Shown piece after piece: positions 1-64,000 of a DNA stretch of 64,000 nt. Under the pieces are notes generated by a model. The model was given only the letters and a program-made list of their open reading frames with translations, had not been told where the DNA came from and ran no database searches. This stretch comes from Antedon mediterranea (taxonomy: Eukaryota > Echinodermata > Crinoidea > Comatulida > Antedonidae), in contig NC_092673.1 in NCBI RefSeq assembly GCF_964355755.1, positions 13,833,001 to 13,897,000 of the forward strand, in the 5' to 3' direction. Position 1 is the first letter of the stretch, and the number at the start of each line of letters is the position of its first letter. The position numbers were made by a program, and so were the translations under genes.

Positions 1-564
1 AGCACAGATTGAAAAAAAATGGATCGAATTTCTGTTATGAGTATACAGTACTTGCCTTTACGACGCCTGAGGGAATAGACACTTGTGGAACAGAGATTGG
101 AATGTTCCATTCATTTCAAATCAATACATTTGCATAAACGTATATTACTGTAAATCTATCAAAATAGTATTTTTTTAAGAAAATCGGCCTGTCTTCAACA
201 TTATGATACTGTACTCGAGCTGTTCAACCGGTTTTCAGCTATTAAAAACAATTATCGTAGGAGGAGATAGGAAAATGCGAAGCCTCCTCGCATTTTTGTG
301 GCGGGTATTTTTCAAGATGGACATCCATTAGACAGTGTATACCACGATCGGAAAACACCCCTATTTGGGGCAAATCGTTGAACCTAAATTCGTTTTAATC
401 GTCAATAACTAATTATCGAACTCAATTTAATTAGTAAACAGGGTTACATCAGGCGGTTAAAATCAGTACCGAAAGTACGAACCAACTTTATATACCATCG
501 AGTAAACATTCTAGAAATAACGCGTGATTTACCGAATTTTGCCCTTACGTAAATTTATATATAG
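1..564. other. No gene recognised
   Basis: AT-rich sequence with stops in all frames. I see no coding segment, tandem repeat or inverted end. It may be the upstream part of the reverse transcriptase relic that follows, but nothing readable supports that. Confidence 0.4.
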
Positions 565-585
565 ATGTCATGTCATTTTAAAATG

Positions 586-930
586 GACATGATAGATTCT
601 GCAATAAGTTTTGTGTCGTCCGTCGACCTCCGGGACGCCTATTATTCGGTGTATAGGCGGTGTCTTAAAGTTTGTGAGAAAGGTGTATTTTACAAATTTA
701 ATGCGCTACCTAAGAGCCTTTCTTGTAGCTCTCGCACTTTTACAAAGCTGCTGAAGCCAGTTTTTTCTACTCTAAGGAGTCGCTTTGGTATCTCATGCCT
801 CGGGTATATTAATGACTTGTTTTACACCGATGACACATTGGCGGGTTGTCAAGAGGCTACTTTGCAAACTACAATGCTGTTAAAAAAATTAGGTTTTTCA
901 GTGAATCGGGGAAAATCTGTACTTATGCTA
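586..930 (+). pseudogene. DIRS-like reverse transcriptase fragment
   Basis: A short open stretch of RT palm sequence. It reads VDLRDAYYSV, then an ALPKSLS..RTFTKLLKPVF block, then CLGYIND and a KKLGFSVNRGKSVL block. In the family the first motif is VDLKDAYYS (motif A), the ALPNGL..P..FTKLLKPVF block follows, and the catalytic box is YIDD. The TKLLKPV wording is typical of tyrosine-recombinase (DIRS/Ngaro) retroelements rather than Gypsy. Only about 115 residues survive: no RNase H, methyltransferase or recombinase is visible. The catalytic box reads YIND, so an essential aspartate is replaced. The frame stays open to 1101, but residues after about 930 come from an unrelated repeat also seen at 20945-21030. 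A dead fragment. Confidence 0.7.
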
Positions 931-1262
931 CCAATGAGATGCTTGCTGATCTCAGAAAGCAGTGGATCCCAAACTTTGTATTTTGCATGCAAGATTGACA
1001 AAATAATGAGCTTTAAAGTGCAAAAAAATATATCAACGGTAGCGGTACCTGTACAGTTTACAACAATTGATAAATTGTATTTGCGATATTGTATGTTTTG
1101 AATGATAAATGTTTATTTAATATTTTACTGCGAACAACTGGCGATTGAGACATTAGCCTATTGCAAATTGTTCAAAAAGGTAGGAGCAGTTCAGTTAAGT
1201 TCTTGAGAATGTCAGTTTGATAGATCTTTTTCATATATTAATATTTAATAAACAACAATTTG
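928..1262 (+). repeat. Composite repeat shared with 20.95 kb and 3.3-3.75 kb
   Basis: 928-1011 matches 20950-21030 almost base for base (the shared stretch includes GTGGATCCCAAACTTTGTAT). 1011-1160 matches 3274-3436, including AACGGTAGCGGTACCTGTAC. 1163-1260 matches 3636-3755 (GTAGGAGCAGT, CAGTTTGATAGATCTTTTTC). The three segments are contiguous here but separated or expanded in the other copies, so this is a junction of older repeats. Confidence 0.75.
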
Positions 1263-1594
1263 TATTTGCGGTCCCTAAATTCAGCAATTAAAAAAGTTGT
1301 CACTTAGGGATTTATCATATTAACTATTCATGTTGATGGCTCTAACGTCAAGGCAGAGATGCAAAATGCTAGCGGGACTAAGAGTATGATAAAGTCGGAA
1401 AACAGCCAGGACAGGCCCAATAAATTATTTTTCATCCCTAAGGTTTAGAAAATATTAAGACACTACTTAACTGGGCCTAGCAGGAATTGATACATCCATG
1501 TTTACTGCGCAGCTAGTGCCTCTAAAGCCAGTAGGTCTATCCCGATGGATGAGGGGAATCTCACTTTCAATCATTAGTTCTGATTGAACACAGC

Positions 1595-1985
1595 ATTCCC
1601 TTCACAACAAATCATCAATTCGCAATTTTGTGCCGTAGTGCATAATCACAAGTGGGAACAGTCGGCGCAACAGTGCTGCAAACATCGCTACGGGCAGTTT
1701 GATTTAACGCAACAACGCAAGAACAGACAAACATATAAATATGCGGGAGTGAACCAGGTCAAAGCCTACAGTAGTTAATGTTGATTAGCAAACCGAGCCG
1801 GTTTGATTTCACCTACGCACTTGGGGAAGCAACACAAGGACATAAACCCATCCCAAGCTAGTTGTAACACTTCAAATAATAAATCGCTTGTTAATGGTCA
1901 AGTTGTTTACGTTGCGTTTATGTCTTTGCATAAAGTTTACGTTGCGTAGGTTGCGCCGCTAGTGGGAAAACCATGCTTATGGTGG
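1595..1985 (-). mobile_element. Old relative of the GGTTCCCACTGG MITE
   Basis: 1640-1705 (ATCACAAGTGGGAACAG, then AACAGTGCTG and AACATCGC) matches the reverse complement of 13220-13300 inside the better MITE at 13148-13351. The right side (1900-1980) keeps GTTTACGTTGCG twice and ends in GCTAGTGGGAAAACC, a decayed end. No target duplication can be read. Confidence 0.5.
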
Positions 1986-2339
1986 GCCGGGAGTCAATTC
2001 CTTTTGATTTACAAACACAAGGCAAGAACACTGGAAAAACATACTACTGTACATCGCAAGTAACCTTAGAATTTAGGCCTCCAAAACACTTTTAGGAAGG
2101 AGATCACACAAAAAGTAACAAATAAATCCTTTAAATTGATGAATTTACAGACGTGTTTCTCACACATCGGTTCATGAATTTCGCATACACCATGTTCAAT
2201 GTTGCGAAAATCGCGAAATTCCCAACAAAGCTGTTTACAGTCGATCAGGCCTAGCCTAGGCTAAGTTCGCCAGGCCTAGCCTAAATATGGACAAAATGAA
2301 AATAAAATAGTTACTATAAACTTCTAATTGTGTATTATT

Positions 2340-2422
2340 GGAATAACCCACTAAAAAGGCCGGTACACCTAAAATGAGGATCACCAGCATTTTAGGTACC
2401 GGCCTGTTTAGTGGGTTATTCC
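2340..2422. repeat. Foldback repeat, 35-37 bp arms
   Basis: Arms 2340-2376 and 2388-2422 pair with one mismatch and a 2-nt bulge around an 11-nt loop. The outer part of the arm is GGAATAACCCACTAAA and the inner part is CCTAAAATG. This is a strong hairpin if transcribed; it may be a tiny foldback MITE. Confidence 0.8.
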
Positions 2423-2704
2423 ATTCGGAAAAATAGGGGTACATTGTGTATTAAATCATGGATTGTATTTGACCAATAGTTGACCCAGAACAGACTGGTT
2501 TCGGATGTTCCACTATAACTAATGGGATTCATTATTATACAGTGGTTTTTTTGTAGGCCTACACTTTTTATGTGTAAATAAATATATTTGAACATTTTAA
2601 TTATATTGTGTTTTTTTTGTACAGTCATTTTATGTATAAATGTACTATGTATTTAATGTTTCATTGCAGTAGTTGTAACTTGAGGCTATTGAAGAATCAA
2701 ATCG

Positions 2705-3083
2705 AATATATTAAGAAGCAATAATACATTATTTCAAGTACGTAATCCATATATTATTTTGTTTATATTTTATTTTAACTATGTTAAATTAGGCCTATGT
2801 GACACGAGACTTGGCCAGTCCCAACGAAAACAATGGAAGCCGTACATGCCTCGTAACAACAATGGAGACGTAAATGGAAAGCTTTGTCCATTATCTAGCC
2901 AATGAGTCATGATTCAATGCCCTATAATTTTAGTAATGTGTACATAGATCCTATAATTTTACAAGATCCTTATAGACGGTCTTCTACAGTATGTACACAT
3001 CTTTACTCCTATACACCGTTCCCCAAAGTTCTTTACACGTTTTTCATCTATATTGACGCTTCAGTCCTTCTTGACAAAAAGGC
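2705..3083 (+). repeat. Dispersed repeat, copy 1 (inverted copy at 26.1-27.4 kb)
   Basis: Reads as the reverse complement of 26126-26503 continued at 27383-27395. Shared blocks include ACTTGGCCAGTCCCAA, GGAAAGCTTTGTCCATTATC and AATGTGTACATAGATCCT. This copy lacks the MITE that interrupts the other copy, so it serves as an empty-site reference. No coding frame is recognised. Confidence 0.8.
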
Positions 3084-3273
3084 ACAAAAAAAACATACTT
3101 GTTTAAGCGTCACAGCCCACTCCTGATTATCCAGCCACCTCTCTTCTTTTTTTCCCCTATATACGACGAAAAGTTCCGCAGTCCGGCCTAGCCCCAGACT
3201 AATGTTTCGTCTCATGAGACGTTTCGTCCCATAAGACGTTTTTTTACATCGCTGCAGCCCATTCCATCTTGTT

Positions 3274-3755
3274 TTAAAGTGCAAACAAATATATCAACGG
3301 TAGCGGTACCTGTACAGTTTACAACAATTGATAAATTGTATTTGCGATATTGTATGTTTTGAATAAATGATACACTCCTCTTCTCTTGTTTATTTAATAT
3401 TTTACTGCGAACAACTGTCGATTGAGACATTTGCCTGCTCGCGACCGGGAACCAGAATAAAGCTCGCTCCAACGAATTCAAATGTTTGTTGTTTATCTTT
3501 TCTCCCCTAGCTGTGTGGCGGTTTATTAATCATGCGAGAATGACAGTGTGTGCGTATCTAATTAATTATTCATTTTGTGTTCCTGCATCATGATGGGGGA
3601 CGAGCCAAGAGTGGGCCTCCTAAACAAAAGTTTATTGTATTGCAAATTGGTAGGAGCAGTCCAGTAAAGGATTAGTGTGGTACGAAAATTCTCAAGAATG
3701 TCAGTTTGATAGATCTTTTTCATAAATTTAATATTGATGATGATAAACAACAATT
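3274..3755 (+). repeat. Second copy of the 1.0-1.26 kb repeat, with expansion
   Basis: Direct copy of 1011-1262. An extra approximately 200 bp lies between the two conserved blocks (about 3437-3635), containing a CTCGCGACCGGGAACC segment of unknown origin. No gene is recognised. Confidence 0.75.
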
Positions 3756-5360
3756 ATTTTTTTTGGTTTAGGTTGGGAAATCGACACAAATGACGGAGGT
3801 CATGTGTTTGGAGTCCCGTTTTGGTGCAAGATGTCTTTGAAACGAAATAAAAATTAAAGAATATAAATATATATTTCAGGAGTTGATGGAAAGGGAATTT
3901 TTGGATTGTCTATTTCTGAATGATTACTCTCCAGTAGACAAAAAATGCTAAGGTGATACAGAAAATGCCATTTTAATTTGTATTTATAAAAATTATTATA
4001 TACTATACACTAATATGTGTAGGCAGGGATGTCACCACGCTGGTCGGCGCTGGTCGGCCCCGTCCAGCACTCAAAATTTCCGACCAGGATTTACAGGCTG
4101 CCGATCACCACTATTATTTATTAATCATTACGATATTTATATTAGGCCTACTGTATGCCTAACTAAAATTCGTACTGAAACATTTTACCTAGCACATCGT
4201 TAATAACAGACAAGCTAGCCTCATATAGATAAGAAAAAAGACTACAGCAAATGTTTCCGTGGTTACGTACGTTACTTTATTTGTAACACAATACCCTGCC
4301 CTGGTATTCATTGTTACAGCTTGTGAGTCATGGCGAACCACGTGCTACACAGCACAGTGTACAAGTTTAAAGTTCACATAGTGACAATTCAAGCATTTTA
4401 TTTTGCACAGATTAAAAATACAAACAAGTACGCAGTACTTATGTTATGCCACCGAATTATTATGTTATGCCATGTTTCTTATTTTGTGAATATTATATAT
4501 GTTAAAAGTGCCAGTAAAATGAGATCGATTTACTGTAGAATGAAGTAAAAATAAAGCAGACAAACGAAAATATCAACTGTTTTTTATTTATTATTATTAT
4601 TTTACTCTAAAACACTGAATACATTAACACTAAAGAAAGATAAACAAATACGTACGGCACAAAGACAACAACAACCACGCGCGCAGCGGCAGGGGACTTC
4701 CCCTGCTAACTGCTATACAACTTACTGGACTGGACATCCCTGGATAACTTCAGGTTGCTGAACTTCAGTTAACCCATAAACACGTGTCTGGTCTTGCCGG
4801 CCATGCACTACATGCTTGCCGCACAGTTGTGAAACAACAAATCCGGAATTCGCGAATACGCTAAAAAAACTCTCGCGCAAAAGAACATATTATATCGAGC
4901 AACAAGTAGTAAGGTCTAGGCTAATAATTTATCTACAGTATTTGATTAGGGGTTAGGCCTAAATAAGGAAGCGCCTGTTTTTGTGGAATTCAGATTTTGG
5001 GGCATCTATCTAAGCCTTGGCTAGGCCTAGTGGTCGTAGTGTCCACAAGGCTAGGCCTAGGCCTGACGCGATCTATTGCTATTCATTTTGTAAGCGTTTT
5101 TTGTTTTCGCGAATAATAACGGCGACTCCCCTGTGGTACAAGGTTAGGCCTAGACCTGACGCAATTTGTTATTTATTTTCATAATTCTTTGTTTCGCTAA
5201 AATAACGACAACAATCAAGTTTGACTAGGCCTAGAACAACGGCAATACGAAAACCAAAATATTAAAACAATTCAAGGATATGTTTACTCTGAATAATGCA
5301 TCAGATTTTAAATGTAATGTAATTTAATTGTATATAAATCCTGATTTTTAAAAAATGTCA
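3756..5360. other. No gene recognised; TAGGCCTA-rich
   Basis: AT-rich non-coding sequence. The octamer TAGGCCTA and its variants are dense around 4990-5230. Short open frames here have no recognisable motif. Confidence 0.4.
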
Positions 5361-5364
5361 CCAT

Positions 5365-5760
5365 TGTCTGTCAAAAACGAAACGCACGCAATGTTTTCCT
5401 GTCATTACCGCCGAGAATGAGCAAACAGACGATACTACATGGCAGCCTACAAATATAGCTCCCGCGATTGCTTCCCGCTGCAAAAATTCTTTACAGAAGG
5501 TGAAATTGCGTCGCTAAACGACGAAAACTAGTTTCTGTCAAAAATATAACGAACGCAAGATATAACGCACGTAAGTACTTAACATTATTAGAAATCATAA
5601 ATACATTTAGAACATAAATACATAGTTTAGGCTTTATATATTTCATTCTAGTGGTATAATAATTACCTCGGTACGGCTAGGTTAGGGCGAACCTTCTCGA
5701 GCGACAGCTGTTTTGACTGAATCTAAATCGTGCGTTATATTTGACAGATATCTCTTCCGT
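5365..5760. repeat. Subterminal-type short repeats (left cluster)
   Basis: Three copies of a motif close to TGTCAAAA-TAACGCACGCAA lie at about 5370 and 5532 (plus orientation) and 5730 (minus orientation). The same motif recurs at about 17995 (minus) and at about 20345, 20375 and 20727 (plus), on both sides of the DDE transposase relic. Clustering near both ends of a transposase gene is what subterminal transposase-binding repeats look like; that role is inferred. Confidence 0.45.
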
Positions 5761-7387
5761 GCGTTAGGCCTTGACATATTTATTGGTTAGATTTTAGTTA
5801 ATTTTAATATCATGGAATTAGTGGATGGAATAATGTAAAAAAGGGCCTAACCTAGAAATAATTGCGTACAAAGGTTTTTAAGTGGATTTCACTTCTTCAT
5901 CATGTACTGGATCTGAGAAAAAAAGTCCCGAAAAATCTGAGCCCGCGAAAGGTCATTTTGAGTCATTATAAGGTCATTTGAGGTCAAAAAGTTACAATAT
6001 CACGTTTTTGGACATAAAATATTTTTCCAACATCGTTTTTACCTTGATATTGGTGTCAAAATAAAGCTTATTAAATTTGGAATTCAGTGACATAAACTTT
6101 ATTGATTACTAGTACATTTTAATATTTATTTAAAGCTAATTAACTATTTTTTATGCACTTTTTTACAAAAAATTGTTTTTCAAAAAATATTCAATGACAT
6201 TTTATAGCTCACTAGGAAGCTTAAAATGTTTCAATGTTTTCCTAAAAATATCTGTAGGACTCCAAGACACTAGAGTGAAATTTTCAAAATCATAGCCTCA
6301 ATAATGAGGAGTTGAGAACTTTTTAAAATTTTGTGATTTGAAATAAATGTATTTTAACCCATTTGACAAAAAAAACCACGAAGGCCGCTTTGGGTTTCCA
6401 TACCTAATGTTTCTTGAAATAGAGCTTTCTGATTGGCTGTAAGTTTTATGCAGCCTGGAACCAGCATCACTACACCGCCAGAAAAAGTTTTTGTCAAGAG
6501 TTTTATCATTATTTTGCAGGTTTGTGTTTATGTTCATTATGTTTAGATAAGACAGATAATTAATTGAATAATGTAATTATTACCAGATATCTATGATTAG
6601 ACCTATTACTAGGCCTAGGCTCTGATGGGTACTAGGTCTAGCTGAGCTAAGCCATATAGGAAGGGGAGGCCTCCTAACCTAGCTAGGCCTAGCCTAGGCT
6701 GGGTAAGGGGTTCTAGGAGCCTGTAGACTTAGGTTGAGGCCTTTGTCTCGTCTGACTAAAAAGGGACCTACTTCAATACTCACCTAGGCTTATATAAATA
6801 TAAAGTGATATTAGGGTATTATACTTTATAAATCATTAACTTGAAAATTAAACATTTAAATCATTTTTTCAACTACCCGCTGGAAAAAAGTTCGACAGTT
6901 TCGACACAAACGCGCTACCGCGTCGACGTCTATTTGTAGATTAGGGAAATCACCAAATATATGTTGCCAGGAAGCTCCGATACAGGCACACTTCACACCC
7001 GATAAGAGCTGATAAGTTGTTTATCTCCCTTCGAATTGTTGGGTGTGTTATGTTTTGATTGACAGATTTTCATTTACAAGACTTAAACATAGTTATTTTC
7101 CATCAATTGTGCCCCCTATATTTGTTTAACAACGAAAATTATAGGCTACGCAAATATTATCAGGCTATCTTTTAAGCCTCCTCAGGCCCACGACGTTAGG
7201 CTTGGAAGAAAACTTAATCAAGGCTAGGCCTAGGTCTGTGTGTATTATAAACCTGGCCATGGCCTAAGAATAAGACTAGATTTTAGCTATTTAAATGTTT
7301 TTAGTTCAAAATAGTTAATTTAATAATGAAAAAAAAGCAGTATTTTACTGGTATTGGTAAGCACTGTTAAGCAGATTCGTTAGCAAA

Positions 7388-8900
7388 ACGATGACAGTTC
7401 GATGTCGCCACGGCCGATGTCGCCACGGCGGCGGTGGCCAGAGTGCAGTCAGTAGTGTAGTCTACGAATACGAACGTATCGACGCGTGGTGGCTGTAACA
7501 TAGGCGCGCCTACAGTACCCCGAAAATGAGTACAATTTTTAATGTAACCGCACACTGAAACAGCCTTAATAAAATTTAATTTTGTGTATTCCATACTACA
7601 CATTTCGATAACAAACACATACAAAATTAGCTCCTTCCATATTATTGTTATACCTCCCTGCCCTGGTTATTCCATTTAATAAACGATAGCAATTCGATGT
7701 CGGAAATTGATCGACATTGTTGTTGAACTGTTAAGTTATTAATAGCAACTAATGATGAGTTAACCTACAATTTATTGTAATAGTTTTTTTATATAGTTTA
7801 CCCCATATCCATTTTTAGGATGGGTGATAAAACATGCTCTCATTGACGTGTATCTACCCTGACCAGAAGCGTCGTGTAGTAAACGATTTCGTTAGCTAGA
7901 TTAGACGATAGCAGTTCGATGTCGAAAAGTTATCGATAATGTGTTCTACAATGGAGTGATGACTTTATTGAAGAACACGGTCGCAGTTCTAAGTTAACTG
8001 AATATTATTAATTATGATTGTTTCATTTTGTTCCGATGTATTTCGAGGATAGTTGGGTATAATAAAAGCAAGCGATCTCATTAATTTTGACTTTTGTATT
8101 GTACCTGAGCTAAGGATTCAGATAGCAATTCGACATCGAAAAGTTATCGACATTGTGTTCTACCATGGAGTTATTATACTTATGGTAGTACAGGGTCACA
8201 GTTAACTGAAGATTATTAATCTTAATAATTTTTTGTTTCTTTTTTTTTTCTGATTTAACGACGAGTTAACTGAAGGTTATTATTCTTAATTATTCCTTTA
8301 ATTTTTTTTTATACACGGCACGCATTTCGAAGATAGTTAAAAGTAAGCCAGACGATAGCAATTCGATGTCGAAATGTTATCGACATTGTGTTCTACCATG
8401 GAGTTATTACTCCATGGTAGAACAGGATCACAGTTCTACGACGAGTTAACTAAAGATTAGTATTAATCTTAATAATTGTTTTATTTATACACGACACACA
8501 TTTCGGGATGGGTTTGGTAAAAGCAACTGATCTCATTTTTACTTTTATATTGTACCCTGAATGAGCGTCGTGTATTCTGTTACGTAAGCCAGACGATAGC
8601 AATTCGATGTCGAAATGTTATCGACATTGTGTTCTATATTACTCCATAGTAGAACAGGATCACAGTTCTACGACGAGTTAACTAAAGATTATTATTAATC
8701 CTAATACTTGTTTTATTTATACAGGACACACATTTCGGGATGGGTTTGGTAAAAGCAAGCGATTCATTTTTACTTTTATATTGTACCCTGAATGAGCGTC
8801 GTGGATCATTACGTAAAGCCAGACGATAGCAATTCGATGTCGAAATGTTATCGACTATTGTACCATGGAGTGATTACTCCATGGTAGGGTCACATGTACG
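7388..8900 (+). repeat. Tandem array, about 230 bp monomer
   Basis: The landmark GATAGCAATTCGATGTCG recurs at about 7685, 7909, 8120, 8354, 8593 and 8823, with a degenerate start at 7388. Spacing runs from 213 to 240 bp. Each monomer contains the short inverted pair ATGTCGA ... TCGACAT. Several carry a longer hairpin around CCATGGAG ... CTCCATGG, perfect in the monomer at 8390-8423. The later monomers (8354-8820) are the most alike, so the array grew most recently there. Confidence 0.85.
8390..8423. repeat. Perfect 14-bp-arm hairpin within the satellite monomer
   Basis: Arm GTTCTACCATGGAG (8390-8403), loop TTATTA, then the exact reverse complement (8410-8423). A shortened form with 10-bp arms lies at 8861-8886 in the last monomer. 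Confidence 0.9.
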
Positions 8901-9289
8901 ATATGATAATAACCTTAATTGTTTCATTTTTTTTTTTTTCAATTTTCTTTTTAACGTTGTTTTCAAATTATCATTTGAATTCATTTTGAATTTTGTTATA
9001 TTTTTTACATTTTTTTTGTCATGTTAAAACATGTTTTAAATACATTTTAAACACAACCCCATGCAAACGTTAACCTTTACCGGGCTTGAAAAGAATTTAT
9101 TTTGCTTTTTAAAAAATTTTTTTTTTGAATTATTGACATTCGTGTTTATAAATCTAACATTTTAGTGAAATAAAACACTCATGATGCTTTATTATATTGA
9201 TCAAGCAAGTTTGACCAATCGATTTATTCACATGACATGATACAAAAATAAAAATTGGAGTAGTGAAAAGAAGTCACCATGAAGGGGTA

Positions 9290-12200
9290 TCGTAACAGCC
9301 ATGAGCTTAACGATGCGTGGCATTAGCAAAATGTTTATATTACTGTAATTGTATTTTGCACATTTTGCTGATAGATGGGTCTATTGTATAACTTCCTTTC
9401 TACGGAAATTACTTGAACGTTGTTTCAAAAATGTTATTTTAATTCATTTTGAATGTTTCTTTATTTCTAACTTATCAAATACTTTTTGTCATGTTAAAAC
9501 ATGATCACTTAAAAAATACCATGTTGTCAATGTGAAAAATTTACAAAATTTAGAAAGAATTTGTTCATATATATATATAATTTAATTCCAACTACTTTAA
9601 AAAAAAAAAAAAACGATATAAAAATCAATAATTAATAGTCATTACTGCAGACTTAAAAAATTGAAAACCAACTTTAATATTCAATCATAATGAATGAGCT
9701 TGACGATGCGTGACATTTGCACGATGTTTATAATGATTCAATCAATTAATTGTATTTACAAATGTTGCTGGTATACATTCTGGTAGAAAGGCGAATAAGA
9801 AATTTGAATGGATTTCCGATCGCTGTTTGTCGTTAGTAATGTGACGTAACACTGTGTGACTTGATGTATAGCGCAAGCAGGTTTTTGGGGGTCAAAATAA
9901 ATTTGAGTCATACTTAATATTTGTTTTAAACAGAAAATTAAAACTATTTGTCCAAATTTAGAATAATTTTGTTGAAATATAGGCCTATATAATTTTATTC
10001 CAATATTTATAAAATACTTTAAAAAAAAAACCGACATAAAAATCAATAATTATAGGCCTAATACTGTAGTAATAATAAAACCAATACAATCAATTTAACC
10101 GACAGGTCTCACTTAATATTTTTTAAACAGAAAATTACACAAATTTAGAAGAATTTGTTTATATATATATAATTGTATTCCGATATTTAAAAAATACTTT
10201 TTCGAATAAAAAAACCCCGGTATGATAATCAATAATTAATAGTCATTACTGCAGTGAAAATTAAAAACCAACTTTAATATTCAATTAGATTTTAGTGAAT
10301 GAAATAAAACACTGCATTTGTTTTATGAAGCTTGACGATGCGTGACATTTGCACGATGTTTATATGATTCAATCAATTAATTGTATTTACAAATGTTGCT
10401 GGTATACATTCTGGTAGAAAGACAAATAAGAAATTTGAATGGATTTCCGATCGCTGTTTGTTGTTAGTAATGTGACGTAACACTGTAGCGCAAGCAGATT
10501 TTTGGGGGTCAAAATAAATTTGAGTCATACTTAATATTTGTTTTAAATAGAAAATTAAAACTATTTATCCAAATTTAGAATAGTTTTGTTGAAATATAGG
10601 CCTATATAATTTTATTCCAATATTTATAAAATACTTTAAAAAAACGACATAAAAATCAATAATTAGGCCTAATACTGTAGTAATAATAAAACCAATACAA
10701 TCAATTTAACCGACAGGTCTCACTTAATATTTTTTAAACAGAAAATTACACAAATTTAGAAGAATTTGTTTATATATATATAATATATAATGTTTTTTTT
10801 TTTATTTTGTATCTATTATGTTGTGTTTATTGTTTTATGTTTTTTATGTAAAAGGGTCCTGCGAAAACAGAAGTGTAAACTTCTCTATGCAGGATCCTTG
10901 CCATCATTTATGCTATGAAACTGTATTTATAAACGATGAGTAAATAAATGTGAATTGTGAATATAATTGTATTCCAATATTTACAAAATACTTTTTCAAA
11001 AAAAACCCCCGGTATGATAATCAATAATTAATAGTCATTACTGCAGTGAAAATTAAAAACCAACTTTAATATTCAATTAGATTTTAGTGAGTGAAATAAA
11101 ACACTGCATTTGTTTTATGAAGCTTGACGATGCGTGACATTTGCACGATGTTTATATGATTCAATCAATTAATTGTATTTACAAATGTTGCTGGTATACA
11201 TTCTGGTAGAAAGGCAAATAAGAAATTTGAATGGATTTCCGATCGCTGTTTGTCGTTAGTAATGTGACGTAACACTGTGTGACTTGATGTATAGCGCAAG
11301 CAGGTTTTTGGGGGTCAAAATAAATTTGAGTCATACTTAATATTTGTTTTAAACAGAAAATTAAAACTATTTGTCCAAATTTAGAATAATTTTGTTGAAA
11401 TATAGGCCTATATAATTTTATTCCAATATTTATAAAATACTTAAAAAAACCGACATAAAAATCAATAATTAGGCTTAAATACTGTAGTAATAATAAAACC
11501 AATACAATCAATTTAACCGATAGGTCTCACTTAATATTTTTTAAACAGAAAATTACACAAATTTAGAAGAATTTGTTTATATATATATAATTGTATTCCA
11601 ATATTTAAAAAATACTTTTTCGAAAAAAAACCTCCCGGTATGATAATCAATAATTAATAGTCATTACTACAGTGAAAATTAAAAACCAACTTTAATATTC
11701 AATTAGATTTTAGTGAGTGAAATAAAACACTGCATTTGTTTTATGAAGCTTGACGATGCGTGACATTTGCACGATGTTTATAATGATTCAATCAATTAAT
11801 TGTATTTACAAATGTTGCTGGTATACATTCTGGTAGAAAGACAAATAAGAAATTTGAATGGATTTCCGATCGCTGTTTGTCGTTAGTAATGTGACGTAAC
11901 ACTGTGTGACTTAATGTATAGCGCAAGCAGGTTTTTGGGGGTCAAAATAAATTTTGCATACTTAATAAAAACCGGTTTAAAAATCAATAATTAATAGTAT
12001 AATAATAAAACCAATACAATCAATTTAACCGATAGGTCTCACTTAATATTTATTATATAATATAATTTAGAAGAATTTGTTCATAAATATATAATTTAAT
12101 TCCAATATTTAAAAAATACTTTTTCGAAAAAAAAAAAACCCGATTTAAAAATCAATAATAGTCATTACTGCAGTGGAAATTGAAAACCAACTTTAATATT

Positions 12201-12540
12201 CAATTAGCTTTAGTGAGTAAAATAAAACATTTTATGAATGAATGAGCTTGACGATGCGTGACATTTGCACAATGTTTATAATGATCCAATCAATTAATTG
12301 TATTTCCAAATGTTGCTGGTATACTGGTAGGAAGGCGAATAAGAAATGGATGTTTTTCCGATCGCTGTTTGTCGGTAGTAATGTGATCTGACTTAATTAC
12401 GTTTTTAATCATTATCTGCATCCATAGAGATATTATAACTGAAAATCAATTTTAATATTGAGTGAGCTTTTTAGTGAAATATTTTTATAAGCTTATGGTA
12501 TGAGCTTAACGATCTGTGACATTGTGTAAATTCGCTAATG
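9290..12540 (+). repeat. Tandem array, about 630 bp monomer
   Basis: The landmark GACGATGCGTGACATTTGCA (or close variants) occurs near 9310, 9698, 10330, 11122, 11750, 12248 and 12505. Complete monomers are about 630 bp. The 10330-11122 interval is longer because of a LINE-tail insertion, and the 12248 copy follows a shortened monomer. Minus-strand open frames of 96 and 110 codons recur in step with the repeats (9756-10046, 11179-11511). They read as low-complexity chance frames, not a gene. Confidence 0.85.
10795..10968 (+). mobile_element. Non-LTR retrotransposon 3' tail inserted in a monomer
   Basis: This approximately 170 bp is absent from the other monomers. It contains GGGTCCTGCG ... 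GCAGGATCC inverted arms, an inner AGAAGT/ACTTCT stem, and ends in GAGTAAATAAATGTGAATTG, like CR1/L2-type 3' ends. A T-rich run is at its left. The flanks are both TATA-rich, so the target duplication is unclear. Confidence 0.5.
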
Positions 12541-12789
12541 CTCATTGAAATGAATAAACAAACAAATGCATACGTACATACTGTATACAATGTTATTTTT
12601 AGTATAGTAAAGTGCAGTAATGATAGTTTTACATATTTTATCATATTTTCATTGTAAATTTTTTTTTGGTCTGATCAAAATATTTACAATAAAAAATCAC
12701 AATTTTCTCACGCTTTATACTTATAAATGTAGGCTATTGTTTTTTTATTTAAAATAAACCTATCATCATGGTATAGAATAGTGTACGTG

Positions 12790-13545
12790 TATTTAATGCG
12801 AATCTTTGTAGAAAAACAATTCCATAAGTAAGAAACTACCATGTGTGTTACTGTTCGTGAGCCGCACCAATCGTTAGAAAAACAAATCCGAGCGAGCCGA
12901 ACGATTGTTGTAGAAATTCCATTTGATGTACACGCACTCATCTGGTAAGAAATTACCACGTGTATATTCATCATGCGAGTTTGTTGCCCGAACGCCGAAC
13001 GACTGTTGTGAAATTCCATTTGATGTACATGTACCCCTCTGTTAAGAATTTACCACATGTATATTCATCATGCAAGTAACAAGTTTGTTATCCGAACGCC
13101 AAACGACTTGTGAAATTCCATTTGATGTAGACGTACCCCTCTGGTATAGGTTGGTTCCCACTGGCGAAGCAATGTAACGCAATTTGCGCAACGTAAGCAA
13201 ATGCCCTTCTAATAATTGTGTTTGCCCCGTCTGCATGAAATCAAACCTGCGATGTTTCCAGCACTGTTGTATTTTGTTCCCACTTGTGATTACGCAATAC
13301 AGCATTTTGCGTCGATACGTCGCTGCGTTGCGTTCCAGTGGGAACCACGCTTAAGAAATTACCACGTGTGTTCACCATGCGAGTTTGTTGCCCGAACCAA
13401 CGAGTGCTGTGAAAATTCCACTTGATGTACACGCGCCCCTCTGGTAAGAAATTACCATGTGTGTTCATCATGCGAGTTTCGCCGCCGAACGAACGATTAT
13501 TGTGGACATTCCATTTGACGTACACACACGCACCCTAAAAAATTA
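12790..13545 (-). repeat. Tandem array, about 100 bp monomer, interrupted by a MITE
   Basis: The block GAAATTACCACGTGT...TTCATCATGCGAGTTTGTTG plus ATTCCATTTGATGTAC recurs at about 12830, 12945, 13050, 13355 and 13450. Minus-strand frames with repeated MMNIHVV and WNFH words are shadows of the repetition. Confidence 0.8.
13148..13351. mobile_element. About 200 bp MITE with GGTTCCCACTGG ends
   Basis: The left end AGGTTGGTTCCCACTGG is matched by the right-end complement AGCGTGGTTCCCACTGG (15 of 17). Other monomers of the surrounding array read CTCTGGTAAGAAATTACC without interruption. Here the sequence opens after CTGGTA and resumes with TAAGAAATT, which fits a TA duplication. Non-coding. Confidence 0.7.
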
Positions 13546-14235
13546 ACATGTGTGTTCATGCCTGTATAGTACCTGTCCGTTTCTGCTGACAAAATTGGCA
13601 AAACATTAACATTTTTTCATCAACAGTGTCAGCAGTAGGCTATAGTTTCGCGCTAGCTCAGTGGCGATCACATGTGTTTCGCGTTTTAGTCGAATTCTCT
13701 GGATAGAAGAAATATACTTAATATTAATAAATGTTTAATTACCAAAATGTATTTAAAATTAGTTTCATAATCATACATAGGCCTACGTTACTGTTTGTTG
13801 TTAACAATAAAAATATTGTCTTATTTTACAACTCCCTGGTCTGAGTGAGATTGAGCCAAACGAACTCAAAATTAAAAAAAACACAGAAATTTAGTGACGA
13901 AGTATGACGTTGCAGTAGTGGATAGGCTATTTCCTGGAATGCCAAAACTGTCTTTAACACGCCGCCGCTAAAAAGGGAGAAGTCTATGCGTTGCTGTTAA
14001 ACCATGTGCTGCTAGGAACATGTTAGGTCTATAAAATGGACTATACTATTTTACGAAACTATAAACATAGGATGGGTTGTTATGATAATGACATGGGGCG
14101 TGTTTATGAATACATTTTCAAAAGAACCGTAAGACTATGTATACGTTATCGGGTATATATATTTTTTCACAATAGGCCCCTACTGTAATTGCCGGTGGTT
14201 AAGTTGAAAATCGAGGAAACATGCAAATAGACAGG

Positions 14236-14257
14236 CCAGGGAGTTGTAACTCCCTGG
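14236..14257. repeat. 22-bp palindrome
   Basis: CCAGGGAGTT-GT-AACTCCCTGG, perfect 10-bp arms. The half-site AACTCCCTGG also occurs near 13831. Purpose unknown; it may be the end of a small foldback element. Confidence 0.7.
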
Positions 14258-15105
14258 ACAGGCTAATGCAAACGTGGCATGCCCTTGCTAATAAAACGTG
14301 TTGGGTTGGGAGTTATACAGAACGTAATGGAATTCTGTACCGTGTCCTGTGATGTACAGTATTTGATATATTTTTTTATTAATATACATTATTATAAATA
14401 TATTATTAATACTAGTGTAGGCTAGGTACTCGGCAAGCTAGGCCTACGTGTATTGTATATATACAAAAAAGACGTCAGCTCTGTACAGGCTCGTCGAACG
14501 GTCCAAGTTTTATTTTCTCGCACAAAGATTGTAATTGTAAACATCGGACGCTAATAGTCGGTCAACATGCGGTACATGGTGTGGGCGGATCATCTTATCA
14601 GGCGGGTAAAGGAAGTCACCGATGTGACGGCGTATTGTCATTCTTCAAAGAAAACACTGCTTTTGAATAAACCGCCTTAATTAGGATAGCGCGTGCCAAC
14701 TGTTTATTTATAGTAAATCCAATTAGTTTTTGCTTGCTTCTATTGTTTAAAGATCCTTAAAATACTGTCGATTTAGTATCGACGCATTGTCTAAATACTA
14801 TCGAATTACTGTCGGTAACTAACTGCAAGTTCGACGTCGAACTTTTTTTCAGCGGGTAGGCCTAGTCCATTAAAGTACGGTGACACGTAGGTGCCTTGTA
14901 CCTTTGTCACTAATGATTTGCTATTACAACTACAGTACTGTAAAACTATTATCTGGCTGTTTAAAATGCATTACTGTATTCCTTTATATAATATTTTAAA
15001 CTATAAATAGGCCTAATATACTTGACTTGTCTACGAACTGACCCAGGTGGTTAAAAATATAAAACATTTTACAGTTTACTAAATGTACTGTATGCTTTTT
15101 TTTCA

Positions 15106-16950
15106 GTCTCATTATGGAAGCGAGTTCCAGTGGTTTGACAACATTAAGATGAGTGAACATTCAAGAATGTTGTGGGTTCTTACAAGGCCATGTATGTCAG
15201 CATTCAATGAATCCATGCAGTCATTTACTAATAAAACGTTTGCAACCAGTGATCAACACAAAGAGGCTACGCCTTCTAGTATACACAGAGATACAATTGA
15301 TACTGATAAATTGCTAGCTAAACTCAACGGATGTTCACCATTTTCAATGGAACCAACCCTTCGTAATATCGTAAATGGTATGGTAGCTAATGATGATATC
15401 AAATATCAAATGGTAGCTGAAAGTGTCATCTCTCAAATGAAGCAACAGTCAGTCTTCTCACATAAATTTAAAAGAAAGGAAAGAGCCAGGACACTAGCTG
15501 ATGCAAGTGCCATTGTTGTTGCACCTGACAGATCTATAGATCCTGGACTCTTATTTCAAAGATGTCTCATTGTGTCACAAAATGGGAGCCTGTCTTTGGA
15601 AGAAATGCTTACGTTTGAACTGAGTCCCTTTCCCCCATCATTGTTTGAAGGAAAGAATTTGCTCCGGAAAGCAGACAAGCCGCAATTGCTTCACGCAATT
15701 ATTGATCAAGGACAAAAGAAATCGTCAGACATATTACTATGTCATAATGCCGTCCCCAAAACTGACATCTATGTCTTCGATGGAGGTTCTTTAATACACC
15801 GACTGCCATGGAAGAAGGGCGAGTTATACCATGAAATTATTACGTCTTATTGCAAGCTAGTTAGAAAGTATGCATCCACAATAGTAGTGTTTGATGGCTA
15901 TGGAACACCAACAACAAAAACATATTACACACTTGAGGCGTGGAAAAGCTGACCACTTAGATGTAAAATTTGACGAATCTACAGTATTTGACACAAAGAA
16001 AGAGAAATTTTTTAGTAATACCAACAACAAACAAAGATTTATCAACATGCTTGGAAAAGAGCTTGAGTCAGTAGGTGTAGAAGTCATCCATGCACCGGGT
16101 GATGCTGATGTTCTCATAGCAACTACTGCTATTAATGCTGCCAAGAATAAATCAGTCACACTCATAGGAGGGGATACAGACCTTCTTATCCTCCTTTTGC
16201 ATCATACCCGTCTAAGCTTGAATAGGATAATTTTTAGATCCGACAAAGCATCAGCTACAACAGCGACAGATATCATCCCCTTAAAGAAAGCACTTGGATC
16301 TAACCTTTGTTCAAAGCTCCTGTTTTGTCATGCCCTTACAAGATGCGATACGACCTCAAGAATATATGGCGTTGGAAAGAAGGCAGCTTTTAAAAAGCTG
16401 CTTGGTGATGATAAAGTTCTAAGCTCTTGTGCCAAAGTCTTGACATCCAATTGTCAAACTAAGAAAAAGATTGAAGAATATGGTCGGAAAGCGATGGTGG
16501 CTCTCTTTGGAGGAAGTAGCAGTGAAACATTATTAAGTTCGAGGAGGAGAATTTTTAACAAGAAGGTTGCTGGTTCCAAATCATTTGTTGGGCCTGAAAG
16601 ACTACCACCTACTGATTGTGCAACCAATTTTCATAGTCAAAAGGTATATTTGCAGATTATGACATGGTCTATGAATGATACAGATATGGTGTTATCAGAG
16701 TGGGGATGGAAGGAAGAAGACAACCGCCTAGTTCCACAAATGACAACCGAGGATGCTGCACCACCTCATCTGCTCAAAATGATACATTGCAATTGTAAGA
16801 CTGGATGTGGTACACCTCAATGTGGCTGCAGACGATATGGCCTACAGTGTACATCTACATGTGGATCATGCCAGCTAGAAGGATGCGAAAATTGCCCCAA
16901 TAATTGACATCGAAGGCGACATTGATGATGATGAAAGTGATGACGAGTAG
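15106..16950 (+). pseudogene. XPG/FEN1-like nuclease with C-terminal CXC motif
   Basis: About 610 residues of a multicopy invertebrate protein family of unknown function. The exon begins after a T-rich acceptor ending CAG at 15105. In order: an N-terminal block with RMLWVLTRPCMSAFNESM; YVFDGGSLIHRLPW; VVFDGY; THLRRGK; APGDADVLIA; GGDTDLLILL; RCDTTSRIYGVGKKA; and a C-terminal cysteine cluster CNCKTGCGTPQCGCRRYGLQ continuing C..TCGSCQ. The spaced aspartates plus the GVGK turn match the PIN/FEN1 nuclease fold, and the cysteines resemble tesmin/TSO1 CXC DNA-binding motifs. One frameshift near 15920 and another near 16905 break it. The second puts the acidic tail (DIEGDIDDDESDDE) out of frame before TAG at 16950. 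An AATAAA lies at about 17078. Upstream exons are not found. Probably element-encoded. Confidence 0.7.
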
Positions 16951-17279
16951 TGTATCCAACTGATGGTGTTAGAGGATGATAAGTAAATTTTCCAAATAGT
17001 ATGTATGCAATTATCTGTTATATTTTAATGTACACTGTGTAAAAGAGAGCGATACAATTTCAATTTTAAATGTGGAATAAAATGCTTTAATAAATGGATG
17101 GTAACCACTGCCACTGGCCATACTGCTGTTTGATTGTAATGGTTTATGATCAAAACATCATCATGTGATGGTAAATTATCATTTCAAAAGCAGTTGCTAT
17201 TATAGTAAGTCATTACAATCTTATATAGTTAAATACTATCGTTAAACATTATTTATAGTATTTTATTCATTATTTGTAT

Positions 17280-17620
17280 TTTTCTTAGTTACGGTTGCTA
17301 GGGTAATGCCATATTTATAAAATATTATCATCAATATGATTGCACATGAACAAACAATGCACATGCACATTTTGAATAAGATTGATAGACCTGAAAACAT
17401 TAAATTTTATTTTATTAATTATTTAATTTTATTTATTTATTTGTTATTGTTACCATGGCAACCACATTCCTATTCCAGTGGCAATATGTTGTGTTGATAT
17501 AAGGGGATCTCTCAGTACATAATTCATCAGTTTTAACATTTCAAACACAATATAACTATTTTTTATTAATTATTTTAATTTTCCTTAGTTACGCATAGCA
17601 ACGGTTGCTATGGTAACATG
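17280..17620. repeat. Three X-box-like palindromes in a degenerate repeat
   Basis: GTTGCTAGGGTAAT (about 17292), GTTACCATGGCAAC (about 17450) and GTTGCTATGGTAAC (about 17603) all fit the RFX-type pattern GTYRCC-N-RGYAAC, or nearly. Two are preceded by CTTAGTTACG, suggesting a decayed tandem unit rather than a promoter. Binding is not implied. Confidence 0.4.
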
Positions 17621-18349
17621 ATTATTGATAAATAAGATGATCAATGGAATTCACTTTAGTCATATGATAAATACACAAAGTTTGCCTAAGATTGATTGAT
17701 ATTAAGATATTTTAATTAATTTATGTTAATTTCCACTTAATTTGACCTCAAATGACCCCTTCGGAGGGTCCGATTTCTCGGGACTTTTTTTCTGTGACTA
17801 ATGACATAGAGTAGAATCCAAAAACGTTGAAAAACCTTTGTACGCAATTATTTCTAGGTTAAACCTTATTTTCCATCCATTAAATGTTGTTTTCAAGTTT
17901 TAATACATGTAATTCCTAGATTTTAGAACTATACTTCAAGTAGCAATCGCTAGTATTCTGTCTCAGAGAGTGAATGCTTGTTAAGGCTCTCGTGCGTTAT
18001 TTGACGGACGGCGGCCGTGTATATAAGGATTTGGCAGATCGTGTATTTCATTTTGTGTGTTGATGATTAGGATGGTAAAATAATTTTGAAGTATAACATT
18101 TAGTCCAATATAATTATAAATAAATAGATACTATTAATACCTATAATAAAAATATAGTTAAGTAACTAACAGGCTATTTAATTAATAGTATACTAAATTA
18201 AAACGAATATAAATAAAACAAATTAAAATATAAAAGAATAAATCAAATGTATTGACACAAACACATTCACTTCACAAAACTTCTGGTTTCCCATCAATTA
18301 CTGCAAAACGAATGTTAATGGCACACATCACGTTTATGGGCTAAGTTAC

Positions 18350-20225
18350 CCAAGGAACCAGAAAGATTTGCCAAGATTGTGGAAGAATTTGTTAAAGGTA
18401 GCAGAACAACACCAAGAAAAAAAGCTGCATTGAGAAGACATGGTCTTGGCGTCAACAAAGGAAAAAGGGATTTACAATTCCAAGAGTTAATAACAGAAAA
18501 CCTGAAAAATAAGTTGCAGGTGCTAAAAACAAGGCCAACAGCCATAAGTTGCATGCTAAAACGCATAGTGATACCGGACCGACAGACAGACCGACAGACC
18601 GAAATAATGAACTATAGAGTCGCGTCCACGCGACTAAAAAGAGCGACACCTCGTACCGTAAAGACAGAAGATTACTTGCTCACCTGATAAGCAAGAAATA
18701 TCGCATGCAGAGTAGACTTGCAAAGCAATTGGATGTACGTCCAAACTACTTATCAAGTATTAGAAAGAAAATGGATAAAAATGACGGAGCTGTACTTGAC
18801 TTGCAAAAAAGAAGGAGCGATGCTACAAGTTTTGATATAATTGAGAAGGTACAATTTTTTTATAATAATCCTAAAATTTCAAGAGAATTACCATCAAAGA
18901 AACAAATCCAGGAGTTTCATGGAAGTGTCTATCGATCAGGCATATAAAATGTGGAAAAGCGAAAATCCAGATGTAAATATTATTAGCCACTCTTTGTTTC
19001 AGAAATTGAGACCAAATACTGTCCTTTTGCAACACAAAACTAAATTAAACCAATGCCTTTGCGAGTACTGCACATCAATCCTCCTTAAGTTACAGGCCTT
19101 AAACAGAGCTGCTGTAGCATACAAGATGCCTACTATCAAAACTAAAAATAAATATGAGCTGATTGCACTTACTATGTGCCCAAAAGAGGACAACGGAAAA
19201 GTATAATAAACCAGGATGTATATAGAGAGAGTGTGAAGATTGTGGTGTGTCCCTCCTCAAGACTAAAGTTATCAAATTGGAAGAACATCATGGTGAAGAA
19301 ATGATCCAGTGGATGAAATGGAGTGACCAGCATTATGAACTCTGTGGAAAAACCAAGACGAAGAAAGTGGTAATAACAGAGAGGACCAAAGTCAGTAATT
19401 TTTTGCAAGAATTTGTTAAAGAAACCAAATCATTGTCTTGACATCTGTTTGTTGCAAACTGGCAGCAAGATGGATTTCCAACCATTTCGAAAACACTCCC
19501 CGAAAACTGGACTTTGATGGTGTTAGATTTTGCTGAAAACTATAGCTGTCTTCGACAAGATGAAATACAGTCTGCCCATTGGGCTATTCAGCAAGTTACT
19601 GTACATCCTATCGTTTGTTACTATAACTGTGTACACTTTGACGACCCAAGAACACATATTGTCCAAGAGGCTTCAGTTTTTCTTTCAGATGACCTTGACC
19701 ATGATTTCCATACCGTACATCTTTTTGAAAATCTTGCACTGGAACACCTTAAGAAAACTAGAGGCTTATCTTTGAAACAAGTCGTAGAGTTTACGGATGG
19801 GTGTGGTAGGCAGTATAAGTCGTGTGGGCCCTTTGGAGATATAAGCTATGCCAAATTTAATTACCATGGAATTGAGTTTAATAGAAGTTATTTTGGATCT
19901 AGGCACGATAAAGGCCCCAGTAATGGTGTGTCTGGTGTTATTAAATCTGCTGTTCGCCGAGCTGTTGTAAATACAGTGGAAGATATGTTCCAGTTTTGCT
20001 GGAAAAAATCTAGTTCATGAAGATTGCAAGAAACAGCGGCGGTCTTTCTTTTTGGTGAGAAAAGGCGAGATTGATAGAAAACGCCCAAAAAGTATAAAGT
20101 TGCAGTCCCAAAGTGGAATTTGCCAAGTGAAAATTACTTTATGTCGGAGATTACATAACGGTATTTGGATTTTATTAAATACTTTCCAAAAATTGTTTTT
20201 TTGCCTTTGTTTATTGTTTTTATAA
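18350..20225 (+). pseudogene. DDE-type transposase of an unclassified family
   Basis: Pieces of one protein read through at least four frameshifts. The N-terminal piece has KIVEEFVKGSRTTPRKKAAL (about 18370-18540). After a repeat insertion it resumes with SRLAKQLDVRPNYLSSIRKK (18711 on). Next come SLFQKLRPNT...CLCEYC (about 18990-19075), a CEDC motif near 19235, then DFAENYSCLRQDEIQSAHW (19523-19580), FTDGCGRQYKS, and a HDKGPSNGVSG block followed by conserved IKSAVRRAV. The aspartate/asparagine-rich blocks (DFAENY, DGCGRQYK, HxKGPxxG) match a widespread animal family with an RNase H-like transposase core. After a frameshift near 20010 the tail NLVHEDCKKQRRSF continues. It cannot make a protein. 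It lies just outside the 12 kb element, so it may belong to the element into which that one inserted. Confidence 0.65.
18540..18642. repeat. ACCGACAGACC-type repeat inserted in the transposase relic
   Basis: GGACCGACAGACAGACCGAC followed by an AACTATAGAGTCGCGTCCAC segment. Related copies are at 33285-33355 and 33845-33915. The transposase reading frame is coherent on both sides, so this is an insertion. Confidence 0.6.
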
Positions 20226-20299
20226 GTGTCTATAAATAGCCAACCTTCACACCTCAAGTGTACTCTATCATTTTTTTTCTCAAACTACATGCACAATAG

Positions 20300-20765
20300 T
20301 GTTTTCTAGACAACACACACACCCACACACACCCACAGCTTCGTCTGTCAAACTAACACACACAGGCGTAGTGTCTGTCAAAACTAACACACGCAAGTAC
20401 ACCTCAAATAACGTCATTATTTTCAAAGATATGCCATTTGATATTATTTTTCCTCATAAAACATTTTGACTTTCTGCAACTCTATCAAGAATAGTTAATA
20501 ACCAGAGGATTTACAGTGATTAAAGTACAATTAAAACAGCATAATAAATGTTCACCAATTGCATGCTAATTTTTTAAAGACAAAAACACTTTTATGTGAT
20601 TATTGAGAATTTTTTTTTGCCGCATTTATACTTTGAAATGTAGTATATTATACACATTTAAATAAATTATAAGACATAGTTTTGATAATTTTATTATTTG
20701 TTCAAGAAAAACAACTAAATTTTGTCCGTCAAAACTAACACGCGCAATTGCTACACCAATGAAAT
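20300..20765 (+). repeat. CA-rich tract and subterminal-type repeats (right cluster)
   Basis: A CACACACCCACACA tract (20310-20337) is followed by TCTGTCAAACTAACACACAC and TCTGTCAAAACTAACACACG, and at 20727 TCCGTCAAAACTAACACGCG. This is the motif seen at 5.37-5.75 kb and 17.99 kb. Confidence 0.5.
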
Positions 20766-20944
20766 TAAAATACATTTTTTTAAGTTCATGTTCAGTGACT
20801 TATCTTTTTTTTAGTATTGCCTGAAAGATATGTTTTTACTAAACAATTTCAGGTTATTAAAAAAAAAATGTTAAAGATGAAAAATTGACCTCTGTGTTAC
20901 AGTTTTATAACACTTTAGCATCTTTTGAGTCATATAGATTCTTT

Positions 20945-21165
20945 ACAGATTTGAAGCTACCAATGAGATCTCAGAAAGCAGTGGATCCCAAACTTTGTAT
21001 TTTGCATGCAAAATTGACAAAATAATGAGCTCTAAATAACCGTGCTCATGATGTGTGCAAACATGTACGGGCAGCAGTACCAAAATACCACTCCAGATCA
21101 ATGAAGCGAGAATTTGTGCAGTCATTTGGCCTTGTTTCTAACAAGGCAGTTTTGCGGAGTGCTTA
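20945..21165 (+). pseudogene. Unidentified coding-like fragment
   Basis: The start matches 928-1011. Following it, a frame reads NNRAHDVCKHVRAAVPKYHS then RSMKREFVQSFGLVSNKAVL, which looks like decayed protein. I do not recognise it. Two stops precede this segment. Confidence 0.3.
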
Positions 21166-21317
21166 ACGAACTTTGACAGATTTGTTTCAATTTATTTTAA
21201 ACTATTTGTCAGTCTGGTCTCCTCAGTTTTGATTAATTCTCAGTGATCTTTACATTCACAACCCAAAAGCTGTTTTTAAATTTAGGTGACTTCTTTGTCT
21301 GAAACTTTAGATGAAGC

Positions 21318-21530
21318 TAGAACAAGTCCTTGTTCTACAAGCAACAATTCAACTGGATCGGACATGTAATTAGAAAAGAAAATGAAGATCCTACAAAAAT
21401 TCTTACTTTTCACACAACACAAAGTAAACGAAGAGGTCGGAAGATACCATCAGTACTTGATAGAGTTGTACAACAAAGTCAACTTACTAGATGCAACTTC
21501 ATTAGAGCCTGCTTCAACAGAAATTTATAA
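21318..21530 (+). pseudogene. LINE ORF2 C-terminal fragment
   Basis: Reads FNWIGHVIRKENEDPTKILT, then QSKRRGRKIPSVLDRVVQQS. W/F-x-GHVxR followed by an RRGR block is the usual region after the RT thumb in many non-LTR retrotransposons. Only about 65 residues remain, with no RT motifs. Clade not assignable. Confidence 0.55.
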
Positions 21531-21789
21531 TTCCCAGCAATGTTTTAACTGTATATATGAACTGTTTTATAAGTTGTTTTGTGACTGTGTAATTTGGTAG
21601 TAGTCGCTCTCATACTGTAGACCTACATTTAAAAGTAACACATCCAAATGCCAACTTCAAGTCAATGGCTACCAGATGTCTCTGTGAGACGGTTATTTGA
21701 ACCAGTACCAGTACCAGTACCTTGATGAGCAAGACTCCGAATTGCTTTGGGACAGACAACACTGCAACCCATTAGAGTACGACACTTTC

Positions 21790-22470
21790 CTGAATAAATG
21801 TAAACTATCAATGCAAGTATTGAGACAGCTGTTGATGACAGACGTCATGATCAAGTGTCAGAAAACGAGGTAATCACACACTTACAAACAACAGTTGTTA
21901 GTGTTAGAGACCTTTACGATCAAGTGATAAAGCGATGTGATGAGGGCACCAAGTCTTCACTGGTTACAGTTTTGGCCATGCAGACCAACTGCTAGGCTGT
22001 GTATGTAAGCCTCCTAGACTTCAAAACAAGGTCTTCAGTGAAGTTCACCATCTTCCAGACCCTATGCCTGATGGAGACAAATATTACACATTTGAGGAAC
22101 TTTATGGAAAGGTAAACTTTGTGTTCATTGCTTTTATGAGTATTTGGTTTCAGGCTAATATCTGAAGGAGAACATGGAGAATGTATCAAAGCAATTGTAA
22201 AAGCTAATTTAAAGGTGAAGTGATGATACAACAGAATGATGATGTATATATTTTTTCAACAGAAAACTACAGAACATTACAGGCCTTCTTTGACAGTTAC
22301 TAGAGCCACAGGAGATGGATGCCTTTTCAATCCATCAGCCTGAACGGCTAAGAATACTGGCGTGATCATACATTGCGAGGAATGCGAAAAGTGGAGGTGT
22401 CAATATGCAAAGAAGAAGTTGACAAAAAAGACAAGGCCTTACAATCAACTATCATGCAAACTAGCAGAAA
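21790..22470 (+). pseudogene. Two-exon relic of an animal transposase family (C-terminal part)
   Basis: The readable frame gives FGHADQLLGCVCKPPRLQNK, then VFSEVHHLPDPMPDGDKYYT and FEELYGK up to 22111. A GT-AG intron (22112-22262) ends in TTTTTTCAACAG, and exon 2 opens KTTEHYRPSLTVTRATGDGC, then a stop, and later IHCEECEKWRCQYAKKKL. The joint is phase 0. A further upstream frame (IETAVDDRRHDQVSENEVIT, SVRDLYDQVIKRCDEG) is offset by a frameshift near 21950. From memory, the KPPRL...PDPDG...YGK.T..RPS and CxxCxKWRC blocks belong to the C-terminus of the same invertebrate protein family whose N-terminal half appears at 60.7-61.5 kb. At least one stop and one frameshift make it dead. Confidence 0.55.
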
Positions 22471-22734
22471 TGCTGAAAAGGCGGTGATTGCGCAAAAATA
22501 TACCTCCATAAAAAGTTTCTAAAAAAAATAATAATACTACTACTGTATTGTTTATCAACTTAGGTGATGTTTATATCACCTTAAAAACCGGCACGGAGAA
22601 AAAATATTTGTTGGACCTCTGCACTTTAAAAACAACCTGATCAAATTCAACCAGAAACGTATTAATTATGACAATAAATCCTGGTCAATCAGTGATGACA
22701 ATAAACTGAAAATAAAAAGATCCGGTTTGATGGC

Positions 22735-23402
22735 CTACATATTGGTGGCGTACTAGTCAATCCATCATCAGAAGTTCGTAACCTTGGTGTACAACTTGAT
22801 TATAAAATGACCATGGAATCACATATCAACAAAATCTGCCGATCTGCTATTTTCCATTTATGTAACATCGCCAAGATCAGATGTTACTTGAACCATTGTG
22901 CAACAGAGCAGATTGTACATGCTTTTGTTACCAGTCGGCTTGATATGGGAAATTCTCTGCTGTATGGTCTGCCAAAGAAGCAGTTGCGGACTCTCCAGAA
23001 GGTGCAAAATTGGGCAGCTCGCTTAGTGATGTGTGCCAAGAAGTATGATCACGTCACACCATTGTTCAAAGAGTTAAATTGGCTACCCATGGAGTCGCGT
23101 GTTAAATTTAAGATCCTGCTGCTGGTGTTCCGATGCCTAAATAGTTGCGCTCCAAAATATCTCTCAGAATTGTTGACAGTCAAGAAGGGAAAGCGAGAAC
23201 TAAGATCTAGTCATCAGGTGCTACTGGACATTCCAAGGAGCAAACATAGTTGGGGAGATCGGACTTTCAGTGTTGCTGGACCTACGCTCTGGAACCACCT
23301 ACCCTTGAACATTAAACACACCATTATTGAGTCACAGCGCCATGAGCAATGAATGTTGGAATGGCGCTATATAAATCGAACGATTGATTGATTGATTGAT
23401 TA
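22735..23402 (+). mobile_element. 5'-truncated CR1/L2-type LINE
   Basis: The open frame (start unknown; read from about 22735, stop 23350-23352) gives HIGGVLVNPSSEVRNLGVQL, SHINKICRSAIFHLCNIAKI, then VTSRLDMGNSLLYGLPKKQL, NWAARLVMCAKKYDHVTPLF, LNWLPMESRVKFKILLLVFR, PKYLSELL and GDRTFSVAGPTLWNHLPLNI. This is the thumb and C-terminal region of Jockey/CR1/L2 reverse transcriptases (HxxxxCxxxxxxLxxIxxIR, SRLDYCNxLLYGLP, VAGPxLWNxLP). The catalytic palm is missing. The 3' end reads GGCGCTATATAAATCGAACG followed by a GATT/ATTG microsatellite at 23383-23402, the normal tail of L2-like elements. About 180 C-terminal residues are intact, so insertion is fairly recent; the 5' loss is typical of incomplete reverse transcription. 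Confidence 0.85.
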
Positions 23403-23439
23403 TAGAGACAAGATATTCCTGGTTTAAAAAATGGAGAGA

Positions 23440-23750
23440 TGAACATAAGGGGCCGTCCAAAAACTAATTTTCCGCGAGTTCCGCGATTTTACCTTCATAG
23501 TTCATTGAACCTCGTTTCCGCGGAACGTGCGATACAAAAATATTCATTCGGAATGCTCGGGGAACGCAATTGATGAATATTCATATCAACAATCAAAATG
23601 TTGCCGCCCACATATCGCGAGTTCCGCGGGTAGCCTAATAAATAGATGAGATCATAGTACAGAATAGCACGTTTTAGGCCTAGCTAGGTTGGCCGACTAC
23701 GACTACATACAGTAGGCTAGTACTAGGCCTAGTCCTACTTAAACTACTCT
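23440..23750. other. No gene recognised; CCGCGAGTTCCGCG repeat
   Basis: CGCGAGTTCCGCG occurs at about 23473 and 23618 in the same orientation, with an inverted TTTCCGCGGAACG near 23517. Possibly a small unclassified element. Confidence 0.35.
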
Positions 23751-23754
23751 GATA

Positions 23755-24180
23755 GAACGGAGAAAATGATACCAAAAAACAATTTGGTTTTAAATTGTTC
23801 GAAATATATATTTTGTTATTTGTTACACATTTTGAAAAATGTTACAAAGGGTCAAAGGGTCAGGGTCAAGGGTTATATGAACAAATAAATAAAGGTACTT
23901 TTATTTCGGCAATCACTGGTCGCAGCAAGTCAATTTTGGTCTAAAAAAATGTTTAGAAGGCATGCATTTATATTTCGTCTAATGGGGCATTTTAGTAAAA
24001 AATGATCAGAAATGCCATTTCTGACCTTTGACCCACATACCATGGCATCTTCATATCTCTGTAAGTACTGGTCGTAGAAACTTAAATTTGGTATCAAATT
24101 ATTCGAAATATACATATTTACATTCATTGTAATAGAACATGTGGTTAAAAGATGAACAGAAAATACTATTACTAATGTTT
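23755..24180 (+). repeat. Dispersed repeat, uninterrupted copy
   Basis: Contains CATTTCTGACCTTTGACC, ATATCTCTGTAAG, GGTCGTAGAAAC and GGTATCAAATTATTCGAAAT. The same order is found split between 38790-38825 and 45518-45600, on either side of the Chapaev-like transposon. It therefore serves as the empty site for that insertion. Confidence 0.65.
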
Positions 24181-24273
24181 AAAACAAAAAACATATCTCT
24201 ACACAACTTATCCTTAGACAGTAATGTTACAGTATGCAATAACTGATACTTTAAATTGTTTCAATTTCAAGTA

Positions 24274-25018
24274 CCGTAGTTCCCCGGGTATAATCCCACC
24301 CCCCTTGTACGTGAAATTTGCCCGAATTTGGGAGGTGGGACTATACCCGGGGATTTCCCGCTGCATGAACTGAAAATGACGATATTTCTTCTAGCTACGA
24401 TTTAGGCTATCTAAAAGCTATATTCCGATGTAGGCCTAGCAATTAGACGGCCAGGCCATCTAGGCCTGGGCGGCCTAATTGGTCTTACCTGTGCTATGCC
24501 TACCGTATAGATTTTCCCCGAGATTTCTACTTAAAAAATACCCTAAAATGTGATCTAGGCCTAGCTTCCTAAATCGACATGAACTCGATCATACGAGTTC
24601 TCCATCGCATGTTGTTGCATGTGACACAAACTCTACTGTGCACAAGCTGGTCGGTATAGAGGGCGGTGTTTTTTTACGGTAATCAAGCATGCACAGTAGT
24701 GTAAACAACAAGAAAGAATGTACACGACGGCGAAAGGATGTACGGAACGTGACGATCGGGGCATGCTAGCCTTAAGGTTGTATTCAACTTAACAATGTTT
24801 GATGAGTTTTAAGCCAGCCAAATTCAGAGAAATTACTCTATTTTTTTGGTGAGAAATTGACGTCGGCCTAGCTAGCTACAGTAGGCCTAGGCCCACCTCT
24901 AGCCTAATGTTAAATTATACACTGGGACTTTGCCCGGGGATATGCTTGCGTGTGAAGGTAATCGTAAAGTCGGGGGTGGGATTATACCCGAGGTGGGATT
25001 ATACCCGAGTAACTACGG
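24274..25018. mobile_element. 745 bp TA-flanked MITE with CCGTAGTT ends
   Basis: The left end CCGTAGTTCCCCGGGTATAA and a right end whose complement reads CCGTAGTTACTCGGGTATAA agree at all but two positions. Both lead into TCCCACC, and TA flanks each side (24272-24273, 25019-25020). The right end carries a second copy of GGTGGGATTATACCCGAG. This form fits a Tc1/mariner or pogo-type element. No transposase is visible. Confidence 0.75.
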
Positions 25019-25029
25019 TACTAGTTATT

Positions 25030-25700
25030 GCTGTCCACGAGAACAATTTTGATATAAACGTCAAGCTCAACAGTTCTTTTCAGAATGCTAGAAGTAACTT
25101 GCCATGTGTATCCGAACACCCCGGGCATTTATTGTTCAAAAGGGTTTTCAGGGGGAGGGGAGGCATCTTTATTTGGAGTATAATATGGTAAAATGTATAA
25201 TCAAATAAATACCACCTATATCTACAATTTGACAACAATCTTTTGCATATTTTTAAATGCCAATACATAGTTTCATTACTATTGTACAATATGTCCAGCT
25301 TTCCTGAAAACACCCTTGTGTACTGTAGTACAGTGTTGTAGTATGATTTTATCATGATAACTTCTGATGCTTTTATTGTCAATGCATTCAGTACCTAAAA
25401 CATGCCAGTGGTTGTCGAGATTTAAGGACTTATTGGTGTTTAGTATGATAACCTTTCACCCTGACCTTTTGACCTTTCGCCACATTTTCAAAATGTGTAA
25501 CCAAGCCAATAATGATCGTTTGACCATTCTAAACCAATTTCTGAAGTCAAATTCTCTGGACCTCAAAGTGCATACGAAAGTTGATCTAGCTACTAGAGTA
25601 TTAGATATGGCACCAATGAAAAACGAAAAAGAATTTGTGAATTGTTTTTGTGAAATCTTTTTTTACCAATCTTGCTGTAATGTAACACAAAAATTTACGT
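25030..25700. other. No gene recognised
   Basis: Open frames of about 100 codons occur on both strands (25080-25382, 25367-25702), but they show no family motif or splice context. A TGACCTTTTGACCTTTCGCC stretch at 25461 resembles the dispersed repeat at 23.8 kb. Confidence 0.4.
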
Positions 25701-25704
25701 AAAT

Positions 25705-25830
25705 CAATTATTGAATTTATTTATTTATTTATTTATTTATTCTTTCTTTATTCTGCAGGCACTTTCAGTACTAGTGCACTGATTTCCAAAGTGGTACAGT
25801 AATTAAAAATATAACAAAAATAATAAAATA
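25705..25830 (-). mobile_element. Probable LINE 3' tail (minus strand)
   Basis: An ATTT microsatellite (25714-25741) follows, in plus coordinates, a terminus that reads on the minus strand as CTGCAGAATAAAGAAAGAAT then ATAA repeats. This is the look of a non-LTR 3' end. No coding part adjoins. Confidence 0.35.
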
Positions 25831-26125
25831 AAGACAAAGAGTAATTGAAATATACATTAAAAATAGCAATCAAAAGCAATAGCAAAACAAAAAATTCAGT
25901 TAAAAATGTTGAGTAGGAGATACCATTATTGTTTATTTCAAATTTCAAAGTAAATTTATTTTTTTTACTTGGCCACCTAAATGTCGATATTTATATAGAC
26001 AACTTCTCTTAAATACTTTAATTTCAGACTTTTATTGTTTTAGATTTTTTTTCGAAGCTATACAATACAGTACCAACAATCGAGATTCACCGGACCGTCA
26101 ACCACTCCCGCCACTTTGTCTGTCA

Positions 26126-27520
26126 AGAAGGACTCCAGTGTCAATATAGATGAAAAACGTTTAAAGAACTTCGGGAAATTGTGTATAGGAGTAAAGATGT
26201 GTATTTTAATTATTTTTAGAAATGTGTACATACTGTAGAAGACCGTCTAAAAGGATCTTGTAAAATTACAGGATCTATGTACACATTACTAAAATTATAG
26301 GGCATTGAATCATGACTCGTTGGCTAGATAATGGACAAAGCTTTCCATTTACGTCTCCATTGTTGTAACGAGGCATATACGGCTCCCATTGTATTCATTG
26401 GGACTGGCCAAGTCTCTAGCATTATGTCGCATAGGCCTAATATAACTTAGTTAAAATGAAATATAAAAAAAATAATATATGGATTACGTACTTGAAATAA
26501 TGTACCAGCAGGGCTCGAAATTCACGCTAGCAAACTAGCATTTTGCTAGTAGATTCTTGATAATTGCTAGTTGAAAATTTCAAAACTAGCAAATGTTTGC
26601 TAGTGTAATTTTTGAAAAAATACGTACTTTTTAGCTTAGCCACGCTAGCCGCAAATCGCTATGTCAACAACGGCTAATAGGAACCAATTTGGTGAAAACA
26701 ATTGTTTCATTTACACGCCGCCAATTTACGTCAAGGAAACGCGAATAGCACCGTGAATCATGTGGTAGCATAGTTGTTAACGATGTGCATTATAAACAGC
26801 AAGCTTTTCCCCAACACAAAAGCATGTGCATTTAGTACGTCGCTAAGGATTACATCATCAGTCACGTGATTACAGAATACTCGATTATCAATTTAGGGAT
26901 TTAACAAAATAAATATTTTGCCTACACAGTAGTCGAAGCGCGTATTTAATAGATTCGTAAATAGTAAACACCCCCCCACAGTTTTGTCATCGGCAATAAT
27001 ATTTTATAGTCAATTTTGTTCCGCTTCAAATTAAAAGTTTGATGTTTCGACCTAAAAAAAAGTGGGCCGAAACATCTCGGGACGAATCGTCCATAGGCCG
27101 AAACGCCCTTGATTTGGCTAGCATGAAAGCATGTCTTGATCTTTTTTTAATTTGGCTAAAAAGGGTACTACTACTACTACAGCTTTGCCTAGCTAGCTAG
27201 GCCTACACCTAAAAGCTAGGCCTAGGTCTACACCTAACTAAATTCAGATTTGTGTAGAATTTAACTATTTTACCGAAAAAAAATTGTGATTGCTAGTTAT
27301 GCTGCTGATTTTGCTAGTTAATTTTTTTACAACTAGCAAACTTTGCTAGTTGAAAAAAAAGTAAATTTCGAGCCCTGTACCATTGCTTCTTATTTTTTCC
27401 AAGTTGCACTAGCTAGGCATAGTCTCAAGCACGCGTTACATAGGCCTAATATAACATAGTTAAATTTAAATTTAAACAAACTAATATTATGGATGTTGAT
27501 ACTTGAAATAACGTATTTAT
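26126..27520 (-). repeat. Dispersed repeat, copy 2, interrupted by a MITE
   Basis: Inverted copy of 2705-3083, about 85-90% alike by eye. It is split at 26507/27378 by the element below. A further partial copy (TTACATAGGCCTAATATAAC on to TACTTGAAATAACGTA) follows at about 27440-27517. Confidence 0.75.
26509..27377. mobile_element. 869 bp MITE, CAGGGCTCGAAATT ends
   Basis: Left CAGGGCTCGAAATT and right AATTTCGAGCCCTG are exact inverted copies. TACCA precedes the left end (26503-26507, then one extra G) and follows the right end (27378-27382). The uninterrupted copy at 2.7 kb reads straight through this point, which confirms the insertion and gives a 5-6 bp duplication. Subterminal CTAGCAAA/TTTGCTAG pairs repeat inside both ends. 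No coding capacity. The superfamily is uncertain: the end sequence looks hAT-like, but the duplication is not a clean 8 bp. Confidence 0.85.
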
Positions 27521-27524
27521 ACAT

Positions 27525-28170
27525 TACAGAAAGAAAATACTGCAACTTTTCCTACGAAGTAGCTTTGTAGATAGAACGTAGGCTCCGTTGTTGGCTTCGT
27601 AGATTACATTTGTTGGCTTCGTAACCTCAATAAACAACTTTCAATGAGCTATGTTCTGAACTTCGTAGGTAGTTAGTAACCTTAATAAACAACCTTTAGT
27701 GAACAAGGTGTGAAAATTAATTTTGACTGGCGGAGGACCAAGTTGTAAATTAATAAGAAATATATAATATTTTATAATCGTAATCATTTCCTTCGTGCTC
27801 AATGTCGAATATAAATATAAATTTCCCACGATGTAAACGTAGAGACACAATCCAACAAAATAAACTAGGCCAACTAATATAGCGAACGTCCAGATCATAA
27901 AAAATTCATTGTAAATATAGTATCAAAAAGGCTGCCGACAGAAGACCGTAATTAATACAGACCTAGTTTTTTTGGTCACATGGCCTGAAACGCGACACTC
28001 TCTGTTTTACCGTAACCTCTCGGTACGAGGGGTGGCTACAAAACAGTAATTAAGATCATGTACCTGGATTTTGTGTCACATGATCCACTCTTAGCTGCTC
28101 TAAACTATTCCCACGATTTACACGTTTTTTCATGTTTTATAATTCACTAAGCCGATGTAGGATTAAATCA
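27525..28170. other. No gene recognised
   Basis: AT-rich. TTCGTAG-type words repeat around 27550-27670. Minus-strand open frame 27641-27898 has no motif. Confidence 0.4.
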
Positions 28171-28177
28171 TTTATAT

Positions 28178-30149
28178 TAGGTATCCCAATGAAGCGGATT
28201 TTCGTTATGGCAATTTTAACACGTTCGTGAAATTTCAAAAAGTGACATGTCTTTGAAGTTAAAAATATACTATTTCTTATGTAGCCATGTGAATAAAATT
28301 TATATGTCTAGAAAGATCTTGTTTAAGATTTTATTTATATATATTTTTAATCTATGTTTATTAAATATTTTAATAGAAAATGCAAGTTAAAAAGCCGGCG
28401 AGCCGAAATCCGCAGGCTAAAAATAACTTCGGAAAACACCTACCCATTTTCAAAACACGATCGCTCGGCGACCATAATAGGTGGTGGAGTAATTTTTGTT
28501 GCATGTTATCAGGCTTTCAATACTCTTTATTTTGATATGTAAATCGGTTATTATTATTATGTACATCCGCCTCAAATGTCAATTTTTCCGATAAAAATTA
28601 AATTTTTTAGTCTTTCTCATTATCAAAATCTGGGGAATTTAGTATTGAATTGAAGCTAATTTATATTTCTGTTTGATAAACTACATTGTTTTATTTGTCT
28701 TTGCGTGGTCGTCGTGCGAAGAGGCCAACAAGACCAACCACTTAAGAAAATAATCCCTATCGAAAATAAAAGTATTTACCATTTTCCTTGCAGGGAGATT
28801 CAGTTCTCAGCTTATTACTAAATTACCGTCGCCCAGGAAATTTGCATGGTATTGGTATGCATGTATTAGCGCGTTAAATTATGATTGGATACCCCCACAG
28901 TGGACTGTTCCATTTTCGGAACTAGTCTTTCCTGCACACGAGGCATGGCGAAGAATGTCGCTTCTCATAGAATATTTGCTTCGAAACTTCAATTTTACCG
29001 ATTTATTCAAGTATTTAATAAGTGGAGTATTTATCAAGCTACTATATAAAGCAAGTACGTTTGGAATAAATGTACCGAAGGAATTTAAGAAGCTTTAAAT
29101 TTGCTATGCAGCGGCCGTAACCCATTATATGTAGGCGACCGAAAGGCGCTTTTGACAGGGTTGCCGTTATATGTATACGCTGTATCTTGGCCTAATCGTG
29201 ATTTCGTATTTCAATTTAAAGTGCACCTTAAGGTTAGAATATTTGAAAAGGAAATAAAATTAAACATATTAATATATACTATTGAAGTAATTACTTTCCT
29301 CCCGATATTTCTTCGGCAGAATTTAGTGGTGTTAGGCTTTAGGCCTAGGCCTATATAAACTTAACTTGTAGGAGGCGCGGCCGAGTTTACGCCCGGAATG
29401 GAATCGAATGCATAATAAGCACGGGCTTAATTCTAATTTTGAGCGGTTTGAAAATCAATTAAAATAATATTTATGATTATAATTAAAAATTTAAATTCTA
29501 GAATTATAAAAAAATGTATACTTACGAAAAATAATAACCAAGAACCAATAGCCACACAGTTTTTTACCACAATATATATTTTTTTACATTTTAACATTTT
29601 TTAACAATATTTATGTTGTATTTCAGAAATACCTACCTGTCAATATAAATAATCTCACTAAAATACACATTACATTCTATGCAATGCAAAAAAAAAAGAA
29701 GTCAATTCATACACTGGTTCAAAAGTTACAAATCATTTAAAGACGGGAACTTTTTGAGCATTTTTGAGACATTTGGAAAAAATTAGCGCAAAAAGCCCTA
29801 AGACCAATTTTGGAGGGCGATATTTCCAAAAGAAAATTCGAGGACCTCCCCAAAAAAAATAGTCTTGTACAACTCTGTGGTATCTATGGGTTTAGCAAAA
29901 ATTAGAACTTTCAAGTTATTAATATAAAAGTTATAACCCTTCAAAAATGGTTCCAAATATAATTGAAAAAAATGCCATTTTTCAACCAAAAATCATCGTT
30001 TTTTGGCAACTTCAACGGACGATAACTTTTGAATGGATAATCCGATTTCAATCATTTAAATTGCAAAAGTTTATGTTCAGTAAGTTCCTATTGATTAACT
30101 GAAAAAAATAGTACCATCATTAATTTGAAATTTTACATTGGGATACCTA
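28178..30149. mobile_element. 1972 bp inverted-repeat element, 7-bp target duplication
   Basis: Exact 14-bp inverted ends TAGGTATCCCAATG, flanked on both sides by TTTATAT (28171-28177 and 30150-30156). The ends agree perfectly and the duplication is exact, so this is a confident DNA element of fairly recent arrival. Superfamily unknown to me; 7-8 bp duplications occur in hAT-, P- and Merlin-like elements. Two adjoining open frames in the middle (28794-29098 and 29087-29358) may be remnants of its own protein. Confidence 0.85.
28794..29358 (+). pseudogene. Unrecognised protein-like frames inside the 28.2-30.1 kb element
   Basis: After a possible acceptor (TTTTCCTTGCAG, ending 28793) a frame of about 100 codons runs to TAA at 29096-29098. 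It includes KFAWYWYACISALNYDWIPP and PAHEAWRRMSLLIEYLL. An overlapping +1-type frame continues with EALNLLCSGRNPLYVGDRKA then LLTGLPLYVYAVSWPNRDFV to 29358. The join suggests one protein broken by a frameshift, but I recognise neither half, and chance frames of this length are possible in AT-rich DNA. Confidence 0.3.
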
Positions 30150-30159
30150 TTTATATAGT

Positions 30160-30630
30160 ATAGGCCGCCAAAACTCTCTCTGCATGAGCTGAAGGCCTAC
30201 GGGCCCAATGTCGTCTCGTGGGCCAAATTAGGAAAACCGATGCGTAGGGCGGCTACAAAAATTGACGTCTTCTAGCTTTAGATAGGATTTTAATTACCGA
30301 ACAATACATTGTTTGTTTGCATTGTTTATGCTTCTAAAGGCGATGACAATGGTGTTTACTAACCCTATGAACCACCCTACGATCGAAGCCTAGATATTTA
30401 TAATAACGAACAATACTTCGTAGGCTACGTTCAGAGAACAATGACCTACGAAAGATTATGCGTAGATATGAAGCACTAATTTCCTTTTGTACTCTATTTA
30501 CTTCTTAAATTCTTTCTAAGACTATAATAGCCTCTGCAATGAACCATTTAATACATAGTACATTTATACATAAAATTACTCTACAAAAACACAATATAAT
30601 TAAAATGTTCAAATATATTTTATTGATATA
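30160..30630. other. No gene recognised
   Basis: Non-coding. CTTCGTAGGCTACGTTC near 30416 resembles TACG-rich words at 27.5 kb and 50.9 kb. Confidence 0.35.
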
Positions 30631-30636
30631 TTATTA

Positions 30637-31393
30637 CAGTCGACTCCGCCTAAGTCGAATCTAATGGGACCGGTATAAAAATTCGAGTTACGCGAACTTC
30701 GACTTACAGATTTGCCAAAAAAAAATGCTAGGTTCACTCACTAGCCACGCTATGGCTAGGCCTAGTGGACCCTGCCCTGTCGCGATAGTGGCCCACGCGA
30801 TGAGCCTTCTTGAATTGAGTTTGCTTAGCTAGCTAGCTAGGCCTAATAAATGCTAAGCCTCTTTATAGGCAATGATAAACTGTACTTTCTTTTATTGTTT
30901 AAGCCCGAAACAATACAAAAACGTATAATAAATACATTGCGGTTTTTATTCGAAATCGGTAACCATTGTTTATTGCCATCTGTCTAGCACAAAATAGGTA
31001 CCCACAAAACGCCGCTCAAGTTCTCAACTCTCAAACAACTCATACACTATACACTAGCGCGAGTTGTAGGACACCGCCTATACTATACAACCTGCTTGAG
31101 AGAACCGATATGGTCCCACATTATCCCCTCTGTTGTTTGTTTATCGTTTCATCAGCTTTTTTAGCGCGTTGTTGCCGCGTAATTTGTGACTTCGACTTAT
31201 ACGATATAAATCACTAAAGAATGTGTGTATTCGGACCGCAAAAAGACGTCGACTTAGACGAATTTCGACTTAGAAAAATTCGACTTACAAATAAAAATTA
31301 CACAGTAATATAGGAAAGAATTGGGACTTTCCTAAAAATTTGACTTTTGCGATTTTTCGACTTACGCGAATTCGACTTAGGCGGAGTCGACTG
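30637..31393. mobile_element. 757 bp TA-flanked MITE with CAGTCGACTCC ends
   Basis: CAGTCGACTCCGCCTAAGTC at the left is matched exactly inverted at the right (30637 and 31393), with TA on both sides (30635-30636, 31394-31395). The interior repeats the theme ATTCGAsTTACGCGAA / TTCGACTTA several times near both ends. A CAG start and TA target are typical of pogo/Tigger-type elements. No transposase frame. Confidence 0.85.
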
Positions 31394-31399
31394 TATTTA

Positions 31400-33280
31400 T
31401 AATTTGTAATGTGGCCATACAGTAATTATTCTATGTGCATAAGCCTAGTTTGTGGTGTGTAAACAACAAAAATACTATCATGCTCTCCCCACCACCACCA
31501 CCACACAACAGAGCACGGCGGCGCGTCCGTTCGTTCTTTGTAGATGAAACAATAATTTGGTAGAGTACATAAACTATCGGGGTGTTCACTATCCAAGAGC
31601 CTAATAAACATGCGAGTCGCCCAGTGTGTAACAACATTTTTTTATTTATATCCCTAAATTCACAATCCGAAATCGCGTATTCTGTAATTTTACTCGACGC
31701 TGTTTGTTTTGACATTCATCACGGAGGCGAAATACATTTGCCAATTTGGTTTAACGCGAACATTTTGGGCTTTACAGTACTTCAATAATAGATGCATTAA
31801 AAAAAGACGCATTCCACTGAGTTTCTAACTATCTTGCTCTTTTGGTGTGCCATAGAAACGAAAATATAATGTTACTTTTTACGCCCGTACTTTTTATGTG
31901 ATTCTTCTTCATAAAAAGTACTTATGAGGCCGAAATTTAAAGTTTGGTATTCACAATAAGTTACTTAACAAGTTTGGAGTCAAAAGGAAGTCGAAATAAA
32001 AACATAAAAACAGGAGCGAAACGTAAGGCCTAATAAATGTTGACTCAAAAATTAAACTTACCATCAGATCACATTCACTGCATGCAGCACGCATCGTCAT
32101 CATGCAGTCTAGCCTAACTAAACTTTAAGTAAAAGTTTCGCTCCCACAGTCAGTAGGGTTGTTTATTATTCTTAGTTAATTCTCCTCTCTATCAATTGGT
32201 TCCAACAACAATAAAGAACTTCCTCTAGTCTAGGTAGCAGACATCTTCTTGACATCTTCTTCTTCGGCTGGTTGGACCACCCTCTCCTCCTCGTCTCGTG
32301 AAATGATTAGAGTACACGTGTGGTGATGAGAGAGACAACAAAAATGTATGGTTGTCTATGGGCGGCTAAAATGACCTTAAAATGAAAGACGACGATTAAG
32401 CGCTCTGAAGAACTGACCGAACTAAAATATACTAATTACTGATATAATAATATAATATTGTTTACATTTATTGACGATACGATAATTCGAGATTTTAATA
32501 TAATAACCATTTTTTTAATATATCAATTTTCCTGATAGGAGGGATTCTTATGTTCTGTTATTACATGGAGTAAACTCCATGGTTATTAATACAAAAAATA
32601 TAGACAACTCTAATGCAAATCCGACGCCATCTATTGGCATTATTTCTTTATTTCCTGTCCTGTGACTGTTTTTTAGATCATGAACATTGTTGTGCACATT
32701 AAACGTGCCTACCTACATATGTTACAAAAATCGAATAAGATAATAAATCTTAATAAAACAAATTTTGTTAAAGCTCACAACGCTAGTAAATGAGAATGGC
32801 CCCTCGGAAGAGCAGTTTTATTTTATTACTGAGAGGGCTACCCTACTAAAAGAAAACGAAATAAATAAATAAATAAATAAATGGTAGGCTATTGTTGACG
32901 GAACAAACTAATTCTTGTACGATCTATCTTGTTGAAATTATTTAGCCTACATGCCCGATAACAAGGTATTAACAATGAGGCTAGTTGAAATGTTCAATTA
33001 TTATAACTGTGGTTCCTCCAACGAATCCTGTAAGTAGATAAGTAGACTCATATATTGTCTTAAAATTGTAAAAATATGTTACAGTAGTATAATTTACATA
33101 CATAAAATCAACAAATTATATTAGGAGATATGATCAAATCGTTCTAAATGAGGCTACTTGAAAATGTAACAAATTTATTTGTAACTGGTTTCCCCAAAAA
33201 GTATTGTAGGCGCGGCTCACATCATATTGTCTTACATTTTAACAAGGCACACATGGCTGCAGTCGCGTGCTCAAATTAAA
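31400..33280. other. No gene recognised; one strong hairpin
   Basis: No coding motif. It contains GTACTTTTTATG (31887-31898) with its exact inverted copy at 31910-31921 around an 11-nt loop, and a TGGAGTAAACTCCA palindrome near 32566. An AAAT microsatellite lies at about 32862-32881. Confidence 0.4.
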
Positions 33281-33284
33281 GTTA

Positions 33285-33915
33285 GTGCTTACCGACGGAC
33301 CAACCGACCGACCAACCACCTGACCAATCGACCGACATAGTGAGATGTAGAGTAAGAGTAAAAATACTACAGTGGATGCTGCAATATACTTTAAAGGAGA
33401 AGGTGAAAAATAAAGCTTATAGATTATCAGAAGAGTTGAAAAGTTAATCAAATTTGATGTTACAGTATTATTAAAGAAAGGTTGTAAAACAGAAATCAGG
33501 CAAAAAGAGTGCGTATTAAGGTTTAACGCGGAGTGCGAGTGCAAAAATCTGCGCACGCATGGCATTTTTTCTGAAAATTTCATCGAAAATCAATTTTGAC
33601 AATTTTAAGCGCGCGTACGCATGCGGTATATGCGCTACGCACGTAATTGTATTGCTATTATGATGAAATATGACCTGAAATTTATGAGTACCAAATTTTA
33701 TTTAATTGGGATTCATGCTTGTGAAGATATGATTGATTTCCTTAAATCGTCGTAAAAACATAACCACATCGATTCCTGGCCATAAGAAATATACTCTAAA
33801 AAATTAAATTAGCTAGATGAAACTGATATCAAGGCCATATACAAGTTAGTGTTTACCGACCAACCGAACAACCAACTGACATAGTGAGCTGTAGAGACGC
33901 GTTGCACGTTTCCTA
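33285..33915. repeat. Two ACCGACCAACCGACC-type repeats
   Basis: 33287-33350 (ACCGACGGACCAACCGACCG, then GACATAGTGAGATGTAGAG) and 33847-33905 (ACCGACCAACCGAACAACC, GACATAGTGAGCTGTAGAGA). Related to the insertion at 18540-18642. The minus-strand frame 33239-33583 over it is a shadow. Confidence 0.65.
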
Positions 33916-33965
33916 AAAACGTGTTATAAATGTAGTATAATTACTCCTGTTTGCAAGAAGAAAGA

Positions 33966-34667
33966 TTAAGATAAAACAAGCACGAATGTGCGATACTCGG
34001 GGTACAGCAAATAAAGTCACATACACATCAATAACCTCCTACCAAATACGGCTATACGGTATCATCTCCGAGACGTGATATGGGTTACACAAAGTTTTTT
34101 AATCCATTTAAATTACAAATAAATATGGTAATCAGCACAAGAAAAATAAACATGTGTAAAAATGATAATTACCGATTACACAAAATAATTACTTTAAAAA
34201 ATAATAAAAATAAGATATACTGTATATCATATTGCGTATACAGTACTTTTCACCATCATCATCATCATCCGTTACGCTATTCTTCTTGGGTAGACATTGC
34301 GTACGCTAATCGTTTCCATGACTCTCTTTCGGTGGTCTGATGGCATGGTCTGTCATTAATTTTGCGATCGATGTATTTGCTTTTAAAGTTAAAAAAAAAC
34401 TGGCTCGGACCGGGGACCTTCTTCGTGTTAAGCAGACGTGATAACCATTACACCAAGAAGCCGCATATAACAATTACGCATTGTGGCTTCTTAATTAAAC
34501 AAATCAATTAACAAAAAAGCACGAATGTGCAATACTCGGGTACAGCAGCAAAAGAAGCTGTACTGACGTCATAAGACCGGATGTAACGTGACATACACAT
34601 CAATAACCTCACTACCAAATACGGCTATACGGTACCATCTTCGAGACGTGATATGACTGCATCCCTG
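33966..34667 (+). repeat. Direct repeat pair around a tRNA-like insertion
   Basis: 33968-34080 and 34512-34660 share CACGAATGTGC, CACATACACATCAATAACCT and AAATACGGCTATACGGTA. The second copy holds about 35 extra bp. Between them lie the tRNA-like relic and non-coding DNA. Confidence 0.75.
34399..34464 (-). pseudogene. tRNA-Val(AAC)-like relic or tRNA-derived SINE head
   Basis: On the minus strand the sequence reads GGCTTCTTGGTGTAATGGTT then ATCACGTCTGCTTAACACG, AAGGTCCCCGG and TCCGAGCC. The A-box-like TGGTGTAATGGTTA, the anticodon-loop TTAACAC and the B-box-like GGTCCGAGCC follow tRNA-Val order. The anticodon stem and 3' acceptor strand do not pair well, so this is not a working tRNA. Sitting between direct repeats, it is more likely SINE-derived. 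Confidence 0.5.
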
Positions 34668-34745
34668 TAGTATATTCATGCCAAACCTTATCTCAATATC
34701 TACAACGAATAAGGGAGGAGTAGTACTTTATAAATCGCACTTTTT

Positions 34746-35226
34746 GCTCAATAGTGTCCAGATGGAAGAAGAAGACGAGGAGAAGATGAGAGAGTACCAG
34801 ACTGGGGTACCCCGAGTAATCAACTAGGTGTTCAAATCTATGACACACAAATAGGTGCACTATTCTTTGCTGATGAGGTGGTTTTAATCGGTGTCAATGA
34901 GTCTGAACTTGTGAAACTACTTAAAGTAGCAAGTGATTATTCACAAAAATGGAAATTAGAGTTAAATTTTGACAAATCAAATGTGCTGGTCACAGGGCAA
35001 AGAGTTAATCCACATAGAACATGGAGCCTTGGTAATCATTATATCACAGAAATAGAAAGGTATAAATATCTTGGTGTAATAATATCACGTTCATATACAG
35101 ATTCAGACAATATCAATGAAGTAATCAGACGACGCGTAAGAACTAGTAGGACTTGAAAGTTGGCTCAATAGTGTCCAGATGGAAAAGAAGATGAGTGAGT
35201 CCTATAGACTCGGGTACCCCGAGTAA
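34746..35226 (+). pseudogene. LINE RT palm fragment between direct repeats
   Basis: The frame (34824-35156) reads NQLGVQIYDTQIGALFFADE, VVLIGVNESELVKLLKVASD, then QKWKLELNFDKSNVLVTGQR, and RYKYLGVIIS. This is RT motif C through the KYLGV motif of a non-LTR element. The catalytic FADD box reads FADE, so the enzyme would be inactive. It overlaps in family with the fragment at 49262-50390. Both sides carry CTCAATAGTGTCCAGATGGA ... GGGTACCCCGAGTAA (34746-34820 and 35163-35226), an unusual direct-repeat frame. Confidence 0.65.
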
Positions 35227-35229
35227 AAA

Positions 35230-38200
35230 ATAAATAAATCATCATTTGCAATTCACTGTCCCTTTTTTCCAAAACTTTTCACTATATTCTGCTTTCATTC
35301 TATTATAATTGAAACACTATAAACACTGAGCGCAGTAATGATTTCACAGTTTAAATCATAATAGTGCATTACATTTACATTAATCCATTATTTTTCTAAA
35401 AGTTTACTGTCTTTCCTGCCTCCTGCGCTAGTAATAAACACGCCATGATTAATATTTCTTGTTTGTTAGTCCTCTTGTTTAGTGAATATGTTTATAAGCT
35501 TGAAAAGGGCATAGGCCTACTGGAGGAAAACTTGTTGCAAAAACGACAAAGGAAATAAGTTTGATTTCCTTGTAGAACTGATTATCCAATTGGGTTTCAT
35601 TTAAAAGAAGGACACAGTCATGTAGGCCTATATAGTTAATGTTGTTTCTTTCATCTTCATTTTATACACGTAAGATTTTATAGTTTGGATTTTTAATATT
35701 GACAAATATTTATACTGAAAATTTCTACATGAAAGAGTATCTTTAGGAATCTAAGCGGAAAAGTTATTAATTACAAATATTGGTTGAAAAGCGATAATTT
35801 TCTGACTTGCTATTAAGACATCAACTAAAACCAGTACCTGTATTCACAACTGAGGATAATAATATTACTCTAACATTTAGGATCAATATATAAAAAGAAT
35901 ATAATATTGATTATAAAATAATAAATTAATAATAAGAGTGCGAGTGCAGTTTTGTTAGACTTTAGGCCTTGTTGTTTCTAAAGCTGATTAATGACAACAA
36001 GTTAGCGATAGTGTTTAATTAATTTATCATTTTAATGAAAACAAAACAATGATTATGATTTCAACAATAAATATAAAAACTATGCTAATTATACTTGAAT
36101 GGATAATATAATAATGGAATCTTCCCTTTTTTTAATTGTCGGTGTATAGATCTTTCGAAGGATGATTTTGGACAGCTGGTAGTACCGATTTTGCACAACA
36201 TTACGATAAATCTAAACTTTAAAAGCTTCGTCTTTTCAATAATATCGAAAGGTAGCATTTTCAGCACAAGAACAAACGATCTGGGAAAATCTCTTCAGAT
36301 ATAAAAAAAAACTCTTGATGGAAGATACAACTTTCCAGTTCTTAAAAAAAGTATACAGACAGCTGGAGTTTGATTTTTTATTTTTGTCCTAGCCTCCTGG
36401 TTTTTCAGTGGAGACAACATGGAAGATGTTAATAAGGTGTTGAAAAGAAATGTAAATGACTTTTTGATGGTTTAGTTCACCATTGTACAATTGGTATTAC
36501 AATCTATATAAACAGAAGGAAAAAAGAAAAAATAATGAAAATATATTTGGACTCGAATCTCAGCTCTGTAGAGGTATGAACGTATGAACACAATGTTGTG
36601 TATATGTCAGTCTATGCTTCCAGACACAATCAAATAAAGTTTAAGCTCTTTCAGTATTGTTAGGTATACAATAACCATTGCTTGATATAGGCCTACATCA
36701 CAGTTGTCACAGTCGCGACAGATCGGACAGATAATAAAATATAACGGATGCAAATAAAACTACTACTCGTACTATTGTTTTGTTAAAATAAATTGTTCCT
36801 TAAAACAATCAATCGACAGTCAACAAAACTACGACTTCCTCTATCTCCCTTCTTTAAAATTCTTACATTCTTCACATGATCAGCACCTAACATTGGGTCG
36901 AGCATGGTTTCCATACTCTGCATGTAGTACTAATCGTAGTAGCCTATAGCATTAAACTAAAGAGACTAGAGACATGATAATAAACCATTTCATGTATTAC
37001 CGTTAACAAATGTTTGATTAGAAGTACCGGTATTCTACTTTATATATCTGATAATTCCAACCTGAATACTTTATAATTTAAGTTTTTTATTTAAATTAAT
37101 TGCTTATTCAGAATTTGATTGAGGTTCATTCATGATATCGTATAGTTTACTTGTTTTACTAAACTAATTTTATAAACAATGACATGATTCTAGGCCTATC
37201 ATGTTGTTATAGAATAGAGATGTTTCTTAATATTATACATAATTATATACAATTTAATTTAGCCTATCAAGGAATCAATTAAAAAATCTCATTAATAACA
37301 ATTCCTCTCGAGTTGGTAATCACTGTCAAGTCTCTTCCCTAGTGCTCATAATCTTCCCGATATATATCCTTTGATTCACCAGGATTAGGCTTTAGTTTAA
37401 AAAATACGACTATTAATTATGGCCAGAATAGCCGTCCATAGGTCGGTAATCACATACGGGTCACATACATTCAATGTCATTCTCCACCACAACCTCTCGC
37501 GTCGTTTGTGCAGAGATCAGAAGCAAAGTTATACAATCTTTTTGATAATAAAAAAAAGGAAGGCAAGGCAGCAGCCGTTCGAAGGGGCTTCTTGTTGAAC
37601 CACTGTTGTTAAAAGGACAAAGTCTCCGATAAAAAGAAAACTTTTTCTTATTGGCATCAATAATCAATTAGCTCTCCCATCCGAGAAAAAGCGCGACAGA
37701 ATCTCCATGGGAGGACTACACTACACAGACAGGACTGTCTGACATGTACACAAGCCACTCCTCTAGGGGTCAGCCATGAATCATCATGTATTGGTATAAA
37801 GCTATTAAAAGAAATAAATTAGGCCTCTAGGCCTACACTGTATTAGGCTAGGCCTACTCAAGACCGGTAGGCTTATTTTATATGATTATATTTATTTATG
37901 CATAGGCTAGGCCTACATGCCAAGTTTTGTTTCGTATACACTAGGCCTATACGCATCTGCGCATGCTCATATTATATATAGGCCTAGGCTAGGCCTATAG
38001 GTATAAGGCCTAGGGTAGTCATATGTTTCCAAGTGTGCGCAGAATGTTTTTAATCATGTGCTGCTGCTGGTGAGGTGAAAACAAGATTAGGGCAAATTGA
38101 GCCGCCGACAAGTTGAGCTGCCGCCAGAAAAACCTTATTTTCTATGAAACGCCAAATGCTAACTTTTGCCGGTGCTCGTTTTCTATTTACTAAGTTCTAT

Positions 38201-38236
38201 TTTTATTAGGAATAACGATCACAGTTTTTAGTATAT
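35230..38236. other. No gene recognised; TAGGCCTA-dense end
   Basis: Three kilobases of AT-rich DNA without a recognisable coding motif. At 37820-38010 TAGGCCTA and CTAGGCCTA occur about ten times in 190 bp. A minus-strand frame 37461-37667 shows no family features. Confidence 0.4.
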
Positions 38237-38620
38237 TGTAACGTTTTTCCGTCTCGCCTGTCTCTACTGTGTACTAATACTATAGCCCGGTAGCAATCTC
38301 GTTCGTTAGGCCTGGCTAGCCTAGTTATTTATTATAAAGTTAAAGAAAAGATGCTCGGCTTATTGGAAGGAGTGTGCTCCTTCTAATAAACGGACCACCG
38401 GAAAAGTCACACACCCCCTAGTTTATTCTACGGACAGAGGGGAAGTTTAATCTCGCTAGGCTAGCCTATCAGGTTCTCAGGTTCCTCTCGTTCAGTCTGC
38501 TCGCCGTAGGCCTACACACATATGACGTACACTAAATTAAATAGATATTGCTAGGTAAAGAGGGTTTATGTTTATGACAGGTAGCGTCCGGTTCGGCTTC
38601 ACATGAAAAAAATTGTACAA
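38237..38620 (-). mobile_element. Gypsy LTR, one half of the split 3' LTR
   Basis: Begins TGTAACGTTTTTCCGTCTCG and follows the complete LTR at 52108 for about 345 bp at well over 90% identity by eye, through GCTAGGTAAAGAGGGTTTAT to about 38580. It then becomes patchy. Together with 46513-46958 it covers the whole LTR, with about 90 bp present in both pieces. Confidence 0.75.
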
Positions 38621-39553
38621 AAATGGCTGCAAAGGCTTTATTTTTCAGTTTGACCTTTGACCTTGATTGCCTAATATCTCAATAACGCGCAATCTCAGAG
38701 ATTTGAGAATGGGCTCAAAATGTTAAGAAAATAAATGTATTATTTAGTCTAATAGAAACTTTTTTCAAAAAATTACCATGAATTAAGCTTTTTTGACCCT
38801 TGACCTCTAATGTTTGAAAATGTCGCACAGCTGTTCCACCTATACAAATTAAGTCTGGCGCCACCAACGCTTAAACGACGCACTGTGGAGTTAAGAATGA
38901 GTTAACAGTTGTATACAAACCACGTGTAAACAATAAACCCGGTCAGGCATAGAATGGCTGTAATTAAACAGCCAATAAAAATAAAGTAAAGATCAAGCTG
39001 GTTTAAAAAATATGAATATTCATTACAACAACTCTCGACGAAGCTAGAAATGTGTTGATATGGTCTTATCACGTGTGATTGAGGACAGGGGTGTTAACGA
39101 AAAGTCAAGCCAAAAATGCCAAGTCTACAACATTACAAACAATCTTGAAGAGATTATAAAGTAGGTGTAACTTTGTTTGCCCGTATATATTAAAACTGAT
39201 TTTTTAAGTAGTAGTCATTGATATGGTTTGATAGTTAGTTATCTTGTGAGTGTTTTAAAAGGGTAGATAAGGAGAGTTGCTGGCTGAGATTTGTATATGG
39301 CCGTTTGCCAATATGAATATTTTCGGTCTAGGCTAGCCATTATAGTGGGCCTAGATAATCCAGTTGCAGTGTATTTCAAGCGCAAAGTACTCTGTATCAT
39401 CACCCAATCAAGTTTAAAATCACCGGTACATAATGATGTTTTACCTAGCCTAATAAGCTCAGGCCTAGGCTTGGCCTAGCCTATCATTTTATTTTACATA
39501 GGCCTAGCTAGGCCTAGTTAGTAGTAGGCCTATTTATTTGGTTTAATTATTTT

Positions 39554-39687
39554 AAATGTTGTAATTGGAAAATGTAAAATGTAATTTTCATGTTACATTA
39601 CAATACAGTACTAAAGTACTGTATTGTAAGTACTGTATTGTAATGTAACATGAAAATTACATTTTACATTTTCCAATTACAACATTT
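39554..39687. repeat. Perfect 59-bp inverted repeat, 16-nt loop
   Basis: 39554-39612 and 39629-39687 are exact reverse complements, with no mismatch across 59 bp. The arm starts AAATGTTGTAATTGGAAAAT. It lies downstream of the transposase stop codon, inside the transposon. Perfect arms imply a recent foldback or strong correction between arms. Confidence 0.95.
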
Positions 39688-39900
39688 TTTTTGCATTCAT
39701 ATTAATTTATTGTTTATTTTCTTCACTCATCAAAAAACACTTCATTAACCGAGACCTCATCAAGGACAGCCCATTCCAGAGATGAAAGAAAATGTCAACT
39801 ACAACGTTAACATAACAGTATTAATCGTATTATCACTGAATGGTTAGTATGTATATTAATTATAAAGTGCAATTAAAAACAAACAACTATTTGATTCTTG

Positions 39901-42900
39901 TCATGAATATTTGTACAAATATATAATAATACTGTAACTATCCAAGATAGCAACATCAGCAAGTGTTTTCAAAACAATATTGATTATCTGATAAAACTCC
40001 TAGAAAGTAGGAAGCCTTTTACCAAGGTAAGTGAAACTTAGAAACACAAGCACATCAGGAAAGATAAAAAATCACTGGCATATTCACATTCTTTCAATAT
40101 CAGTTATATAATAATTGAACTTGACTAATTCCAAATAATGATTGAAGGAGCATTGTATTTTGAAATTATTATTATTAATCAATCTTCTATGACTATGTAA
40201 ACACTTACTTTACAGGCTCTATGTACATGATTTCCAACAAAACTCTTTCCATGGTATTGTTGGCGAGGAATTTTGTTTTTCCGTAAAATTTCATCCATTT
40301 GAGTAGCAAGAGGTCCAGTTCCAAATTTTAGGTCGTTGTTTAATGAAGTACGCTATTAGGAAATATAAAATGTGTATTAAAAGCGTTTAATTGAATTCAT
40401 TTTAATTAACTACATTGTATTTATATTTACCAAGTCTTTAACTTCTTGATCTTTTAGATTGATCTGGTGTCCAAGCTGTGAAATGGTATCCGCATTATAT
40501 TCACGTTGAACAAGTGACAACGAGAGTTGGTTGCGCAACTCATCAATTTCTGCATCCAAAGACTTAATTTTGTCTGTACAAGAGTTTCGATTGGATGTGG
40601 CTTCAGCTACTTTTTTGTCAAAGTCTGGCAAAAATTCACCTGGAATAATAGATTTTAAATTTATTTAGTCAAGCATTTACAAAGGAAGATGGCAACAGTA
40701 AAACAGATTTAAATTTCTGGTTTAAAAAAAAGCAATTCACCCTCATATATTTGATTGGATGCATCCTGTCTCATATTAAAATGATGAGGTCCAGGTTATG
40801 TATGTCCTTTTCCAGCATGTCATACATTTTTTTAAATAGACCAAGCGATATGTGCAAAGCTGGAATGGATACCTGGAAAATATAATTTTAATACTTGGAA
40901 TTAATTACACTGACATATAAAGGTATGCATGCTATATTATGATTGTTATTTTTTTGTTTTAATTTTTAAATATTTGCATGTCCACCATGTCAACACTTTG
41001 CGCATGCATCAAATAGGTTGACGCTTCAACCAGCTAAAAAATGGATTTATTATACTGTACATGTTGTGTCGATTAGAGGACATGCAAATCAAAACTCACT
41101 GTTTCAAAATGTCATAACTAAAATTCTATTTAACTAACGACTAATTCGCTTACCCTGTTTAACTCAATGTTGACCATGTAAGGTCTAATTACACTATTTG
41201 ACACCAGCTTGCTTTTCTTTATGTCTTGGCCATGGTCTACAAATGACTTAAAATCGCGATTATACGATTTCAGGCATCTGCTGCTCTGAGGTGCCCTGTT
41301 TTGCTTTATATCATCCTGGTTGCAATAGCAGTAGATGCAACTGTATTTTCCTATAGGAAAAACACAGCTAAAACATCTTAAAGATGCATTTTAATAAAAA
41401 AATAAAAAGGCAATACTCAATATTTTTAGCGGGGATAGTTTTTTAAAATTCTAAATTATACAGCACATGAAAATCCCATAACAAAAAATTGTCTAAGGAA
41501 CGTTTCAACAATACAATTAAATATTTATTAACTCGCAATTATTTACTCACCATTGGGGCCAACCAGTCCATATATTCGGGATGAAAAGTCGTAGTCCCCA
41601 AAACAAAAGATGTTATGAGTTCTGAAATATGAGTAAATTATAACCATAACATACACTAGGTTTTATAAAAATTATACCATCACCTAATATTATGGATTAA
41701 TTGTTCTGCTATACTGTACATTACCTCTTTGTTTTGGGTGAGACCCACTGACTTCCATCTAATTCCATGACCTCATCGATCACTAGGTTTAGTCCCTTTT
41801 CTATGTTGATGGTAAGGTCTGGGGCTTGAAATATCAGAATCACGATGATGTTCTGCAGTGCGTTCGGCTTTTCCAAACCACAAATTTGCAATTCGAATTT
41901 GGTGGTGTCACCACCCTTATCACCACCAAATTTGATAAAGATCTCGTCATTAGGCCTATTGAAGGTGAGTTCATCTGACCTAAAATAGCATACAGTACAG
42001 TACAATTATAAAAATGTAGTGTAGAAAGCAAGACATTTTTGTAATTTATGTATTTTATCCTTTCAAAACTAAATGTGTTTTTTATTTCATTGATTTAAAT
42101 AAATACAATTGAAAAATTAATCCTATGAAAAACCTACATGTCATATTTATTCAAGTAGTCGTATACAAGTTCTTTAATCTTTGTTAGTCGTACGACTGCT
42201 ACCTCTTCTAGCACCAGCCCTCCGATAGAGGTAGCACAATCTCTCTTTAGAAACATGTATTCTAAGGATTTTCTTACAATCCTACAATCTCTTCTTGACA
42301 TATTCGCATTTTCCGCTCTGATGCAAATAAACCTGGACAGAATCTGAAAAAAAAATACTGCATTTACTTACTGACTGGGTTATCATTAGTTTGGATAACA
42401 ATTATTATAACTATTATAATTTACATACCTCCGCAGTGCCCGTTGTTGACTCCAGTTTATTCTGCATTTGTTCATCACTGCTAGGCATTTTTTGGCATCC
42501 ATTTGGGGATAAACGAAATTGATTGGAATGGCTGGTGGTGGTGAGGCTATTGTCTCGCTGACAAGTTTTAGTGGCTGAATTTGAAAAACATAAATATATT
42601 CATCATTACTATTAGTATTAATTATAATATAAAATGATATAATATTTACTGTATTTGCCAGCCTGTATATTTGTATAGACTTTATTACTGTATATAAAGA
42701 GTTTTTTTTTTCATTTACTACATTACTGTATACATGTTATATTTTTATATGTACATTGAAAAAATTAAATTTATGAATTACAATTTATTAATGTTTTTTA
42801 ATGTACATCTTTGTGTTTATTTATATCAAGTTGGCTGTAAAACTTACTCGTCCTTGAGTTGTGAGGGACATTTTCCCATCAGTTGCGTTCATATCGAACT

Positions 42901-45206
42901 TAGGGCGAGATAAGTACTGATCTAGTTAAATTTTACGAGAGCGGTAATTCGATTAAATTCATTAAATTGCGTTCGACGGCTCATGTTAGGGCGAGATAAC
43001 TTAAGCATCACATGCTCGCGACCCCGCCGACACAAACAGGAAGTACAGTTGAACAGGTTAGGGCATTTTATTGTGGGCTATTCCTTGTGTGTATACGCAC
43101 TCATTCTACCACCTTCTTCTTCTTTTTCGAGTACTGCTTAACGATCCGTCGAAACAATGCTTCCTCAGTTATTATTATTATCGGGGTTTTTACCTATATT
43201 TTTACAAATGATTAATGACGACACGACGTCTGAACTAGATGAAGGTACTGCTTTGCTGCTGTTTGCGTTAGTTGAGTTCATTTCTAGCTGCATGGAATCC
43301 CAGCGAATGATGCGACAACAACGACGGCTCAGATACCTACGATATGCCGAGGAACAGCGCGAACTTGGGGAGATCGTGTTTCTTTTACATACAAGCCTAG
43401 ATGTAACATTTTTTGTCTTCGCTTTTACTTTTTCGGACATGTTGAATGCGGTACAGATGTATTGAAATAAGTTTTAAAATAGTAATATGACAGATCGTCG
43501 CTCTCGGTTAACATGTGGTTCAGAAATAAAGCTAATTTGTTGATGTTTATATGTCAAAGTTGAAATTTGCTTTAATCTGATTGGTGTATTGGTGACCTCC
43601 AATTCTGAATGCCTCATGCTGTGTTAATTACCTTAATCGTTTTCTAGCTTTACCAGTGGATTTACTATTCCGTCGAGGCGATGGCCTTGACTGACCGTAG
43701 TCGAGGAAATTCCTTCATCTCGCCCTAATAATTCGTTCACATCGAAGTTATGGCGACATCATCTCGTTAATCTAGTAAATTTATCTCGCCCTAAGTTCGA
43801 TATGAACGGGCCTATCAACTATTTCTTTTCTCACAAGGCCATGTGCCATGTTCTTTAGTTCTGCTGGATACACATGTACTTGATTTGTTGTCGCACTTAT
43901 TTCTTTAACAGCATTCACAATCGTTGCAAATGCTTGTTCCTTTATAGATTTACAAAAGTGGCTTTCTGTTTCAGCTAGCACCAGCTTCAGATTGCAGTTA
44001 GTGCATTTTAGAGGCACCTTTAATATGGACTGTTCCACAATCGGTGGAATTGACTGAATGTTGTGATGTCGCAACTGAAGCATTCAATTTCTCCTCTTCC
44101 AACTGCCTTTTAAAGACTTTCTGTATGCAGAAATTGCAATAAAAATGTTGACACGGTGTCTGTATACTGTCAACAGAAAGTAGATTGCCACAAACATTGC
44201 ATTCATATATATTATCGGCATCATCAAAAATACGATATTGGCGATTTAAAGCGAGTTCGCTTTGTGCCGATACAAAATTTCCCCATATGTTACGGGAATC
44301 AGGAAACTTGTATTGTTTCAACCGTCTTCCTTGTCTCAATTGCTGCCTCAATAAGTAGCAAGCAAGGCATTTCGATGTATGTAATTTAGCTAATTGAAAA
44401 AATGGTGATATGGTCTGTCCTTTAATAACTTTTGAGTGACATGTTGAACAGATCCATTCAAAATGTATGTCATTTATTTGTAGTTGAATTTTCATATTCT
44501 CACTTTTATACTTTTTTTCATTTTCTTTAATTTTTTTACCACAGCATTGACAGATGGAGTCTATAGCCCTCTCATGAAACTGCTCCTCCCTGTAAAAAAA
44601 TTATATCATCAATTTATGAATTTTAAAAAAAACCAATTGGGCGCAACAGTGCAATGTTGGGTTTCGTATTATTAGTTATAACTAATTAGTTATATGCTAT
44701 AATATACTATCATGCCTACACTGTCAGACTGGTCTAGGCATATAGGCTAGTAGTAGTATTATTAATATTTAATTATATTTATAATATTCTAAAATCTAAA
44801 TAATAATTTTATTTTGTCAACAATAAATAATGCCAAACTGTAGGCCTAGAAAAAAACAAATAACTATGTTTTAATAATATTAAATATCAAATTTTCTAGC
44901 GTTGGGCCTAGCGTCATCCTAGGCCCCCACCTATACCGCTCTTGTCGCGGTCATCACCTAGGCCTGAGCGCTCCGCTGAAATCGCCGATACGCTGATCGT
45001 ATAAAAAAGGGTTGCACATTACAGGATTTTACCAGGTTTCTAACCAGCAACTCTATTTAAACCTTTGCTCAATTGAATCATATACAAATTTTGTTTTACA
45101 TAATATTTGCTGTTTATCTACAAAAAATTACATTTAAACAAAAACAGTAAAATCATACGATCATTTTGTTCACTTACGTTTGTTTACTATTTGTAGCGCT
45201 AGCCAT
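39901..45206 (-). pseudogene. RING-finger transposase with RAG1-like N-terminus (11 exons)
   Basis: Exons on the minus strand: 45178-45206 (ATG 45206), 44589-43811 plus 42881-42848, 42425-42574, 42138-42343, 41725-41979, 41551-41621, 41154-41350, 40741-40872, 40431-40639, 40209-40352, 39901-39999 (TGA). All junctions are GT-AG, and phases agree throughout except one base lost near 40770. The N-terminus has CQCC, WICSTC and KCLAC pairs, then a RING (CNVC, PCQHFYCNFC, CFSC) and a CTNC...HFC finger, in the order found in RAG1. The core has IKFGGDKGG, CFGDYDFSSRIYGL, CIYC, ALHISLGLF, a coiled coil (40431-40639) and YHGKSFVGNHVH. Expected length is about 770 residues. Breaks: two frameshifts between 44045 and 44100, a MITE in exon 2, and the base loss in exon 8. 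I assign it to the N-RAG-TP/Chapaev family. Confidence 0.75.
42882..43810. mobile_element. 929 bp MITE inside the RING exon
   Basis: Ends share CGTTCATATCGAACTTAGGG and continue CGAGATAA inverted. Flanks are CCCATCA (42875-42881) and CCTATCA (43811-43817), a 7-bp duplication with one difference. Removing it restores a continuous exon frame (RKEIVD then GKMSLTTQGR). Frames inside (43157-43465 plus, 43165-43440 minus) include a glutamine/arginine-rich MMRQQRRLRYLRYAEEQREL but no recognised domain. Confidence 0.8.
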
Positions 45207-45521
45207 AGTATTTCCTGGTTTCATGTACTGTACTAAATGTGATTAAAATCTGCTTTATAAAATTTTTTTTATATTTTAAGCGTGGTCAAACAATAACATG
45301 TTTATGTTTTAACCAAATGAATTTAATATTGAACAAAAACAGTATGTTAAGAATTATTAAACTAATAAGTACTACAAGGTGGAAAAAATAGCTATCGATC
45401 TCGCGAAAATACGATTGATAGCGAAAATCATAATTTGCGCCGTTGCTCGAGCGTCGTCTGCTAATATTGAGGGCGCTTGACTTTTATTAATATTTATTAC
45501 ATGATGGAACAGCTGTGGTCG

Positions 45522-46512
45522 ATATCTTGGTAACTATTTGTCCTAAAAAGTTCAGTTTGGTGTCAAATTGTTCAAAATATACACATTTATATTTGCTCTT
45601 ACAAAATATTTTGTCAGAATTCAATTGGAAATGTCAATTTGAGCTACAGTATGTTCCATCGTTTTGCATATATTTAGCAACTAATACTCTATACAAAGAG
45701 AGAGGGGAGGTGGTTGCGGTGGATGGAGAGACACATACTTTTTTGACACAAATGTCTGCACTATAAAATGTGAAGAAAAAAAATCGTATCACTACCATAT
45801 TTGGGCACATCACACCTTTTTTGTTAAACTAGTTTGATAGTGTAGACAAACATGTGAAACATATGTGTCTCTCCATCCACCCCAACCAACTCCCTCGCTT
45901 TTCTGATGCTACTGCATGCATCTATAGACATCAAAATGGCCGGAATTGTACTGGAAAGTTTTTAGCTACATTTGAAAATAGGTCCCAGAGGATGGGTGTA
46001 TTGTAATGTTATCACAATTATGGTACAATTGTTTGTACTGGGAAAGTTTCAAAACTACATTTCAAATATTGGCTAATAACATCACATGCTATTAAAGATA
46101 TACTTATTGTCCCCCTGACAATGTAATTTTTACAAATATTTTTGTTGAATGTTTTAATATAATTGATTTAATATCACATAATAGTTATTCACTATTTCAC
46201 CAAAAATTGGATTGGAAAAAAATGGTTAAAAGTTAATGTGGTTTTGGTTAAATTAACTTTATTTTTTCTTTATAAAAGTGATATTTACTTTTTTTAGATT
46301 AACTCTTTGATTAAACACCTCTTCCAATGCAGTCTAGGCTCGCACTGGCCGATCGCCAAGTCGCCATGGGCGAAAACGTTTCCAGATTGGCGAAAAATAA
46401 AACGGCTACTTTAGCCATTTTGGCGATGTCATATGATAAAATAGATAATCAAATAATCATTTTGGCGAAAGCATAAAGTCCAACTAAAAGGTCCATTTGT
46501 CGATCTCCAAGG
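45522..46512. other. Right flank of the transposon; no gene recognised
   Basis: Starts with the second half of the dispersed repeat (ATATCTTGGTAACT, GGTGTCAAATTGTTCAAAAT). Around 46330-46480 the words GGCGAAAA and TTTTGGCGA recur in CTCGCACTGGCCGATCGCCA context, probably part of another MITE. No coding motif. Confidence 0.4.
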
Positions 46513-46958
46513 ATTAAATAATTATTGCTAGGTAAAGAGGGTTTATGTTTATGACAGGGGGCGTCAGGTTCGGCGACGGTGATATTCCGTCGGCTTCACG
46601 TACAATGTAAATAGATAAATGATGAAAGTACAAGTAGGTTAAATTCTCATGAGCCGTATGGCCTTTTATTCATACTTGGTAAAAACTTACCGATTATATA
46701 CAAGATATGACACAATTACAAATACAATTTATGGGATGGATGGTCCAAGAGCTTCTCGTACGTCCCTCTCGCTTGGAATCAAAACGAAGAGTGCCAGAGA
46801 CCTAGTAGGTCCCTGGATAAGTTGTTTACCAGAATTTAGCGCGTAGTTAAATTACACGCACAGAAAAGTAGCCAATCAGAACTTCGTCTTATTTGGCCTG
46901 CTACATTATAGCAATAGGTAGGAAATAAATGATTTGGACTATACCAAATTCCGTTACA
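46513..46958 (-). mobile_element. Gypsy LTR, second half of the split 3' LTR
   Basis: Matches 52410-52801 closely, including GGATGGTCCAAGAGCTTC-type and CCTAGTAGGTCCCTGGATAA blocks, and ends CCGTTACA at 46958. Immediately inside, the minus strand reads GAGATGGGGGTAA just before TGTAACG, a purine tract suitable as the polypurine primer. Confidence 0.8.
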
Positions 46959-47164
46959 TTACCCCCATCTCGGACTGATTTGTCCCCTGAATCCGAATAC
47001 AAGAAAGTAGGCTTAGCCTATATGCCTGTGTAAAATGATTAACTAGTTTAGTTATTTAATTTTTAAAGCAAACAAACAACGTCAATTATAACTAAGTTTA
47101 ACAATATGTCTATACTTAATTAAAAAAATACTCGCGGGAGGTTTCCTCAATTTGTTGTACGTCT

Positions 47165-49265
47165 CCGCTCCGCATCACAGTAATACTATTACTAATAGTG
47201 CTGGTTTCCACTACTTTCACCACTTGGCACACAATGTTGTCCTGCAGGGCGTTGCTTGCACGGGTACGTGTAGAAGGTCGGACGGGGTCGGTAACTTTAT
47301 AGTATCGTTTTCTTCCTGCGAACTCAGTTTGCTTCGTTCATCTGGCGATAAAAGAGCCGGCTTTCCCTTCGGATATTCTTCGTACCTTTCGGACGGGTTC
47401 TTGAGTCTGTAATAATATCTCGTCCATCAGGGAGCTATATCCTGGAGACAAGGCCAACACCGGCAATTCTGCCATTATAGATGGCAACTCGGCAACATCG
47501 GCCGGCTTCGGTTGTTGGTGACGAGATACAGGTATTGACTCGGGTTTATTCCTTCGATGCTGGTGGTGGTTTCATTCTTCGTGTCGTACTTGGTCCGCTT
47601 TTGTGTGGAACTTTCCTCCACAAAAACTGCATTCAAACCGCTTAGGGTTGCCTTCACCCTCGTATCGTTTTAACAGGTCAAAATGTAGTATTCTGAATTT
47701 CGGTCTAGGTCCTAGGCGTATCCGGTACGTTACTTCTGACAATTTCTTTTCAATGCGGAAGGGCCAACGCCATAAGCTTTCCAACTTTGGAGATACCCCT
47801 CTACGTTTTGTTTTATCGTACATCAGGACGAACATTCCTTCCTCCAACGTCCTACCACCGGATCGATGATCGTACAACTTTTTCTGTCTTCTCGTACTTT
47901 TTTTAAAAACCATTTTGGCTCGTTCTCTGGCCAATTCCATCCAATGTTTCATACGAGACACAAAATCCTCCTCAGGAATATGATTTATTGGAGATATCAT
48001 CAGGTCCACTGGTACCGTTGCCTCTCTTACGAACATCATCAGCTGGGGTGTTTCCCCTGTGGATTCTTGTGGGGTGGTTCTGTATGCAAACGTAGCGTAA
48101 GGGAGGAACTCGTCCCAGGTTTTCTGGTCCTCTAGAGGTTGTAACATTATTGCAATTATATTCACTAACGTCCTGTTAAATCGTTCTACGAGGCCGTCCG
48201 ATTTGGGGTTATATGGGGTAGTTCTGGTTTTGTGTATGCCTAATAACATACACATTTCTTTAATAATTGTTGACTCGAAATTTCGTCCCTGGTCGGAGTG
48301 TAACTGTTGCGGTATCCCGAACCTTGGCACAAACCCTTCCACAAAGCACTTCGCAAGGGGATACGCCTCCATCCACTTGGTCCAATAATCGCCGACTACT
48401 AACACGTACTTATTACCACGTTCCGATATAGGAAATGGTCCAAGAATGTCCATTGCGACTCGTTTAGTGGTTCTCGAACAGGCCACTGTTGTAGCTTAGC
48501 TTTCCTACGTTCTGGGGGTGATTTGCGCTTTGCACAGGGAACACACATTCGAATATGCGCCCGTACATCTGCATGCATTTTGGGCCAATAAAATCGTTGT
48601 TTTAATTTTCCTATCGTCTTATGACAACCCAGGTGACCACTCGTAACTCCGCCATGAGCTTCGTTTATTAAACTCGTCCTTAAAGTATGGGGAACTACAA
48701 CTTTCCAGGTACTGCTGCTACTGTCGCCATTCACTGCCTCCCATCGCCGACATAACACTCCTTCTCGTATCTCTAGTACGTCCCAAATTATCCAATAAGG
48801 TCTATTGTCGGGATTCACGTCCTCCCATTTAGGGCGATCAGAATTGGTCAGTTTTACTTGGTACACCCATGATATAGACTCATCATCTAACTGTTTATTT
48901 TTCAGGTCGGTAGCTGGTACTTCAGGTTCTAATCTAGTTAATCTGGCATAGGCTATTTCGGTAAACTGGTCCTCATTGTCACGTCCACACTGTTTACAAA
49001 CACGTCTCGACAATCCATCTGCATTTCCATGTTTGTTTCCGAGTCTGTGAATTATGATAAACTCGTACTCACTAATCACTAATCACCAGCGGTCCAATTG
49101 TCCCTCTTGATTTTTAAAATTTAAAATTTAAAATTTAAAACAGAGTAAAGCATGGTCAGTCCGGATAGTAATCTTTCTCCCGTAATAGTATTGTCGGAAA
49201 TATTTCAGGAAATACACAAGAGCTAAAAGCTCTCGTCTGGTAACGCAATAATTTTGTTCAGCCTA
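47165..49265 (-). pseudogene. Gypsy pol: RNase H end, integrase, C-terminal zinc finger
   Basis: The RNase H part reads YCVTRRELLALVYFLKYFRQ, ITIRTDHALL, then EYEFIIIHRLGNKHGNADGL. It is broken by a TTTTAAAATTTAAA expansion near 49110-49140. The integrase zinc-binding HHCC segment reads HGGVTSGHLGCHKTIGKLKQ...CVPCAKRK. The catalytic core has MDILGPFP, SDQGRNFES and GLVERFNRTL, giving the D, D and E residues. A frameshift near 48475 separates the zinc segment from the core, and some 6-8 residues are missing after EAYPLAK. After the RYEGEGNPKRF motif comes CSFCGGKFHTKADQVRHEE, a C2H2-like finger, then a stop. The tail continues with NHHQHRRNKPES and SIMAELPVLALSPGYSSLMD to about 47250 in the same frame with a later stop. 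Not functional. Confidence 0.85.
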
Positions 49266-50400
49266 ACTAAGCATTTACATAAAGCCCGTCCATCGGGTTA
49301 TATACAGGATTATATACAGGTAGACCTATCTGGTTCATCAGCACTTGCTGTTGTGTAACGATTCCATGTGTCATAATCATTACAGAGCACAAGATTATTT
49401 TGTAGAATGGATAATTCTTTCATTCTAATATTATCAAATGCTTTACAGTTTAATAAAAAATGTTTGATGTCTTCAATTTCACCATTCCCACATAAAGTAC
49501 AAAGACCGGACACATCATTGGACCATTTATAAGTTTTACAATCTAAAGGTAGAGTGTTAGATCTTAATTTAAATTTCAGACTTGTCTCATAAAAATGTGT
49601 TTTATCAAGTAAATATTTTTCTAAATTAGGGAAAGGTTTCAATTTTGAGTATAAATTTAATGAAGTTTTTTGCATTATATTATTTGACCACTCTGATTTA
49701 CATGATTCTGACACACATCGCTCGACATTGCTGACTGACAAAGGAACAAGAGTTAAACTATCATTATCAAAAACATTGTTGTAAAAGCCTATATCTGTAC
49801 ATTTTTCAAATATGTCAACACAACTACTAAGAAATTTATATTTTAAACGATCAAAGTCACATTTCAATTGTAGCATAGAATTAAGTACAATATTAGGCCA
49901 CCTGTGGTCATCCATAGTTATAAAACGATTAAATAATTTAACTCCTGGACAGTTTGTGTAACTTGGATAATGGAACCCACCCAAGGTCACCATAAAGTGC
50001 CTCTTTTGGAGTATACCGTGGAGCTTTGAGAAGAAAGCGGGCCATTTGCAATTGCACGTTCTCTCGGTCTTCGTTATCCTTCTTGGATTTATTATACCAA
50101 ATGCTACAAGCATAATTTATTGAAGGAATTGCAATGGTTTTCCTCAGTATGTTTCCATAGTATACCCGGTTAAAGTCATCAAGGTTAGCTATGATACCTT
50201 TGATATAAGCTATAAGCCGGTTGCCCTTTTGGATAACATGTTCATAATGTGAATGTTCACTCATGTTTGAGGAAATATAGACCCCTAAATATTTATAACT
50301 ATTTACTTCTTTTATCGATTTTTCACCTAATTTCCACTCTTTATCTTTATTTATACGTTGTTTTAAACACATGGGTTTATAATGGGCCAAAAAGCCCCCT
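49262..50400 (-). mobile_element. LINE 3' half with CCHC-like C-terminus
   Basis: Frame 1 (50390-49938) includes KEWKLGEKSIKEVNSYKYLG, then RLIAYIKGIIANLDDFNRVY, IPSINYACSIWYNKSKKDNE, RFLLKAPRYTPKEALYGDLG. Frame 2 (to 49310) includes GGFHYPSYTN, KLFNRFITMDDHRWPNIVLN, and CTLCGNGEIEDIKHFLLNC. The latter is a C-x2-C-x9-H-x4-C zinc knuckle common at the C-terminus of non-LTR ORF2 proteins. A frameshift near 49960 joins the two. The element begins mid-RT (YKYLGV), so it is 5'-truncated. It joins Gypsy RNase H sequence directly at about 49262, where the Gypsy RT should be. Same family as 34824-35156. Confidence 0.75.
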
Positions 50401-50449
50401 TAACCCTGCCACACTCTATCGAAAGAAGATGGACTGTGGCGATTCAAGG

Positions 50450-51070
50450 TAAATTCAATAGCTAATAATGGAGTTTGATGTACAGTTACGACAGTTTCAA
50501 GCCTGGATGTTTTTGTTTAAATGAAATATACTGACGTACTCTATTACTATTAATTACTTATAAAAAATTAACTTGTAATTTTAGGCCTACTACTAATACT
50601 ATTATTACTAGTAATAATGGAAGGTAGTCATAACAGTCCGTCATCAATGAATTTTGTACAATACGGGCCAGCGATGAATGTACAGTCAGCAGTAGGCCTA
50701 GTTAATAAGACTTTTCGCGTCTAGCCGGGCTTTGAGCAGTTTTTAATTGCTATTTTCTTTAGAAAAATTTGAATTTGAAGTATGTTTAATGATGATGATA
50801 TTATTGTATTGGCAAAACAATCTTATCATTTCTATTTATTCGAACTTGTCATAGCCTGCTTAGCCGTCGACGATGTACGTGTACACAGTTACACGGTGAC
50901 AGTTGAGTTTGGGGAATTCCAACACACAGTTGATCACAACGTAGGCTACGAATGCTGCGTGTAGCCTACGCACTACAAATGCTACGCCACGCAACCACCA
51001 CGCGTAGACTATGTTACCTACGCGTGGCAAAAGTTGCAGTAGTTTTTATCTGTACTGTAATCTAAGTTGC
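50450..51070. other. Foreign DNA between LINE and Gypsy gag
   Basis: No coding motif. Two inverted pairs lie at 50939-51028: CGTAGGCTAC/GTAGCCTACG and CCACGCGTAG/CTACGCGTGG, each with exact 10-bp arms. They may be an end of a small element. Confidence 0.45.
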
Positions 51071-51074
51071 ATTA

Positions 51075-51997
51075 GGTAATTTTCGGCTTGTTCAGCAGTT
51101 CCGAACTAACGTTCAAGAATTTGATCAGGTCCTCGTAAGTCACGTTCCTGCTTTCAAAATTTCCCTTTAAGGAGGCGGCTAAGAAGGCAACGGCTTTATC
51201 ATCTGACCACCCATTAGCTAATCTACAGGAATTGAAATGAGCCAGATATTCTCTCCAGGGTATTTTCTCCTCGTATCTGTCTGGGCTAATTATGGGCCGT
51301 TTCAGGGCCTCCCCAAAAACACGTTCGAATTTATAGGCATAGCATTCTGCTGCACTACCTCTGGTACTAACACCTGCGGCTCAGCGAAACTTTGTTGGGA
51401 CCCCATAGCGAACCCGGCCGCTGTGTAACTGGGGCTTACTCCCCCAACGTATGCATCACCCAGTGATTGCATTACTGTTTGACTACTCTGTCTAGACTCA
51501 GGTAGCCTTTCTCTTACTGGTACCGATTTATTAATCATACGACTGATTCTTTGACCTCCTAGGCCTTCCATATCGCGTACCATACCTACAGGATCATCAT
51601 CCAATTTACCGTCGGCCAAGGTTTCTGGATTCATGACGTCCAAACCTTGCCGCCCGTCGTACATCAGGTCCCGGCCTAGTGTAGCTGATTCGACGTGTTC
51701 TAAACTAATATTTTGCTTATTTCTCTGGTTAGGCCCTCTTACCCCTGATGCTGCGTCGCCTTCATGCAGAGAACCTAACCACGGTTTAGTTCCATCAAAA
51801 TTCCACCGGCTAACCCTGGTTCTAGGAATAGAGCTGGAAATATCCACAGATGAGGTTTTATTATTAATAATATCGGAAGGTTTGGAAATCATATTTTTCC
51901 CGGATAGACCTCCTATTTCCCGTTCTATCTCCGTCATTCGTTCTTTGATATCAGTAATCATATTCGTAGCCACACAACTCTGATGGTGGTGGACCAT
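51075..51997 (-). pseudogene. Gypsy gag-like protein
   Basis: First frame (51997-51302): a short coiled start (TDIKERMTEIEREIGGLSGK), then a polar, low-complexity linker. After a frameshift near 51302 the second frame reads RPIISPDRYEEKIPWREYLA, HFNSCRLANGWSDDKAVAFL, AASLKGNFESRNVTYEDLIK to about 51075. The pattern Y-x4-PW-x-EYL-x-HF...W-x3-KA-x2-L-x-x-L-x-G is the standard retrotransposon gag core. The gag then stops abruptly at foreign DNA, so the nucleocapsid knuckle and protease are missing. Confidence 0.75.
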
Positions 51998-52107
51998 CCA
52001 TCCCGTTCACACACGTATACAAAATAAAACTACAGGGATAATACACACACGTACAACTGCCAAACTGGATCCTACTCTACAATTTTATCCCACCATCCTG
52101 CCATTAA

Positions 52108-52801
52108 TGTAACGTTTTTCCATCTCGCCTGTCTCTACTGCGTACTAATACTATAGCCCGGTAGCAATCTCGTTCGTTAGGCCTGGCTAGCCTAGTTATT
52201 TATTATAAAGTTAAAGACAAGATGCTCGGCTTATCGGAAGGAGTGTGCTCCTTCTAATAAACGGACCACCGGAAAAGTCCCACACCCTAGTTTATTCTAT
52301 GGACAGAGGGGAGGTTTAATCTCGCTAGGCTAGCCTATCAGGTTCTCAGGTTCCTCTCGTTCAGTCTGCTCGCCGTAGGCCTACACACATACGACGTACA
52401 CTAAATTAAATAATTATTTGCTAGGTAAAGAGGGTTTATGTTTATGACAGGGGGCGTCAGGTTCGGCGACGGTGATATTCCGTCGGCTTCACGTACAATG
52501 TAAATAGATAAATGATGAAAGTACAAGTAGTTTAAATTCTCATGAGCCTTTTATTCATACAAGGTGAGAACTTACTGATTAAAAATACAAGATATGACAC
52601 AATTACAAATACAAATTATGGGATGGATGGTACAAGAACTTCCCGTACGTCCCACTCGCTTGGAATCAAAACGAAGAGTGCCAGAGACCTAGTAGGTCCC
52701 TGGATAAGTTGTTTACCAGAATTTAGCGCGTAGTTAAATTACACGCACAGAAAAGTAGCCAATCAGAATAAATGATTTGGACTATACCAAATTCCGTTAC
52801 A
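52108..52801 (-). mobile_element. Complete Gypsy LTR (5' LTR in element orientation)
   Basis: 694 bp, from TGTAACGTTTTTCCATCTCG to CCAAATTCCGTTACA, with the usual TG...CA ends and a 7-bp inverted end pair. It contains an internal GGAAGGAGTGTGCTCCTTC hairpin (about 52238). The flank outside is TTATATTATT; the flank outside the other LTR start (38237) is GTATAT. A TATAT duplication is possible but off by one base. Confidence 0.85.
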
Positions 52802-52864
52802 TTATATTATTAAATATTACAATTAAAGAAATAAATATGAAAATCTGACATTTAAATATAAGGT

Positions 52865-54149
52865 TTAAATTTTTACTCTATGTGTAATGCGACTTCCTGT
52901 GAGGATTTCAGCATCTATTACATGATCATGGAGGTGCTTAATGTATAGTCTTGTACCATTACATAGTTCTTTGGTGATATCTAAGTTGCGTAGTAACATA
53001 ATGATTGCACCTTGTTTTAAAATTAAGCGATGTGTTGGCATACCAGTTGGTGTGATGGAGTGAAGAAATTCTAAAGGGTAGTTGTTTGCTTCCAGTTCAT
53101 CATGTGTAATAGCCTTGTGTCTGTACTTGTATATGTTTTTGGCAAGCCTGGAAGTTTGTTTATAACTTTATCATAAAGTGTAAATGTAGTTTCATTAGGG
53201 GTGTAAGATTAGAATCATCTACAATGCTTTCACGTTCAGATAAGATGTTGCACTGATGTGGAATTTCTATGGATGACGGTGGTGCTTTGGTCACCTGACT
53301 ACGAAGTTCACCATTGCCTAACTGAAGGAGCCATTGTGCATACTGCTGTTCATTTTCATTTGGCCTCATATTCTTTGTGAGTTCAAAAATCTTGAAATTG
53401 TGCCATAGTGAAGATCGCTTAAGGCAGTTTTCAATGATTGCTGTTTGGGATTGTTTGGGAAGAACAGGTAACACTTGGCGAAAGTCACGTCCCATGAGAA
53501 CAACCTTTCCTCCAAATGGGACATGTGTTTCAGTGATATCTTTTAACATTTTATCAATTGCTAAAAGAGCATTACTTGGGATCATTGAAGCTTCGTCAAT
53601 AATGAAAAGGGAAACTGAACGGATGTAGTTGGCATATTTTGATGTTGGAGAAATGTTGCAAGTGCTGGTGTCTAACACAGGAACAGGGAGTTTGAAAAGA
53701 TTGTCCTCCAGCAAGAAGTGTCGCGGCAATTCCTGTCCATGCAGATGATGCAACTTTAATAGATTTACTTTGACAATAAGTAATAAGTGATATGTGTATA
53801 CCGTTGTTTTGCCACTGCCACCTGGACCATTTAAAAAATAACATCGGGTGAATGGTATATTTTGATCTTCAAAAAGTGAATCCAGATCTTGAGTCACTTG
53901 GTCAACTGCGATGCGTTGGTCTTCATTGAGACGCATTAATTGTGTGTGGGATTTTTCAGTTTCGGTAACAATATCGAAGTCGTCTGAGGAGAGATTTTGA
54001 ATATCGAGCTGGTTAATATCAGGTAGTCCTAAGGTTGTTAAACTTGTACCATTTTGTTGCAAAGACCTGTCTATGTCTTGGAGAGCTAATTGTGTCGCTA
54101 TTTGGAGGGCATACCCACGATGTGTATAGTCTTTGTCACACAGCCGCAA
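52865..54149 (-). pseudogene. Helitron helicase (Pif1-like), C-terminal part
   Basis: Reads RLNEDQRIAVDQV, then the P-loop FLNGPGGSGKTTVYTY, then FIIDEASMIP (Walker B), GGKVVLMGRDFRQVLPVLPK, and FELTKNMRPNENEQQYAQWL. After further frameshifts come NYPLEFLHSITPTGMPTHRL and LLRNLDITKELCNGTRLYIK, ending GSRITHRVKI and TAA at 52865-52867. These are Pif1/Helitron helicase motifs I to VI. Between P-loop and Walker B the right frame moves to ITYCQSKSIKVASSAWTGIA then ATLLAGGQ, so two compensating shifts (about 53705-53790) occur; another lies near 53110-53160. The usual GGDFRQ is GRDFRQ. The Rep nuclease half is missing beyond 54149. Confidence 0.85.
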
Positions 54150-54516
54150 CTACGGCTCTTTCGGACATGTAAGTGTTCTGTGAACCACCGGTGAACAACG
54201 GTAAATAGCCACAACGGAACCACTCGCACTAATGTAAAAAGTAAATTTAATAATAATCTTTGACAAACAATACTTTCTTTTATAATCCAAATCCCCCCCA
54301 AAAAAACCCAACCAATTCTCAAACAATGACCGCCCTTTACAGTATCCCTATTCCCAATACAATTTATACAATTTCCTAATTTTCCCACTCCTTCCAGACA
54401 AAATATCAACAATCTTCTTATTGACAAATAAATATTAAATCCCAGAACCCCCCCCCCCCCCTTTTCAAATACAATAGTATCCCAATATGAATAATTAAAG
54501 GAATAATAAAAGGTCC
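54150..54516. other. No gene recognised
   Basis: Non-coding DNA with homopolymer C/T runs (about 54448-54460). The Helitron reading frame stops matching at 54149. Confidence 0.4.
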
Positions 54517-55466
54517 GCAATATTGTTACTTCTTGTCTTCTTCTGTCTCGATGCTGACACAAAACAAATTAGAACGATAAAAGTTAACACGATTCTGCAA
54601 CTAAACAACTAGCCGACGCCTCTGCTCCCGTTCTGATGGTATAACCAATTATTATTCTTCCCAAACTGCAACTATTTTCTGATATTTCCAACAGTTGAAT
54701 AGTAAGAATGACTTGCAAAATATATATACAACTTTTTATACCCTTTTTCAAAACTATTTCACTTGGCTCCGGTTGCGGCTAAGGCACTTGGTTGGTTGTT
54801 ATTCGGGCCTGCGGCTATGCCACTTGATTGGCTGGGTTCCGGGCTTTCGGCTATGCCACTTGGTTGGTCGAGTTCCGGGCTTGCAAGTTCTGTTGCCTGT
54901 AATAAAGCCAAATCATCTATGTCATCCTCAGGAAAATCATCTATGTCATCCTCAGGAAAATCATCAATTTTAATGGATTGTTGTGATCAGTGTCTAGAGG
55001 GGGCAATATTGTTACTTCTTGTCTTCTTCTGTCTCGATGCTGACACAAAACAAATTAGAACGATAAAAGTTAACACGATTCTGCAACTAAACAACTAGCC
55101 GACGCCTCTGCTCCCGTTCTGATGGTATAACCAATTATTATTCTTCCCAAACTGCAACTATTTTCTGATATTTCCAACAGTTGAATAGTAAGAATAACTT
55201 GCAAAATATATATACAACTTTTTATACCCTTTTTCAAAACTATTTCACTTGGCTCCGGTTGCGGCTAAGGCACTTGGTTGGTTGTTATTCGGGCCTGCGG
55301 CTATGCCACTTGATTGGCTGGGTTCCGGGCTTTCGGCTATGCCACTTGGTTGGTCGAGTTCCGGGCTTGCAAGTTCCGTTGCCTGTAATAAAGCCAAATC
55401 ATCTATGTCATCCTCAGGAAAATCATCAATTTTAATGGATTGTTGTGATCAGTGTCTAGAGGGGGA
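54517..55466. repeat. Recent tandem duplication, 486-bp unit
   Basis: 54517-55002 and 55003 to about 55466 differ at only a few positions (for example AATGACTTG/AATAACTTG). Copy 2 also lacks one 21-bp ATCTATGTCATCCTCAGGAAA unit. Each copy holds a threefold approximately 45-bp minisatellite (CTATGCCACTTG...TTCCGGGCTT). On the minus strand a frame reads IDDFPEDDIDDFPEDDIDDL, ALLQATELASPELDQPSGIA, ESPEPSQSSGIAAGPNNNQP, an acidic, repeated peptide. Plus-strand frames at 54695-55098 and 55181-55566 come from the same repetition. It may be a terminal exon, because a CCCCTCCCCCTCTAG acceptor-like tract precedes copy 2, but its phase is blocked by a stop. Confidence 0.85.
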
Positions 55467-55640
55467 GGGGTTAATAAATTGCGGAGGAAGTGGATGGGCT
55501 AGTAAACGGGTTGGTTGGTATATTCTCCGTTTTAATATACTTGGTGGGTGTAGTATGCATAGATGAGGTTTCAGATACTGTCCTCTTTTTATAATTTTTG
55601 TAGTCATCCGCGAGTTGTTTTTTTAAGATGTCAGCTAAAT

Positions 55641-55808
55641 TTATAATTTTTGACAGTCAAGTGATTTGTAGCTGTGCATGTTGTTGCCGGTACTTGTCAC
55701 TTGCATATATGCAAGTTCTCTTCCAGCCATATGCCGAAGTTGCTGCAATTTTGTTACGATGAGAGTAGCCTGACAATGGGCAGGTTTTTTGTTTGATGAC
55801 ATCTGAAA
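55641..55808 (-). other. Possible short exon, unrecognised
   Basis: On the minus strand TTTTTCAG is followed by ATGTCATCAAAC and a frame reading MSSNKKPAHCQATLIVTKLQ, QLRHMAGRELAYMQVTS to TAA at 55641. Good acceptor, no recognised domain. Chance cannot be excluded. Confidence 0.25.
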
Positions 55809-55929
55809 AATTATATGTATATTATATAAATAAACACAGTAGAGTCTAATCTTAATTGCCGAGTTTCCAGTTAAGCTAAAGACAAATAATTCACATTTTA
55901 ATTGCAGTCCATCAGATAATGTGATCACG

Positions 55930-56600
55930 TGCTGCGCAAAACTATTTTATTTATATGTTTTGATATATTATATTATTAAACAAATGCAGTTTTGGTAGAA
56001 TTTAAAGAAATTATATATGAGACTTAATTGTAATCAACCAAAGTGTATGTAACAACCAAGTATAATTGTGAGTCCATCAAAGTGTGTTCCTGCGTGCAGC
56101 GTAATATATTTGATTTACCTACCCCAAAATACTGTCTAAAATATTAAAAGCGGTTTTTTTTTTTCAAAACAAATGCAGCTTTTGTTGATCTGTTAAAAAA
56201 GACAGTACAAAAATGTCAATAAATAATAATTGTAATTATAAGACATTTATTTGTGAACGTCTAGTTAGGCCAATTAATTTTACACCGGTGTATCGACGTG
56301 GTTAAAAGTTGCACAAAACTATACCTAATTGTAGTCATAAAACTGTAAAGGAAAAAAATACAAAATTATGTCTTACACTAAAAAATCAGGTTGATCAGCA
56401 ATTGAAATTACCATTGATCATCTTTGTTTTATATCACAATATAACCAGGCTCAGGATGTAGGTGTGTGTGTGTGTATTTAGCCTAGGTGCAGTTCAGCTC
56501 CAATTAAAAATGTTTTGTGTGTGACCTAGGCGTACTTTAGTTATTTATTGATAATATAAATGGGTGACTTACCAACAATTTCCCATGTGACGGTTAAATA
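55930..56600. other. No gene recognised
   Basis: AT-rich. GATCACGTGCTGCGCAAAA near 55922 is a diverged form of the tandem unit at 56.6 kb. Confidence 0.35.
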
Positions 56601-56602
56601 AT

Positions 56603-56790
56603 GAATAGCGTTTAAAAATCGCGGGCAGTATATATATGGAGTATATCAGATCATGTGATCACGCGCTGTGCAGAATATTTGCGGCCGGACAGGTAGTGTT
56701 TAAAAATCGCGGGCAGTATATGGAGCCAATCATATCATGCAATCACGGGTAGTGCAAAATATTTGCAGCCGGACAGGTGTGCATTTAAGC
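56603..56790 (+). repeat. Two-copy tandem repeat, about 92 bp
   Basis: GTTTAAAAATCGCGGGCAGT begins at 56609 and 56698. Both units continue ...ATCATG.GATCACG/CAATCACG... and end AATATTTGC.GCCGGACAGG. Confidence 0.8.
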
Positions 56791-56799
56791 GAGTGACTG

Positions 56800-57236
56800 A
56801 GCGGTTGTTGTAAATGAAGTTGGTATGGAAAACTGAAATTGAAATTAATTGATAGTTTTTTTTAAACATTATTTTGTTAAATAACAATGTGTGCAAATTA
56901 CCTTTTTACCATGTGACTAAATCGAAACTCAAAATGCTAAACAGCTAAAAAATGAAACAATGACACAAACTAATATTTTGTGGAAACACGACACCCATTT
57001 GGATTCGTTTTATTTGTGTGTTGTTTTTTTTTTGCAATTTTTTTGTGTGTGTATTTTTTCGTATCTTTTTTGCTAGTTTTGTCTAGTTTTGATTTTTAGC
57101 TTCAAACGGTGATTAATTATTACACATGTCGCGAATTGAACTCGAACCTACTGAGCATTGATATCTATGGTCATGGCGATTTGCTCACTGAGCCAAACAG
57201 TGATTTACAAAATACATTCTGTTCCAAGGATAGGTG
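56800..57236. other. No gene recognised
   Basis: AT-rich with T-runs. A plus-strand frame at 57109-57306 has no motif. Confidence 0.35.
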
Positions 57237-57261
57237 TAATTTATTTATTTATTTATTTAAT

Positions 57262-57611
57262 TTATTTATTCGATACGGCGTGTTTTGCCCCAAGTATCTC
57301 ATGTAAAACTATATAGTGAGGGCAACCATGGTTGTCTTCGCTGTCCCGTACAAAATTTGATCCTTGGCCTGTCTTTGTTATAACGCCACCCCTTGCCTTC
57401 TTATACTCTTTTCGGAGATTTCTTAGCTTGGTTTTCACTATGTCGCCTGTTATCTCTAGGTACCCTCTCTCATCATGCGTTTAGCAATTTCTTCATGCAC
57501 CTTCGCTTTCTGCCTGAACATCTTGTCTTCTAATTTCTTTTTTAATTCGGGCTCATTCCAAATCTCTATGAGATCCCTCTCTTCTTTCGTTGACCATTTA
57601 TGCCTACCCAT
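57262..57611 (-). pseudogene. Myb/SANT-like DNA-binding protein, retrocopy-like
   Basis: Start at ATG 57611: MGRHKWSTKEERDLIEIWNE, then a charged helix region ending VHEEIAKRM. After one frameshift near 57480 it continues ERGYLEITGDIVKTKLRNLR, KEYKKARGGVITKTGQGSNF, YIVLHEILGAKHAVSNK, TAA. The W...EE..LIE.W start, the V..KL.NLRKEY.K middle and the LHEILG end match the trihelix/Myb-like domain carried by many Harbinger-type and other element proteins. About 115 residues, single exon. The stop sits in an AATAAATAAAT tract (57238-57268) resembling a retrotransposed tail. I favour an element-derived retrocopy, one frameshift from intact. Confidence 0.6.
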
Positions 57612-57749
57612 ATTGATCACAGAAACGGCGATGAAAATAGTATCAAAATTAAACGAAAGATTGCGATAAAATAAAAAGAATACAGTATTGCAGCTTGCTT
57701 GGTTGAAAGATGGAGACGTCAAAAAGAATATAACGCGCTGTCAAAATTA

Positions 57750-57990
57750 TTGTTGTTGTTGTTGGGGTCGTCTGCTTCCGGTTGGGTCGATGACCCATAC
57801 ATCACCCGATTAGCAAACTTAGATAACTTCGTAAGATCATGATAATTAACGTGCTCTCGGAGAGCACGTTAGCCGGAATTAATGTGATATCCAAGATCAC
57901 GTTAACGACTTCCTGCAGGTTCACATTTAACATCGTGATAAAGAAACTCATGATAATTTCTGAATGTGAACCTAGCTATTATCTATAGAA
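57750..57990. repeat. Palindrome-rich segment
   Basis: 57847-57871 is a 12-bp-arm palindrome (TAACGTGCTCTC, one-base centre). AGGTTCACATT (about 57917) pairs with AATGTGAACCT (about 57963). GATCATGATAA-type words recur. Probably the ends of a small foldback element. Confidence 0.5.
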
Positions 57991-58159
57991 ACTATATTTA
58001 AAGATTTAGGTAAGATTTTCTGTTTAGATTTCATTTCCTCCTCAGCAATGCTAACTTGGTACCGTAATGTTGATGATTTTGAAGTACAGATACCAAACTT
58101 TGATAATTCAGTCAAACATTCTGTGTACGAATGGGAAAATCTGTCTATAATGTCTGAAA

Positions 58160-58658
58160 TCAGAAGGTGTTATGGTCTGTATTGACAATGAATAACATGC
58201 AACACATTACTTTAATTCGTTTTAAAATTCTGCTACTATTTATTTGTTCATTGTCATGAGTTGTGAGACAGTATTCTGTCAAATTGAATTTAAACTTTTT
58301 GAGAACTGCCTTTTCCACATCAGTTAAAGTCATCTTGGTTATGAAGTTCCATAAAATGGGATCAAATAGCTCAAAGGCTAAAGGTTGAAACTCATCTATC
58401 TTTATAGAACAACTTGAAATCATGTTGGCGATTTTTTTTCAGCTTCTCATAGACATGGTCTACCATAATATCATTTAAATTAGGGATAGCATTGCATGTT
58501 GTGTTTCTACTTTCTTCTTCCAATTCTTCACATCTCTTTTTCTTCTTGTTTTGTTCTTCTAACAAAGCTTTTTTTTCTTTCCTACTTTCAAATAGAGATT
58601 TTAAAAGACACAATATAATACAAAAGATTAGAATTCTTTCTTCTAAAGACGGTTCCAT
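58160..58658 (-). pseudogene. Coiled-coil protein fragment, unrecognised
   Basis: First frame (58658-58392): MEPSLEERILIFCIILCLLK, SLFESRKEKKALLEEQNKKK, KRCEELEEESRNTTC, NLNDIMVDHVYEKLKKNRQ. It overlaps a second frame (58423-58160): MISSCSIKIDEFQPLAFELF, DPILWNFITKMTLTDVEKAV, LKKFKFNLTEYC. The 32-bp overlap looks like one protein with a frameshift. The middle is a lysine/glutamate-rich coiled coil. It lies 70 bp downstream of the Myb/SANT gene on the same strand and might be its element partner, but no transposase motif is visible. Confidence 0.4.
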
Positions 58659-58727
58659 AACGCTCCATGCCTGCGGTAATTAAATTTCTATTGTATTTAC
58701 AAAAGTTTGATTTATATAAATTATTGT

Positions 58728-59712
58728 TCAATCACATGAACATGTCATTAAAATGGCAATTTCTAAATTTAATTTCTGTTGCTCTAGTTTTAATTTATTT
58801 ATTTCGTCGTTCAATTTGATTTCTTCAGTTTTGTTTTTTTGAATTGTTGACTTAGCCAGCTTGACGCCCCAGTCCATATATTCATCCTGTAAATTTCTTT
58901 TCCTTTTTGGATCATTTAATTGCTGGGTCGTTGTGGTTGGTTGTAATTGAATGACATCATGTGAGTCATCTTTACCATCATCATTACCTAAAATAAAATT
59001 GTAACATTTACTTCCTATTTTTATAACAATATAGGCCTAATTTAATTAATAATAACAATGGCTTTTAACTTACTACCAGTTTCTATATATGTTTCACACT
59101 CTGTCGAAACACCAACAAACATCGCACTATTTAGTCCTCCGTAGATGTCACAAATAATTTCACAAATTTTGCACATTGTATGAGGTGGACCACCGTCGGT
59201 CCCTTGATGTTTAACCTACAAAAATTAAACATTAAATTAAATACTTCACTTTATCATATATGACTTAATTATGTCATTTTCTAGACTTACAGTAGCCTAA
59301 TATTAGCCTATACTTATGCTTAATACTATAATATAGATAGGCTATACTGGGCCTAGTCTACCTACTGTAGCTTTTATTTTCTGAATTTATTGTTTATTAT
59401 TGTATTGATTAAACATATTCTTAAAAGGAAATACAGTATATGGGTAAGATTTGTTTTTACCTTATTGATATCTTTTTTGGCTTCCGCCACTAAGTTCTTC
59501 CACTTTTTGTTTATTTTTTCTCATGTTTGTTGAACTCCAGGATTAATTGCATTTATGCTATTACAAATTCTGTCCCATTGCTTTCTTTTAATTTCAACAT
59601 TAACATTCGCATTTAATTATTAGAGCAGTATTGTTTTCGATTCATTAAATAGCTCGACTAATGCTATCTTTTCACTTGCTGAGAACGCCGGCCTTCTTTT
59701 ATTCACGTTCAT
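58728..59712 (-). pseudogene. Three-exon Myb/SANT (NAIF1-like) gene
   Basis: Exons 59461-59712, 59074-59215, 58728-58987, with GT-AG introns whose phases agree. Exon 1 reads MNVNKRRPAFSASEKIALVE, LFNES, two stops, then VEIKRKQWDRICNSINAINP, GVQQT-stop, KINKKWKNLVAEAKKDINK. This is the Myb_DNA-bind_5 pattern (R-x-P-x-FS..E...L.EL; K...W..I...INA..P....T...KKW.NL...AKK). Exon 2 contains GGPPHT and a C-x2-C. Exon 3 has DPKRKRNLQDEYMDWGVKLA followed by a coiled coil (LNDEINKLKLEQQKLNLEIA) and TGA. Total about 218 residues. Three in-frame stops in exon 1 make it a pseudogene. This family accompanies Harbinger-type transposases. Confidence 0.65.
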
Positions 59713-59759
59713 TGTAAACAGAATTGTGATTTGAGTGAGTGTGACGAACATAACCTTAT

Positions 59760-60690
59760 TTGGTATTATAAGCGTAAAGTGCGCCCTCAATGTTTGTTAT
59801 AATATGAGTTGTTGTTTGCGCATCTATACTCGTTGCGGTCTTAGGTAAGACCATTTTATAGCAATGGTCTAACAGGGTCGACTTTAATAAGACCGTCTTT
59901 CTGATAAAGCCGGCATTAGTCGGGGAGTTAAGACCATCATTTACCCAATATATTTGGATTCCCTAGAAAAAACTGGTTTAGAAAAGTCATATGAGAATTT
60001 CTACCTCTCCGGGTGGCACCTACCTCATTCATAGCCTAGTCTAGTAGGTTACATCGCTTAACCAATTGCCAGGCAATTTTATAACATATTTACATTATAT
60101 TTCATCCGCGCAAGCAATATAATCGTTATCAAGAGTACAAATCACATATAATACGAAGAAAAACACTTTTATAGGTAATTATTAATTGATATTTAATGCA
60201 TTTTTTTTAAGTCTGTAACGTAAATTACGTCATTTGTGCGACATATTTAATTGACGAATTTTTTAAAATAAAACTCATTTTTTGTCAAAATTTCACTTAC
60301 ATGCGTTTAACGTATAGGTAAGGCTCCAAAATATACAGTATTTACAATGATAAATGGGATTATATTTAATTTTTACACTAGTGAATATTATGAAATTGGC
60401 CGGCGACAGGCGGTTTTGTGTCATCATGAAGTTTAAAGTGACATTATTTTTTAAGGGCAAGGATTTTCGAAATGAAACTTGGCCAATACAAAGAATAACG
60501 TTTCCTGTACCGTCATAACGCTTTAAAACACACTTTTAGTGCATAGTTTTATATATATATAACACAGTAATTATAGGCGACATTGGTTTTTCATATTCGT
60601 GTTGGTATAGTGAGCCTGAGCCCATAGGATCTTTTATATTTTTAATTGAGCGTTTTGGTGATAAAGATCAGCATCAGCGTGTATTCGATT
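59760..60690. other. No gene recognised
   Basis: AT-rich non-coding sequence. No inverted ends or repeats noted. Confidence 0.4.
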
Positions 60691-60747
60691 TACTTCTTAT
60701 TAGGCCTACATTTGGTTCTGTGCTTCTGGACCTCCCTCTTTCTTTAC

Positions 60748-61477
60748 CTTGGTCTTCATAATCATGTATCCGGAAGGAATAATTTTGCTATCTTCATATG
60801 GAAAATCATGGTCTAGGTAGTCTGGCTTGTCATTATCTGGATAAAACCTTGATATTTGATATTGACTGACAGCACTGACAGTGTCCCAACATTGATTTTA
60901 TTTTATCATCACAGGATAATCTTAAGCATTCAGTGTTAAAAAATTCACAAGCTTCCGCTAACATAGCCCATTGCGATCGGCAGGAGTGATGGTCAAGATG
61001 TTTACTTCTGGTTACGTTATTCGATTTCGGGGGCACTCTTGCCTTCACAAGTCTCTTGTAGTTCTTAGCATTTCTAGAATTACACTTGGGCGGAATCATT
61101 AAATGATGAATGGTAGACTTACTGATACCTGCTACATTCAGATTAGGCACAGAGTCCAACAGATGATTTTGAATATCACCTAGAGTAACACCAGAGCTCA
61201 TCGTTGTGTCTGTCCTTTGTTGTTCTTGTGCTGCAAATCCATGTCCCTGCAAAAAACGCTGCGTTTCCTTAACAATTGTAGGAAATTGTTTGTGTTTGGC
61301 TGGTCTGCCTGGCTTAGCATTAACTAACTTAAAAATTAGATTTTCAATTGTACAGTTACAGTAATGCAAATTGTTTCTAAACCTCTGTTAATTCGAACAC
61401 ACACAAGTTAGTTGATCACTTACCATTTCTCTGTTGGGTTGAGGATCCCTCGTCATCATCTGATAATTCTACAGAAT
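60748..61477 (-). pseudogene. N-terminal half of an animal transposase family
   Basis: A small exon (61424-61477) encodes SVELSDDDEGSSTQQRN and ends at a GTAAG donor. The main exon (about 61330-60748) reads AKPGRPAKHKQFPTIVKETQ, RFLQGHGFAAQEQQRTDTTM, SSGVTLGDIQNHLLDSVPNL, ISKSTIHHLMIPPKCNSRNA, KNYKRLVKARVPPKSNNVTR, then FFNTECLRLSCDDKIKSMLG. After a frameshift near 60850 come FYPDNDKPDYLDHDFPYEDS and a GTAAAG donor after MKTK. A GRPxKHxQFP start, DIQxHLL, HHLMxPP and SCDDxxKxxxG are hallmarks of a widespread invertebrate protein whose later part has transposase-like D/E motifs. That part is missing here. The relic at 21.79-22.47 kb seems to be the other end of the same family. Confidence 0.6.
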
Positions 61478-61722
61478 CTGAAGAAAAATGTATACAATAC
61501 AAAAATCTTAAGTGAAAGCTTTAATTATTAGTGTAGGGTCTGCCTGTAATATAAAATTTTATTGGGCTAGCTGTTGCTAGAAATGTTTACAGTTCAATCA
61601 TTGACATTTTTCAATTGTACAGATAATACAAATTGTTTCTAAACCTTTTAATTTGAACACACACATAAACACCTTCAGTTAGGCAAGTTATGTTTAGTAC
61701 ATTTAAATATTATACAAAAACA

Positions 61723-61841
61723 CTATCCTGTACATTTCAAATAATCCTCAAATTTTCTTTTTTTTTGTCTTTGAGTTGGCAGACTCTCCTCTTCAAATGT
61801 TGTTGTTAAGTTAAAAGACAGCTCACACTCCTTTTTGTCTT
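61723..61841 (-). other. Possible exon, acidic/basic peptide
   Basis: After a TTTGTGTTGTAG acceptor the frame reads EDKKECELSFNLTTTFEEES, LPTQRQKKRKFEDYLKCTG, TAG. It could be an upstream or alternative exon of the transposase relic at 60.7 kb. No domain. Confidence 0.3.
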
Positions 61842-62127
61842 CTACAACACAAAAATCAAATAAACAAATTGTAAGAATTATTGCAGCGTTGCTCTGAAAT
61901 AACTTAATTGACTTAATACAATACAATTTTAAAAGTTTTGAATTCAAAGATTTTCAAAAATCTTTTACTCCAATTTAAGCTGAAAATTACAACATTTAAA
62001 ATAATAATGACTACATAAACAAAATAATTATGAAAAGAATCAAAGTACATACAAACAATTAAAAAAATTGAATTAGTATATAAAAGTGCTCTTTATTTAA
62101 GGTCATTTTAGTTTTGACTAGTTGGAA

Positions 62128-63180
62128 TTCCATCCATCTGTTGGCTTTTCCTTGTCCTTCATGGCTCTTTACTGCATTGCTGCATGGCCACAAAACAGTT
62201 TGTTCTGAATCCAGTCATAAGGAATGACTCCTTCCTCTTCTTGGTTATTTTCTAGCCAGATTGCTAAAGCCCATATTGTGCTGTAGACAAAAAACAAAAC
62301 TTCCAAACCAGTGCTGATAATAATTTTGTTAATAAGTCAATTTTTTTACCCCAATTTGTTCAGCAAGGGGGAAAAACATTCGCTCTGTTTGAAGGGAGAC
62401 ACACATCCTTGCTGGGTGGTACGTATGCAATGTTGATTATTTTGAATCACATGGACTACTGAAAAAATTGTGCATGTCACACTGTTGAATACCATCCAGT
62501 CATCTGTTGACTTTTGCCTTTAATTCTTATGGCTCTTACTGCATTGATGCATGGCCACAAAACAGTTTGTTCTGAATCCAGTCATAAGGAATGACTCCTT
62601 CCTCTTGTTCATTTTCTAGCCAGACTGCTAAAGCCCACATTGTGCTGTAGATAAAAAACAAAACATTCAAACCAGTGCTGATAATAATTTGGCTAATAAC
62701 ACAATTGTTTTTTTCCAATTTGTTCAGCAAAGGAAAAAAAACATTCCCTCTGTTTGAAGGGAGACAGTTTCAGATCTTTAATTGATAGAATTTGTTTTTT
62801 GTGTGGTTTTACCAAGATCTGGTACGTATGCAATGTTGATTAATTTTGAATCACATAGACTACGGAAAAAATTGTGCATGTCACACTGTTGAATACCATC
62901 AAGTCATCTGTTGACTCTTGCCTTATTCTTATGGCTCTTACTGCATTGATGCATGGCCACAAAACAGTTTGTTCTGAATCCAGTCATAAGGAATGACTCC
63001 TTCCTCTTCTTGTTCATTTTCTAGCCAGACTGCTAAAGCCCACATTGTGCTGTAGATAAAAAACAAAACTTCCAAACTAGTGCTGATAATAATTTTGCTA
63101 ATAACACAATTGTTTTTTTCCAATTTGTGCAGCAAAGGAAAAAAAAACATTCCCTCTGTTTGAAGAGAGACACATCTTTA
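62128..63180 (-). repeat. Three tandem copies of an exon-containing unit
   Basis: Units begin near 62128, 62490 and 62895 (about 365-405 bp apart). All contain GAATCCAGTCATAAGGAATG and CAGTGCTGATAATAATTT blocks, and the last two share long flanks (CATGTCACACTGTTGAATAC). On the minus strand each holds a candidate terminal exon after an ATCTACAG- or GTCTACAG-type acceptor (62169-62280, 62536-62644, 62938-63049). The exons encode WALAVWLENEQEEEGVIPYD then WIQNKLFCGHASMQ and a stop, with one-codon length and few residue differences. The W(A/Y)L.W.E....GVVP..WI pattern resembles the short domain found ahead of BEN domains. Confidence 0.75.
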
Positions 63181-63639
63181 TTTCCCTTCTAACAAAAAAA
63201 AAGAAAAAAAGAGTGGAAGGGCGTAATCTCAGAAGAAGAGCTTATAAATGTAGAAACCCCTGTATAATAATATAAATGTATTAAAAAATTTGAAAAAAGC
63301 CAATCTCTAATTTAGTGATAACAAGGTTAAATGTCTTGTTCAATATACAGTAAAATGGCATTCAACGTGAACAGTTGCCCAATCATCTATGGATCATCTA
63401 CAGTATACTTCAACAGAGACATTCATTTTTGTAATAATTATTGAACAAAAATCAATGGAAACAAAGTATGCATTGAATTTGACAGTGAAGAAGATTTCTC
63501 TTGCACTGAAGATTATACCAGAACTACTGTATGTACAGTATAATGCAAAAAAATGTATTGTTTTTTGCTCTTCTGCCATTTGAAACTTCTTATGGCCTGT
63601 TGAAATATAGTTAACGTTGACAGTTACTGTATAAGTTTC

Positions 63640-64000
63640 CTAGCGTCATTCACAATTTAAGTAAACTGAAATTACCACCAAATGAACAGCAACAACTGCA
63701 AGAGCATCAATTACAATTTGAAGTCAACTGAAATTACCACCCAAACAGCTGGAGAAGATAATCTACCAATGGTATTGGTGCTCTTGAGAAATGTTTTACG
63801 AACAGCAACAACTGCAAGAGCATCAATTACAATTTGAAGTAAACTGAAATTACCACCCAAACAGCTGGAGAAGGTAATCTACCAATGGTATTGGTGCTCT
63901 TGAGAAATGTTTTACGAACAGCAACAACTGCAAGAGCATCAATCACATTTTGAAGTCAACTGAAATTACCACTTAACAGCTGGAGAATGTGATCTACCAA
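63640..64000 (+). repeat. 116-bp tandem array reaching the window end
   Basis: AACAGCAACAACTGCAAGAG starts at 63685, 63801 and 63917, a strict 116-bp period. A further AAGTAAACTGAAATTACCAC start lies near 63658. The array continues beyond the window. Confidence 0.9.

Follow-up and report, generated by a model that had tools for sequence, protein, structure and literature searches.

Chapaev elements are DNA transposons defined by a 4-bp target-site duplication, the recombination signal sequences of RAG1 have CAC ends, and Aplysia reportedly carries, in a transposon, a protein similar to the RAG1 N-terminus (N-RAG-TP). The domain PF06918 (DUF1280) has been equated with the Chapaev transposase (PMC3985635), and the CMCT clade is described as having a C(2)C motif after the second Asp, an H(3-4)H motif before the final Glu, and CA..TG ends (PMC12730594). 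Chapa and a RING finger were reported by Kapitonov and Koonin in 2015 in two Chapaev subgroups, in an account whose named Chapaevs include ones of lancelet and of sea anemone (PMC4411706). The RAG1L proteins of echinoderms are described as lacking the RING (ZDD), and most RAG1L treated in the same work have three N-terminal zinc motifs (PMC7204232). Two origins have been proposed for the RAG1 N-terminus: recombination or fusion with N-RAG-TP, preferred in PMC8355894, and descent, with other lineages having lost it, as PMC4411706 argues.

The window, that is, the whole stretch of 64,000 nucleotides analysed here, very probably contains a RING-bearing Chapaev DNA transposon, now dead, of the CMCT clade, the nearest kin of Transib and RAG1. 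The host is a crinoid. The element is delimited by the following features:

38826..45517, gene on the minus strand: whole element (terminal inverted repeats, target-site duplication, homology to the elements L012 and L009)
38822..38825, strand not applicable: target-site duplication GTCG, left, read in the flank
45518..45521, strand not applicable: target-site duplication GTCG, right, read in the flank
38826..38838, plus strand: left terminal inverted repeat CACAGCTGTTCCA, 13 bp
45505..45517, minus strand: right terminal inverted repeat, reverse complement of CACAGCTGTTCCA, 0 mismatches against the left one

Both the exact 13-bp inverted ends and the GTCG duplication announced by the first-pass annotation are therefore in place, and the element has what characterises the CMCT clade at its ends (5'-CA..TG-3', with duplications of 2–5 bp). 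Inverted pairs of 13-mers with the same 4-bp flank, lying less than 8 kb apart, number six in the window, whereas 40 windows simulated with a Markov-1 model have 0.125 on average and 1 at most; the remaining five comprise two AT-simple pairs, two within an element inserted in exon 2, and one at 30644-31386. This last pair consists of 13-mers CTCCGCCTAAGTC with TCGA on either flank, and is possibly a small non-autonomous element.

Elsewhere in the window, open reading frames at 47572-49082 on the minus strand resemble a gypsy-type integrase by eye (GLVERFNRTL), and another at 53160-54149, also on the minus strand and with GPGGSGKTTVY, resembles by eye a Pif1-type helicase and may belong to a Helitron. 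A 36-bp unit is repeated in two arrays of 111 bp each (54774-54884 and 55260-55370), which have equal scores, lie 486 bases apart and represent a duplicated stretch. Scans of the window with Rfam (at gathering scores) and for tRNAs were empty.

The gene of the element can be read as ten exons:

45178..45206, minus strand: exon 1 (first ATG), with a GTAAGT donor; too short for a homology check
42848..44589, minus strand: exon 2, with an insert at 42886-43808 and two frame breaks; homology to P0001
42429..42574, minus strand: exon 3; splice borders and homology
42138..42343, minus strand: exon 4, with one frame break; splice borders, compared with P0001
41725..41979, minus strand: exon 5, with the first Asp in GGDKGG at 41910-41927; splice borders and motif
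41551..41621, minus strand: exon 6, with the second Asp in FGDYDF at 41585-41602; splice borders and motif
41154..41350, minus strand: exon 7, with the C(2)C motif at 41328-41339; splice borders and motif
40741..40872, minus strand: exon 8, with one frame break; splice borders
40431..40639, minus strand: exon 9, coiled-coil-like; splice borders and homology
40209..40352, minus strand: exon 10, with YHGKSFVGNHVH at 40221-40256; splice borders, homology and motif

AG acceptors and GT donors are present at the borders tested, and exons 2-10 match the database proteins P0001-P0006 in order. An eleven-exon gene with matching phases had been proposed; ten exons stand, their phases fit, and the eleventh is without homology support. 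The cysteine pairs, the RING, the further C2HC finger, GGDKGG, FGDYDF and YHGKSFVGNHVH, all named at first sight, are present. Exon 3 was considered as a broken exon, a reading that P0001 rules out: in exon 3 the frame is intact, and it is exon 4 that is broken. The PF06918, RING and RAG1 profile matches hold under both readings of exon 3 or without the window sequence. Searches of the protein database, metagenomes included, gave 2, 5 and 5 matches, the search with 2 having scored only the 7,996 candidates with the most words in common.

The match to PF06918 lies in exons 4-5 (E 1.6e-16, 61 bits, cut-off 25), and the name Chapaev rests on the literature statement about this domain, not on a Repbase comparison. 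The C(2)C motif after the second Asp is CIYC in the window, and in five of five relatives it is found 19 residues after that Asp. Profiles A1 and A3 did not align the core to RAG1, the best RAG1 stretch being the N-terminal module only. The core of a relative, modelled from a 10-row alignment, is predicted to fold like that of RAG1, which applies to the model and not to the window copy; its pLDDT is mostly 70-95, with 44-70 in parts of residues 661-850, and that of the N-terminus of the same model is mostly below 50. To speak of a “non-Transib transposase”, as was done initially, understates the kinship, since Chapaev is placed inside the Transib superfamily in PMC4411706 and the core of the relative is predicted to be RAG1-like.

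Three features form the N-terminal module, all of them in exon 2:

44358..44552, minus strand: Chapa-type N-terminal cysteine pairs (CQCC, CSTC, CLAC); motifs, family profile to RAG1 101-374
44071..44201, minus strand: RING finger, PF00097, E 6.2e-5, 23.2 bits, cut-off 21; last cysteine pair in another frame
43952..44005, minus strand: C2HC zinc finger after the RING; motif, aligned in the RAG1 profile match

The RAG1-type N-terminus that had been proposed withstood the search for profile similarity. With the family profile A2 (window, P0001, P0002, P0003 and P0005), the top match is RAG1 101-374 (E 2.6e-19); over the cysteine pairs, that is, the Chapa half, the profile also matches chain 21wb, from the RAG1 N-terminus (5.7e-10). 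RAG1 is still first when P0005 is removed (E 2.1e-12), and also with profile A3, which contains neither the window nor any crinoid sequence (E 3.2e-17). The two crinoid sequences alone, used as a profile, find the RAG1 RING first (E 5.5e-5), followed by BRCA1 (1.9e-4) and TRAF6 (2.1e-4), and do not find the Chapa half; a single-sequence search finds RINGs, with TRAF6 and BRCA1 above RAG1. Among the matches listed (60 of 99, 44 of 44, and 60 of 65), no protein other than RAG1 is aligned over all three of cysteine pairs, RING and finger. The window copy can thus be said to carry Chapa, RING and a C2H2-type finger before the core, as RING-bearing Chapaevs do, its Chapa half being reached only via the relatives in the family profile. 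PF12560 (RAG1 importin binding) is passed by P0005 (30.9 bits, 23.3 needed) and just missed by P0009 (22.6); it is unlisted for P0001, P0002, P0003, P0004, P0006, P0010, the exons of L009 and L012, and the window. No RING was found in the database models of two PF06918 relatives, P0004 (610 aa) and the lancelet P0006 (809 aa). Residues 13-71 of P0010, in the Chapa region, have a weak Pfam match to zf-AD (E 0.055, below the cut-off), and the structure prediction for the N-terminus of this protein, with a mean pLDDT of 38.9, is of unusable quality.

A search with the right 80 bases of the element against its own genome (354 Mb, 18 contigs) gave 40 scored matches out of 77 candidates, the window itself being one. 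The best of the other right ends has 85% identity over 66 bases and the majority have 81% over 69 or 70, so that no close sister of the window copy exists among those scored; the right end itself is common to related lineages within the genome. For 14 of the 39 other right ends, 14 stretches were fetched, two of which overlap, and for ten of these ends there is a partner left end flanked by the same 4 bp, which differ from element to element (TCTC, CGAA, AGGA, AGCT, AATT, TAAA, ATTG, TACT, TTCA, TGCA). The Chapaev duplication length is therefore seen in the window copy (GTCG) and in ten other elements. The four right ends with no matching-flank partner are the first end of L010, L014, L020, and L021, which has two loose candidate repeats (2-mismatch class) with differing flanks. 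The other lineages have CACAGCTGTTYCA ends (one end of L009 is CACGGCTGTTTCA) and 4-bp duplications. Copies with unrelated ends were not seen among the fetched loci, which is a weak test because the ends themselves served as the search key.

Two of the paired elements, L009 (7,372 bp) and L012 (6,778 bp), hold the N-terminal module, the core and the C-terminal exons. Their exons match window exons 2-10 and include two further C-terminal ones, all in open frames, among them the RING and the EQGGE exon; L012 has HVY where the family has HVH. L014 contains the N-terminal module and core, its right end being unpaired in the stretch. Seven elements of 3,739-3,783 bp retain parts of the core only (E up to 0.001), and L022 (1,040 bp) is without a coding match. 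L009 and L012 look like autonomous elements, accompanied by internally deleted derivatives. The deleted forms of 3.74-3.78 kb (L011, L013, L015, which is also in L010, and L016-L019) make up seven of the ten paired elements, with four of the seven on contig C9, and represent one uniform non-autonomous form that has perhaps spread recently. P0001 comes from Antedon mediterranea according to its source. Over two stretches it agrees with L012 at 312 of 313 and 71 of 71 residues; over a third, 86 residues are identical and 9 differ, the differences lying at least in part at an exon border. The echinoderm host suspected from the letters alone is accordingly a crinoid, Antedon mediterranea or a very near relative.

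The window copy is more decayed than first described. Comparison with P0001 and the other relatives shows its reading frame to be broken four times (twice in exon 2, once each in exons 4 and 8), and it has these two features besides:

42886..43808, strand not applicable: insert of 923 bp, an element whose inverted ends are perfect over 28 bp (CGTTCATATCGAACTTAGGGCGAGATAA), within exon 2
39293..40202, strand not applicable: segment unalignable to L012 (element bases 468-1377), in place of the C-terminal exons

The 923-bp insert is missing from L012 in the alignment, the other fetched loci are free of copies of it, and by eye it has no clear target duplication. The window element aligns with L012 over bases 1-467 and again from 1378, and between the two L012 has bases 466-2279, where its C-terminal exons lie. 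The C-termini of five family proteins, compared with the window between the left end and exon 10, gave a best E of 0.15, and neither the H(3-4)H motif before the final Glu nor that Glu was found; used on L012 and L009 as a positive control, the identical queries give matches with E as low as 3e-26 and 3e-27, respectively. The C-terminal exons of L012 and L009 gave a best E of 0.018 in the window, on the wrong strand: this match, of an L009 exon at 39098-39181, is opposite to the gene and was rejected as a chance match or a relic too far gone to recognise. L009, L012 and five of five relatives have the H(3-4)H motif and final Glu, and, because the C-terminal queries fail left of exon 10 yet find L012 and L009, both are gone from the window copy. 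The missing CMCT motif is a loss in this copy and not in the family. The replacing segment is not entirely alien to the family, given that a stretch of 37-39 bp within it matches six other fetched loci at 82-86%. Inside it, at 39554-39687, lies a palindrome whose perfect arms of 59 bp enclose a loop of 16 bases. The description of the copy as near-complete, a few single-base errors and one MITE away from intact, must be abandoned, since about 0.9 kb of other sequence stands in for the C-terminal exons, beside the four frame breaks and the insert.

Other explanations can be set against this evidence. The N-terminal module could belong to a separate host or transposon gene, similar to N-RAG-TP, that adjoins a Chapaev core, in which case the exons would not form one gene. 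The broken frames of the window copy and the core-only models P0004 and P0006 are compatible with this notion, and N-RAG-TP is described as entirely RAG1 N-terminal-like sequence (PMC8355894), but P0001, P0002, P0003, P0005 and P0009 each join the N-terminal module and the PF06918 core in one predicted protein, L009 and L012 have the same module order within one element, and the splice phases fit, all of which makes it most improbable. That an ordinary RING was captured alone, and resembles that of RAG1 by convergence, would agree with the scores of TRAF6 and BRCA1, above RAG1 in the single-sequence search and close behind it in the crinoid-only profile. This is nevertheless very unlikely, given the match of chain 21wb to the Chapa half and the alignment of RAG1 alone, among the matches listed, over all three parts of the module. 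A domesticated host gene, suggested by the many exons and conserved domains, is hardly conceivable when the terminal repeats, the target-site duplications, the other copies and their internally deleted derivatives already contradict it, and the window copy is broken.

The preferred reading, a dead copy of a RING-bearing Chapaev, implies a mechanism that would operate in its intact relatives. The complete-looking relatives appear to have one spliced gene encoding a transposase of approximately 1,000 aa, in which Chapa, the RING and the finger precede a DDE core that has a zinc site of C2/H2 type and a predicted RAG1-like fold. By analogy with RAG1, the N-terminal module would be a dimerisation or E3 module, aiding dimerisation or turnover, and the protein would pair two CAC-ended terminal repeats. 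Most likely, the element would then be cut out and inserted with a 4-bp stagger, in cut-and-paste fashion, by a RAG-like DDE enzyme. The ends, the duplications that record this stagger and the domain order are directly visible in the elements, while the chemistry is taken from RAG1 and Transib; hairpin formation and a ubiquitin-ligase role of the RING may likewise be supposed. With several of its exons broken and the last of them missing, the window copy can no longer make the transposase.

The window copy is itself of little weight, and it is the family that is useful for the question of the RAG1 N-terminus. Echinoderm RAG1L are reported to be without a RING (PMC7204232), yet the echinoderm Chapaevs described here keep the RING and a core predicted to be RAG1-like. 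It can be proposed, tentatively and with more doubt than confidence, that the whole plan of RAG1 (Chapa, RING, finger and a RAG1-fold core with the C2/H2 zinc site) predates, as one protein, the split between Chapaev and Transib/RAG. The RAG1 N-terminus would then be inherited and not gained by fusion with N-RAG-TP, and those crinoid Chapaevs whose exons are complete and open would represent the plan in living transposases, working without RAG2 on CAC-type ends. With two complete-looking elements in one crinoid genome, descent and fusion could be tested against each other by biochemical and phylogenetic means.

The link between a RAG1 N-terminal module and a transposase, drawn at first sight, is not new: the Chapa-RING-C2H2 plan in Chapaevs was published by Kapitonov and Koonin in 2015, and the architecture was hence already known (PMC4411706). 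As described there, those Chapaevs are like the crinoid elements in having Chapa, RING and C2H2 finger before the Chapaev core, and the differences are the crinoid host and the absent C-terminal part of the window copy. The N-RAG-TP of Aplysia, likened by description, is also a RAG1-N-terminal-like transposon protein, but it is described as N-terminal-like sequence only (PMC8355894), unlike the crinoid elements with their core. Transib (HzTransib) differs from them in being without the N-terminal module and in its 5-bp duplications (PMC8355894). What this analysis adds is the crinoid members, the complete-looking copies beside a broken one, and the predicted fold match of a RING-Chapaev core to RAG1, which is new within the searched literature, most subscription papers lying outside it. 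Vertebrate RAG1 and RAGL transposons share with the crinoid elements the order of the N-terminal module, CAC ends, the C2/H2 zinc site and the predicted core fold, whereas the duplications of the crinoid elements are of 4 bp and not 5 bp, and their core sequence is unaligned to RAG1 by the profiles tried.
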